Of a stretch of DNA of 64,000 nt, positions 1 to 64,000 are shown piece after piece; position 1 is the stretch's first letter; each line of letters starts with the position of its first letter. Source of the DNA: Prototheca cutis (lineage: Eukaryota > Chlorophyta > Trebouxiophyceae > Chlorellales > Chlorellaceae); assembly GCA_002897115.2 (NCBI GenBank), contig BCIH01000003.1, positions 670,938 through 734,937 of the forward strand. The letters are read 5' to 3'. The translations under genes and the position numbers were made by a program. The notes below the pieces were generated by a model that did no database searches, was not told the DNA's origin, and worked only from the letters and a program-made list of their open reading frames with translations.

Positions 1-717
1 CCACCTCCGCCCAAGCGCTCCCCGCCACCTCCGCCAAAGAAGAACCCACCACCGCCATCCCCATCGCCACCTCCCAAAAGCCCACCACCCCCTCCCGAAT
101 CGCCACCACCGCCTGAGAGCCCGCCTCCTCCCGAAAGCCCGCCTCCTCCCGAAAGCCCGCCTCCTCCCGAAAGCCCGCCTCCCCCTCCCGAATCGCCACC
201 ACCGCCTGAGAGCCCACCACCACCTCCTGAGAGCCCGCCACCTCCTGAGAGTCCACCTCCACCAGAGAGCCCGCCACCGCCTCCAGAGTCTCCACCTCCA
301 CCAGAGAGCCCACCTCCTCCTGAGAGCCCACCGCCACCTCCAGAGAGCCCACCGCCACCCGAGAGCCCGCCACCACCCGAGAGCCCGCCACCACCCGAGA
401 GCCCGCCGCCCCCAGACGCTTGTATGTGGGGTACCTTGACTTGGGCCCCTGATTCTTCGAACCCTGGTTATTTCGCAGCAACTATTGTGATCTATTACGG
501 GTCTACGGTGTATAAGGATCTGGACATAGTATTCTATTCAGCCAGTGGTACTCCGCTCGATGGGGCGACTCCGTCAAATAACAATCTCGACAACCCATAC
601 ACGGTAATTAGTGGCAAACGTTCGGAGTCCATCGCGGAGGCCACTACTACCGCGACAGTCGAGGCTGTTATCAGTTCTGGTACGCCATGCACAGGGTACC
701 TAACAGTTTCAGGCTAG
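1..717 (+). CDS. Secreted-type proline-rich protein, C-terminal part (5' end outside window)
   Basis: The frame is open from the first base and ends at TAG 715-717. Residues 1 to about 138 are a stalk of PPP-K/R-S and then roughly twenty units of type (P)3-5-E-S, a spacing expected for hydroxyproline-rich cell-wall glycoproteins. From about base 415 a globular domain of about 100 residues begins with Cys and ends CTGYLTVSG; it is rich in T, S, Y and beta-branched residues. The same domain, with the same Cys near each end and a shared D/FDNPxTV core, closes the next gene at 3,064-3,366, so the two are tandem paralogues. The amino end, including any signal peptide, lies to the left of the window. 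Known families do not give a name; a pherophorin-like or other wall role is inferred from composition only. Confidence 0.8.
   Translation, partial: PPPPKRSPPPPPKKNPPPPSPSPPPKSPPPPPESPPPPESPPPPESPPPPESPPPPESPPPPPESPPPPESPPPPPESPPPPESPPPPESPPPPPESPPPPESPPPPESPPPPPESPPPPESPPPPESPPPPESPPPPDACMWGTLTWAPDSSNPGYFAATIVIYYGSTVYKDLDIVFYSASGTPLDGATPSNNNLDNPYTVISGKRSESIAEATTTATVEAVISSGTPCTGYLTVSG
85..414 (+). repeat. Coding minisatellite encoding (P)nES units
   Basis: Imperfect 12-18 bp units such as CCTCCTGAGAGCCCG repeat in frame through the stalk. Unit length varies in steps of one codon, as expected from slippage under coding constraint. Confidence 0.85.
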
Positions 718-1953
718 CAGGCATCGAGTGTGACAAGCTCCAAGTGCATTGCCGCACATGGAATCCACCATTCCATGAGCAAGTTTATGATGACAATGAA
801 TGCCCTCCATGCTAGTGAAACGAGAAACATCATGCCTGGTTCCTTAGTATGGCAATCCTGCACCACCAGCAGGCTTTCACCCTTGCATTCAATTGCAAGT
901 CGACCGTTTGGAACGCGCATGAGTGACGTTCGCTTTCCTCTTGCACATTCAATTGCGACCCAAATGCCTCCTACCTGCGAACAGAACAGTTCACATGCAT
1001 GCCCAACCGGCAACTTTGCTGGTGAGCATGTGCTTCCCAGCCCGACCTTCAGTGCCGTCAATGACTGCCTCCTGTCTTGACAAGCTCACTGCACCACCTG
1101 TCAGTACCAGCTTCCGGCAACTCTACCTGCATTACGTTCAGTGATCTCATGAGGTTTTGCGCCCTTCGTTTGTTGAACCATGCCTACCTGGTCCTCTAGA
1201 TCTCTTTCCGAGCTGCCATGTTCCGGCGGATTCCATCCTTTCCATTCTTCTCTTACATTCACGTCGCACTTCTATCGTGTGACAGCTGACTTAGCGTATT
1301 GCATGCCCTGTCTACGAGGCCCAGGTGCCTACCGGCGCTGGGACCTCTCGTCACTGCCATTGAACCCTGACAGTTGTAAGACCATTTCGGTCCCCACTGA
1401 GGATGCGTAACGCGCAGGACGTTGACTTTTGCATTGAGCTGGGGGCACACAGAGTTCTTATCGATGGAAAATGTCGCAATCGCAATGCTTGTGGTTCCTC
1501 TCCATGCGAGAAACCCGAGTCCAGAGAATGAGTTCGTCTGGAGTCCATTCAAACCATTCTTGGCCAGTTGGCTCGGGTTCTCTTCGGCGCGGAGGCCCGT
1601 CAGCTTTGGTATCCAAACCCTACGTTACGTCGCATTGTCCGGACGCTCCAGAGTCGGCCCAGAAGAGGTTACCGCAAGCCAGCATTGAATCACGGAATAT
1701 CGCCCATTAAGGCATGCATGTGAGTCGTCTGGGTGATGGCGAAGGGAGAGTGCAAGGCCGCTCACCCTGGTTTCATCGGGTGCGGAAGGGCGGACTTGAC
1801 CCGGCGTGCCACGCAGCGGGAGTTGACACGTCCAGCGCGTTGCAATGAAGATGGCGACCTCCGGCAACGCGCAGGGGTATTTAATCGAGTCGTATGGAGC
1901 GGGCATATGTACAACCCGAAGGGCAAAACGAATTTGGGCACCTAAAGCAAAGA
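718..1953. other. Intergenic region, no gene recognised
   Basis: Short open frames occur on both strands but none has family features or splice context. It separates the two tandem paralogues. A TATA-like stretch (GTATTTAATC) lies near 1,876, about 75 bp before the start codon at 1,954, and may be the promoter of the second copy. Confidence 0.6.
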
Positions 1954-3366
1954 ATGGGGCCCCGACTCATTGCGGCCGTGGGCGTTGCCCTGTTCATCAT
2001 TCAGGGCGCACAGGTGAGAGTACTAACTCAGCGCGTTCATGCGTGCAGTCGTGATCAACTTCAAGTGCCCCGTATTTCTGCAATGAATTCTGCAGGCTGC
2101 GTGTGGGTCGACATTCTTCTTCCTGCCGACAGTGCGGTAAGTGCACGGGACAGGGCTCCGGATGTCCGTGACTTGTCCGCCGTACTGGGCGTACTGAGCA
2201 GTGCCGACGTCATAGTCATGCGCGATACGCAGACAAATCATGGTCAACTTATTGCGTCATATTGGGATGCATACCTCTGTGCATTAGCGATTCTTCCCGC
2301 CCTCCGGGACTTGACTGCGCAGAGTTAATGGCGTGCTCTACGGCGTCCCCGGTCAAGCGGGGGCGATTTCTGCAAGTGCGCTGCGAGGTTATCTCGGGAC
2401 TGGGTGGATGCACTAGAGCACTCCCATGGACTCATGCACCACCTGCCGCCTTCCGCAGGGCCAAGGGTTTGGCTGGCATTGGCTCGTTCAAGACGAGCAC
2501 GCTGAAGGATTTGGGGTATGCAATAGCCTCCATCAACCTGACCACCCGGCAGACTTGTGCCAAGGGTGCATGCTCGGTCCTCATCGGCATCGAATGCCTG
2601 CCCAGCAAGAGCTCCAAGAAGTGCACGGCTGACAGCAATGGCAACATTGGCAGCGGCAACAAAGGCAAGAACAACTATGGGACAAACAACAAGGGCAACA
2701 ACAACATTGGTGAGTCAGAAGGGGGGGGAGATGGCAATGAATTGGACTGCTCGCTCGACGTCCAAGCTCGCTGTGAGGCACATGATACCCAAGCGACTGC
2801 TCTCACTACTGATCCGTTGCACAGGTGACCTGAACGTGGGCAACAACAACTGGGGCACTAAGAACACGGGCAGTGGCAATCATTGCAACAAGCTCAACAA
2901 CACCAAGAAGGCGGTGAAGTGCACAGACCTGTCCTCTTCCCAGACCCTGCTGCTTGCCTCCCCTTCCCCACTGCCGGCTCAGAGCCCGCCACCGCCGGAA
3001 TCGCTACCACCTCCAGAGAGCCCGCCACCACCTCCAGAGAGCCCGCCATCACCCTCAGACAGCTGCATGGCAGCTGCCTTGACATGGAGCGAGGATACGG
3101 CACACATGAGTCAGATGACGGCAATGCTCAAGATCTCCTTCATGGGTACAACATATGAGAACCTTACCATCAAGTACTTGTCAGCATCTGATTCCAATCT
3201 GTACGAAGACACCCCAGACAATGCAAGCTTTGACAACCCATTCACCGTAACCATGGACAGCTTGGAGCAGAGCACCCTTGTCACGACGACTCGTGTTATT
3301 GTGACAGCATTGGATGACTTCAGTGACACCATGTGCGCCATTGATGCCACAATAACCGCTCGTTGA
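1954..3366 (+). CDS. Secreted NxGxx-repeat / proline-stalk protein, tandem pa­ralogue of the gene at 1-717
   Basis: Proposed exons are 1954-2013, 2096-2136, 2459-2709 and 2825-3366; phases agree at each junction. Exon 1 encodes a signal peptide (MGPRLIAAVGVALFIIQGAQ) and stops at a GTGAGA donor. Exon 3 holds a Cys-containing domain (four Cys between TRQTC and SKKC), then an Asn/Gly-rich block that continues over the phase-1 intron into exon 4. Read as pentapeptides, the block is about nine units of N-x-G-x-x (NIGSG, NKGKN, NYGTN, NKGNN, NIGDL, NVGNN, NWGTK, NTGSG). A short (P)nES stalk follows and then the Cys-bounded C-terminal domain shared with the upstream gene. Pentapeptide repeats of this spacing usually form a solenoid, so a rigid extracellular protein is inferred. 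Exon 2 is the least certain exon. No known gene name is proposed. Confidence 0.72.
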
Positions 3367-3881
3367 GTATACTAGAATCGGATGTACTTGCCTAAAGGAA
3401 TTCCTATGGCGAACCCTTCCTCATCCAATGATGAACCATTCCTCACGGTGGCTTGCCTTTACATTTTGGATGGACCACGTCCCAATACTGCTAAACCCTG
3501 TTCACCGTGCAATTATGCATGCAATCTACAAAAGTGGATGCATTGAATCAAGCATGCTTCACATCTGAAACAACCATGCAATGTTATGGCGTGTTCACTG
3601 ACAGATCCATCAGAGGCATGGCGGGGCGTAGTGTGAAGCGGTGTTCCGGATGGCTTCGTGCCCGACTATTTGCCTCCAGTGTCTGGCATCGCCAGTGCGG
3701 AAATTGGCACCAGCCCCGAGAGAACATCCTCTTGGTGTTGACCAGTTTTTTCCAAGTCAATTCAGCATGCCAAGCTGGCCTGACAGAATCGCAGAGTACA
3801 ATGCACTGTTGCCGTGCATAGTACCAATGAGGATGGGGATTGATCCCAACTAGGATCGGGTTTTGCAGGGCCGGCGTCGCC
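3367..3881. other. Intergenic region, no gene seen
   Basis: It holds the 3' flank of the proline-rich gene and the 5' flank of the JmjC gene. No RNA gene or strong repeat was found. Confidence 0.6.
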
Positions 3882-5354
3882 ATGAGGGGCCGTGGCCCCT
3901 CGCTGGCACCAGAGGCCCACCGCTCCATCCCTGTGCTTGACAGCAAGAAGCTGAGCCGCGATGTGTTTGTGCGCGAGTACATGGACAGCTGTCAGCCTGT
4001 GATCATCAGGGGCGTGGCTGATGGCTGGAGGGCCACCACCGAGTGGGTCACGCAAGAGGGGAGCCCAGACCTGGACTTTCTGGCGGCGGCCTTTGGAGAC
4101 AGCCGTGTCAACGTGTCTGCCACAGGGCACGGCTACGGAGAAGACTCGCCCCNAGAGGTGACACTGCTGGAGTATGTGTCCTGGTGGAAGTCGGGCCGTG
4201 GCGGCTCGCTGTACCTCAAAGACTGGCACTTCGCCACGGAGCACCCAGAGTATCAGGTGTGCAGGCGGCGTACCGGAATGGGTGAAATGCTCAAGTCCAG
4301 GCCCAGACACTGAGGTCCTGTGCTTCTTCCAAATTCCGGCACATTGAACGCATCATGAGTGTGCCTACTGGATAGGTGTCCTGGCCGTGCTGAGCTGGCT
4401 GGCTGGGCCCCCCCACACACCACTACCAGCCGACCCCATGCAGGCATACACCTGTCCTGCCTACTTCCAGGATGACTGGCTCAATGCCTGGCTGGACGAG
4501 GAGCACTCGACTCGGCAGCAGGACGGGGGCTCCCAGTCAGATGTGGCCACGTCTGACTACCGCTTTGTCTATCTCGGGCCACAGGCACGTCCCATCTGGG
4601 TTTGATCCCTGGGCTGCATGGGATAGACAGGTTGCCCGCTGTGCAGGCGAATGAACCCAGAGGGATTCCGTGGGCTGTGGCTGTAAAGCACGAGTTGGAA
4701 ATGCTGTTCACGACCCCAAAACATGGCGATGCCGATGACAGAAAATCATGCTCATGCCAATTTCCCATTCCACAGGGCACGTGCACGCCGCTGCATCACG
4801 ATGTGCTCCTGAGCCACAGCTGGTCGGTCAATGTGGCCGGGGTCAAAGACTGGACCCTTGTCCCGCCGAGCCATGCTGCTCACGTGATAGACCCCGCCAG
4901 CCGTCAAACAGCGCAAAGCCTTGACCCAAGCGATTCAACAGCAGACCCTCGGTTCCCGCGCCTGGCACTGGCTTCGGCCGCCGCGCTGCGTGTGCGGCAG
5001 TACCCCGGCGAGGCAATCTTTGTGCCCAGCGGCTGGTACCACCAGGTGACCAACGTCACCGACGCCCTCAGCATCAACCACAACTGGATCAACGCCACTG
5101 CCATGCCGGGGGTGCTCACTCACTTGATCGCCGAGACCCGGCTTGCCGCTGCATTGCTGGAAGACTGTCGCGCACTGTGCAGTGCTCATGAATTTGCCGC
5201 CCTCGTGACACGCAACGTGGAAGCCAGCGCGGGTCTGGGCTGGACCGGCCTGCTGCGCATGCTGCACTGTGCTCGACGTGCTGCAGCCAACCGGGAGACC
5301 GTCGACTGCTGGATACACGAGGCCGAGTGCGCCATGCACAACACAATGCCCTAA
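3882..5354 (+). CDS. JmjC-domain 2-oxoglutarate oxygenase, JMJD4-like
   Basis: Exons 3882-4256, 4444-4584 and 4776-5354 give 364 residues in unbroken phase. The order of landmarks matches JMJD4 proteins, which hydroxylate a lysine of translation factor eRF1: QPVIIRGVADGW near the start, SLYLKDWHF before the first intron, DDWLNAW and YRFVYLGP, then GTCTPLHHDV with the iron-binding H-x-D pair, SWSVNVAG, GEAIFVPSGWYHQV and SINHNWINA with the third iron-ligand His. The start at 3882 is in a good context (GTCGCCATGAGG), although the frame is open to 3840. The second intron uses a GC donor (CAG|GCACGT). One N at 4153 lies in exon 1. Its target in algae is inferred from the family. Confidence 0.88.
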
Positions 5355-5506
5355 CAACACTCACTCTTTTCGTTGCTGGTACAACGAAACGTGACTGCGT
5401 GCACGGCTTGGTGCTGAGAAAAATTGTCGCAGAGTTCACGAGGGCAGGTGGGCAACGGATGATGTCAGCAAATCAGGCAAGCAGTCGGTCGAACGCTCGG
5501 CGCGCA

Positions 5507-6998
5507 TCAGAGGAATGGAGAGGGCCGCGTCGAAGGTGCTTGCGCGGGTAGCCCGACGGAAGCGCCAGACCACATTCCGGTGCGTGCGCTTCTGCTGTTT
5601 CCGCCCTGGAGTCCAGGCCTGCCGACGAGAGCCCCGCCGGCCCTACCCCCACCCCCGACCAGCTCGTCGAGCCAGGAGGACAGCCGTGCAGCGTTGTCAG
5701 TCTCAGTCCAGGACCGCGCCTTGCGTGCGGCCGCGGCGCCAATGGCCCGCAGCAGTGCTGGGTGCGTCAGTGCCTCCTCCGCCGAGTCGGCCAGTGCTTC
5801 CGCCCCCGCGTCCATGTCGGTGACCAGTGCCTCTCCGGCCCCGGGGTCTAGCAGGTCGGTGGCTCCCACGCCCGACCCGGTCTGGACAAGGCTCGGCGCA
5901 CCTGTTGTGCAGAACAGCACACAGGGATCTTGTGTTGCTGCCTGCTGCTCGACCCAGCGAGTTCAAGTCTTGATACTGCGTGGTTGCTTGCAGACCACCC
6001 CCCTGTCCCCNCCCACCACAGCCTTGCCCGCCTCGGCAAGCAAACACCAGAAGGGGGGGGATCCCTCAAGAAATACACACAAAAAAAGGACAAGCAAACC
6101 TATCTCCAACAGACACACACACACAAACAGAAGCCCCATCAACCGACCTTGGCTGGCCGCCTCGACGATGGTCATGCCGTAGGCGTCGTGTGAGCAGGGG
6201 TGGACGTTAAGCAGTGTGGCCGCATAGATTTCCACCAGCTTGCCGGGCCCCAGAAACTGGTCGTGCACGACGGCGCCCGGTGCTGCGGCGCGGAGCCGCT
6301 TGGCCAGCTCGGCCCCAGCCACCGAGCTCCACCCAGCGCCGCAGACCAGGGGCACCACGGCGCCCAGCGCTCCGCGCCGGCCCAGCACTTCCACCAGCTC
6401 CACAAACCGGTCGGCCCGCTTCTCCGGCGCGACACGCACCGCGCACGTCAGGTATGGCCGCGCACGGACAAACGCCTCAGGTGACGGATCGATCGCCGGT
6501 GCTGCAGATGCAATGTCGGCTCGCAACGGCGGCAACAGCACCCGCAGAGCTGTGGCCGGTTTTGTCGGGTGCATACTTGTCAATGACGGAAACGGACCAG
6601 AAATATCACCACCTGCTGTCACCGTAGCACCACCACTTGCATTGCCGCCCTCCGCCAAGTGCTCGACGGCCCATCGCCGGTCGGCCTCGCAGAGGAGGAC
6701 CGACACCGTCGCCCGGCGCAGTGCGACTCGCTCCGCATCCGCGCACCCGGGATCCGTCCGCGCGTGCAGGCGGTAGTTGAGGAAGACGAGCGGCGCGCCG
6801 CTCGGCAGTGCACCGGCCGCTTCCAGTGCGCCAAAGGCCGAAGCCGCACCGTGCCAGTCGACGCCCAGCACCACCTGCGGCGCGTGCGCGCGCACCATCT
6901 CGACCACGCGCGGCTCCCCGCAGCCCCGAGCAAACTCGGCGTGCGCGCAAGAGCTGTCCAATGTACCCCACCATGGCAGTGGCACCTGTGTGTGTGCT

Positions 6999-7043
<45 letters not shown>

Positions 7044-7420
7044 TGTAAAAGGGTCATAGGCATCAGACGACTGCGTGCCCCAACATCCTCTCCTGGGCAT
7101 CCACACACCCCTCGAACACAAATACATGCCTGGAGGAGCTGTTGGGTAGCTGGATGCTGTGCCTCGTGGGGGCTGCCTTCGGGAGCCCCCGACACTACCA
7201 GCACCTCATGGCCCAGCTCGCACAGACCCTGGACCTGTGGGGGCGGTGCCAAGGGACAGGGACATCAGCCAAATGCCCATGATCCCAGCGGCCCGGCATT
7301 GCATCGGCCATTTCACAGCTTTTTTTTGGAATCACGCAGCCGCACCTGCGACTGGCAGTAGACGCCATTGCCGCTAAAGGTCCCGGCAGCAAATTCCAGG
7401 GACAGGACCAGGAGCCTCAT
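5507..7420 (-). CDS. GT-B fold glycosyltransferase, family 4-like
   Basis: Exons (minus) 7420-7346, 7234-7130, 6985-6148 and 5901-5507 give 470 residues. The N-terminus (LLVLSLEFAAGTFSGNG... SQVQGLCELGHEVLVVSG) is the usual donor/acceptor loop and first Rossmann unit of GT4 enzymes. GVDWHG, VAPEKRADRFVELVEVL and VNVHPCSHDAYGMTIVEAASQGAPSLV-type segments follow; the last, split by an intron, is the nucleotide-sugar site. The first acid of the EX7E motif is Asp here (D-AYGMTIV-E). It could act on a nucleotide-sugar donor in the cytosol; the acceptor cannot be told. There is no clear transit peptide. Intron 2 has a GC donor (CAG|GCATGT) and carries a 42-nt G/C homopolymer. Confidence 0.8.
6999..7040. 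repeat. Poly-G tract (42 nt) in a glycosyltransferase intron
   Basis: On the sense (minus) strand it is poly-C followed by AGCACACACAG, which is the 3' splice site. Confidence 0.95.
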
Positions 7421-7587
7421 GGTCCCTCCGCCAGGCACGCCAGGCCCAGCCCTGCGCCACAATCTCCCAGTCGATCCCGCATGTGCGGCGGCACAAATTT
7501 TCAACAGATTCCAAAAAATACAGAAACCTTGCTCATGGCATCATGGCGCTGTACATGCCCTGGCCGGAGCTTTAGCGGTGGACTGTG

Positions 7588-7951
7588 CCATGCATGGCAA
7601 AAATAATGCAACCTTGCCGAAATTCGCCGACTCCCACCTGCACAGCAAGGGCATGTTTTTCAGACAAGATGCCTGTTGGATCGCATTCCCTTGCCACATG
7701 GCTCAGAGAATTGGTTTAGTTCTTACTTGGCAGCAGGACAGGTCGTGCAAGGAGGCTTTAGAAGGTCCTGGACATTGACTCCCTGGCACGACATTGTTGC
7801 AACTCGGTGGTCCATCATTGAGGTGGTCATCCACCTTCCTATTGCCCTGTGGGGGGTGACAATTCACAGCCATCAGTGATGCCCAGCAAACCCCGGGGTG
7901 ATGTGCCGCTGTTGCGGGCTGAGCTGGTTGCATTATTTTTGCCCTGCATGG
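7588..7951. mobile_element. Possible MITE-like inverted-repeat element
   Basis: The 26 bases at 7588-7613 match the reverse complement of 7926-7951 at 25 positions. The core is GCAAAAATAATGCAACC. The enclosed 312 bp have no coding signal. I see no target-site duplication, so a non-mobile hairpin is also possible. Confidence 0.4.
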
Positions 7952-8512
7952 TAAGGGCCGGTGTGCCCAGATGCTGTCCGGAAGACGCAGCCCCCTGGAG
8001 CACGCTCACTGGGTGTTCCTCCCCCCACACATGCACACAAGTCATGGCCACGTTCCACCTGCACCCAGTCAGCCAGCTCCCTACATCACCGACTGCATCC
8101 TTGAACAATAGCACATTTGCTCGGGCCATTACACCCAAGCAAGCATGGATCGAGCGGGTGGACATGCATGCACGGGCGCTGGGAACAGGGGAGGGCACAG
8201 CCCATTGCTCGAGGAAGTGGGGCTGCGGACCGTGTGCATCAAGCGTGCTCGATTCATCAAAGGATGGTAGCGTCGTCGGGGAAAAAAGGTGAACAAGCCA
8301 GGCTGATCCGTTCAGTGCACCGCGCCCAGCCACAGTGCGCGGCGGCGCGGTGCAAAGGGACTGGTGACAAGGCGGCGTCCAGTGTCGCCGCTGCAAGGCT
8401 CGCCCAGTGCCGCCGCTGCAAGGCTTGCCCAGGCCGTGTCCAAACGTGTATGATTGTGTCGGTATGAGTGCCATGGGAGTTGGGTGAGCCTGGAACAGCC
8501 TTGTGTGGGTTT

Positions 8513-8538
8513 GGGGGGGGGGGGGGGGGGGGGGGGGG
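8513..8538. repeat. Poly-G tract (26 nt), intergenic
   Basis: Preceded on the plus strand by TTGTGTGGGTTT, the same TG/T-then-G layout as the intronic tracts. Confidence 0.95.
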
Positions 8539-8768
8539 CTTGGGAGAGTACTTGTCCATGGGGTCGGGACCCTGGGCGATGGATAGTGCTGGCTGAAATC
8601 CAGCAGTCACGCTGCTGTCACCCCAGCGCATGGCATCGCTGCCAGCGGCACGCATCAATGCCATCCCTCCCAGCTGCCTGGGACCGGCGGACGGCACTGC
8701 ATAGGCCGCTTCGGAATGCCGACACGGCAGCGCTCAGCGCCTCCCGCCGTCGGATGCCAGGACATCCA

Positions 8769-11700
8769 TCACCCTGTGCGCTTGGTCTGCAGGCGCTCCA
8801 GCATCGTCCTGCGGGCATCGTTGGTTGACAGGCGAGTTGGTGTTGGCGGGTGGGGCATCAGTCCAGAATGCCTGGCAGAGGGATCATCGGTGTGCACACC
8901 CTGTTTCTTTGACGACACATCAGTATCCGGGGCTTCACCCACCTGAGCCTGTGCACCACCTCCTCGGCGGTGGGCCGCTTGTCCGGGTCGTGTGCCCAGC
9001 ACTCGGCGATGAGGTGGATGTAGGCCGACAGGTCTGGCCACATCGCGGTGTCCGGCCCCGGCAGCCGCGCGTCGGCGGGGATCTCGGGCCGGCCCCCATT
9101 CTCGATCAGGTTGACAATCTGCCAGTGGTTGACGTCGGGCCAGGGCAGCTGCCAGCTCAGCAGCTCCCACAACACGATGCCAAAGGCGTAGACATCCGAC
9201 GCAAACGTCGCGACGTGGCCCTTGAGAATCTCGGGCGCCAGCCACCGCGGGTTGGTCACTTGCAGGCTGCTGGCCACCGGCGACTCATCCAGAATCTTCG
9301 ACCTACGTCATCAGTTGTTTGTTGGTGTGGCGGCCGGTTCATGCGAGGCGTGGAATGTGGTACACACATGTGCATGTGCATGCGTGCTGCAATGCGTGCA
9401 CTCCATTCCCCAACTCTTCCACACCAAACCACCCAAACCTTTGGACAAGCCCCCCCCCACCTCCCCCACCCCCCAAAAAAGACAACGGCTTACAAATTAA
9501 AGTCGCTGATCTTGACGCGCATGTGCTTGTCGACGAGGAGGTTTGGGGACTTCAAATCCCGGTGAATGATGGGCGGCACGTTGTGGTGCAGGTGCACCAG
9601 GCCCTTGGCCGCGTCCAGCGCCATGACAAGCCGCGTCACGACCGTCAACTGCGCGGCCAGGGCCGGGAACCGCGACGCACGGCGCAGCACGTCGGCCAGG
9701 CTCCCCTGCGCGCAGTACTCGCTGATGATGCACGGCGGGTTGATGCACAGACCCATAAAGTTGACGATGTTGGGGTGCCGGATGCGCGCCATCAGGCTCA
9801 CCTCCTTGAGCAACGCGCCCATGATCGGGTCGCTCAGCGGCAACGTNCGCGCCGCGCCGGCCCCCCCGCCGTCGGGGCTGCACAGGATCTTCACCGCCAC
9901 CACCGTCTCGTGGAACTTGGCAAGGTGCACCTGCCCAAACGCGCCCTGGCCGACCTTGTCCCGAATCTCCAGGTCGCGCCAGTCCAGGATCCAGTCCTTG
10001 ACCGACGCCGGCAGCGAGGGAGCGTTGCTGGACCCGTTGTTGCTTGCAGCCACCAGCGCACCCCCCGACGACGACGGGCCCGTTCCCGCCAGCAGTGCAC
10101 GCATGCCCGCGCCGCCCGCAGAAGACGGCGTCCCTGTGCTGGCCGACGCCGCCGCCGCGGCCTGCGACGCCGTGATGAACTCCAGCAGCGGGTCGGCCGA
10201 CGCGCCGCCGCGGGCCGACCCGGCAGAACCCGTCGCGCCGCCGTCCGACCGCGCGCCGCCGCCAGCGCGCAGCGCCGCCCACGCGTCGCTCGCCGTCACG
10301 GGGCCGGGCGTCCCACTGTCGCTCCTGGGCAGCGTGTCGGTTGCATAGCTCAAGCCAGGTACACCTGTTGTCGTCGTGGTGACGTCAGAGCAATCGATTG
10401 ACAGAGCGTGTGCCTGAGACTGGTATGGCATGATCGGCGCACACGCCCCCCGTCGCATCTCATCGAACCCCAGCCCCACCCAAACCACCCGCTGCCACAC
10501 AGAAATTCCCAGCAGTATGTACCGTGGAATGTCTCGACCGTGGGCGAGGAGGGGTAGCCGGCCTTGAGCGCCGAGCCGTCCTCCCAGTCCCAGGACTTGC
10601 CGTCGGTGTTTGCGGCCGCAGCTCCCATGCCCGCAGCTGCACCCCCGGCAGCCATGCCCGCTGCAGCCACACCGAGCTCGCCTGCAGCACCGGGTTTGGT
10701 CCCGCCGGCCTTTGCGGCCGCAGCCGCACGACGCTTGCGAGCCGCACGGCGACACAGCACGACGGCCAGGATGGCGAAGGCCAGCGCACCTGCGACGCCC
10801 CCGACGACGATGCCGACGATGGCGCCCGTGGACAGGGACGAACCGCCACCGCCGCCGCCGTTGTCACCGGGCGGCGGGGGGGGGGGCGCCGTCTCCTGCA
10901 CCAGCCACACCACCGGTGACCCAAAGTCTGCTGCGGCCAGGCTGGTGCTGATGCTCTCCGCCACGGCCGGCGTGCCCAGCACCGCTGACGTCTCCGAGTC
11001 GGGCAGCGTCGTCGTGTACTGCACCGTGAGCAGCAGCGTCTGCGAGCCACTCGCCACGGTGCCCGAGTACCCCAGTGCCGTCGCATCCACGCCCGTCTGC
11101 GCCGCAGTCAGCGTCGTCTGTGCGGTTGACATGGTGTACCCCGCCGACGTGATGGCGTCGGAAAATGCCGTATTGATCGCCGAGGTGAACACGCGCACGT
11201 CACTGGCGTCCGACAGACTGAACGATGCGACGCTGCCCCCGATGAACAGGAGCTGGCTGCTGCGCGACGAGCCCCCCGGGGGAGGAGGCGGCGACGGGCC
11301 CAGCGCGCGCGGCGCCAGCGTCTGGAACACGCCCAGCGACGAAAAGGACATGGTGCCGCCCGCCGAAGACGACGCCGTGAGCACCAAGTACCGCCCCGCC
11401 GCATCCAGGCACGTCCACACGGCCGCGCTGTCCGACGACGTGCACGTGCCGCCCCCGCTGGCCATCAGGCCCCGGCCTCGCCGGCTGTCCGACACGCCAG
11501 CGAAGTCACCGCCGACCCCAGCTCCACCACCCCCCCCAAGTCCAACGCCCAGCAGGCGCCTGGATGCAGAGGGCGCGGGTGCTGCCTCGAGCGGGCTAGT
11601 CGCCACCACCGTCACGGAGCCCACGCCCGAGGGCGAGCCCACCACGACATTGGAGATGGTGGCGTTGTACCCCAGGTCCAGCACAAAGGTGGGGCTGGCC

Positions 11701-14171
11701 CCCGTCACGCTGACCGTGCCCGAGTTGGAGAACGACGACACCGACTGTGTCGACGTGCCCTGCGTGTACATCGCCGCCTTGCCCAGTGCGCTGTTGGACA
11801 CTGCATTGTTTTGTTTTGTTTTTTGTTTTTTTTTTGTTTTTGTGTGTGTGTGTGTGGGAGGGGGGGGGGGGGGGGGGGGGGGCTTGGTCGAGTATACACG
11901 TACACACGTGAGGATGGAGATCTGGTCTGGACAACCTGAAGATCTTCAATGGAGCGCACAAAAGCCACTCCCCCTCCTCCCACAATCACCATCCCCCCCT
12001 CCCCCCGAGAAAAGACCCAAAAAGCCAAAAACTCACCAGCAGGGTAGACTTGGACCTGGCAGACGTTGAGCGTGCTGCCCAGCACGCTGACGACGCTGCC
12101 CGTCTGCGCGCACGCCAGTGTGACGTAGCCCTGCCCTGCCACCAGGCCCGTGCCGCAGGCCACGGCGTCCGAGCCGTCCGGCTCGTCGCCGACAGCCACG
12201 CTGCCGCCGGCCACACCGCCGTCGCCGACCAGGAGCACGATGGAGCCCAGCACGTAGGAAGCGCCCAGCGAAACGCGCACGTACGACCCTGACCCGCTGA
12301 CCGAGTAGCAGTCGCTCGTCACGTTGCTTGTCACCGCCGACGCGCCAGACCCAGAGCCCCAGGCCAGCATGCCAAACGCCGCGTCGCCGCCCAGGTAGCC
12401 CCGGGCGGGGGAACCGGCCGCGTAGCACGGCAGCGCCGCGCTCGTGGCGCTGCCCTGCCCGCCCGTCAGATTGTTGGCGCGCGCCAAGTCCCACGCCGTC
12501 ACCGAGTTGGCCGTCGCCACGTCAAACAGGTTGGTCCCCGTCAAATCTGTGGCAATTGAGTGGAAGTGAGCAGAATGTTCCCGGCAGGCACACCTCTTCG
12601 GAGAAGGTTTCACCGGATGGCTGGCCTCGCCGGCCAGCCGTCCCTGCACCTTCTGATCAGTCTCCCAACGTAGAAACAACGGCCACCTGATCCATCCCAC
12701 AACTGCCATCAAACACCCCCCCCACCCATTATCTCCCCTCCAGACGCACCGACGGTGGTCGCGGCCATGCATTCGGCAAGGCAGGACTGCAGCGCGTTGG
12801 CCAGGCGGAACGTCAGGTCCGTGTCCGAATACGTCAGCTGCGGGATGGTGGGGACCGAGCCGCACAGTGCCGTGGCGCTGGCCTGCGGCATGATGGCGAT
12901 GCTGGACGCCAGGTTCACATTGGCCCAGCTGGGGATGGAGCCTGCATGGTTGTAGTTGGGCGGGTGTGCTGGTTCGTGAGAGTGAGGGCGTTGGGAGGGG
13001 GGAATGTGTCCAGGGACTTTTTTTGTTGGGAGGGTGTCCAGGAGGCCCCACCCAGATGCCACGGCCGAGGTCGAACAGCGCAGTCAAGGCCCGCATCCAT
13101 CCATCCATCCATCCATCCATCCATCCATCCATCCATCCAATCGATGTCCCACCAACACATGGCATTCGAGCGTTGCATGTGGTGAACACGGGACCTGATG
13201 ACGACCACACACGTCCCAAGCCTGGCCCCGCTTGTGCCAGGACGCCACGGGGCCCGATTGTCGCCATCCCCACATGCCCACCCCGCAATAGCGCAGCAAC
13301 GACAGAGCCCCACACACGCACCCGTCAGCTGGTTGCTGGCAAACGTGGCGGTGTTGAGGGATGCCAGGGCCAAGGAGGCCGGCAGCGTCCCCACCAGCTC
13401 GTTGCTGTCCAGGGCCAGCACGGACAGCGTGGAGCAGCCACCCAGTCCAAAGGTGTCAGGCACAGACGTGAGGTGGTTGCCCGACAGGTTGAGCGTGGTT
13501 AGCACGGGGAACGCCCCGTCCGCGTTCCAAGCGTCGGGCACGCCGCCAGTGAGTGCGTTGCCGCCCAGCAGCAGCTCTGTCAGGCCCGTCAGAGCAGTGA
13601 GGCCATCCGTCAGCGAGCCCTCCGCACCCGCGCCAGTCAGGTCCACGCTGGTCACGCTGCCCGCCGAGTCACATGCCACGCCGCTGGCCGTGCCCCAGTC
13701 GCAGGGGTTGGCCGTCGAGGCGCTCCAGTACCCCAGCGCAGTGATGTCGGCGGCGTTGGTGATGGTGGCCTTGAAGGCCAGCAGCGCCGCAGCCTGCTCA
13801 CTGGAACCAGAGGGTGGCGGGGGGGGCTCCACGGGGGGAGACGCAGCTGGCGGGGGCGATGCCTCCACAGGAGGGGGAGGCGAGTCCGGCGGTGCGTCGG
13901 GCGAGGGTGACGCCGATGGGCTCGGGGAGGGAGCATCCGGGGAGGGAGGGGAAGAGGGAGGAGGGGGGGGTGCCACCGAAGGGGCAGGCGCCGTGGCGGT
14001 GGCCTTCGGGGGNGGAGGGAGGTTGCTAGCGCTGGCCTGCACCCGGCCCTCTGGCGAAGCGGGCGCGCTTGCCGAGGGCGAGATATCCGACCCGGAGCTC
14101 GCCACCGGGACAGCGCACGCGCCCGAACATACCAAAAGCAGGATGCACGCCGTTAGGCGCCTCGAACTCAT
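8769..14171 (-). CDS. Receptor-like kinase: LRR, two FTP/discoidin-like domains, TM, TKL kinase
   Basis: Seven exons (minus: 14171-13322, 12941-12750, 12546-12037, 11800-10523, 10364-9494, 9302-8943, 8808-8769) join in phase to 1,366 residues. Order: signal peptide (MSSRRLTACILLLVCSGACA); Pro/Ser-rich linker; an LRR cap (LLAFKATI... CDW... GVACD) and a few LRRs with NQLTGSIP across intron 1; a first galactose-binding-like domain (YVRVSLGASYVLGSIVLL... CQVQVYPA); a second starting NSALGKAA; a Ser/Thr-rich stretch; PPPPPPG; one membrane span (GAIVGIVVGGVAGALAFAIL) with a basic stop; then a kinase with GQGAFG, VAVK, HRDLKSPN and WLAPEI. DFG is replaced by DFN (ISDFNLSK). The kinase resembles plant TKL/Raf-type kinases. 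The extracellular part suggests sensing of glycans or peptides. Ns at 9847 and 14013. Confidence 0.88.
11860..11882. repeat. Poly-G tract in kinase intron 3
   Basis: The plus strand reads T-rich, (TG)n, then G-run from about 11,810. In the sense direction this is C-run, (AC)n, A-rich and then the CAG acceptor of exon 4. Confidence 0.95.
13088..13140 (+). repeat. (ATCC)n microsatellite
   Basis: About 13 copies of the tetranucleotide lie in intron 1 of the receptor kinase gene. Confidence 0.95.
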
Positions 14172-14666
14172 GCCGGCGTTCAGGCGGAGGACTCTGGCAT
14201 TGGGGATCCTTGTCCACCACCCGCAGCACAGCTCGAGCAGGTATCGAAGATGTACCGCGTCTCCTGTCACGTAAATTCAGGCACCGGGCGAGAGGCGAAT
14301 CTCGACACAGGCTATTCGTGCTGGGGAGACGATCACTTAAGGCCCCTCCCTCAGCCGTGTGCGCCTGGGCCCGACCCAAATTCGTCTGGCAGAGGTCAGA
14401 GCCCGCTGTTCGAGCTGCCCGACGGGTAAGCTAAGATTCAAAGCGTGAAATGAGGGTGTCCCATGACGCTCATGACGCAGACCATGCGTGTGGGGGTGAG
14501 GGCCAGCCACGCCATGGGCATGCTCCCGCGCGCGAAGGTTGGGTTGGTGACGGCATTTCGAAATCGCGCCGACTGACATTGGCGTTTTGGGTGACAGACC
14601 CAAACGCCCTTGGTTGATTATCTTCCGCCCAGCCTCGTTTGCACGAGCATGATCGCTCGTTTCACA
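14172..14666. promoter_or_regulatory. Divergent promoter region, receptor kinase / Spc25
   Basis: About 495 bp separate two oppositely directed start codons. No defined element can be named. Confidence 0.5.
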
Positions 14667-15954
14667 ATGGCTGCTGAACTTGATGTTTCGGCCCTGCAGA
14701 GGGATCTCAAGGCTTTCCAGGGCAAGCTCGACGGCTGGGCCCAGCGGACTGTGGCCGCGGTCGACGATGCCAGGGCTGAGTCGGGCCAGCGCATCAAGTC
14801 CCTCCAAGGTGAGGATCAGCACGCGTTGCTGCACACTGTGCACCGTTAAAACCAAGCATCCATTTCTGACCCTTTTGCTNACCACCATGCCACAGGGAAG
14901 CAGCGGGAGCTGGAGGCACAAGCCCGGGAGCTGGAGGATGCCGGGCGTGCCCTCGAACAGCGTGCGTGACCAGCCACGTGGGGTATGCCTCCCTCGCGCA
15001 GGCAGAGAGCCGAAAGAACCGCACACCTGTGAGGATCTATTACCCTGCAGCCGCAGAACAATATCTCTAGCTTCCACCACCCCTATGCAGGCCTGGGCAA
15101 GGAGCAGGCCGACTTGAGCAAGGCACAGGAGACGGTGCAGCATGCACGGGCACACGCTGACACCCTGCCGCCGCTGCTGAGCGAGCAACGTGAAAGGGCG
15201 GCCGAGGAGGCCCAGGTCCTGCACGACCGCACCGCCGAGCTGGCAGCGGCGGAGCAGCGCCAGCAGGCACGCCTCCGGGCCCTCCAGCAGGCTCGCCAGC
15301 TCTACTCCGACAGACTTGGCCTGAAGTTCCACCAAGGTGTGCGCGGAATTGGATGGATAAAAGCTTCTCATGTGGTGGTTCTGGGAATGCCTTCATGCTC
15401 GCATCCTTGCGGGGGAGGGGGCCATATTGCAGCAACCGTACTTGGAATGTCCAGTGGGCCCAGCGGAGGTCCAGTGGCGGGTTTGTCCCACTCTCACTTC
15501 GGCAGGCAAACACAGCTGGTTGTGACATGAGCCACCGCCAATCCCTCCGACTTGCCACAGAGCCTGGTCAAAAGCTACGGCTCGTGTTCACACAGATCGA
15601 CCCTTCCAGCCCTGCCCGGGAGTTTGCCTTTGCCGTGCAGATCCAGGGCGACCACCAATACCAAGGTGCAGTGGGTGAGGGTGTGGTGCAGGAGAATGCA
15701 TCATTTTTTCCATGGGTCGCGCCATGACAAAGTGGGTGCGGGCGCAGCATGAACACTGCGGTCCTGGTGTACCACCTCTACTCAAAGTGGTGATGCCCGC
15801 CTACGTAACCACCTGCGCCATCCTGCACCTTGCAGTGACGGACGCAACGCCGGCGGTGCCCGACCTCGAGGATTTGAGCGAGGAGCTTTCGAGGACGGGG
15901 GATTTCTCCACGTTTGTGCGGCACATGAGGGCCGCATTCTGCCGCCTGCTCTGA
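14667..15954 (+). CDS. SPC25: Kinetochore protein Spc25 (Ndc80 complex)
   Basis: Exons 14667-14808, 14896-14961, 15091-15336, 15561-15665 and 15836-15954 all join in phase 1 and give 225 residues. The first two thirds are a Glu/Ala/Arg-rich coiled coil (KQRELEAQARELEDAGRA and onward). The C-terminal globular domain carries the family pattern YSDRLGLKFH, then KLRLVFTQIDPSSPAREFAF, then VPDLEDLSEEL and DFSTFVRHMRAAF. Spc25 pairs with Spc24 and links the Ndc80 complex to the inner kinetochore. The length is normal for the family. An N at 14880 lies in intron 1. Confidence 0.9.
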
Positions 15955-16276
15955 CGCCGGCTCCACCGGTATGACAGCGACCTTTTGAATCCCGATGGAG
16001 CCTCTGCCTGCCACGTGTGTGTACAATATCAGCGAGCGGGAGCCTCCTCACGAGAGTCATCAGAATCCCAAAAACCACAGGTTTCTTGCCAGTGTACATC
16101 AAAAAATTTATTCGATGCCGGGGTGCGCGCCAGTGCCTGCAGGCGCCGGGGTCCGCCGGACCTGTAAAACTTGCTTCCGGCCAACGAGAGACCAGGCAAT
16201 GGGTGGCAGTGGTGCACGGTACCCGTCTGGTGGGCATCGCCCCCTCCGAGCACAGTGCTTTTCAGTCCATCGCCAT
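15955..16276. other. Convergent 3' flanks, nothing recognised
   Basis: The region lies between the stop of Spc25 and the stop of the minus-strand coiled-coil gene. No RNA gene or repeat is seen. Confidence 0.6.
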
Positions 16277-17603
16277 TCACAGTTTCTTTCCCAGCCGAGC
16301 ATACTTGCGCAGCACATCGCGGCTCAGCTCTGCTCCACTCGCCGACCGCTGCTGCTGCTGTTGCGAGGTGGCCTGGGTCAAGCCGGGGTTTCCCTCTGCG
16401 CCTGGCCGCTCCACCAGCTCCAAGCTGGAGCAGCTGGAGCCACTGGCTGCCGGCTCCGCGGGACTCGACCCTCGAGCGGCCGAGGTGGAGCGCTGCGGGG
16501 ACAGCCCGCCGGCCGACGGGGTGCGTCCCTCGGAGCCCACCTCCCCCGAACTGGAGCTCCCCGACGTGCGCCGAATGTCCGGCGGCGCCCACTGCTGCAG
16601 CGCGGCCATAATCCGGATGCGGTCCTGTTTGTGGGTTTGGGATGGAAATCGCGGCACAGGTCTATGAGACAAGCAGCCTCTGCACGCAGCGAGAAGCCTG
16701 GCCAATCTGGTTGAAATCCTGCCCACAAGCACGCTCCTTGACCCCGAGCCATCCCTACACAACCCCCCCATACACACACAATCAAACACGCACATCGACA
16801 AGTTGCAGACGCTGGAGGAGCTCGTGCTTGACACGTGCGTTGGCCTGGGAAACTGCCGCCCAGCGCGCCAGCGTGCCCCCGGTAAGCCGGAAAACGACGA
16901 CTCCAGCGCCCAGGAGCCAGGCGGCGCGAGACATCACATCGCGACCCACCACGCCCCGCAGCGTGTGTTGCACCAGCGTCAGTCCAAAAGCAATCATGCC
17001 CGCCACCCCCAACTGCGCATGCATGGGGGTCGAAGGTAGCAAGGTGCGAGGGCAAGGGCCGCGTGCGCCCGATTGAGCAAGGCAGGGTTCTAGTGATCAT
17101 GGCTCCCCCGGTTTATGGCCCCGATGCAATGCAGCTCGGAACAAATACAGAGCAATCCATCATGGACTTGTCCCTAATCAACCTCCCAGTCGCCGCACCT
17201 CGCGCGCCACGAGTTCGGGCGAGATCACAGCCGTCTGGATTGCTGCAGCGCTGTCTATGGTCCCTGCCCACTCCCCCTCCAGCGCGCTGACATGCTGGGT
17301 AAGGCTGGTATAGGCCCGACGAAGGGACACCAGATCTGTGCCATGCAGCCTGCCCAGCTTGGACTGCAGCGTCTCCACCTGTTGGGAAGGGTAACTAAGG
17401 GACCCGGTCGGCTCCCTCGGAACCAGGGGGGGCACAGCGGGCTCGCCAGCCCCGCACCCATGCGAGGCCCGACCGCATCTGCATGCAATCCACATTATGT
17501 CCCCAGATCATATCACCTCTTGGCGCAGGGATGTGAGCGTGGCCTCCAGCTCCTCCTGGGACTGCGGGTCTGGGGTGGCGGGCACGTCCTCGAGGCCCGA
17601 CAT
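16277..17603 (-). CDS. Two-TM protein with N-terminal coiled coil, function unknown
   Basis: Exons (minus) 17603-17517, 17378-17199, 17012-16794 and 16624-16277 join in phase 0 and give 277 residues. The N-terminal 90 residues are acidic and heptad-like (EELEATLTSLRQEVETLQSKL). Two hydrophobic segments follow (LGVAGMIAFGLTLVQ and RAAWLLGAGVVVFRLTG), separated by a short loop. A basic helix (VKHELLQRLQLVDDRIRIM) and a Ser/Pro/Gln-rich tail ending in KYARLGKKL close the protein. I do not recognise the family. An organelle or peroxisomal membrane tether would fit the layout, but that is a guess. Confidence 0.7.
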
Positions 17604-18488
17604 GCCTTCGCGCCGCCACACTCGCGGCTTTCAACGTTGCACTATTGCACTGTGCGACACGGGGCTCATGCGCGCACATGCGCCATGTCGCTGCCAAGCG
17701 GCGCCGACTCCACCAGAGCCCTCTCAATTTGTAATGTCCCAGGCCTGCCGGGCTACGTGTGAAAATAGCACAATATTCGACAATCCCCTCCAGGCCCTCC
17801 CGTGCAGCACCCGTGCGGTGGCCCTCTTGTGCGACTGCACGATGATGTTTATTCCGCACCAAAGATTAGTCTCAGAGCAGGGCAGGGCCAGTACGGAGCG
17901 CGTTCGTGGGCAATCACCCTTCGACGTTTGGGAGCTGCGCAGCTGTGGAGGACGGGGCCACCAAGCCGCGCGTGTAGGCCCCCTGCAACGCCTGTTACCC
18001 CAGAAATCGAGATGATGAAAGGATTGAGGGTGCAAATGGGAGCTATGTCTCCGCGGTTTCTCGCTCGGCGGCCCTTGGCATTCTTCAAACGCGCCGCCAG
18101 CAAGCGCCTTAGGGTCGGCAAGAACCAAAGAGTCTTACACATGTTTTTGGCCCCAGGGCAGGTGCTGTTTGGGCTGATTCCAAAAGAAAATCTCGTCTTA
18201 CACCTCTATATCATCATTAAATTGCCCATTGTTTTGTCGAATCAAGGGGAGTACTGTGCAGACAAAGACAGGTCAATCTATCTAGGGATCAGATTCAAGT
18301 TCAGCAACAGGCAATGTCGTGGCCACCGTTTTCTGGGCCTCTGCACCTGCATCTGGCCTCGCTGTGGTCCTCCGCTTGTACTTCTGGCGGCTGCTGTTCT
18401 GCCTGCCACCCGATCTTCCGCTTCTTGGATCCAGAGCCTGAGTTGAGAGGAATTTCAACCCAGAGCTCTCGTCTTCCAGCTCTGTTGC
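17604..18488. other. Unassigned region
   Basis: It contains the upstream flank of the minus-strand membrane protein gene and an AT-richer patch at about 18,150-18,310. A basic frame on the minus strand (Lys/Arg/Gln-rich, about 18,280-18,480) could be a C-terminal exon of the uncertain gene at 18.5-18.9 kb, but no splice pair fits. Confidence 0.4.
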
Positions 18489-18917
18489 TCACTTGTCGAC
18501 GGGTTCCAGGGAGTGGGTGCTCAGCATTTCTCGAGTGAATCGAAGAAGGTCATCCTTCGCTGCATGTGGGTTCTTTAGCATGTGGTACTGCACGATGCCG
18601 TTGATGACAAAATCTTGCAGGGGGTGCCGAGGGGCCAGGGGTTGAAGGTCCAGCATCGTCCCCACTTTGGGATTCCCCACTCGGGGTCAGCAAGACCAGC
18701 TGGCTGTCCACAGCAGCCTGCTGGGATCTGGTAGCATGGATATCTCATGATGAATTCTGCTCCGCATAGCGGGGATTGGGCTGGCACTGGCGCCTGCAGT
18801 CCGCCGGCGGATTTGGATCTTGCCAGTCATCCATGTGCTGGGCTTCATCATCGGGTTGAGGAGCTGTGGTGGCTGGTGCTGGTTGATGTCCATAGTCAAA
18901 AAACACCTTCTCCTCGT
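18489..18917 (-). CDS. Uncertain coding region, two candidate exons
   Basis: Two stretches look coding by composition. One runs from an acceptor-like CAG at 18,918-18,920 down to a stop at 18,745 and is acidic (DDEAQHMDDWQDPNPP). The other, 18,680-18,489, reads HPLQDFVINGIVQYHMLKN and DDLLRFTREMLSTHSLEPVDK before a stop. They are in different frames and no clean donor joins them. Possibilities are a short real gene with an unseen exon, or decayed sequence beside the transposon-like remnant on the other strand. Confidence 0.3.
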
Positions 18918-19242
18918 CCTGCATTGAAGAGGGCCATACGAATGGACAATGCAGCCACTGCATCTGTCTGGTCGATGCGCCGGCTGTTGCAGGACCGGGG
19001 TCAGATCTCCGGTCGGCACCGGACTGCCCCGCACGACGCACTGCTGCCACATGAGCACGACCTCGAAGGGAGGGCTGCACCGGCGGCTGTCCTGGGACGT
19101 GCACGCCAGGGGTGGCATTGAAGGGGCCGAGCACGCGCAAGAGGCATGCCTTCGAGATGCGGCGCGGATGTGGAAGAGAAGACACCCACCCAGATGGTAC
19201 GCCGGCATCAAGCGCAACAGGTGCTCCAGGCCGGGACAAGGC

Positions 19243-19560
19243 CGGTGGACGTGATGCCCTGCGATTGACAGTGGCCCCTCCTGCAGCACTGTGCGCAACC
19301 CAAACAGCAACACTGCCCGGAACAAGTACGCCATCCTCAAATGCCAGAGTTGTGGCATGGTGTGGAACTGCGACATCAACATGGCATGGAACATCCGCCA
19401 CCTGGGGAAGAGGCTGGTCCTGACCGGCAAAAGACCGCCGCCTTTTGACCGCAAAACCAAGCTCCCCCCCCCTGCATGTCCCCCTCCCAGGCGCTCCACC
19501 TGGTATGATCTGATCACCAAGATATTCCGCAGGCTCTGCGCCCCGGATCAGCACCATTGA
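19243..19560 (+). pseudogene. TnpB/Fanzor-like C-terminal zinc-ribbon remnant
   Basis: The plus-strand frame reads SGPSCSTVRNPNSNTARNKY, then LKCQSCGMVWNCDINMAWNI, HLGKRLVLTGKRPPPFDRK, and stops at 19,558-19,560. The pattern C-x2-C-x3-W-N-x-D-x-N-x3-N-I is the zinc ribbon plus last RuvC aspartate segment of TnpB nucleases and their eukaryotic Fanzor relatives. The common Arg in WNRD is Cys here, and the frame is interrupted upstream (TGA near 19,252), so no intact nuclease is visible. A remnant of a transposon-borne gene is the best reading, inferred from motif memory only. Confidence 0.45.
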
Positions 19561-19945
19561 ACGCGTGCTGTGAGGCAATGCCCAGTTACTTCGTTTCTCA
19601 GCAACCTCGTGGGGCGCCTCCTCTCCGGGTGGTGGAGAGCGGGCGCTGTTGTGGGCTGCGCCCCAGTTTGTCTGGAATCGTACCCCACCTGGGCTACGTA
19701 GGCTTCGCCGTCACTTCCACCTCGGCCAACTGGTCAATGGCAGGTGTCTCCATTAAATCCTCCCTCAATTACATGAAACCCAAAATCATTTGAGAGTACC
19801 CCACATCAAAACTGTCACACAGGCTTCTGCCTGTCCCATGGAGGGCATGGCCAGGGCTCCGCTTGGAAGTGGTATGTGCCCGCCACCAAGAGCTGCCCCA
19901 GGGCCTGCCCCGGTGTCCACGACCTCTGCGCAATGTCGACATCAC
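19561..19945. other. Intergenic region, nothing recognised
   Basis: The region lies between the zinc-ribbon remnant and the stop of the dehydrogenase gene. No RNA gene or repeat is seen. Confidence 0.55.
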
Positions 19946-21199
19946 TTAGTCATATTTGTACACCCCCCTGCCGCACTTTTTACCCACCCAGCCTGCGTCC
20001 ACGTATTGCCGCAGCAGGGGGCAGGGGCGGTACTTGCTGTCGCCCAGGCCTTCATGCAGGACCTGCATGATGGACAGACAGGTGTCCAAGCCGATGAAAT
20101 CAGCCAGCGTCAGCGGGCCCATTGGTGTGTTGGTGCCCAGTTGCATGCCAAGATCAATGTCCTCTGCCGTGCCCACACCCTGCAAGGGACGTCATGTGGC
20201 GGGGACCAGAATTTGTTTAGGATAAAATGAGTGCTGTTTCTGGTGGCCTCAACCTCCCATCCAGCATGGGACTAGGAACTCTCGACATCCTGCCCAACAA
20301 CGACCACTCCATACTACTCCAACCAACGTTAACACGCCCCCCCCCCCCCCCCCCCCGTACTCACCTCTTGCAGTGCATAAAAGGCTTCGTTAATACCAGG
20401 CATGAGCAGGCGATTGACGATGAACCCGGGGGTGTCCTTGGATACGCATGTCTTCTTGCCCAGGTGTCGAGCCAGGGCGAGCGAGGTGCTGAACGTCTCC
20501 TCGCTGGTCCCCAGACCGTGGATGAGTTCGACCAGGCCCATCAGCGGCACAGGGTTCATGAAATGCAGACCAATGACCTGGCCGGGGCGTTGTGTGGCCG
20601 CGGCCAGCCGCGTAATGGAGATGGAACTTGTGTTGCTGGCCAGGATGGCATGCGAGGGCACGATTACATCCAGCCGCTGCAGCAGGCCACGCTTGAGATC
20701 TTCCCGCTCCGGCACCGCTTCCACCACGTAGTCCACATCCGTCAGGTCCTGGGGTTTGGTGAGATTAAGCGGTGGATGCACATGCAGGTGCGACGGGGGG
20801 CGGCGAGGACTGCGTCGGGGCTGAAGAGTGGTGGTCATCGCAGACCGCCTGGCAACGAAATCACCATACACTTCCGATCCGATCATTGAACACCATGATC
20901 CCCACATGACAGTGTAATGTCCCAATGCCCTGCACTCGGACCAGCAAGCCCAGGCGTACATCCAGCTTGGTGGTTGTGTAGAGCCGCTCCATGGCACCCT
21001 CGGCAGTGCTGGCATCCACGCGGCCCTTGGCCACCAGCTTGGCCAGCGACTTTTCGATGCCATCCACGGCGCGGTCCAGGACAGCCTCAGACTGGTCAAC
21101 CAGCTTGGTCGCGATGCCAGAGGTGGCCACCACCTGGGCAATGCCGGCACCCATCTGGCCCGCCCCAATCACCGCCAGCCGCTTCGGAAGGGCCGCCAT
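19946..21199 (-). CDS. 3-hydroxyacyl-CoA (3-hydroxybutyryl-CoA) dehydrogenase
   Basis: Exons (minus) 21199-20960, 20748-20365 and 20179-19946 join in phase 0 and give 285 residues, the usual size of single-domain enzymes of the Hbd/PaaH type. The N-terminus has the NAD-binding [51 protein letters not shown] (catalytic His region) and [16 protein letters not shown] follow in family order. The last exon holds [19 protein letters not shown] and ends GRGVYKYD. It oxidises L-3-hydroxyacyl-CoA with NAD. No plastid or mitochondrial presequence and no peroxisomal SKL end are visible, so its compartment is open. Intron 2 starts with GTGAGTAC and runs straight into a G-run on the sense strand. Confidence 0.9.
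20337..20356. repeat. Poly-C tract (poly-G in sense) in dehydrogenase intron 2
   Basis: Eight bases separate the tract from the donor site of the minus-strand gene. Confidence 0.95.
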
Positions 21200-21692
21200 G
21201 CCGAGCTGCCGCGCTCTGGGGCGCAAACACAGGCGATAAAAAAATATTGGCAGCGTTAAATGATCGGTCAGAATATGCAGCGGTCTTGGGACCGCGGCTT
21301 CATCTTGCGATCAGCACCAATTTCCTGGGCCGCGGCCGGTCGGGTCCGCGTCAAAACGGACGGATGCTGGGTTGGCCAGGCTATGAGGAAACCCAAATGG
21401 CGTCCCAACCTGTGTGACCATACAATGGGGGATGTTCATCACAAACTGAGCTGTAGGTTTCCCTCCTTCGTATGATTTCCTGGTGTCGCTCTTGTGATTG
21501 TGATTGCTGTCCCCAGCAAGCTTACAGTTGGGTCACAACAATCTCTTGCAACAGGGGGGGACCAGGATGATACGCACGCTCGCGCTCGTGGTTGACAACC
21601 AGACGTGGCAGAGTTGCTATGCCCAGGAACCCCTGCATCACAACAGCCATCCCCCAGCGAAGCAGACAGCTATGATGCCAGCACAGCTACCA
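21200..21692. other. Intergenic region, nothing recognised
   Basis: It holds the upstream flank of the dehydrogenase gene and the 3' flank of the DNAJC21-like gene. Confidence 0.6.
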
Positions 21693-24600
21693 TCACCGCA
21701 GCGTGGCGTGGCCCATCGCTGCAATGTGCTTGAACAGCCGCGTCCGTGATTCAAACTCCTGTCCGCACACTTTGCATGCCAGCTGTGAATCAGTGCCTAC
21801 GGCCTCACTGGCCTTCGGCCCACCCTTTTTCTTCCGCCCCTTTTGCTGGCCGCCCCTTTGTTGGGCTGGGCCGACGCCCGTGCCGGGCGCCTGACCACCT
21901 TCTGGCACAGGCCTGCCATGCGTTGGGCCTCCAGAAGGCCCCACCGGCACCGCTCTCCGCCGCCGCCGCGCCGGTGCCTTGCCCTTTGCAGACACGCCCC
22001 AGTCTTCATCAGACCCGGTCGCAGCTTCGGCTTCGGGTTCTGCTGACGCACTGGACTGGGGACCCAGCTGGGCTTTGCCATTCTTGTTGTCATCGGCATT
22101 GTTCGCCAGGCCATCCCCGTGGTCTTCAGCATCAGACACGGCTAAGGCCGCCATCTCCGGCTCCAGGCCGGATTTGGGCTGGCGCTTGGGCTTCCGTCGG
22201 GGCTTGGACTGTCTCCGCTGTGCATTCAGCATCCTCTCAAGAATGGCCTCGTCATCCTCGTCATTGTTATCGCCACTGACATCCTCCTCGCTGGAATTGT
22301 CCTCTTCTTCGGAAGTGGACCTCGGTCGACCGTTGCTCTCAGCATCGCTGTTCAAAATCTCTGACACCGTGGGGAATGCAGAGCGGGCACGCGTGCCGTC
22401 CTGTTGAGAGTCGTCGCCATCCTCTAAACCACTACCAGCATCGCTGTCAGAACCCGTGGACGACGAGTGTGCATCCTCCGAACCCGTTTCTCCCTCCGAG
22501 TCTGGCGCGTCCTCCTTGGACTCCACTCCATCCCCGACCGCACGCTCTGCTTCGGCTTCGCTGGAAGTGGATTCGAGAAGGCCTAGCTCGTCCTCCTCCA
22601 TCATGGCACGCAGCAGCTCCACCGCCTGCTTGTGCTTCTTTGACCTGCATAAAGATGCATGGTACAATGCTGAAAACGATGTTGTAGCAAAGAAAACGTG
22701 TCCCCCCCCCCCCCCCAAAAAAAAACAAAAAAACAAAAAAACAAAAACATACGCACGCTCACTTTTCATGGTTCCCCAGCGCCTGGTTGCTCTTGAAATG
22801 CTTTTCGCATGCCACACAGTACCAGGCGTGCTGCTCTTCCTCCAAATACCCGTCCTCCAAGTCGGAATCGGTGCCAGAAGCCGGCTCAGCCACCCAGGCA
22901 GCCTCCTGAAAAGCCCGGGCCCGGGCCGCACGCTCCTGCTTCTCCCTCTCACGTCTGCAAGGGTTGGCGAAAAGAATCCAGCACGTCGAGGCTGTGCACT
23001 CCACGCAGGCCCAAAGAAAAGAGCAAATCCTCGGAAAAAGTCCAAAAATGGGGGCATTGCATGGAAGGCAACTATCCTAACCATTGGACTACAAGCGCGG
23101 TAAGGAAACAGGTTGCGCTCGCCGGGAATCGAACCCGGATCAATTGCTCACAACGACACATGTCTGGAAAAAATGAATTTCTTGAGCACAAAAAACACGT
23201 CAAAACCTTGCAAATCCAACCGGCCGGACAGACTGCTACTCAAAAGCACTGCCTTCACACCCAGCTGCCGACCATTCCATGACCGCGCACCTCTCGGCCT
23301 CCCTGGCTGCAGTCTCCGCCCTGCGTGCAGCTTCCTCCTTGGCGTGCTCGATCACGCGCCGGTCACGCTTGCGCACAAATGCGACCATTTCACGCACGTT
23401 CTCGTTGTACTCCCGCCGCGCCGCGCGCCGCGACTTTTCGTTCTCCGCCTCCACCATGCGCCGCACCTGCGGTGGTGTTTTGGGGGAGGGCAAGAATGCG
23501 TCAATGGCCCGCCATTCAAGGGACTCCGCAGGCAACCCAGCGTGGGGCCTGAAAAAACACCCGGCGATCCCATGGTGACGAGCATTTTCACAACTGCTCC
23601 ACCATCCATCCATTCAGAGCAGGCCACTACACTTCCACATTCCCGCCGCAAACCCCTCAAAAACCAGCTCAGCCCAAAAGAAGCACCGAACCCCCCTGCT
23701 CGCCTGGCGGTTGGGGGCGCTGGCCGGGTTGTACTCGTCGACCCAAGCAAAGGTCCTCCCTGTCGTGAAGCCGCCCCACGAATTGTAGAACCGGTTCACC
23801 TCAGCCCACTCCGAGCTGGACGCCCCTGTTGGCAGTCGTGGTGGGGGGTCACAGGGCCAGTCCTGACCATGACGAGATGAGGGAGACCTCCATGCGCAAA
23901 GGATGCAGTACGCCCCCCCCCCCCCCAAAAAAAAATAAAAATAAAAAAATGTTTTGGGCAGTGATTTAAAACCTGTTGCCCCACAGCATGAGCCATCCAC
24001 CCAGCCCTCCCCCACACTTCCGCCATCGTACCAAATGGTGGATATTTGACCTTGGCCTTGCTTGCCCCAAATTCCTGCTCCTGCTCCGCCAACTTTGTGA
24101 ACAGAGTGGCATACACGGCATAAAAGCCCTGAACATGGTCGGGGAGCGGGAGTTGGTTTGGCGGCGGCGGCGACATGTGACTGTTCGCATTTGGGCGAGG
24201 TGGACAGGGCCATTGGCAGGCTCCTTCTCTCAGCCTCCTGGAGGCAGCCGCTCTCAAACAAGCGCCTAGCAAAACGGCAATGCCTCGGTACCCTAACTCA
24301 CCCGCGGTCCATCTCCAAATCCTGAATAAATAGTGGAGGAGAAGTGTGCGTAGAGGTTGATGTCATCCGGCGGCGCCTCGCCGTTGGCGGTGGAAGTCGC
24401 ACCAGCCTGGTGCCGCTCGCCAGAGCGCAGGATCGCCTCTCGGTGGCTGTCGTACCTGCAAACAAGCATGACAGTCGGAAGGAGCATGATGTGGTGGTGT
24501 TCTTCGATCTCAGATTCCTCTCAGCGCACTGCAATGCCTCCAGTCATGAGCCAAGGCAAGGACAGGGACACGAGCCAGCCCTCCGCACGACCCACTGCCG

Positions 24601-24903
24601 GCACTTGCCATGAGCGCTCGTGCCTGTCGCTCAGCACCTCGTAAGCATTTTGAATCTCCTTGAAATTCTCGCTCGCAAGCTCAGCTTGATGCTGATTCTT
24701 ATCTGCATGGCAGGGGCAGTGGGCAAGCCGGGTGCAGGATGGCAAGGGCGCAGACCAGAGCGTGTGCCAGGTCACTGCACCTTGTGTGCACCGTCAGACC
24801 CACCTGGATGCCATTTCAGCGCCGCCTTGCGGTATGCCAGCCGGATTACAGCGTCGTCTGCATCCCTGTCCACCTCCAAAATCTCGTATAGACAGCGCAC
24901 CAT
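21693..24903 (-). CDS. DNAJC21/Jjj1-type J-domain zinc-finger co-chaperone
   Basis: Eight exons (minus: 24903-24804, 24702-24609, 24455-24302, 24128-24032, 23825-23704, 23466-23291, 22954-22763, 22644-21693) join in phase to 628 residues. The J domain opens the protein ([27 protein letters not shown] with the HPD core, [11 protein letters not shown]). Family blocks follow: [50 protein letters not shown] and the charged helix [17 protein letters not shown]. One C2H2 finger ([20 protein letters not shown]) comes next, then a long acidic Ser/Glu/Asp-rich region and a final finger ([20 protein letters not shown]). Jjj1 proteins help release export factors from 60S pre-ribosomes. Introns 2 and 5 use GC donors. 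Intron 6 contains the tRNA gene on the same strand. Confidence 0.92.
22702..22716. repeat. Poly-C tract (poly-G in sense) in DNAJC21-like intron 7
   Basis: In the sense direction the order is donor GTGAGC, T-rich with repeated TTTTTTTG, then a 15-nt G-run. Confidence 0.9.
23044..23148 (-). tRNA. Circularly permuted tRNA-Gly (anticodon UCC)
   Basis: On the minus strand the 3' half comes first (23148-23114, 35 nt: position 38, GCAAT, variable TGAT, T arm CCGGG-TTCGATT-CCCGG, acceptor CGAGCGC, discriminator A). A 15-nt spacer (23113-23099) follows, then the 5' half (23098-23062, 37 nt: GCGCTTG, TA, D arm GTCC-AATGGTTA-GGAT, A, GTTGC, CTTCCA). The joined 72-nt molecule folds fully: seven acceptor pairs with one G-U, a five-pair anticodon stem with one G-U, and standard D and T arms. 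It closely resembles plant tRNA-Gly(UCC). A-box and B-box sequences are intact but in swapped order. An oligo-T pol III terminator lies at 23048-23044. Leader CGTTG (23155-23151) can pair with trailer CAATG (23059-23055), leaving a 3-nt bulge at the 37/38 junction, as tRNA splicing endonuclease needs. There is no conventional second half on either side. Confidence 0.88.
23913..23926. repeat. Poly-C tract (poly-G in sense) in DNAJC21-like intron 4
   Basis: Preceded in the sense direction by a T-rich stretch of about 24 nt. Confidence 0.9.
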
Positions 24904-25226
24904 TCCGCCTTGCCTTGCAAGTCCCCTGTACACAGCGGGCTACATAGCTTGGCACCTCACAAAATATTCACCTATTTTCAAATGTAGGAAATATGAATAT
25001 CAATGCCTGCCTGCTTGTTTGTGTGGCTCTCCGCTGGCGTGCCCACAGTCCCTCATGGTGCCGCACCGCACCTCATGGCACACCCAAGCGCAGCACGCCT
25101 CGCACGAATGCCTCGGACAGCGTCCGAATTTTGAACTCGCAGATCGTTCCGTACCCTCCGTCCTGCCCAAGTCCGGTCCATTTTGACATGTGCGCACAAC
25201 ATTAGAACAGCCCAGGCCTTGACACC
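24904..25226. promoter_or_regulatory. Divergent promoter region, DNAJC21-like / basic nuclear protein
   Basis: The region is 323 bp between opposed start codons. No named element can be identified. Confidence 0.5.
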
Positions 25227-26539
25227 ATGAGTCGACTGAGCCTGAAGGCGACGGCGGGGGCGGCACCGGAGCCCGTGACCGATGCCCACTTGGAGGCCGC
25301 AGTGACGCTCGGGCACACAACCGAGGAGCCCATCGCAATTACAATGGCCGGATCGCCTCCAGAAGAGTCTTCAGAAACGTCTGTGGAGTCTGAGGTTCCC
25401 AACGAAGACGACAAGCCCAGTTGCTCCACTGCCCCTGCTGAGCCCTCCCCNCAGGCCAGGTCAGGAAGGGCCCAGCGCAGCACCCGACGCAAGTCAGCGG
25501 GCCCCGCAGTTATCGACACATACAGCGACGAGGATATTCTGGATGAAGTCCCCGGTGAGCATAATATTGTTAGGCACTTGGAGGATGCTGCGATGCTGCA
25601 TGATCCCTGGTGCACATTTCACACCGTGAGTTTCCTTACAATGCTCTGCTGCACTCCCTGACGACAGGGGACGACGATTTCAACATGTCCTCTTCGGACG
25701 ACTCTGAATCCGACAGCGATGAGAGCGACCTCGATTCGGGTAGGGTCGTGGAGACCTGCTTTGCGGTCAACGTGGGTGGTAGCGGGGGCGCATGGGCCCG
25801 TCGGTAACGCACGGACTGTCTTTCGGCACTGGAGTGGATCAGGACTGTTTTTAGCACATTGCGGGATCTCCCCAGTCCCACTCACCTCTCATTTGATCTT
25901 TGTGGTGTCTGCAATGCAGAGCTAGAGTCTCCACCAAAAAAGGGAAAGGGCAGGGCCCGTGCGGCGGCCGCCAAGCCCGCCCCCGCCAAGGCGCCCGCGA
26001 AGCGAGCTTCTGCTGCTGCTGGCACGGCAAGTGCCAAAGCCACGGGCCGGGCCAAGAAGGCCCAGAAGACCGAGTCCAAACCCAGCACTCCTGCGCCGAC
26101 CGCCGTGCCACCCCCAGCGACCAAGCCCACGCCCCTGCCCAAACTGCCGGTGCTTTCCACAGACAAGGAGAACAGCACGCCCTCGGGCACTGCAGGCAAG
26201 GACATCAGCATCCGGCCGCTGAAGAAACCCACGCTGGCACCCCTTTCTAGCAGTGATGGGGTGCCAAAAGCGCTGACACCCAAGTTGCCGACTGCAGGTG
26301 TGCACTTTTTTTTTGTTGGGGGGGGGGGGGGGGGGGGGACAGCCATGCTTAGGGACAGGTGTCGACGGTTAGACAGCGAAATAGATGTTTGCATGGGGGT
26401 TGTTGGTGGTACCATGACTGTTGCTGTTGCCATCGAGGCTGCACCCTTTGCAAGGCGATGCCATGTCAACCCAGACCCTGTTCCCCAACCCCAACCCCGA
26501 GCAGGGATGTTCCGCGTGGCGGGTCTCCGGCGTAAATGA
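25227..26539 (+). CDS. Low-complexity nuclear protein, weakly RAD51AP1-like
   Basis: Exons 25227-25554, 25668-25739, 25920-26297 and 26475-26539 join in phase 1 and give 280 residues. The N-terminal part carries SGRAQRSTRRKSAG followed by an acidic DDDFNMSSSDDSESDSDESD run. The middle is Lys/Ala/Pro-rich and basic (PPKKGKGRARAAAAKPAPAK). The C-terminus is PRAGMFRVAGLRRK. A basic N-terminal patch, an acidic SDDDF stretch and a terminal hydrophobic/basic motif recall the recombination cofactor RAD51AP1, but composition alone could give this. It is surely a nuclear-type disordered protein; the function is open. Single N at 25451 in exon 1. Intron 3 has a donor-side T-run and G-run. Confidence 0.65.
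26318..26338 (+). repeat. Poly-G tract in intron 3 of the nuclear-protein gene
   Basis: The donor GTGTGCAC is followed by nine T, GTT and then the G-run. Confidence 0.95.
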
Positions 26540-26922
26540 GCACAGGCAGGGCTACGTTTCGTCGCATCACTTTTTTGTGCCTGCACGGCCCAGGAGACGG
26601 CTCATGGTGCACGGGACCTGCGATGTCTTTCAATGCCATGCGAATGACACCTGCCGGTATGGCAAGAATGCATGCATTGGCACAATGAATCGCGGCTCGT
26701 TGCACGACTCAATTCCCCCCTTGGGTGATTCCATTCTGTCCATTGTGCCCGTCTGCACTCCTCCCACGACGCATCAACACAATGCACTCAAACCAAAATG
26801 TGCCAGTGTGTATGGCCAGGTTTGAACACGCTGGAATACACAGGCTCTACCATAAAAAAAACTGATGCAGGGAGCCTTGCATTATCCTTTCCGGGGGCTT
26901 GGGAGGGCCAGATGGAGCGCTC
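26540..26922. other. Convergent 3' flanks, nothing recognised
   Basis: The region lies between two stop codons on opposite strands. No RNA gene is seen. Confidence 0.6.
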
Positions 26923-29860
26923 TCATGTTGAGGAAGGAGGCGCCGGCGGCGCCTCCCGCCGGGGCGCGAGGGACAATGACGCCAAGTCTGCAAATGGGTT
27001 GGAGGCTGGAAAGGCTGGTGGGGCGACGATGGCTGCCGCTGGAAGGTCAGCCACGGGGTGGGACACGACGTCGTTGACCCCAGCGTCACTCGGCGGACCG
27101 GCGAGGAACCATGACGCCGGGCCCTGCTTTCCACTGAGCGACCGCTGCAGCTCTCCCGACCCCTGGAACTGTGCAAAGGGATCCGCCAACACACCCGAAG
27201 ATCCTACGGCACACGAGTTGAAGAAGACATGAGGTGTGAACTGATGAGATGGCAGACACCCGGGGAGCCCAAACCCCAGTACATCACATGCATGGCCGGC
27301 TCGCAAATACAAGATTGCCGCACCTGTAAACTGCGGCGCCGTGGCAGTTGTGGCCTGAGCGACAGTCGGTGGGACGTCCACGAAGCTCGAATCCCACTCG
27401 GGGAGAGGGGCAAAGGGTTTCTCGACTGCTCCGCCATTGCTCAGCTGGGGTACGATCGGCACCTGCATGGCGCCGAGTTCCGGTGCTCTGATTGGCTGCA
27501 TCCGCAGACAGCTGAGGGAAGCCGTGCTATGGGAGGAATTCAGTGCAGCAAATCGCAGAACAATTCCCCCCACACCTCTTTCCACGGACACGGCCAAGTG
27601 GTCGTCCTCCTTTCTGCCGCCCCACACGTACCTCGGAGGACCCTCCGCTGGCAGCAGCTACATTCTTGGTCGGAGGATGTGTTGCCAAGGTCAGTACCAC
27701 CTGCAGGGGCGATTAGAACATGAAGGCCACAGCCAGGGTTGGGATTGCATGCATGAAATCTTAGCCCTTGCCTACCGGACCCTCTGCATGTGCGAGCACA
27801 TCCAACAACACAGGCGTATGTTGCCAACCCCCCCCAAAGAAACGGCATCCGAGAGCGACCTTGGATTCTGGGCCGCCTGGTGTCTCCTCTATGTCCAGCG
27901 ACAGCAGATCGACCACGGGCGGGCGCTTTGGCGTTCCAGAGGAGGAATCCGCCGTCGGTGCGGGGCTCTGCGTGCGTGCAAAGGAGCCCGGCTTGTGAAC
28001 CACCATGCATAGGTCAGGTGTTCATCGGTGCCGGCAGCCACTTGTCCATGCAATGCTCCCCCCAACTCCCAGGACCCACACGTCAGGGCAGGCAAGATCA
28101 GCATGCACTACAACGAATTCGGCGTCCCTAGATGCACAACGGTGTACCTTTGAAACGTCTCCTTGGTTGGTGGCACCGAGCGAGCTCTGCCTTGAGGCGG
28201 GCTTTCCTGGGTCCTGCACCCCCGGCAGAATGAAGGCTGGGGGCCCTGGCTGCATTTTCTCTGCCAGCAGCAGTCTCAGCAGGGGGGCCATCTTGGAGGT
28301 CTGCGTGGTTGGGACAGCGAGCGCACTTCAGAACACCCAGCAGCGGACAGCTGCCCCGCCTGGGTCCTCCCCTGGACCCCAAGCCACGGTACCAAAGACC
28401 ATCACTGCCATTGCCAAGACTGCAAAGCCCCCGGACCCAGCAGCAGCCCAAGCATTCCTCGGAGCTATTGCTGCCGGGGTCATTTCGCTTGCTGCTGCAA
28501 CGCACCGGCATTTTCCAAATCTCCTGCAGGCTTTCGTGCCAGAAGCCCGCGCCCTGCTTGAAGCTGCCAGATTTCTGACGCATGAGTGTAAAGGACCGGG
28601 ACCCCCGGGGCGTGCCAGAGCATGCTCGAGCCAGCACACCCCCACCCAGCTCCTCCGTCTGCAGTTGGCCGGGGATGGAGGCCGCATGGCATGGGATCTT
28701 CGGCCAGAGAACCATCGGTGCCGTGCAGCAGCAGTGCAGACGGCGTCCTCCACCCCACAGCCGCCTCACCCCACAAAACAGACGCGCAATCGCACGTACA
28801 TCGAAGAAATAGAGCAACTCGAGTGCCTTGAGCCTCAACACTGGCGTGCCATCCCAAGAGTCGCCGGTCACCTGCAAGGGATCAGTCGCTTGCAGTGGCG
28901 AGTTGTGACCGCACGAGCACATCGACACCATAGGCCCAACCGGACAAAATCTTGAGCGAGAATGCACTTGGAGAATGCCCCATCCCGGTGGTCCCTCACC
29001 CCTCCACCCCAAGAACCCCCGCACCAGCCTAGTGAGTCGATACTTGAGGACCTGCAAGACTTGAAGCGCGGCTTGGGCCTCGGCTGGTTGGCCAGCACGC
29101 CGCCTCCCTGCGGCCTCCAGTTCCGCAAACAGTGCAAACAGGGCGTTCACGGCCTCGCTACTCGGCCTGGGTACCGAGATAGGACGATTCGAGCACGGTA
29201 CTGTCAGACCTCAAAGGGGCATGCCACCGCACACAATGGGTGACAGGGCCGTGGTGCACTTTAGAAATTGCAACAGCTCATCGCAGGCTCGACCGCATAT
29301 CCTATGTCAAACCCGAACGCCGCCACCCAACTGGCTAAAGTAGGCTTGATCAATGGCGTCACGGATAACCTTGAACGGCGTCTTGGAGTCATCGGAGCCG
29401 CCGCCCGTTGCTGTCACCAACTTTTGCATCAGGACTACGAGGAGAAATGGAACAGATCAATCCGGTCTTTAAACCTGCTTTGAGGTGGTGGCAGCTTGGA
29501 GGACGCATGCTGCATGCATGCCTAGGGTTCATTCCCTCTGCGCCAAGGAACGCACCCTCCTCGGGCCTTACCGTAAATCTTCTCCCCAGCGACCTCTCCG
29601 TTTCTCTTCACATCCTCAGAAAACGCATGGCTTAAATACTTGTTCACAACGTCCACACAGTACTCCTTCACCGTGACACCCTGCGAGGATCGAGAGACAA
29701 GGGTGTTGAGCCATACGCCAAGGTTTGGCGGCCCTACTGAGCATCGGGATGCCGCGCGGAGCCCAGGCACGCCCCAGAACAGGCCCGACAGGCTTGTAAT
29801 GGTCATCATGTTCCCATAAACGCCTCGGAAGTCCGCAGGACGCACAGTCTTGGACGCCAT
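26923..29860 (-). CDS. Clathrin-adaptor-like protein (tepsin/MTV1-like, tentative)
   Basis: Eleven proposed exons (minus: 29860-29846, 29680-29572, 29434-29327, 29200-29052, 28871-28800, 28553-28506, 28300-28148, 27967-27860, 27700-27632, 27495-27324, 27203-26923) keep phase and give 427 residues. Exons 1 and 6 are the least certain. The N-terminal half is helical (VKEYCVDVVNKYL, TPFKVIRDAIDQAYF). A second helical part contains WDGTPVLRLKALELLYFFD, similar to the 'W-x-R-x-KAL' segment of the VHS-like domain of tepsin and plant MTV1. The tail is disordered and carries a clathrin box (DLLSLD), an ADPF motif and a SNPFADL motif, which are typical adaptor ligands. The role as a vesicle-coat accessory protein is inferred from these motifs, not from a full domain match. 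Confidence 0.55.
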
Positions 29861-30300
29861 CACAGCGCTGTCTGCTCAAGTGGCTCCCGACACGGTGCGG
29901 CAGCGTGCGCGGCAAAGGCAGTCCGTTCGAGAGATTGACAGCCTTCAAAGCCAAGTCATTGCCAAAATATGCATGCAACGTTCCTACAGTGAGGCGCCTG
30001 GGATCACCAGCTTGATGCGTCGTATGCGGGACGTCTGTTTCTCTGTCAGCCAGCTGGATCGACAGGAGGAGGCAACGCAGGCCCCTTCGAATTTCTGGGG
30101 CCGAGCGAACACTGCCAAGAACCCTAAGAACTACCCGCTCCGCTAACGTCCACTCCGGGCCCCAGATGTGGACCACGCTCACGCCACGTCACCTTTTACA
30201 ACTGGTTGTAAGTTTGAACAAGAGTCAGAGGTCATGTATGTATCATGGTCAGGTAGCAGCATGCTCTGCATGGCCAAGGGAGCGTGTCAAGCGGTAGCCA
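29861..30300. other. Intergenic region, nothing recognised
   Basis: It holds the upstream flank of the adaptor-like gene and the 3' flank of the proline-rich gene. An open plus-strand frame has no family features and is left out. Confidence 0.5.
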
Positions 30301-31358
30301 TCAGTAGTAGGCAATCTCCCTCGCATTAGACCAGTGGTCGACGTCCTGTACAGTTGCCCGAGCAACGCAGGTCTGAAAGTTGATGATATTTGCTTGGACA
30401 GTTTTCCTGAGGCGCAGGCTGTCGCCAAAGGAGCCCACGGTCCCGCTCACAGTCCAGTTTTGGTTGTTGAGGAGGAAGTACGCCGTCACTTCTGTGTCTG
30501 GCGGGACGTAGCTGGTGCGGACCTGCACCTGGCACTCGTACGCCGAGGAGGGCATCTGCTGGCACGTGGGCGCGCCCAGGACAAGCGTAGGGGGCTCCGG
30601 GGGCGGCGGGGAGTTGGGAGGCGGCGGCGGGCTCGGGGGTGGCGACGGCGGGGGCGGGCTGGGCGGCGGGGGTGGGCTCGGCGGCGGTGGCGGGCTCTCC
30701 GCGCTCGGCAGGGGACCGATGCTGCAGGCAGCGTAGACCACCGTTTCCCGTTCGCACAGGGTCATCGTCTCCTCTGTCTCGCACCGGCCTTTGGCGGCGG
30801 GCTGGAAGTAGGCGGGGCAGTTTGGCGCTGACGTCGTTCCTCGATCATTGCACACCGCGATCACGGCGTCATCAAAGCTGCACAGCAGTGGCTTGCTCTC
30901 CAGGCACCTGCCCTCGTTGTCCATGGAAAACCATGCAATCAGGGAACTGCAGGCGGGGATCTCGGCGTCATCAGGGCCCGCCACGGAGCGCAACGCCCGT
31001 GCTGCAGAGGTCGATGCCAACTGGGATCCATCGATTTCAACACTGTGGAGGGTATTGGAGTGAATGGATTCGGGAATGATATGGTAGTGGGGGAGACGTG
31101 ACTGTCAGGACATTGTTGGGCAGCACCCCGACGATGCCCCCACGCCCAGGACTCACTTTACGGTGGGAACTGTGAAGAAGGTGGACGAGAGCCGGGCATC
31201 CTGCACATGGCGATTGTAAAGCTCAAAGTGAGATCGACGCTCTTCAGCGCGCACTGCAAGCTCTTTAGAAAAGTTCGCCACCCGGTGCTTACCGCTACGT
31301 AAGCGCACAGCAGAAGGAGGCCCACTGCCTTGAATCCGGTCGCCATCATCGTAGACAT
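30301..31358 (-). CDS. Secreted proline-stalk protein, wall-type; 5' structure unresolved
   Basis: The main exon is 31042-30301, preceded in phase by an exon ending at 31157 (donor GTGAGT). The main exon has a Cys-rich N-terminal domain, an (S)(P)3-5 stalk (SPPPPPSPPPPPSPPPP type) and a C-terminal domain running from PTLVLGAPTCQQM to the end NAREIAYY. A start at 31358 would give a good signal peptide (MSTMMATGFKAVGLLLLCAY), but that frame differs from the frame of the exon ending at 31157. No normal intron fits between them. Either an intron was missed, or there is a base error or real frameshift near 31,250-31,310. It resembles chlorophyte hydroxyproline-rich glycoproteins; its SP stalk differs from the ES stalk at 1-3.4 kb. 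Confidence 0.7.
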
Positions 31359-32297
31359 ATGTTTCTCTTCTTCGAAGCAATATTAATTGCTATACGTTGC
31401 GGGTATTTTCGGCCTGGCTATTGATGCATTCCTGCCCTGCTGACCAGACAGAATGGTCGTGACGACTTTTGGTGGGGCGATGGTGACGCGTCCCACCGAC
31501 GCGATGGTCCCCGTGGTCCAGGAAGAGGTGGTTCAAGAGGAATATCCAAACCGTTTGTGTCTTGATTATATTTTCCCTGGAAACTTCAATCCTGAAAGGC
31601 TAACTATTGGTGCTTAAATACGCACCCCCGTCCATGCCAGCGCGAGTCTGCGGCCGCGTCCGGCGGCCGTCCAGGACCGACCGGAGGCAGCGGCCGCCGA
31701 CTAGTCGCGCGGGCCATCGGACGTGCACGGCTCCTGCCACCGTCTTTCGACTCGGCACATCCATGGTGCCGGACACCGCAGCCTCCGGTGCATGGGATAC
31801 GCATCCATCTACATGGAACCGAGCCTTTCCGCGTCGACTCGATGTGCGATGGCGTTCTCGGGCTTGGGAGCGGGCACTCCGCCTGTTCCATCGGAGTGGG
31901 GCCCCGTTTGATGTGCAATGCAGACGTGCAAGCGGGGTTCCGGATGAATACAAACATTAACCGACACCAGATCGAGCGCTTAAAGCGATGGAGCACCTCT
32001 TGAGCATTTCACAAGGCGACGGTCTTCCACGTAGTGGTCTCGTGGACTGATGGGATTCACATCCTGTCGAAGGCCCCAAGCGCTTGCCCGCTCGATCTGG
32101 GTTCGGAATTCCCGGCAAAAGAATAGAACCAAAAGTCGGGCAGCATTTGCTTGGGACAGCCCGGGTCTAGAAGGTCCAGTCCTGTGCCCATACAAGTAGC
32201 CATGCGTTCACCGCCCGCCACCGAGGAAAGACTTTGGGGAGTTTGTGCCCCGCTGGGCAACTGCAGCAGCACCACAGATGTCATGTCATCACCATGT
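31359..32297. other. Intergenic region, nothing recognised
   Basis: The part nearest 31,360-31,620 is AT-richer and probably carries the promoter of the minus-strand wall-protein gene. No supported gene was found in the rest. Confidence 0.5.
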
Positions 32298-36010
<3,713 letters not shown>

Positions 36011-36256
36011 GCTGCTTCTTATATGCTATGTTCTCACGATGGGGACAGTTCAAGGCAGATTGCAGAAATGGGTGGGCTGCGCATGCGCCTGACTGATCCC
36101 GTCGGAAATGATTTTGAGTGGGCATCGGGAAGAAACTGGGAGGGGGCCACGGGATCGTCCCCAGATGCAGGAAGGGCTTGCCCCGATCGCAGTCATCGGA
36201 CAGGATCGTCATCTAGAACGGAGCTGTATACTCTGATAGTGTTGATCCGCCCTCCC
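36011..36256. promoter_or_regulatory. Divergent promoter region, BRCT protein / ER coiled-coil protein
   Basis: The region is 246 bp between opposed start codons. No named element can be identified. Confidence 0.5.
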
Positions 36257-37899
36257 ATGGCGCGTCTCACAGTGGGGGTCGCCCTCCTGGCGACCGTGCT
36301 GCTGGTCTCTCCTCTAGCCATCTCGGCCCAAGAGGAGGCGGTCGAGGTAAGCGGAGCCCAGGCATCGCCTGCCCATGAACCGCTCCTGAACATAATGGTG
36401 ATTTCATGACCCAGGAATTGGCGCCCTCATGCGAGATCTGCAGGTCGATGTCGCCACCGCGCCTGTGGAGGCCGAGGCTCCGGTCTCGCCATGCTGCACC
36501 GAGCTGGATGACGTCCGGGCCAACGTGGCGGCGCTGGAGCGGAAGCTATCCGCTGCAGAGAAGGATTCCCAGGTCTGTGTTGGGACCATGAAGTGGTTCG
36601 CGACGGTCCGCGGGCGAGATCGGCTGAGCACGCGAGTGGGGGTGCCTGGTTTTGCTGGGTCCTATAGGTATGCCCCTTCTGCACCTCACCCCCTCCCAAC
36701 CTCTCCACACTCCCACAGGACCTGAAGCGCAAGCACTCTGCCCTCCAGGTGGAGAAGAACACCATCTCTGCACGTCTGCAGGAGGTGATTGCCATCCGTG
36801 ATGCCCATGCCACCGAACTTGCAAAGGTGGGGTAGTGGGTGGGGGTGTGGGGAAAAAGGGGGGGTGAGGTTTCCTGCTCGAAGCAGTCCACTCCATGGTT
36901 GCAGCCCACACCCTACAGACACATCCTGTACCCAATGACAAACACCCATGTGCAGGCCGAGGAGGAGCTGAACAGCCTGCGTTCCAGCCACGAAACGTGC
37001 TCGCAGGTGCCCCCGACCCTGCTGATCATCGCCAGCAAGCTCCGCGCTGCCGATGCGGCCGCCCGTGCGCACTGGGAGACCACCCTTGCGCCCGGCGTCA
37101 GGACCCTGATCGCCCGCGCCAGGGTAGGCCTAGCTGTTGCTGTTTGTATCGGGATAGAGGAAGGAGTGTCCATGAATTGAAGGGGGTCGGCATGCATGCA
37201 TGTATGCAAGGGGCCGCTAGAACCCATGGATCTCTGACCTGACACTCCTGTGTCGCACTCTAAATCCGACAGGTGCACACTGGGAAGGCACTGGAGTTGT
37301 TTGAGGAGCACGGTCGGCCCGCGCTGACAGCGGCCTGCGCCCGGCTGGAAGCTGCTCTGGGCGAGCTGCACACGCGCCTGGCAGGTCATGCCACGCTGGG
37401 CAAGCACTATGCCGTGGCGCAGCAGTGGTACGGCAAGGCGCGGACGCATGCCGAGGCAGCGGCCGCCACCGGCGCAGCGTACGTGGCCCAGGCCACGGCC
37501 GAGCTGGAGGCCCTCCTGACGACGCAGCTGCGCAAGCACCCGAGCCTGGCGCCGCTGGCCGTGGCGCCCTACCCGGCCGTCATCGTGCGCGGCCTGCTGT
37601 GGCTGCCGCTCGTGGCCGCCGTGCTGTCCCTGCTGGGCGGCCGCAGCAAGCGCAAGGCCGGCTCGAGCGCCACACACACCACCCCAAAGAAGCACAAGGT
37701 GCGCCCACCATATCGGGGACAGGAGGACGAGGTACAGGACGGTCTGGCCGGATGACGCCTGTGCCTGTGGGTCCAGCCAGTTGCCATGCCTTGAAAGTGG
37801 TCCGGCTGCATGTTGCCGACTCTGAAACAGGTCCAACTCCTCTCTGTCGTCCCAACCATGTTTCTCACGAGCCCGTGCTCGCAGGGCAAGAAGCGCTGA
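36257..37899 (+). CDS. ER-type membrane protein with signal peptide, coiled coil, TM and dilysine-like tail
   Basis: Exons 36257-36346, 36444-36572, 36719-36826, 36956-37123, 37273-37698 and 37885-37899 all join in phase 0 and give 311 residues. MARLTVGVALLATVLLVSPL is a signal peptide. A coiled coil follows (ELDDVRANVAALERKLSAAE and on to AEEELNSLRSSHETC). Helical segments rich in Ala come next (KALELFEEHGRPALTAACAR). One membrane span follows (AVIVRGLLWLPLVAAVLSLL), and then a basic tail ending in GKKR, made by a 15-nt last exon. The layout says a type I membrane protein with its coiled coil in the lumen and a Lys/Arg-rich cytosolic end that may return it to the ER. I do not recognise the family. 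Confidence 0.8.
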
Positions 37900-38270
37900 G
37901 TCAGCATCCAAGCCAGGAGCGCCAGCCCACCAGAGAGGGACCCATCAACCCTTGCCCCACCGATGTAGATTGATTCATCCCGTTGCACACGTAGCGTAGC
38001 GCTTGAGCTGTTCAACTGTACGTACAATTGTCTCACTGCAACAACCGGGGCACTTACCCGTTCGTAGCCAAGCAACAGTCAAGGCAGGGAACTGGTACAC
38101 GAACGCGGCCCGGGCAACAAGCATGTAAACAAGCAAGCGACTTGTCTCATTTCTGCCGCACAACACTGTTGCTGGTATGCTCTCTCCTTTGCGTTTTGAT
38201 CTCTTCTCTTGGGATAGCTCCCTTGCGCGCAGTCCAACACAGGCGTGCTCACCTGCACCAGGTGAACAGC
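37900..38270. other. Convergent 3' flanks, nothing recognised
   Basis: The region lies between opposed stop codons. No RNA gene or strong repeat is seen. Confidence 0.6.
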
Positions 38271-38672
38271 TCACTGAGCCTCGCTCAAAATTTCTTCGAC
38301 GTCGTCCGGTGCCACTGCCGCATACTGCACATAGCCCCCATCGGCGTTGGTGATCCGAACGGAGGGTCCCGTCTTGCAGTAGCCCTGGCACCGGCTCGGT
38401 TCCACCGCCACATCTGCTGAAGCTGCTCCCCTGAACTGCGCGAGAAGCTGGGGCGAGCCCCGCCGGGAGCAGGACTTGCCCTGACACACTCTTACAGCAG
38501 CAGGCTCCCTTTTCTGCTCCGTGACGACTTGATTGTCATCTGAATCACTGCTGCTGCCGCTGCTGCTGCTGGATGTCGTGCTGGTGCTCGTGGTGGGAGC
38601 GTCTCGCCACCGGGGTAGCGGGGCAACTCCGGGTTGCAAGAGCTCCAGAAGGTCGGGTGCTGGAGCCGGCAA
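38271..38672 (-). CDS. Thioredoxin-fold [2Fe-2S] ferredoxin-like protein, 5' end unresolved
   Basis: The frame ends at TGA 38273-38271. The C-terminal 80 residues have VRVCQGKSCSRRGSPQLLAQ, VEPSRCQGYCKTGPSVRI and GGYVQYAAVAPDDVEEIL, the four-cysteine pattern of thioredoxin-like 2Fe-2S domains (as in NuoE and Aquifex-type ferredoxins). Before it is a run of Ser/Thr and an acidic SSSDSDDN stretch. No ATG is in frame downstream of an upstream stop. The first exon is therefore missing; an acceptor-like GCAG lies near 38,697. In green algae and plants such domains often sit in plastid proteins, so a transit peptide would be expected. Electron transfer is inferred from the family. Confidence 0.7.
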   Translation of the reverse strand: MPAPAPDLLELLQPGVAPLPRWRDAPTTSTSTTSSSSSGSSSDSDDNQVVTEQKREPAAVRVCQGKSCSRRGSPQLLAQFRGAASADVAVEPSRCQGYCKTGPSVRITNADGGYVQYAAVAPDDVEEILSEAQ

Positions 38673-39049
38673 CGCGCACGGACCTCTCCTACATCTGCGT
38701 TATGGCCATATAAATGTCATTTACCTTGGTTTGGGAACGTTCCATGCCGTTTAGGGAACCGTTTGAGAGCACGTGCATTGACAACGCACCGCGGTTGGGG
38801 TCTGCTCAAGGACCCGCGTCCTGCTCGGCTCGTTCTTGGCCATGCGAGCGCCGCATGCGCTGTCGTCAGCGGTGTTCTGTGCATGACATTCAAAAATAGT
38901 TTCAAGAAGTGCTGTAAGTGTGCAGAAATTGCCGAACATGAATCTGTTTGCGTCTTGGCTCCCGCCTCTGGCTCGCGTCCGAGATTAATTTTTACAGCAT
39001 GGTGGAGCACCGCGGCCGGACGACAAGCAGAACGGGGTTCCCAAACACC
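38673..39049. other. Region upstream of the ferredoxin-like gene
   Basis: It may hold that gene's first exon (a donor-like AAGGTAAAT occurs near 38,730), but no exon could be supported. No RNA gene is seen. Confidence 0.45.
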
Positions 39050-40899
39050 CTAGAACACGACGGTGTCCACCATGGCCCCCATGCACTGGACAATGTTGTT
39101 TGACAGCACAGTCTGGACGCTGTCCTCGAGCCGCTTCTTGGCATCGAGCTTGCCTGCAAAGGGGAGGTGTGTTGGAAAGCAGGCGTGAAGCGGGTATGGG
39201 AAGTCTGCCTTCGGCGGGAGGGGCGCCTTCCACTTCCCCGCACGCTGGCACGCCGCCTGCACCAGGTCCCGACCCATCACACAAGCTTCACACCTGCTCG
39301 GGCGACCACGCGCTTCTCCAGCGGGACCTCCTCCTCCTCCCCAATCAGCTTTTCGTACTTCTCTGCAAGCACGACAGGGGCACGTGATGTGGGTGGGCGC
39401 AAGCGAGGGCCGCGCGGTGCCTGTGCAGCGCAACACTCGGTGGCCACCACTGCACTCCAAAACACAGGCCCAGCAGCCTCGGCGTGGAAATGACCGCCAC
39501 CATTCCCCACCCAACGCACCCGAGAGGTCCTTGGTCTCCTGCATCAGCTTGCTGTTGCTCAGCGCATGCTGGTCAAAGTCCGTCAATGTCAGGCCCTCGG
39601 TCCATGTGTGCTTCTGCGCCGGGATCAAACAGGCAGCATTGCACTTTGGGAATGCATTGCCGCCTAGGCTTTACACATAGAGCGGGGCCTGCCAAGCACC
39701 CAGGCCCCAGGATGGTGCTGCACCAGGGGAATCNCCCCCCTCCACCCCCCCTTCATCGGTCATGAGGATCAACCACCGGAGCCCCAAACAACCGGCACCG
39801 CCTGCATCAGTGCAACGGCACACCCCACCTGCAGGTTGAGCAGCATGTTCTCCTCCAGTGCCGTCTTGCGGTAGTTGATGGCGATGCTGTAGTAGTGCCT
39901 GTTCAAGCCGTGGATCAGCGCCTGCAGTCAGCAACGGATGGTGTTAATTTGGGTCTTTGAGTCTTGAGAGTAGATGCCTGGCTGCAGTGCCAGGCCTCGC
40001 TCTGCTTGCCCGGTCCGTAATCATTGAGAAGACGCACGCCCTGCCCCGCACCGGGACCCGGCAAGCAAACAAGCACATACCTGGATGGAGGGCTTGTTCA
40101 GGTGTCCGACGTTGCTCGTGGTCTGACGGGCTTCCTGTCCCAGCATCATCGTCTGGGGGCTGATGCAGCGGAAGGCATCGATGACGACCTTGCCCTTGAC
40201 AGACTGGATGGGGTCAATCACTACCGCCACGGCACGCGCGTTCAGTGCCTCGAACGACTGCTGCGTGTTCACGTCCACACCCGACAGCCAGCACCCAAAA
40301 CCGGGGTGGGAATGGTACCATCCAACCACCATCTCTGGCCTGCAAGTGCCGCGGGGAAGAGGGCTGGGCGATCGATCGATCGTCCTCCCCAGGGCCCAAC
40401 CAGCATACCACCCCCCAACGTCAATGAACGGCCATCCCATGCGCATCCATGACCATCAACCCTGCCCAGGCATGGGCATGGATCCCTTGTCATTCCATGT
40501 GGAATCACGTGCCCGCGGGATTGCTGGCCCCAGGACGGTCACGAGCCCAACGGCCTCCATGTCCCAAATGCCCACAGGGGCGCACCTGCCAACTTGCTTC
40601 AGCATGTCCAGCATCTTCGTCTGGAACACGGGGTCCACCGCCTCCACGCTCACACCAGTGCCAGACTGTGGCATCGCAAAGACGTCCACCACTTTGACGG
40701 TGTAGTCGTCCACAAACTCGCCGAGCATCAGGCCCATGACCTCCATGGGCACCCCCGCCCGGCCGTGCTTCAACATCTTCAGCAGTGCCAGGGATGATAT
40801 GTATATTTGCTCACTCGTGTCCTGCTGCGGAGCATCGCCCGCCATGCCGCCAGCGCCTCCCAGGCCGCCCTGGCCCAGCATCCTCTGGAAGCGATCCAT
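39050..40899 (-). CDS. RPN11: 26S proteasome deubiquitinase subunit Rpn11/PSMD14
   Basis: Six exons (minus: 40899-40586, 40339-40081, 39921-39829, 39613-39520, 39362-39294, 39153-39050) join in phase to 310 residues, the normal length of this highly conserved subunit. The MPN+ domain contains [20 protein letters not shown] and the JAMM zinc site in [21 protein letters not shown] (H-x-H, then Ser and Asp). [39 protein letters not shown] and a C-terminal helical part ending [16 protein letters not shown] follow. In the proteasome lid it removes ubiquitin chains from substrates. No unusual residues are seen. Confidence 0.97.
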
Positions 40900-41130
40900 G
40901 CTGCCCAGGGGCGCTCTGGGAACCCCACCGCCTCTCCAACTCTACTACACAGTTATGAATTTACAGTTTAAAAATATACTGGTCCGATCAGCAATGTGCA
41001 CGCCCGAGGGACATCGAAAAAGTCGAGATCGTCGGCAAAACAATGAGTGGAGTCCGTGGCCCCGACGGACTCGGCGATCCGAGTACCAGGCAAGGCCGCC
41101 CTGGGCCCATGCCACGCCCGTCCCTTGGAC

Positions 41131-42030
41131 TCAGCTCCGGGCCTTCCAGACATGGTTTCTGTTCAGGTACTCGATCAAGCCCTCGTATGTGATTCCACCC
41201 TCGCGCCGGCTGTCCTGCACCTCCTCGCCGCCGCGGAAGAGCATGATGCTCGGCAGGCCATACACCTGTGTGGTAGTTGTGTGTAGGGGGTCCCATGGGG
41301 CATGTGGCCCAGCGATGGGGCACGGGGCGGGGCAGCACATGCCCCACCCTCTCACCTTGAGGCGGCGCACAGTCTCCGCGTTGGCGCCAGTGTCAACGGT
41401 GGCGACATCGAGCAACCCCTCGTATTCCTGCAGGGGAGACGACAGTGCACACCAATTGGAACACCGGGTTTGCTGCCTGGACGCATGCCGCCAGTGCACA
41501 AGCTGTGTTTGCACGCAAAACAAAGCATGCAGCACTTTGCCACTGGCCAGCTGTGCACACATCAGTCAAACCCCAAACTCTGCCCACGCACGGCTGCAAT
41601 TCGTTCGATGCTGGGGCCCACCAACTTGCACGGCCCGCACCAGCTCGCCCAGCACTCCACCAGCACTGGAAGTTCCGACTGCAAGGACAGGGTGTGCAGG
41701 GTGGCCCTGTCTCCACGTGTGAGCCAGAGTGCAGCGTGGCAGCCTCGGGACACACCCGGCACGTATGCGCAAGGGACAGCACTCCAAGCAGCCCACCTCT
41801 AGCACATCCTTTTCAAAAGACTCGTCGCTGGTCTGCTTTAATGCAGAGGCCCTGTGCAATGATCCGCGACTTGGTTGCTTCCTTGGCCAGCCCAACCGTT
41901 CCGGTCTGCTTTTCCCTGATTGGTTCCCACGACCCTGTGGGAGTGTCCCCAGCCTAACCGCTGCGCTCAAGCGGCAGGGACTCCCGGTACCCTCCATATT
42001 TTTTGAACAGTATTTCGCCAGAATTTTCAT
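41131..42030 (-). CDS. Thioredoxin, probably plastid-targeted
   Basis: From the ATG at 41997 the exons (minus) are 41997-41797, 41678-41592, 41427-41356 and 41265-41131, all phase 0, giving 164 residues; an in-frame ATG at 42030 would add 11. The N-terminal 55 residues are basic and hydroxylated with few acids, like a chloroplast transit peptide. The thioredoxin fold follows with ASWCGPCKLVGPSIE (active site WCGPC), VATVDTGANAETVRRL, VYGLPSIMLF with the cis-Pro, and GGEEVQDSRREGG. It reduces disulfides of target enzymes. The subtype (m, x, y or other) cannot be fixed by eye. Confidence 0.88.
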
Positions 42031-42194
42031 GCAAGCACAGATTTCCAATTTCCACCGTGTTCCCAGAACACAGGATCGAGATTCCAGAGGGCAGGGGTTT
42101 GGAATGGGTCGATGAGCCCGCCCGGGTAGTGTCGGAAAGCGTCCCCGCTGGACCAGAGGAAATTTGCAAAACGTCTGGGTGCAGGCATTTCCCT
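42031..42194. promoter_or_regulatory. Divergent promoter region, thioredoxin / spermidine synthase
   Basis: Less than 200 bp separate the two start regions. Confidence 0.45.
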
Positions 42195-43891
<1,697 letters not shown>

Positions 43892-44338
43892 GTGCATGGT
43901 CCTGGTGACAAGATGATGCCGTCACCTGGCATGATGGAAGGTCCGGCCATTCCCATGCCTGACCTCCTATGATTCTTTCATATGTTTTCAATCTCAAATA
44001 TTACACAGCACAAAAGAAGGGTTCTGCTGCACAGGGATGGCAAGCAAGAAGCATCGCTCTGCGTTTTTCATTCTCGCTTGTGCACAAGACGTGGCAGGGA
44101 AGGGAAGGGAACGGACTCTTCTGGAGCATTTGGAAACAGGTTCCTCCTCGTGGACTGGCCGAGTGAAGGGGGGCTTCAGCCCACCGACCATGGAGCCAAT
44201 GGCCCCATCGTTGGCGTCACCGACGGCAACAGCACCGTCCTTGTTTCTTCTCTGCTGCTGCTGCTGCTGTGGCCACTCAAAGTCCGGTCGTCCAGCGCCG
44301 CATTTCACTTCAGCTGCCACAGGCTTCCACAACGAGCT
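43892..44338. other. Convergent 3' flanks, nothing recognised
   Basis: The region lies between opposed stop codons. It contains a short CTG-rich run near 44,255. No RNA gene is seen. Confidence 0.6.
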
Positions 44339-46000
44339 TCATGCGGCCTTGGGCTTTGTCTTGAAGCGCTTGACGGCTTCGGTGTAGGCGTAGGTTCCCA
44401 GCAGCGCAATGACGGTTCCCGCCTTGGTCTTTGGTGTGAGGCGGTTGCCGAAGAACAGCACGCTGGTGGCGATGATGACGACACGCTTGACGACGTTGCA
44501 GACGCCGTGCGACACGGGGGTCACACGGGACAGCGTGTTGAAGGCAAACTGGTTGTATAGGTGATACAGCAGACCCACCGACAGCAGGGCACCGTAAAAC
44601 TGTCCCGCGCCCCGCAGCGCCACCTGCTCCCGGATCGCCGCCCAGACGCCGGGCTCAAAGAAGAAGATGCCGGGCACGCAAATAAACACCGAAATCAGCG
44701 TCGTGTATGCATAAATGCCCGTAGACCCGAGATCCTTGATCGTCGTCATTGCCCTTCAAGCGATGGGGTGGGTTTCGTTTTGAATTTTCTCACCGACACA
44801 AAAGGGAGATGAATTCACAACCTATCAGTCAAAAAGATCCTTTTCCTGCTGAAACAATACTAAACCTTCCAATAAACAAATGAAAAACCTCACTTTTTGG
44901 ACCAGACGGCGCGGAACCCAAAGGTCAGGTTGGAAATCATGGCCGAGATGAAGCCTGTCCAGTTGAAGGAGAGGTCTGCCGCCGAGGCCAGGGCGACGCC
45001 GAGCATGATGGGCACGAGGGACAGAACCACGGGGAAGGGCGTGGGTACACCCAGCACCAGCTTGCTCAGAGCCACGTTGAAGGCCGGCTCCAGTGTCTTG
45101 ACCGTGTGCGTCAGGCTGATGGCCACCGCGGCAAAGGAAAGGTTGGCAGCCACGTGTCCGATGGCGTGCATGGCCGCAGGGCCCGCGATCGCACCCAGCT
45201 CCCCGCTCGAAATAGGCTGCATGTGTGTTTTTGTGTGTGCTTGAGGGTTGGGGGGGGGGGGGGGGTATGCGGGATGGGTACATGACAAAACACGGTGGAG
45301 TCTGACAACTCGTTCAGAGGCGGGGCAAGGTTAGGTTGCCAGTCCGTCCAACAGCTTGAATATGCTGTGTTGCTCGAAGGCCCTATGCATGCATGCTGTC
45401 GTGGCAATAATATGAACCCTTCCAGCATCATCAATGCCCCAACGCGCCGCCACCGCCGTCGTCACCGACGTACGCGCTCAAAGGACGCGTTTTTGAGGCC
45501 CACAAAGTAGAGCAAGGCGCAGTAGAGTGTGCCTACGACCACGTGGATGCTGGACACAAACCATGGGTACGGAAAGTAGTTGAAGATGACCTTGTTCTGA
45601 AGGTTGAAGGCCACGTTTAGACCATACCTGTAGGGCCAGTTCAGGGAGTTGGAGGGATCGGGTCGCTGAACTGGGACAGATTTTCCTCCACACACACCCT
45701 TTGAGCATGTTCAATCCGGACGCAAACCCATCAATACCTCAATGTCATGGCACAGTGCACAGCCGCCAGGCAACCCCATATGTGCTCCCGTGCCAGCTGT
45801 CAACCAATCCACCGCCGTGCTTACCAGACAGCAATGTAGACCACCGTCGTCAGGGTGTCTGCCGCAGCGGGCCCCACGATCTTGGACAGCACGCTGCGTG
45901 CATAGGTATTCGTGTTTGGGACTCTGTGAGCCTGAGCTGCTGTTGGGGTTCAACGGCACAGCTCAAAACCCCATACCCCTGACAGGACAGCTGGGACGTA

Positions 46001-46081
<81 letters not shown>

Positions 46082-46473
46082 ACACACACACACCGCTCAA
46101 CAAGGTCCTGCGACTTGGCCTCGGCGGGCTTGCCATCTGCCGCCGATGACCGCGCAACAATGCTGGGAGTGCACTGGGGAGGCAATGGCTCCGAGCTGAA
46201 GAGACCTGGCCTGGTCAGACCCCTACCCGGTAAACCCTGCAGTGATCGACACACCAATCGTTTCTGGGATCGAGTCACCGCATACAGACCCTGTGCTCGT
46301 CATACAATGCATGTAAAACATGTGCCACAGAGCAGCCGTCCATTCTGGCGCACCGCACTGCTTTGCTTGCGTGCTGCGGGGAGGAATGGGGCCACCGCCC
46401 TGGCCTGGGGCCTGGCCGTCGCCAGGGGCCTGCCAGAGGCAGGCAGGCGAAGGCTGCAGCAAGCTTGCATCAT
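44339..46473 (-). CDS. Plastid triose-phosphate/phosphate translocator-type carrier
   Basis: Six exons (minus: 46473-46354, 46236-46094, 45893-45825, 45627-45474, 45216-44894, 44753-44339) join in phase to 407 residues, close to plant TPT precursors. Exon 1 and most of exon 2 are a transit peptide (MMQACCSLRLPASGRPLATA and onward, poor in acids). The carrier body has WYGLNVAFNLQNKVIFNYFP, HAIGHVAANLS, SLTHTVKTLEPAFNVALSKL, FISAMISNLTFGFRAVWSKK, YHLYNQFAFNTLSRVTPVSH and NVVKRVVIIATSVLFFGN with its conserved Lys-Arg. It sits in the inner plastid envelope and swaps triose or other C3/C6 phosphates for phosphate. The TPT subclass is favoured but PPT/GPT-type relatives are not excluded. Two introns carry long homopolymers. 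Confidence 0.9.
45250..45265. repeat. Poly-G tract (poly-C in sense) in translocator intron 4
   Basis: In the sense direction it is C-run, then AC-rich, then ATGCAG acceptor. Confidence 0.95.
46002..46081. repeat. Poly-C tract, 80 nt (poly-G in sense), in translocator intron 2
   Basis: The sense order is donor GAGCG|GTGTGTGTGTGTG followed by the G-run. The length in the assembly is probably not exact. Confidence 0.95.
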
Positions 46474-46695
46474 GCAGAGTTTGGCACACGAATTACATCG
46501 ACTGACAGGCCTGGGGTGCAAGCTGTGTTTTTATTGGGTGCAGAGCAAAGAGATCGACGGCAGCCCTTTTTTCGGGTGGGTCGACGATTCACGTGGTTCC
46601 CAAACCCCACCAAATGTCGGCTGGCTGGGTCTGATTGCTGGTGCCGGCTCCCGGCCATCGGGCACACCCAGATTCTTCAGCGTGCATACGCTGAC

Positions 46696-48751
<2,056 letters not shown>

Positions 48752-49133
48752 GCTGCGTGGAGCGCGGTGGCCGTAGAGCCCGGCAGGGTGGGTTGGTGCT
48801 GCAGCACGACCTCCAAGCCTGGTCAGGGCCTGATCAGTCGGAGGGGCACGGCGAGGTCGCTCGTAGTCCAGCGGATCCTGGGGAGGTCGGATCCGGGTTC
48901 ACAGAGGGTTGCACGCTGCGGACACGTCATGTATTTGAGAGTGGGCAGGACGCAGGCCGAGCGCATGCCCTGCCCATGTACGGGGATCCGCACGTGACGG
49001 GAGGATGCATGAAATCCAGGGCCCGGCTCTGCGCGGATCACATTCGACGGAGGGCCACGTCGCCCTAAGGAGGAGGTCCGGCGACACAGTCGCTCAATCA
49101 GGCCACCGTGCCTGGACCCTTTTGTCATTCGCC
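48752..49133. promoter_or_regulatory. Divergent promoter region, LysA / HMA1-type ATPase
   Basis: The region is 382 bp between opposed start codons. No named element can be identified. Confidence 0.5.
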
Positions 49134-51988
49134 ATGATGAGGGCTTGCTTGGAGCGGGCCCTGGTGCCGGGCGTGGGCTCGCTGGTGCACAGACTGCACG
49201 GGCCGGCCCCCGCGGCAGCCTTGCTGGAGCATGGCAGGGCTGGCATCCACCACTGGATTAATGCGCATCGCCGTCTGGACCACATTAAATCTCGAGAATG
49301 TGCTGCTGCTTCCTTTGCGGATGCCACTGCCGGTGGGCTGGGCTGGGCCGGGCCACAGAGGGTGCCGGTGACCGGGCAGGCGGCCGTACCCCCATCCCAC
49401 CCTCCCCCGGGCGCCCACACCCACGACCCCCTGCATGGCCAGGGCAGCCACTCCATGCCCAGCGGCACTGCAGTCGTGCACCATGACGAGATGTGGCACG
49501 ACAAGGGCAGTGCTGTTAAAGGCCACACACACCACGACCATGACCATGGCCACAGTGGCGGCACACCGCCCTCCCTGCTTTCCCGCGCGCTGGACTACCT
49601 GGAGGAGGGCACGCTGCCCACACTGGGCAAGCTGGGCCTGCTGGCTGCCTATGCGCTCGTGCCGTTCGCCGGCGTGCCGGTTCACGTAGCTGCGGCACTG
49701 CAGACGGGGGCACTGGCGGGCACGTATGTGCTGGCGGGGCCCCCCGCAGTAGCGTCGCTGCTGAACCAGGCACTGGCCGGTAAGGCAGACACCCACCTGC
49801 TCATGAGTCTCGCCGCCTTGGGAACCGTGCTCTCAGGGCACGCTGCCGAGGTGTGCTGTGGTTAGGGTGCGGGTGATGGGTGTGGGGGGGGGGGGACACT
49901 GCTTGCCTTTGCAAAGGGCGTTTGTGTATTTTTAGTAGTACCATCTGTTTTTAGATGAGTGAATTACGAATTATTGCTGTGTATATGTTTTTCAAGCGAA
50001 TGATTTCATATGCATTTTCAACAAGGATAACAAGAAAAACCAAAAACAATGGACCGACTGGCAACCACCCAATACAGGGCGCATTGCTGCTGACGCTGTT
50101 CCAGACGTCGCATGCGCTGGAGCACAAGCTGACGCGGCGCGCCCGGGGCGACCTCGCCGGCCTGTTTGCCGACTTGCCTCGTGTGGCTGCGCAAGTGCAG
50201 GTCGACCCCCGCGACAGCTCGCCGCGCATGGCCACGCTGGCCCGCCGCGACGTCGCGGCGTTTGTCCCCGGCGACCACCTGCTGGTCACGCCCGGCGAGC
50301 GATGCCCGCTGGACAGCGTCGTCGTTCATGGATCCGCGGCAGTGTCCACCGAGCATTTAACGGGCGAGTCGGTGCCCGCGCGGCGCGGGCCCGGCGACGC
50401 CCTGCCCGCGGGGGCGCTCGTGCACGACGGCGCGTTGACCCTCAGAGTGCTGCGCCCCGCGGAATCCTCCACCCCCGCACGGCTGGCGGCACTCGCTCTG
50501 GACGCGCAGGCCGCACGGCCCGCGTTGCGCCGCACCCTCGACCGCATCACCGACGGCTATGCCCGCGCCGTGTTGGTCGCCGCTGCGCTCGCCGCCGCAG
50601 GGTTGACCGTGTTCGGGGTGGCGCCAGCTGACGCGGCCTACCGCGCCATGGCCCTGCTCACCGTCGCTTCGCCCTGTGCTTTAGCGCTGGCGCCACTGGG
50701 CTACGTCGCGGGCGTCGCCGTGCTCGCGCGTCGGGGGGTCTTGCTCGCCAGCGGCGGCGTCCTGGATGCCGTGTCCCGCTGCTCCGAGCTCGCCCTGGAC
50801 AAGACGGGGACGCTCACCTCTGGCGAGCCCCGCGTCGCCGCCTTTCAGTTCATCAGCGGCAAGAGCGGCGGTGGATGCTCCAATGGGAGCAGCTTGGCCG
50901 ATGCGGGGGCGACGTCGTCCGCTAGGAACGACCCCCTCCACAACCACCAGCAGGGCGACGCCATCACGCTGACGGGCTTGGCACTGGCTGCGGCGCTGGG
51001 GGCCCGCAGCGCGCACCCTCTGTCGGCTCCGACCGTCGCACACGCCGCCGCGACCGCCGGCGTCGACGCCGGCGTCGTGCAGGTGGAAGATTTTTTCCTC
51101 GAGCCGGGGTACGGCGTCCAGGCCCGCGCGCGATCGCCAGGAGGCTCAGAGGGTGTGCCCGCGCTGCGGGGCGTCGCGCGGTTTGGCAGCCTGAACTGGG
51201 TCGCGCCCATGATCCACGGCGCCGCACAGCGTCACGAACTGGAAAGCGCGGCGCGGGCCGCGCAGGCCCGTGGCCGCGCCATCGCCGCCCTCGCCCTTGT
51301 TGCCGACAGGCACGCTGTCGAGTTTGGGGATGCTGCAGCAGGGACGATGGGCGATGCAACCGCGATGTCATCAACAGCACCATCGTCCGCTCCTCTCCCC
51401 CCGACACCCGTGTGGCTGTTTGAGTACGAGGACCGACTGCGGCCCTCCAGCAAGGCGGTTGTGGCACGGCTGGCGAGCCTGCCGCAGCTGCAGGACGGCG
51501 TGATGATGCTGACAGGCGACTCGCAGGGCGCGGCCGATGCTGCGGCCGACGCGCTGGGCCTGCCACGCACTGCCGCGCACGCCAGCCTGTCCCCCGCCGG
51601 CAAGCTCGAGGCCGTGCGTGCCGCGCAGGCTCGGGGCGTGCGCGTGCTCATGGTTGGTGACGGGCTCAACGATGCCGCAGCCCTGGCGGCCGCGGACGTG
51701 GGCGTCGCCACGGGGTCGACGCTGGAAGGCCTGGCCGCCGATGTCGCCCTCGTGGGGGACTCGGGCGTCGCCGCGCTGCCGGCGCTGTTTGACGTCGCCA
51801 AGGATGTCCGCGCCGTCACCGCTCAAAACCTTGTCATCGCCATCGGCGCCGTCGCGGCGCTGACTGTGCCGGTGCTCACGGGGGCCCTCCCGTTGTGGGC
51901 CGCCGTCACCGCGCACGAAGGGTCCACGCTCCTCGTAGCGCTCAACTCCCTCCGCATCCTTCACCGCGGTCGCGAACGGTCCAAGTGA
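49134..51988 (+). CDS. HMA1: P1B-type heavy-metal ATPase, HMA1-like
   Basis: Exons 49134-49850 and 50078-51988 give 875 residues. The N-terminus is basic at first, then His-rich (VVHHDEMW, GHTHHDHDHGHSGG) as in HMA1. Key P-type sites are all present: EHLTGESVP (actuator), SPCALALAP in the ion-path helix, ALDKTGTLTSG (phosphorylated Asp), ARSAHPL (nucleotide-domain HP), MLTGDSQGAA and MVGDGLNDAAALAAADVGVA. HMA1 has SPC rather than CPC and sits in the chloroplast envelope, where it moves Cu, Zn or Ca by report. Two TM segments are in exon 1. A clear transit peptide is likely in the first 60 residues. The only intron is unusually AT-rich. Confidence 0.92.
49920..50060. other. AT-rich block inside the HMA1-type gene intron
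   Basis: About two thirds A+T in a window that is otherwise about 40% A+T. It contains TTTTTAGTAGTACCATC and a run to AAACCAAAAACAATGG. It starts 25 bp after a short poly-G (49884-49894). Confidence 0.7.
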
Positions 51989-52840
51989 TCCAGCCGTCAT
52001 CGCTTTGCTTGTGCGGCAGGGAACCCAATCCCAGCGCTCGTCGGCCGGTCTGCCCACAACTGATGATGCTGTCCATGTGCATGCTTGCCAGATGGCACAC
52101 ATGCAGGGGTCCTGATGAACCCCAGCTGCTTGCTGTTGCCAACTCCCCCCACACCTTGCGACCTTGCCTTATTTCATACCTTTCGTTTTCCCGGGACGTA
52201 GTGTGCCACGCATACAAAATGCGAGACGACGACAGTGCAACCGTACGTGCTCCGGGCGCCCCCAAAGAGCAATCTGTATGATATCGGGCTGCGATGCCGC
52301 CCCATGTGTGTTTGTTTTGTTCATTCGAGGTCCCACTCACTTACCAGCAATTCTTCAATCCTCTCCCCCCTGCAATCCCACTAGCTCATTTCCCTAATTA
52401 TATCTTTCTTCTAAGAATGCACTCATACATCTCGTTACAGACACCGAAATTGCAGGCATCAAAGGATGTGGGAGGGTTTTTTGTCGGCAGTGCACAAAGG
52501 TAGTTTTGGTGCCGCTACAAACAGGACAGGCGCCGCGCAGTTGACCATGCTGGCATTCTCGCGAGTTATTCCAAGACGGACTGCCAGCCTGCCCTGAAGT
52601 CACGCTCGGGGTACCAAACTTCGTCTTGTCACATGGGCAGAGAAAACCATGGTCACGTTCAACTGTGATAGCAAGAATGAATTCGAAGAGCAAGCAAGTG
52701 CACAGGTATGGCACTCTGCTCCCGATGGGCTCATGGCCACAGCATCTCTGCCAGGCGAGCCCACAGGATAGAGCAGCGGGGTTGTCACGAGGCTGCACTG
52801 CAGCCCCACAGTCCCCCCAGAGTCATGGTTGCCATGTGGC
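51989..52840. other. Convergent 3' flanks, nothing recognised
   Basis: The region lies between the ATPase stop and the stop of the YSPSP protein gene. Open frames here lack any family feature. Confidence 0.55.
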
Positions 52841-53571
52841 TTACGCGTGGGCGGCGAACAGTCGACGGCCCATGTAGGGAGCGCGGTACTCGGCGGGGAT
52901 GGTGTCGATGTAAGCAGCAGGGGACACGCTCGGGCTGTAGGGGGATGGGCTGTAAGGAGACGGGCTGTAGGGGGATGGGCTGTAGGGAGACGGGCTGTAG
53001 GGGGACGGGCTCGGAGAGTAGGCGGAGGGGGACACCGGGCCGTAGGGAGACGGGCTGTAGGGAGCCGGCGAGGGGGCGACCGGGGGAGGGGCGTAGGCCG
53101 AGGGAGACACCGGACCGTAGGGGTTGGGCGAGTAGGTCGGGGACGGGGGAGTTGACGCCGCGGAAATGACCTTCTCCATAGCCGGGTTCGTCAGGGTGGC
53201 CACCAGCTCGCTGGCCAGATCGTCTGCAGCAGGTCGGAGAGGCAGACCGTTAGCGTTGCGGGTCGACGCGGCGGGACATGGCAGTTGGTGTGCAATCACA
53301 CCCCTGGCAACGCAGAATCCACGGGATCACACTCACCGAAGGCGCTCTGTGCTGTCGCCGAGCTGGCCATGGCGAGCAGCAGGAACGCGAAGCACGTCTG
53401 CGGGGTTGGGAAGGGAGGTCGAGCTGCCGGTGAACCGTTGGAGCCTCGCACACACGCACGGACATGGTGCAGCACAACAAGGTCCATGCTGTCGTTCATT
53501 CATGAAGATCATGTGCGAATCATGATTAAAGTGGTGGGCAGGCTCAGGTTCGGGCTCACCTTGCGAATCAT
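52841..53571 (-). CDS. Secreted YSPSP-repeat protein (extensin/HRGP-like)
   Basis: Exons (minus) 53571-53560, 53397-53337 and 53223-52841 join in phase to 151 residues; exon 1 codes for only MIRK. Residues 1-22 form a signal peptide (MIRKTCFAFLLLAMASSATA). A short helical stretch follows (DDLASELVATLTNPAMEKVI). Next comes a stalk of YSPSP units (five in a row at the core) and longer YGPVSPSAY units. The tail is PAAYIDTIPAEYRAPYMGRR. Tyr and Pro at this spacing are like plant extensins, where Pro is hydroxylated and Tyr can be cross-linked. A wall or coat role is inferred. No known gene name fits. Confidence 0.85.
52920..53030 (-). repeat. 15-bp coding tandem repeat (YSPSP units)
   Basis: On the plus strand GGGCTGTAGGGGGAT-type units follow one another five to six times, in frame with the gene. 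Confidence 0.85.
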
Positions 53572-54135
53572 TGTGGCTGCGGCTGCTGTTGGTGCGAGGT
53601 CGGTTGCCTAGAGCAGTGGCGCGCCGAGTTATCCGCAGGGATAAATTGCCGGGTTACCGCCAGAGAATTGCGTGTGTAAAGATTTGTGGTCGAATGTGGA
53701 ATTGAGAACCTGCGGGTGATATTTGTGTGTTCGCGGTTGGGGAGAGTTAGTTGGCGACAGCCGTTACAGATCTGGTTCGTATTGCGCAGCAGGCACAGCA
53801 CGCCGTTGGGGTTGCGCCAATGCGGGGGCCCGTGCATGGAGAGGGCTGGCCTCTGTTCGATCACCTCCTGCGGCATGCAGTCTGCACTCGCGGTCCCAAA
53901 TAGCGCATTAAAGTATTGAAACGCCTGGAAGGGCATAGAGCAGCTGTGCACAGAAGGCTCGTAGCTGGGTGCGGCACGGCAGCGTCCACAGTGAGCGAGT
54001 TGTGTGGTCCCACGGGTTTTAGCTGGTGTGCATGTATTGGTTGCGCTTGCAATGCCCGTATTTTGCGAGCATTCCGATTTAAATGGGCAAGCTCAGCTCA
54101 AGAGCGACGTCCAACCCCCTCCCCGGCCCCCAGAG
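53572..54135. promoter_or_regulatory. Divergent promoter region, YSPSP protein / HisRS
   Basis: The region is 564 bp between opposed start codons. The frame of HisRS is open upstream of 54136, so a longer HisRS N-terminus (for example from an ATG near 54,052) could occupy part of it. Confidence 0.5.
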
Positions 54136-55987
54136 ATGAGGAAGCCCAAAATCCCAAAGGGAACACGGGACTTCATGCCCGATCAGATGATGGTCAAGAA
54201 CGAGGCGTTTGAGAAGATTACAAATGTGTTCAAGCGCCACGGTGCTGTGACCATTGACACCCCGGTGTTCGAGCTCCGGTGAGCTGGGCGGTTGACTCTC
54301 TTGATCCATCCAAAGGCCCACAACAAGCCCTTGCCTCTGGACGCAGTGCATGGCAGATCTTTCTATGGGTTCTGAGAAGGGCAGGGGGCATAGCGTTTGG
54401 TCATCCTAGCAGTGGTACCACCGATGCGCCATGTATGGGTGGTGCCGTCTCGAGCATCCCACACAAGGCACGGCCCCGCCCCTTTACGCACCACCCATAG
54501 CGAGACTCTGACGGGCAAGTATGGTGAGGACTCCAAGCTGATCTATGACCTTGCAGATCAGGGCGGTGAGATTCTCTCCCTCAGGTGTGACTGGGGTTTT
54601 GGCAGCGAGGTTGTGGTGGTCGGAGGGTCGACCAGGTTGGACCGACCAGCGCATGTGGGATGCTGCTGCACTCAGCCGCCGGTTTGTACGGTCCACAGGT
54701 ACGATCTCACCGTGCCCTTTGCGCGCTATGTGGCGCTGCACGGCATCTCCAACATCAAGCGCTACCACATTGCCAAGGTCAGTTGCGGTGTACGTGCATT
54801 TTGGGGTGGGGATGGGGGTGATGCTGGGGGGTGTGAGTGGGCTAGTGTGCGCGCCAACCAGAGGCTCTTGACGACTGGCTTGGAAATTCAGCAGCGGTAT
54901 ACCCATAGCTTAAGTGTGTGTGGCACCCCAGCTGCTAGGATGCCAGCTTGTGAATCATCTTCTAAAGGAATTGGTTTGCGTCCCCCTGAGCAGGTGTACC
55001 GTCGCGACAACCCAGCCATGACGCGTGGGCGGTTCCGCGAGTTCCACCAGTGCGATTTTGACATTGCCGGGGTCTACCCCACCATGGTCCCTGACGCCGA
55101 GGTCATCAAGGTGTTGACGGAGATTCTGGACGACCTGGAGATTGGTGAGTACGAGGTGAAGCTTAACCACCGGAAGCTTCTGGACGCGATGCTGGATATT
55201 GCGGGCGTGCCCGCGGACAAGTTCCGTCCCATCTGCTCGGCCATCGACAAACTGGACAAGGAGCCGTGGGAGGCTGTTCGTCGGGAGATGGTGGAGGACA
55301 AGGGGCTGGACCCCGCGGCAGCCGACGCGATCGAGCCGTTTGTGCATCTGCGGGGCGCGCCCCAGGAGCTACTGGCGACGCTGTCCGCCCCGGGGCACGC
55401 GTTTGCCGAGCACGCCGCAGCGCGATCGGCACTGGAGGAGCTTCGCACACTGTTTGGGTTCCTGGAGGGCATGAGCGCGCTGGGCAACATCGTGTTTGAC
55501 CTGTCCCTCGCTCGCGGCCTGGACTACTACACGGGCGTGATTTACGAGGCCGTGCTCAAGGGCGCCGTGGTGGGCAGCGTGGCGGCCGGCGGGCGCTTTG
55601 ACGGTCTGGTGGGCATGTTTAGCGGCAAGGACGTGCCCGCGGTCGGCGTGTCCATCGGCATCGAACGCATCTTCAACATCATGGACGACAAGGCCCGCGC
55701 GCTGGCCGCGGCCGAGGGGTGCACCATCCGCGAGACGGAGACGCAGGTCCTCATCGCCAGCATCGGCTCGGGTCACCAGGCTGCGCGCATGCGTCTGGCC
55801 TCCCGACTCTGGGCCCGGGGCATCAAAGCCGAGTTTGGGTACAAGGCCAACCCCAAGATGGACTTTCAGTTGGGCTACGCGCTCAAGCAAGGCATTGATC
55901 TCATGGTCCTGTTTGGCGAAGACGAACTCAACAAGGCGAGTATGGGTGGAGTGTCCACTTGGGTTTTTTGCCTCTCCCCCCCTTTTT

Positions 55988-56042
<55 letters not shown>

Positions 56043-56330
56043 TAACGACACGTGGGTGGGTTGGGGGATGCAGAAGCGTGCGCTGCTTGTTCCCAGGTCG
56101 GTGGATCCTGGCAGGCCCCCCGGCCCAACTCGACCCTGACGCGAACAATCGCGCAGGGCATTGTCAAGCTGAAGGACTTGATCCAGTCCACGGAAGACGT
56201 GGTGGAGCTTGAGCAGCTGGAGGATGCGGTGGCGGCCAAGCTTGCCAGCATGCCTGCGAGGCGCTCCATCTTCACCGCCAATTCGGCGCGCCAGGTCACC
56301 AAGGACGTCAAGGCCAAGCTCACGGTCTGA
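54136..56330 (+). CDS. Histidyl-tRNA synthetase
   Basis: Exons 54136-54278, 54501-54584, 54699-54777, 54994-55935 and 56157-56330 join in phase to 473 residues. Class II blocks are clear: [14 protein letters not shown] and [20 protein letters not shown] (motif 1), [12 protein letters not shown] and [26 protein letters not shown] (motif 2), [26 protein letters not shown] (motif 3 region), and [14 protein letters not shown]. The anticodon-binding domain ends with [20 protein letters not shown]. It charges tRNA-His in the cytosol or, with a longer N-terminus, an organelle. Intron 4 has a GC donor (AAG|GCGAGT) and a 39-nt G-run. Intron 1 ends in TAG rather than the usual CAG. Confidence 0.93.
56002..56040 (+). 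repeat. (TG)n then poly-G tract in HisRS intron 4
   Basis: T-run, TG repeat and 39 G follow the GC donor within about 70 nt. Confidence 0.95.
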
Positions 56331-57135
56331 GCTTTTCGTTGCCGGGTCATTGGTTGGCTGTTTTACAATCATGGAATAAAGACCAGCAGCGTGCAGCGTG
56401 CGGTGGGATATGCCCCGTTTATTTCGACGGGGTTTCAAGTCCTATGCCTCCGGGGTGGTTTTGGTGGCAAACCACCTCTGATCGTGACAGCTGTCCTGCA
56501 GGTGTTTCCCTCTCCCATGGCCCGATCCTGCAAGCGCGTCGGTGATGTAAGGGGCCGTTTCGGTTGCTAGCCATCCCTTCCAGTTCACAGCACGGATCTG
56601 GATGTGCTCAGGTCTGTCCGACTCGGACGCCTGGTCCAAACCCCGTTCCACGCGGAGCTCGGTCGAGCTCTCCAAGCGTCCTGCAGCCTGGCTGCCCTGA
56701 AACCGCGTTCGTCCAACCAAGTCCGTGTCATTATAAGTTGGCACCGAGCGGCAAACGTCAAATTGCTCTGCATTGTTTTTATTTCGACTGTTTCTTTGCG
56801 CTCGCTCCCTGCGCAGCCCGCCAGGACGGACCCGTCTGACTGGCGGGGACGTGACGCTGACACTCCGTTGCCCCAGCGTAACCACTGAGATCGCGTAGGT
56901 CACGGCACGAATGTCGGCACACACACGGAAACATCCACACACGGTTATAATGGATTGAAAAAGCCAAAAAGATGTCGTATTAACCGCCCCCACCAGGTGC
57001 AGAGTACGGCTGTGCCGGGTTAGTTGCCGGTGGGTCCGGGCGCATGGGGTCCGCCTGGTGCCCGCTGCCCAGCATGCAGCGCATACCGCGCTCTTACGTC
57101 CCTCTACATGGTCTCTCCTGTAGGAATTTACTATA
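56331..57135. other. Intergenic region, nothing recognised
   Basis: It includes the 3' flank of HisRS (an AATAAA-type string occurs at about 56,375) and the 5' flank of the next plus-strand gene. Open frames on the minus strand have no family features. Confidence 0.5.
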
Positions 57136-58020
57136 ATGCAAACGCGATCAAGGCTCAAAGAGGACGAGCTGTTTCACGGGCCCTGCCTTCGCACCTGCCA
57201 CAGTCCCCCAATCCTACGCCCGCCGGCTGAGGGGTCCTGCCCTGTCCCTGTCTATCCTGGGCGCTCCATGAGCCCCCTGGAGGCGGGGGCACGTGCCCAC
57301 GGCATCCCAGTGCCTGTACTGAGCCCGCCGCGCCCGCCAACACCTCATGGGCAGGAGACCAAGGATGGAGCCGAGCTTGCCGCCCAGCAAGCCCTGACGA
57401 CGGGCATGTCGTTGCGATTGCCAAGCTTGCGTTCCATCGATGCAGAGGGCCTGAGCCTGCTCCCCGATCTCCAGGAGCTGGACACCTGGCTGCAGTTCTC
57501 GCCGCCCAGTCGGGCTGCGCAGCTGGGTGTAGCGCAGCCTGCTGGCGTGGCAACGAGCAGTGCAGCAGTCGACGTGGTGAGCAGCGCGCAAGTCAGTGTG
57601 GTGTCCGGCACGCCCATCAGCATATCCAGAGCAGCAGCCATGCCTCCGACCCCGCCCCTGATGCCACGGTCGATCACGCCGGGCGAGACCATGGTCTTCT
57701 CTGGCGTGGAGGTGTCGCAGTGTGCATCGCGAGGCAGCATCGCGGCGCTGTGGGCGTCGATGCCCGAGGGCATCAGCACTCCGGGCCCCATCTTCTCCGG
57801 TACACCCATCAAGGCGGCGCAGCTGGTCCCCGTGGCGAGCACAGGCAGTATGCGCAGTCTGGAGGACAGCATCCCGGCCACGGTGCCCCAGCGCCAAGAG
57901 CTTCAGCGCCGCTCGGCGTCAGCCACCACGCCGGGCGCTTCGCCCCGGCGGGGCCCGCTGCAGGGGCTCATGGCCGCCAGGATCGGGTTTCCCGACCCAA
58001 ACTCGCTACGAACTGTCTGA
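57136..58020 (+). CDS. Intronless Ser/Pro-rich protein of unknown function
   Basis: One open frame of 294 residues runs from ATG 57136 to TGA 58020. The first 90 residues are Pro/Arg-rich. A short ordered-looking stretch follows (IDAEGLSLLPDLQELDTWLQ). The rest is Ser/Thr/Pro/Ala-rich with repeated S/T-P and SGTPI motifs (VSGTPISIS, PRSITPGETMVFSG, GPIFSGTPIKAAQ). No membrane span, signal peptide or zinc site is seen. Many possible phosphorylation sites fit a cytosolic or nuclear regulator, but that is a guess. A start at the ATG of MSPLEAG (57268) is possible. The absence of introns is unusual next to its neighbours. Confidence 0.65.
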   Translation: MQTRSRLKEDELFHGPCLRTCHSPPILRPPAEGSCPVPVYPGRSMSPLEAGARAHGIPVPVLSPPRPPTPHGQETKDGAELAAQQALTTGMSLRLPSLRSIDAEGLSLLPDLQELDTWLQFSPPSRAAQLGVAQPAGVATSSAAVDVVSSAQVSVVSGTPISISRAAAMPPTPPLMPRSITPGETMVFSGVEVSQCASRGSIAALWASMPEGISTPGPIFSGTPIKAAQLVPVASTGSMRSLEDSIPATVPQRQELQRRSASATTPGASPRRGPLQGLMAARIGFPDPNSLRTV

Positions 58021-58594
58021 AGAACGGCAAAGGCCACTGGCATGCCATCTGGTCATCCGTCAAGCCCGGTGCTGCTCGTGCAATGTGTGTGGAGCATTGT
58101 TGGCCACACCGAATGCATCAGAAGCCTGGCTCCTCCAGAGCCATGAGGCCCTGGGAGGGAAGCTCAGTCCCCCCACCATCACACCCTCATCACATCCCCA
58201 CCACCAGGTGGCCAGCTGGCCAGCCATACAATTGCCCCTCACCCTGTCCTTTACAACAAACGTGTCCATTAAACAAATGCTGCCCATTTCATGCTGTGCC
58301 TTTCTAGAACATACTTGCATTTGCTATTAGCAGGAACCACCGTCTTTCCCCCCAAGCCCAGAGAGAGAGTGTGCGCAGTTGCCCAGCTGTCGTGTTCCGA
58401 CCCTGCATTCTTCATCTGTCCCTTTCACTGTCGCAACGATTGCCTGTCGGTGCCGGAAGGCATCGACCGTCCGGCGCCGACACCCCCTCTTCCACGCCGC
58501 CAAAGGCGCAGGACTGTTTTGATATGTAAAATCGATAGAATCGCGGCGGCACTTGATGGCAGGTACAAAAAAGGGGCGGCATTCCATTCGGGTG
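58021..58594. other. Convergent 3' flanks, nothing recognised
   Basis: The region lies between opposed stop codons. No RNA gene or strong repeat is seen. Confidence 0.6.
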
Positions 58595-60103
58595 TTAGAG
58601 GTCCACGGCAAAGTAGTCTGCCGGCGTGATGTGCAGGGCGCCACCATACCATGCCAACATCTGTATCCGCTCGATGTGCAGTTCGTACCTGCAAAGGTCG
58701 TGGGTGGCATGCTGGGTGTTTTGCTGAGGTCACATGGTTGCCAGGATCACAGCTGCGCAAATTAGTCGAGCGTGTCCATACCATGGAGCCAGCAGTGCTG
58801 CCAATCAACGTNGACAACAGCAGTTCAGCAATCCCAATCCCCAATCAAAACACACAGGTTGAACTCGTGACCGGGCGGCCAGAACTTCATTGCAGGGTGG
58901 CGTGGGAAGAGGAGTGCCTGCACATGGTGGGCAGGAACGTGGCGATGTTGTTGCCAGAGTTCAGGAAGGTCCGAAGGTGGTCACAGGTCTTTGGCTCAAC
59001 TGTCTGTAGAACAGTGGCCATGAACCCACCCTCCATGCCCTCGTTGCAGGGTAAACATGCCTTTCCGGAGCTCTGTGGGCATTGCTTGCCCTCCATTTCT
59101 TCGGAGACGGCTGCCTTCCTCCACGGAACAACGCGCACCTACCCACCCACCCCCACACGCACCTTGGCCTCATCGGTGCCGTTGTCAGGCACTCGCACGA
59201 GCTTTCCACCAATGGCCACCTTGGCGCAGGGGGGATCCTGTGGGTCGAGCTCTGTGCAGCTGCCCGGAAGCTGCATTTCCGTGATGGTCAGGGACACGGC
59301 CGGGTGCGCCGCCGCGTCTGCCGCCGCTGCGTCCATGGTTGTTAGATAAAACAGGAGCCGGCCAGTGGAAAGGGATGCTGGACCGTCGGCGTACGACACC
59401 ACGCTCCTGCGATGCATGTTTTGGATGGGCAGGTTGTACTCATGAAGATCGGGGCCCGTCTGGACCATGAGACACGTTGCTCAGATTGTCTCTCAAGGCA
59501 GGCCCAGGCTCCGTCAACGCCCTTGTTCCATCAACCTCCCCATTCCGCAGACAGCAGGCCGGCTCGGTTCCCAGCCAACCCCCGCACGTACCCAAAAGGC
59601 TCCCCGTTGTACTGTTTGCTTGTGGTGGACATGACTCCCCAGGTCGCTGTGTGCACCAGCCACCTCACGAGCCGCACGGGGTCTGTGTGGTCGGGCCTGC
59701 GTAGTCAAAACGTTTGACCAGCCAGCGACAAGTTGGCATGTTGCTTGGAGCCCCAATACATCTCGTTGTCGTAATGCTTTCAAATTCCCTGCTGCTCTCC
59801 CACGTGAGGGGCCCAGCGGTCTGCAGCTCAAGGCACTGAAGAGCACCGGTGAGCGCCCCGCCCACCCCACCTGGTTAGGGTCCCAAACCCCCCGCCCATC
59901 AAACCTAACCTGGCCATCAAAAACGGGTTGCTTGGCCCGGGGCCTTGGACAGGCCATGTCGCCACAAAGGTGCCTCCAACCAGCAAGGCTACGACAAGGG
60001 ATCCTGCAAGTACAGCGACAAGCGATTTCCTGGTCCACAGGCTCCCTCGGCCACCTTGTTCCTCCTCCCGCCCGTCCTCCAGTGATCTGTATTCATCCGC
60101 CAT
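58595..60103 (-). CDS. CREG-family (flavin-reductase-like fold) protein with N-terminal membrane anchor
   Basis: Exons (minus) 60103-59910, 59696-59592, 59406-59163, 58917-58856 and 58688-58595 join in phase to 232 residues. A short acidic N-terminus is followed by one membrane span (SLVAVLAGSLVVALLVGGTF), the layout of a type II signal anchor. The CREG body follows: RWLVHTATWGVMSTTSKQYN, EPFGSVVSYADGP, LLFYLTTMD, VSLTITEMQ, LDPQDPPCAKVAIGGKLVRV, LFPRHPAMKFWPPGHEF and a C-terminal LAWYGGALHITPADYFAVDL. CREG proteins have a PNPOx-like fold, usually without FMN, and in animals are secreted or lysosomal with a cleaved signal. Here an anchored endomembrane protein is expected. An N at 58812 lies in intron 4. 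Confidence 0.88.
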
Positions 60104-60382
60104 TCTCGCCGGCCTTCCTCCAGGTTCTGGCACACTTGATGAGATCAATATTTGGTTTGTGGGTATACCGTGACGTGTATGGATCAAACAAGTTCAATAG
60201 GCGTTTGCGGGACGCACGTCGCGCGACGTAGAGGTCACGAGCCACGGAACCGGCTTTGCATCCGCAACGAACGAAAAATCGCCGAGCTGCAGGGATAGCT
60301 GGAGGGGTGCATGACAAATGTCGCGGAACCAGACAGGTTCGTCAGTTGTTCGTGTACAGCATACCTTTTCACATTTGCAATC
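60104..60382. promoter_or_regulatory. Divergent promoter region, CREG / bL20m
   Basis: The region is 279 bp between opposed start codons. No named element can be identified. Confidence 0.5.
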
Positions 60383-60858
60383 ATGAACAAGGACAAAATC
60401 CTCAAGCTCGCCAAGGGCTTTCGCGGCCGCGGCAAGAACTGCATCCGTGTGGCACGGGAGCGCGTGGAGAAGAGCCTGCAGTATGCCTTCCGCGACAGGA
60501 AGGCCAAGAAGAGGGACATGAGGGCTCTGTGGATTCAGCGCATCAACGCTGGCGCCCGGCAGTATGGGGTGCGTGGGGCCACATGCCAGTGCACTCGAGC
60601 CTCGGCTCCCCACGGCCGCCAACTCACTCATGATCGGCACGGCTTGCTCAGCTCCCTGCCACGCCTCACCTGCAGGTCAAGTATTCCCAGCTGGTGAGCG
60701 GACTGGCTGCCCAGAACATTACCATCAACCGCAAGGTGCTGTCGGAGCTGGCCCAGAGCGAGCCGTACTCCTTCAAGGCCCTCGTGGACCAGGTGGCCTT
60801 CATGCGGGGCCTGCCTCGGCCCGGCGCGGCAGCAGCGGCCTCCGCCGCGCGACAATGA
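60383..60858 (+). CDS. Large ribosomal subunit protein bL20, probably mitochondrial
   Basis: Exons 60383-60568 and 60676-60858 join in phase 0 and give 122 residues, like bacterial L20. Family blocks: [25 protein letters not shown]-like [40 protein letters not shown] and the late [14 protein letters not shown] segment [20 protein letters not shown]. It binds 23S-type rRNA and is needed for assembly of the large subunit. Plastid L20 is normally encoded in plastid DNA in green algae, so this nuclear copy is taken as the mitochondrial protein. No long presequence is seen, as is common for small basic ribosomal proteins. Confidence 0.9.
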
Positions 60859-61446
60859 GCGACCCGCCTGTGAAGCAGGGGTTCGCGCATGGTCTGTGCC
60901 GCCTGCCATGGGCATCAGTGCGATTCCGTGGCAGCAGGCCAGGCCAGGCCCGCACAGCCACAGTGTGGGAGTCGAGGATGCGGACATCAGTGGCGGTCTC
61001 GCGTCAGGGACCCTGTAGCTCTTCCCACGAGTAGCATTGCTGTGCATGGGCTGCACGCTCCTTTCCTGTGTGCAGCAAGCACTGACTGTTGTAAGGAGCC
61101 GACAGGATGGAGAAACTGGGCATTTGGGTTTGGATGTCTCCTAACAGGGAATCAACGAGGCAGGCAACTCACAAGGGTGGTCAGCCAGTCGCGCTTGTTG
61201 CCTCTTCGTGATGCATTCACTGGGTTAGGTGCTCACGCATAGTTGAAATCTCATACAGGGTGCACGTCCTTGCAGCCCGGGCATGGTTTGGACGATGCAA
61301 GCGTCTCTGGTCAGCGCTGTGATGCACTTCCAGGCCTGCCCCACTCTGAACCTCTGCCGGTGGCCGCAGTCGTCTCCCTTCTCGGGAGCGTCGAGCGACT
61401 ATAGAGGGGAAGGAAAGCCCCACACAAGCCAGCCGGTCGACTTCGT
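60859..61446. other. Convergent 3' flanks, nothing recognised
   Basis: The region lies between the bL20m stop and the stop of the dynamin-related gene. No RNA gene or strong repeat is seen. Confidence 0.6.
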
Positions 61447-63805
61447 TCAACTTCCAACCCCAGCGGCTGCAGCGGCCTCTGCTTCTTGCATGAGCGCTCT
61501 AAAGGTCCACCGCCCCGAGGCCCCGCCGACGCGCCCGCCGGTCACTTCGGCCGGGATGGCGTCGAGCGTGGCCCGTGCGGCGCGCAGCGCGCGCAGCGTG
61601 GCGAGGCATGCCGCGCGCTTGGCCGCCACGTCCTCCCGCTCGGCCATGAGTTCCTCAAACAGCTCCTCGCGGTAGAGCGTGGAGATCAAGTGGGCCTGCA
61701 TGCCGCGCTGGAGATCATTGACCAAGAAATGCATCAACGCCTTGGGCACCAGGTCCTGCAGGTTGCGCCGCACGATGTCAAAGTAGCTGGCGACCAGCAG
61801 CCGCGTCACGTCCACCTGCACTGCCTCCTGGTCAGACACCGCTGCCGGCACACGCAGCGTCTGTGGAGATGGACGGAAAGGGGCTCCCTCGATCAACTGC
61901 TTGCTCGGTTGTTCTAGGTCGCTTGCCTATCTCCTCCCTTCCCGATCTGCGCGTTGTTGCACTACCCATGTTCACTGAGGACTACACAAGACCCCCCTCC
62001 CCCCTCCTCCTCCCCCACAAATCATCTACTCACTGTAGGTGGCCGGACGAGGCCGCCATCATCATGGGCGCCGCCGGCCTTTAGAGGCGAGGTGGGCAGC
62101 AGGCCGTTGCCCGGCCCCCCACCACGTTGACCAAACAGCCCTCCCAGCCAGGAGCTGGAGGCCGACCCCGTCTGCAAGCCCCCGTCAGCTTGGGGTTCTT
62201 TCAACACGGCACCCGGGGGAGGGACAATGCCCGCTAGTCCCGGCCGCGCCAGCAAGCCGGCGGCCGCCGGCGGCCCACCTCCGCCCGCAGCCATGAGTTC
62301 TGCAGGCGAAAAAGCGACGGGTTCGGGCGCGGCGCCGGAACGCTGTCCCACTGCGGTGCCTAAAACTGACCCCAGCAACCCGCCAGGCTTTTTGGAAGCG
62401 GCGGCGGTACCATGCACACCACCCGGCCGCCCGGCGGCATCGCTCGGCCGTCTTGGGGGCGGGGATCCCGCACGAGCCCCCAGGACCCGTGCAGTAGCCG
62501 ACCCTGCGTCGCTCCCGCCGTCATCGTCCCCCTCGACCTCAGCCTGCCGCTCTAAAACTTGGGCGATGGCACGGTTACCACCGATGAAGTCTGGGTGGCT
62601 GGTGTTGATGAACGCCAGTTCGCAGGCCACGAGGTTGCGGATCATGTCTTCTGCGGGCCGCGCACCTCGCGCGACGTGCGCCTCCACAGCTTCGGCCAGC
62701 ACGGCCTGCAGCGCTGGAAACCGTGCGACGTCGGGGGGGGCCGACGCGGCCGCGATGCGGAGCAGCTCGGCGTGCACAAACTCCTTGGCCTGCAGGCACG
62801 GCGCCAGCAGGCGTTCCACGGCGCGGCGGGTCAGCAGTTCAAACGGCGCTTCGGGAATCAGCAGCGACCCCTTGACCCCGCCAGAGTTTCGGATGGCCGT
62901 CCGAATCTCCACGTCCGACAGCTCTGCGGCCGGGTCCAGCGCATCCAGCCCCGGGGCCAGCACCTCGCGAAACACGTGACGCAACCGCGCCCCTCCCGCC
63001 AGCTCGTCGGTCGGCAGCGCGTCCGAGGCGCCATCCAGGGCCCCCGCAAACCGCCGTGCGTACGAATCCAGCAGCGTGAGCAGCAGCGCGCCGCGGGCCG
63101 CGGGCGTGGCCCCCGGGGCGGCATCCCCCAGCACCGCGAGCTCGCTCCGTGCGGCCGCCAGCGCAGCTTCCACGCGGCTGCGCAGGGCGGGGAGTGCCGC
63201 ACGGATGTGCGCGGCGAGGATGGCGTTGAGTGTCGCGGCGAGTGCCGCCACGCCGCATGACCCTGCCACCTCGGCGTACGCCGGGTGCCGCTCGAAAAAG
63301 GTCCGTTCCGCGGTGCGTGCCTCGGCCATGCCACGGCGGCTGGCAATGTCTTCCTGGCTCCGCAGTACCAGGCCAACGTAGCCCAGCCGCAGTGGGATCG
63401 TCTCGTTCTTCAGCACCGCCACCGCATCCGTGCCCCGGTCCATAATGTCCAGTTTTGTCAACACACCTGTTTGAGTCGTAATTAAATGCTTGCGTGTGTG
63501 TGCGTGTGTGTGTGTGTGTGTGTGTGCTTGGCTGTGGAGGCGTGCCGGCACGCAGCCATGCATATCATCTCATTCCCCACTCCCACTGACCGATGGTCCG
63601 CAGGCCCTGGGGGTCCACGCTGCGGGCCAGCTCCAGAGCGTCCGAGGCGGCCGCATCCTGGTTGGCCGGCGTGACGGCCAGGATGATGCAGGACTCGGCG
63701 CTGATGTAATCCATGGCCAGCGCCCGCACCCGGGCCTCGATATCGGCGGGCTGGTCGCCCACAGGCACCCGCGTGATGCCGGGCAAGTCCACCAGCGTCA
63801 TCGTG
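61447..63805 (-). CDS. Dynamin-related GTPase (DRP3-like), 3' part; gene continues beyond the window
   Basis: Exons seen (minus) are 63805-63591, 63466-62034 and 61860-61447; the 5' exons with the P loop lie to the right. The first visible exon has [20 protein letters not shown] (G3 motif DLPG). The second starts [14 protein letters not shown] (G4 TKLD) and continues through the middle/stalk region with [36 protein letters not shown] and [13 protein letters not shown] Gly/Pro/Ser-rich variable insert replaces a PH domain. The last exon is the GTPase effector domain ([20 protein letters not shown]). No PH or proline-rich domain is present, which fits the Drp1/DRP3 class that divides mitochondria and peroxisomes. 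About 195 bp at the right edge are intron. Confidence 0.9.
63494..63527 (+). repeat. (GT)n tract in the dynamin-related gene intron
   Basis: In the sense direction it is an AC repeat about 25 nt before the CAG acceptor of the large exon. Confidence 0.9.
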
Positions 63806-64000
63806 CTGCCCGTGTGAGAATGGCATAGATTGTGGAAAATAACGTGGATGGGCAAATAATAGCACGGGATGAAGATTGATTGGCTGTGCCAGGATGGTCC
63901 TGGTTCCGGGCATCAAGCCATGGGACCATCCAACGAAACACGTCTGATTTCTGCCAGCACTCACCCCCCTCCCCACCCAAACCCCCACCACCAAAAACAT

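Follow-up and report, generated by a model that had tools for sequence, protein, structure and literature searches.

It is very likely, to judge by its letters, that the 64,000-nucleotide stretch of algal DNA analysed here (the window; C3:670938-734937 in a genome of 19,886,974 bases and 23 contigs) holds a working nuclear tRNA-Gly(UCC) gene of the circularly permuted type II, and that this gene is probably the cell's only source of a tRNA reading GGA codons. On the minus strand, from 23148 to 23062, the 3' half of the tRNA (AGCAATTGATCCGGGTTCGATTCCCGGCGAGCGCA) comes first, followed by a 15-nt spacer and then by the 5' half (GCGCTTGTAGTCCAATGGTTAGGATAGTTGCCTTCCA), and when the halves are joined between positions 37 and 38 they give a 72-nt tRNA in which 21 of 21 stem pairs form (G-U counted): 7/7 in the acceptor, 4/4 in the D, 5/5 in the anticodon and 5/5 in the T stem, with the conserved T8, D-loop GG, T33 and T-loop TTC all in place. 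A sequence-only reading of the window had described these exchanged halves and their 15-nt spacer, the perfect cloverleaf with anticodon UCC, the B box lying before the A box and the oligo-T beyond the 5' half, and each of these points agrees with the coordinates (Table 1), 13 nt separating position 37 from the first T of TTTTT. Type II permuted genes are recognized by swapped halves on the same strand with a short spacer and a cloverleaf completed at 37/38, by a T-run after the 5' half with none in the spacer, and by a leader/trailer helix with bulges (hBH/BHB) at the joint; all of these are present here, and the order of an ordinary intron-bearing tRNA gene, 5' half upstream of 3' half, is not. 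Since the halves are swapped, it is to be expected that standard programs return a blank: ARAGORN reports no tRNA in the 64-kb window, nor in the window together with loci L009 and L010 with introns of up to 300 nt allowed, and Rfam at its gathering threshold reports none in the window either. The predicted gene model also upholds the claim that the tRNA gene lies within intron 6 of a DNAJC21-like gene, in sense orientation.

Table 1. Features of the permuted tRNA-Gly(UCC) locus and its host gene (window positions)
Feature	Position	Strand	Basis
DNAJC21/JJJ1-like host gene, 8 predicted exons, 628 aa, open in frame throughout	21693..24903	-	splice-site joining and domains
Intron 6, 336 nt, GT-AG, holding the permuted tRNA gene in its sense strand	22955..23290	-	predicted gene model
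Leader strand CGUUGU of the leader/trailer helix beside the 37/38 joint	23150..23155	-	helix scan, fold, set-wide pairing
3' half of tRNA-Gly(UCC), positions 38-73, including the B box	23114..23148	-	sequence, covariance model, stem pairs
B box GGTTCGATTCC	23135-23125	-	sequence
Spacer between the acceptor ends, 15 nt, without a TTTT run	23099..23113	-	sequence
5' half of tRNA-Gly(UCC), positions 1-37, including A box and anticodon	23062..23098	-	sequence, covariance model, stem pairs
A box TAGTCCAATGG	23091-23081	-	sequence
Anticodon UCC	23065-23063	-	sequence
Trailer strand GCAAUG of the leader/trailer helix	23055..23060	-	helix scan, fold, set-wide pairing
TTTTT, probable RNA polymerase III terminator	23044..23048	-	sequence and set-wide T-run

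A covariance model of the permuted cloverleaf, whose 13 training rows from the same genome comprise six permuted genes plus seven ordinary tRNAs that had been rearranged, gives this gene as its sole match in the window up to E 10, with 73.6 bits and E 7.8e-20, a value that is not independent because the gene is one of the training rows. On 24 loci holding permuted genes not used for training, and on 5 ordinary tRNA loci, the model recovers 27/27 of those permuted genes at 29-68 bits, some of them paralogues of training rows, and its 12 weaker matches (13-22 bits) fall at the five ordinary loci (10), at an orphan tRNA-Phe half (L145) and at an unassigned place in L132 (one each). All 35 real permuted copies from this genome score 20 or 21 of 21 pairs, and 20.03 Mb of dinucleotide-preserving shuffles yield 42 scanner matches, all at 17-19 pairs and none above 19, a control that is lenient because the real sequences are enriched in B boxes and the shuffles are not.

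The supply of Gly(UCC) and the genome census

BLAST of the joined 72-mer against the 19.89-Mb genome returns two pieces only, both from this locus and in swapped order, and no other locus. Among 14 listed GGTTCGATTCC sites, 11 are the T arms of identified tRNA genes (Gly GCC four, Asp three, Pro two, Gly CCC one and the window gene one), and at the other three neither the permuted scanner nor ARAGORN sees a tRNA; from the BLAST search and the reading of these sites, therefore, no ordinary Gly(UCC) gene is found. An intact tRNA-Gly(UCC) elsewhere was what the sequence-only reading had named as counting against its claim, and the search for one was negative within the sensitivity of BLAST, though such a gene may still exist, as the genome copy is perhaps incomplete and diverged copies can escape a DNA search. 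That GGA codons are in use follows from the predicted host gene, which alone has 7 of them, and viral contigs searched for a permuted Gly(UCC) gene gave 0 matches.

The earlier claim of a permuted gene in a trebouxiophyte stands as to the reading and the 37/38 joint, and needs the addition that it is one of at least 35 in this genome. The scan that gave this number took in 242 sequences (333,808 bases) comprising B-box loci and the window, and accepted uninterrupted halves with the junction at 37/38, so that the uniform junction, being a condition of the scan, is not itself a result. From 185 GGTTCRANYCC sites (97 + 88), 168 were read, leaving out 17 GGTTCAACCCC sites beyond C3:605,432; the added B-box variants were 7 AGTTCGANTCT sites and 21 of 29 TGTTCRANTCA sites (20 plus one already in L217), and CGTTCRANYCG and AGTTCAANYCT sites lie outside the census. 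Ordinary genes come from the Rfam tRNA model, with 63 of 246 candidates scored and anticodons assigned by ARAGORN. Because the census is partial and based on B-box patterns, its totals of 35 permuted and 17 ordinary genes are lower bounds and their ratio may shift.

Within this partial census there are at least 35 distinct copies permuted at 37/38, with 23 anticodons: Ala (three AGC, two CGC, UGC), Arg (UCU, CCG, UCG), Cys (GCA), Gln (two CUG, UUG), Glu (four CUC), Gly (UCC, CCC, four GCC), His (GUG), Ile (two AAU, UAU), Leu (AAG, UAA), Pro (UGG), Ser (UGA, CGA), Thr (two AGU) and Val (UAC). The ordinary genes number at least 17 by the Rfam model, with 10 anticodons: Lys (two CUU), Arg (two ACG, CCU), Phe (GAA), Met (CAU), Leu (three CAG, CAA), Asp (three GUC) and Pro (two AGG, CGG). 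No anticodon is common to the two sets, 31 of the 168 GGTTCRANYCC sites read lie in permuted copies and 13 in ordinary ones, and the permuted form is the majority among the tRNA genes found so far. The spacers of the permuted genes range from 9 to 80 nt and are exactly 9 nt in ten of them.

For Asn, Trp, Tyr, elongator Met, Lys(UUU), Glu(UUC) and others, neither form was found in the partial census, and plant-like tRNA baits (Trp, Tyr, Val, Asn, Lys, Met) brought up only the two ordinary Lys genes, an approach too insensitive for completing the set; the scan, for its part, is blind to genes split inside the T arm or carrying extra introns. Eleven T-arm-like sites outside the known tRNAs gave no further permuted gene, one of them being an orphan tRNA-Phe 3' part. 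When the scan was run over the same sequences without its D-stem and anticodon conditions, one extra case appeared, in L130; its spacer is 140 nt long and its T stem imperfect, and it was taken for a chance match.

Leader, trailer and the 37/38 joint

The minimum-free-energy fold of the Gly(UCC) precursor has the four arms together with a 6-bp leader/trailer helix, but in energy the precursor is no more stable than shuffled sequences (z -0.29). In the centroid fold this helix leaves 2 nt on the 3' side, the last leader base and A38. The pairing next to 37/38 that had been proposed is borne out by the 6-bp helix; the 3-nt bulge proposed with it holds only in part, as it needs an alternative pair between C32 and the third leader base. 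The pairing of leader with trailer is a property of the whole set: with one gene taken per anticodon (23 types, not fully independent because some share a tRNA body), the best leader/trailer helix has a mean score of 10.97, against 8.42 (sd 0.57) when leaders and trailers are dealt among genes; in 2000 permutations no score as high as the observed one occurred. The helix is just 3 bp at best in five copies (Leu-AAG, Arg-CCG, both Thr and Val).

Eukaryotic tRNA splicing endonuclease needs an anticodon-intron (A-I) pair, formed by position 32 with the third base from the 3' splice site, and in a permuted precursor I take the third leader base before position 38 to be the place of this pair. Of the 23 anticodon types, 15 have Watson-Crick partners at position 32 and the third-from-last leader base (permutation p 0.003) and the other 8 do not; the pair is C32-G in 10 of 16 types and T32-A in 5 of 7, an exchange of C-G and T-A that amounts to covariation, and among leader positions 1 to 7 an excess of pairing with 32 is seen at the third only (22 types). 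The Gly(UCC) gene has C32 and G at the A-I places, but in the predicted fold that same G pairs with the trailer, and the A-I pair and the leader/trailer helix therefore compete.

A TTTT starts 4-19 nt past position 37 in 35 of 35 copies, as against 4.7% of 50,000 equally sized random windows drawn from the sequences scanned, and lies inside the spacer in 1 of 35. Upstream of the 3' halves the A+T fraction is 0.68 at 41-45 nt and 0.43-0.58 in the other 5-nt bins. As for the enzymes, two genomic stretches score over the cut-off for tRNA_int_endo (PF01974), and the ordinary tRNA genes for Asp, Pro and Leu-CAA carry introns whose removal calls for the same splicing machinery.

From these sequence features I infer how the Gly(UCC) tRNA would be transcribed, processed in order, charged and used. 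RNA polymerase III would make a single transcript that runs from the leader through 3' half, spacer and 5' half to the trailer and stops at the T-run, and this precursor would fold into a cloverleaf with an open anticodon loop and with the spacer bridging its acceptor ends; leader and trailer, paired beside 37/38, would mimic a tRNA intron and so be cut there by the splicing endonuclease, upon which tRNA ligase would join 37 to 38 into a circle, from which RNase P and tRNase Z would then remove the spacer before CCA addition. A circular intermediate has its precedents in a review of permuted tRNA genes (PMC3978253). Since most of the tRNA genes found are permuted, the protein synthesis of this alga probably depends on the cutting, circularizing and re-opening of such RNAs.

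There is a small chance that the locus is instead a rearranged tRNA pseudogene and that the working Gly(UCC) gene sits in an unassembled or missed part of the genome, as might be thought from its single copy and from the roughly 0.1 Mb that is possibly missing if this assembly is the published 20.0-Mb one. Against this, all stems, both A and B boxes and the T-run are intact, a leader/trailer helix is present, no other copy of Gly(UCC) was found, and 34 further copies are built in the same way, several of them in paralogous families. That the halves were swapped by an assembly error or misjoin is scarcely credible, even with the scattered N letters in the assembly, because an error of this sort would not turn up in 35 genes, each time with leader matched to trailer and the T-run at the same spot, and because a relative is reported to have the same form of gene in a telomere-to-telomere assembly (PMC12636532).

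The gene might also work and yet owe its RNA to RNA polymerase II, being made within the host intron and released from it, for which its position in the sense strand of intron 6 can be cited. I consider this improbable, in view of the T-run that follows the window gene and the other 34 copies and of the A+T bump at 41-45 nt upstream of the 3' halves, which fits a TATA-like start for RNA polymerase III. A working permuted gene with a transcript of its own from RNA polymerase III is the preferred reading.

Permuted tRNA genes across lineages

Permuted tRNA genes are usually deemed rare, with no more than 11 in one genome (PMC3978253), against at least 35 in this genome of 19.9 Mb. The 2014 review counts 34 of them, 11 in C. 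merolae, 19 in four prasinophytes, 2 in a nucleomorph and 2 in an archaeon (PMC3978253). In C. merolae 11 of 43 genes are permuted, at four junction positions and with introns in four (Soma et al. 2007, in PMC3978253); the principle is the same as here, where 37/38 with uninterrupted halves is the one arrangement scanned, so that other types may have escaped. The prasinophytes Ostreococcus and Micromonas have type II genes, 3-6 per genome (Maruyama et al. 2010, in PMC3978253), that resemble the present ones in placing the 3' half first, in the 37/38 joint, in the short spacer and in the leader/trailer motif at the joint, and Cys(GCA), Ser(UGA), Ser(CGA), Leu(UAA) and Arg(UCU) are permuted both there and here (PMC3978253). 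In contrast to those 3-6 genes, there are 35 copies here, and Gly, Glu, Gln, Ala, Ile, Thr, Val, His and Pro are added to the list, Gly(UCC) being absent from the review's prasinophyte table (PMC3978253). Chlorarachniophyte nucleomorphs, where they have permuted genes, carry two per genome (PMC4494063), and the archaeon Thermofilum pendens likewise has two, split at 59/60 (PMC3978253); the swapped halves are what these share with the present genes.

The list of hosts given by the sequence-only reading (Cyanidioschyzon, prasinophytes and a nucleomorph) is right as to those hosts and out of date, for permuted genes are already reported from a trebouxiophyte, Auxenochlorella (PMC12636532). In Auxenochlorella UTEX 250-A the tRNAscan set was incomplete and the permuted genes were detected afterwards (Plant Cell 2025; PMC12636532), their number and identities being given in Supplementary Fig. 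S1 of that paper; this is the closest described relative. By the titles and abstract openings of the open-licence literature on permuted tRNA in Trebouxiophyceae, Prototheca, Chlorella or Helicosporidium, it is the sole paper on a trebouxiophyte nuclear genome (PMC12636532). For P. wickerhamii 64 tRNA genes are given, with all tRNAs except selenocysteine recovered by tRNAscan, in passages that make no mention of permutation (PMC7941945), and this count, which suggests no shortage of ordinary genes there, is to be set against the reading preferred here. Relative to the literature covered, what is new is the predominance of the permuted form, the paralogous permuted families and the statistical support for the joint.

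The alga itself is taken to be a non-photosynthetic relative of Auxenochlorella: no chlorophyll a/b-binding (light-harvesting) protein was found in the 19.89-Mb genome, and the best match of a window protein is Auxenochlorella HMA1, which bears out the earlier placement among trebouxiophytes and, at 54% identity over 52% of the query, points to another genus or a distant species. The window has 60-63% G+C, and the published genome of P. cutis JCM 15793 has 20.0 Mb with 60.3% G+C (PMC5772498); the alga is accordingly a Prototheca in all likelihood, probably P. cutis or a near relative, although the 46 scaffolds over 1 kb given for P. cutis do not agree exactly with the 23 contigs here.

Approximately two thirds of the tRNA genes found so far, and of their anticodons, occur in permuted form only, and on balance I favour the view that in this lineage nuclear tRNA genes are permuted by default, with most of the cytosolic tRNA supply passing through a circular RNA made by splicing. 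If so, permuted genes would duplicate and spread as units, and a one-way ratchet from intron-bearing to permuted genes would have been caught partly complete, as in Pro, with CGG ordinary and intron-bearing and UGG permuted. So many cases in one cell allow one to ask how permuted genes arise, how RNA polymerase III starts when the B box comes before the A box, which features of leader and trailer the endonuclease needs, and whether dependence on RNA circularization can become irreversible. Standard tRNA annotation can miss most of the tRNA genes in such a genome.

Families, an orphan half and the host gene

That permuted genes multiply as such is indicated by the Glu(CUC) and Gly(GCC) families, each of four permuted copies with related leaders and trailers. 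The permuted Pro(UGG) (L090) and the ordinary Pro(CGG) (L047), which has a 48-nt intron at 37/38, have identical tRNA letters except at position 34, so at least one change of form was probably recent, in either direction. In L158 (C13:121950-122780) two permuted Gly(GCC) genes stand in tandem, 315 nt from start to start, and ARAGORN joins the 5' half of one to the 3' half of the next into an "ordinary" tRNA with a 235-nt intron; this is the kind of arrangement from which duplication models of permutation start. On the minus strand in L145 (C8:263800-264310), some 100 nt upstream of a permuted Glu(CUC) gene, there is an orphan tRNA-Phe 3' part that differs by one base from its ordinary counterpart and has T-runs after it; no Phe 5' half is seen in the roughly 90 nt readable upstream of this part.

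In the Gly(UCC) gene all five letters of positions 39-43 recur in the trailer and four of the five letters of positions 27-31 recur in the leader, and these repeats look as if they were left over from a duplicated tRNA. As a general account, leaders and trailers as leftovers of duplicated anticodon stems were rejected, because an exact trailer repeat occurs in 1 of 35 copies and a 4/5 repeat in two others.

The protein of the host gene has DnaJ (E 1.9e-23), ZUO1-like ZHD (5.8e-17) and C2H2_jaz (6.8e-9) domains, from which set I take it to be DNAJC21/JJJ1-like. Two of its seven introns are GC-AG, namely intron 2 (24608-24456) and intron 5 (23703-23467), and at about 22700-22750 and 23905-23960 its introns show, in the sense strand, a T-run followed directly by a long G-run.
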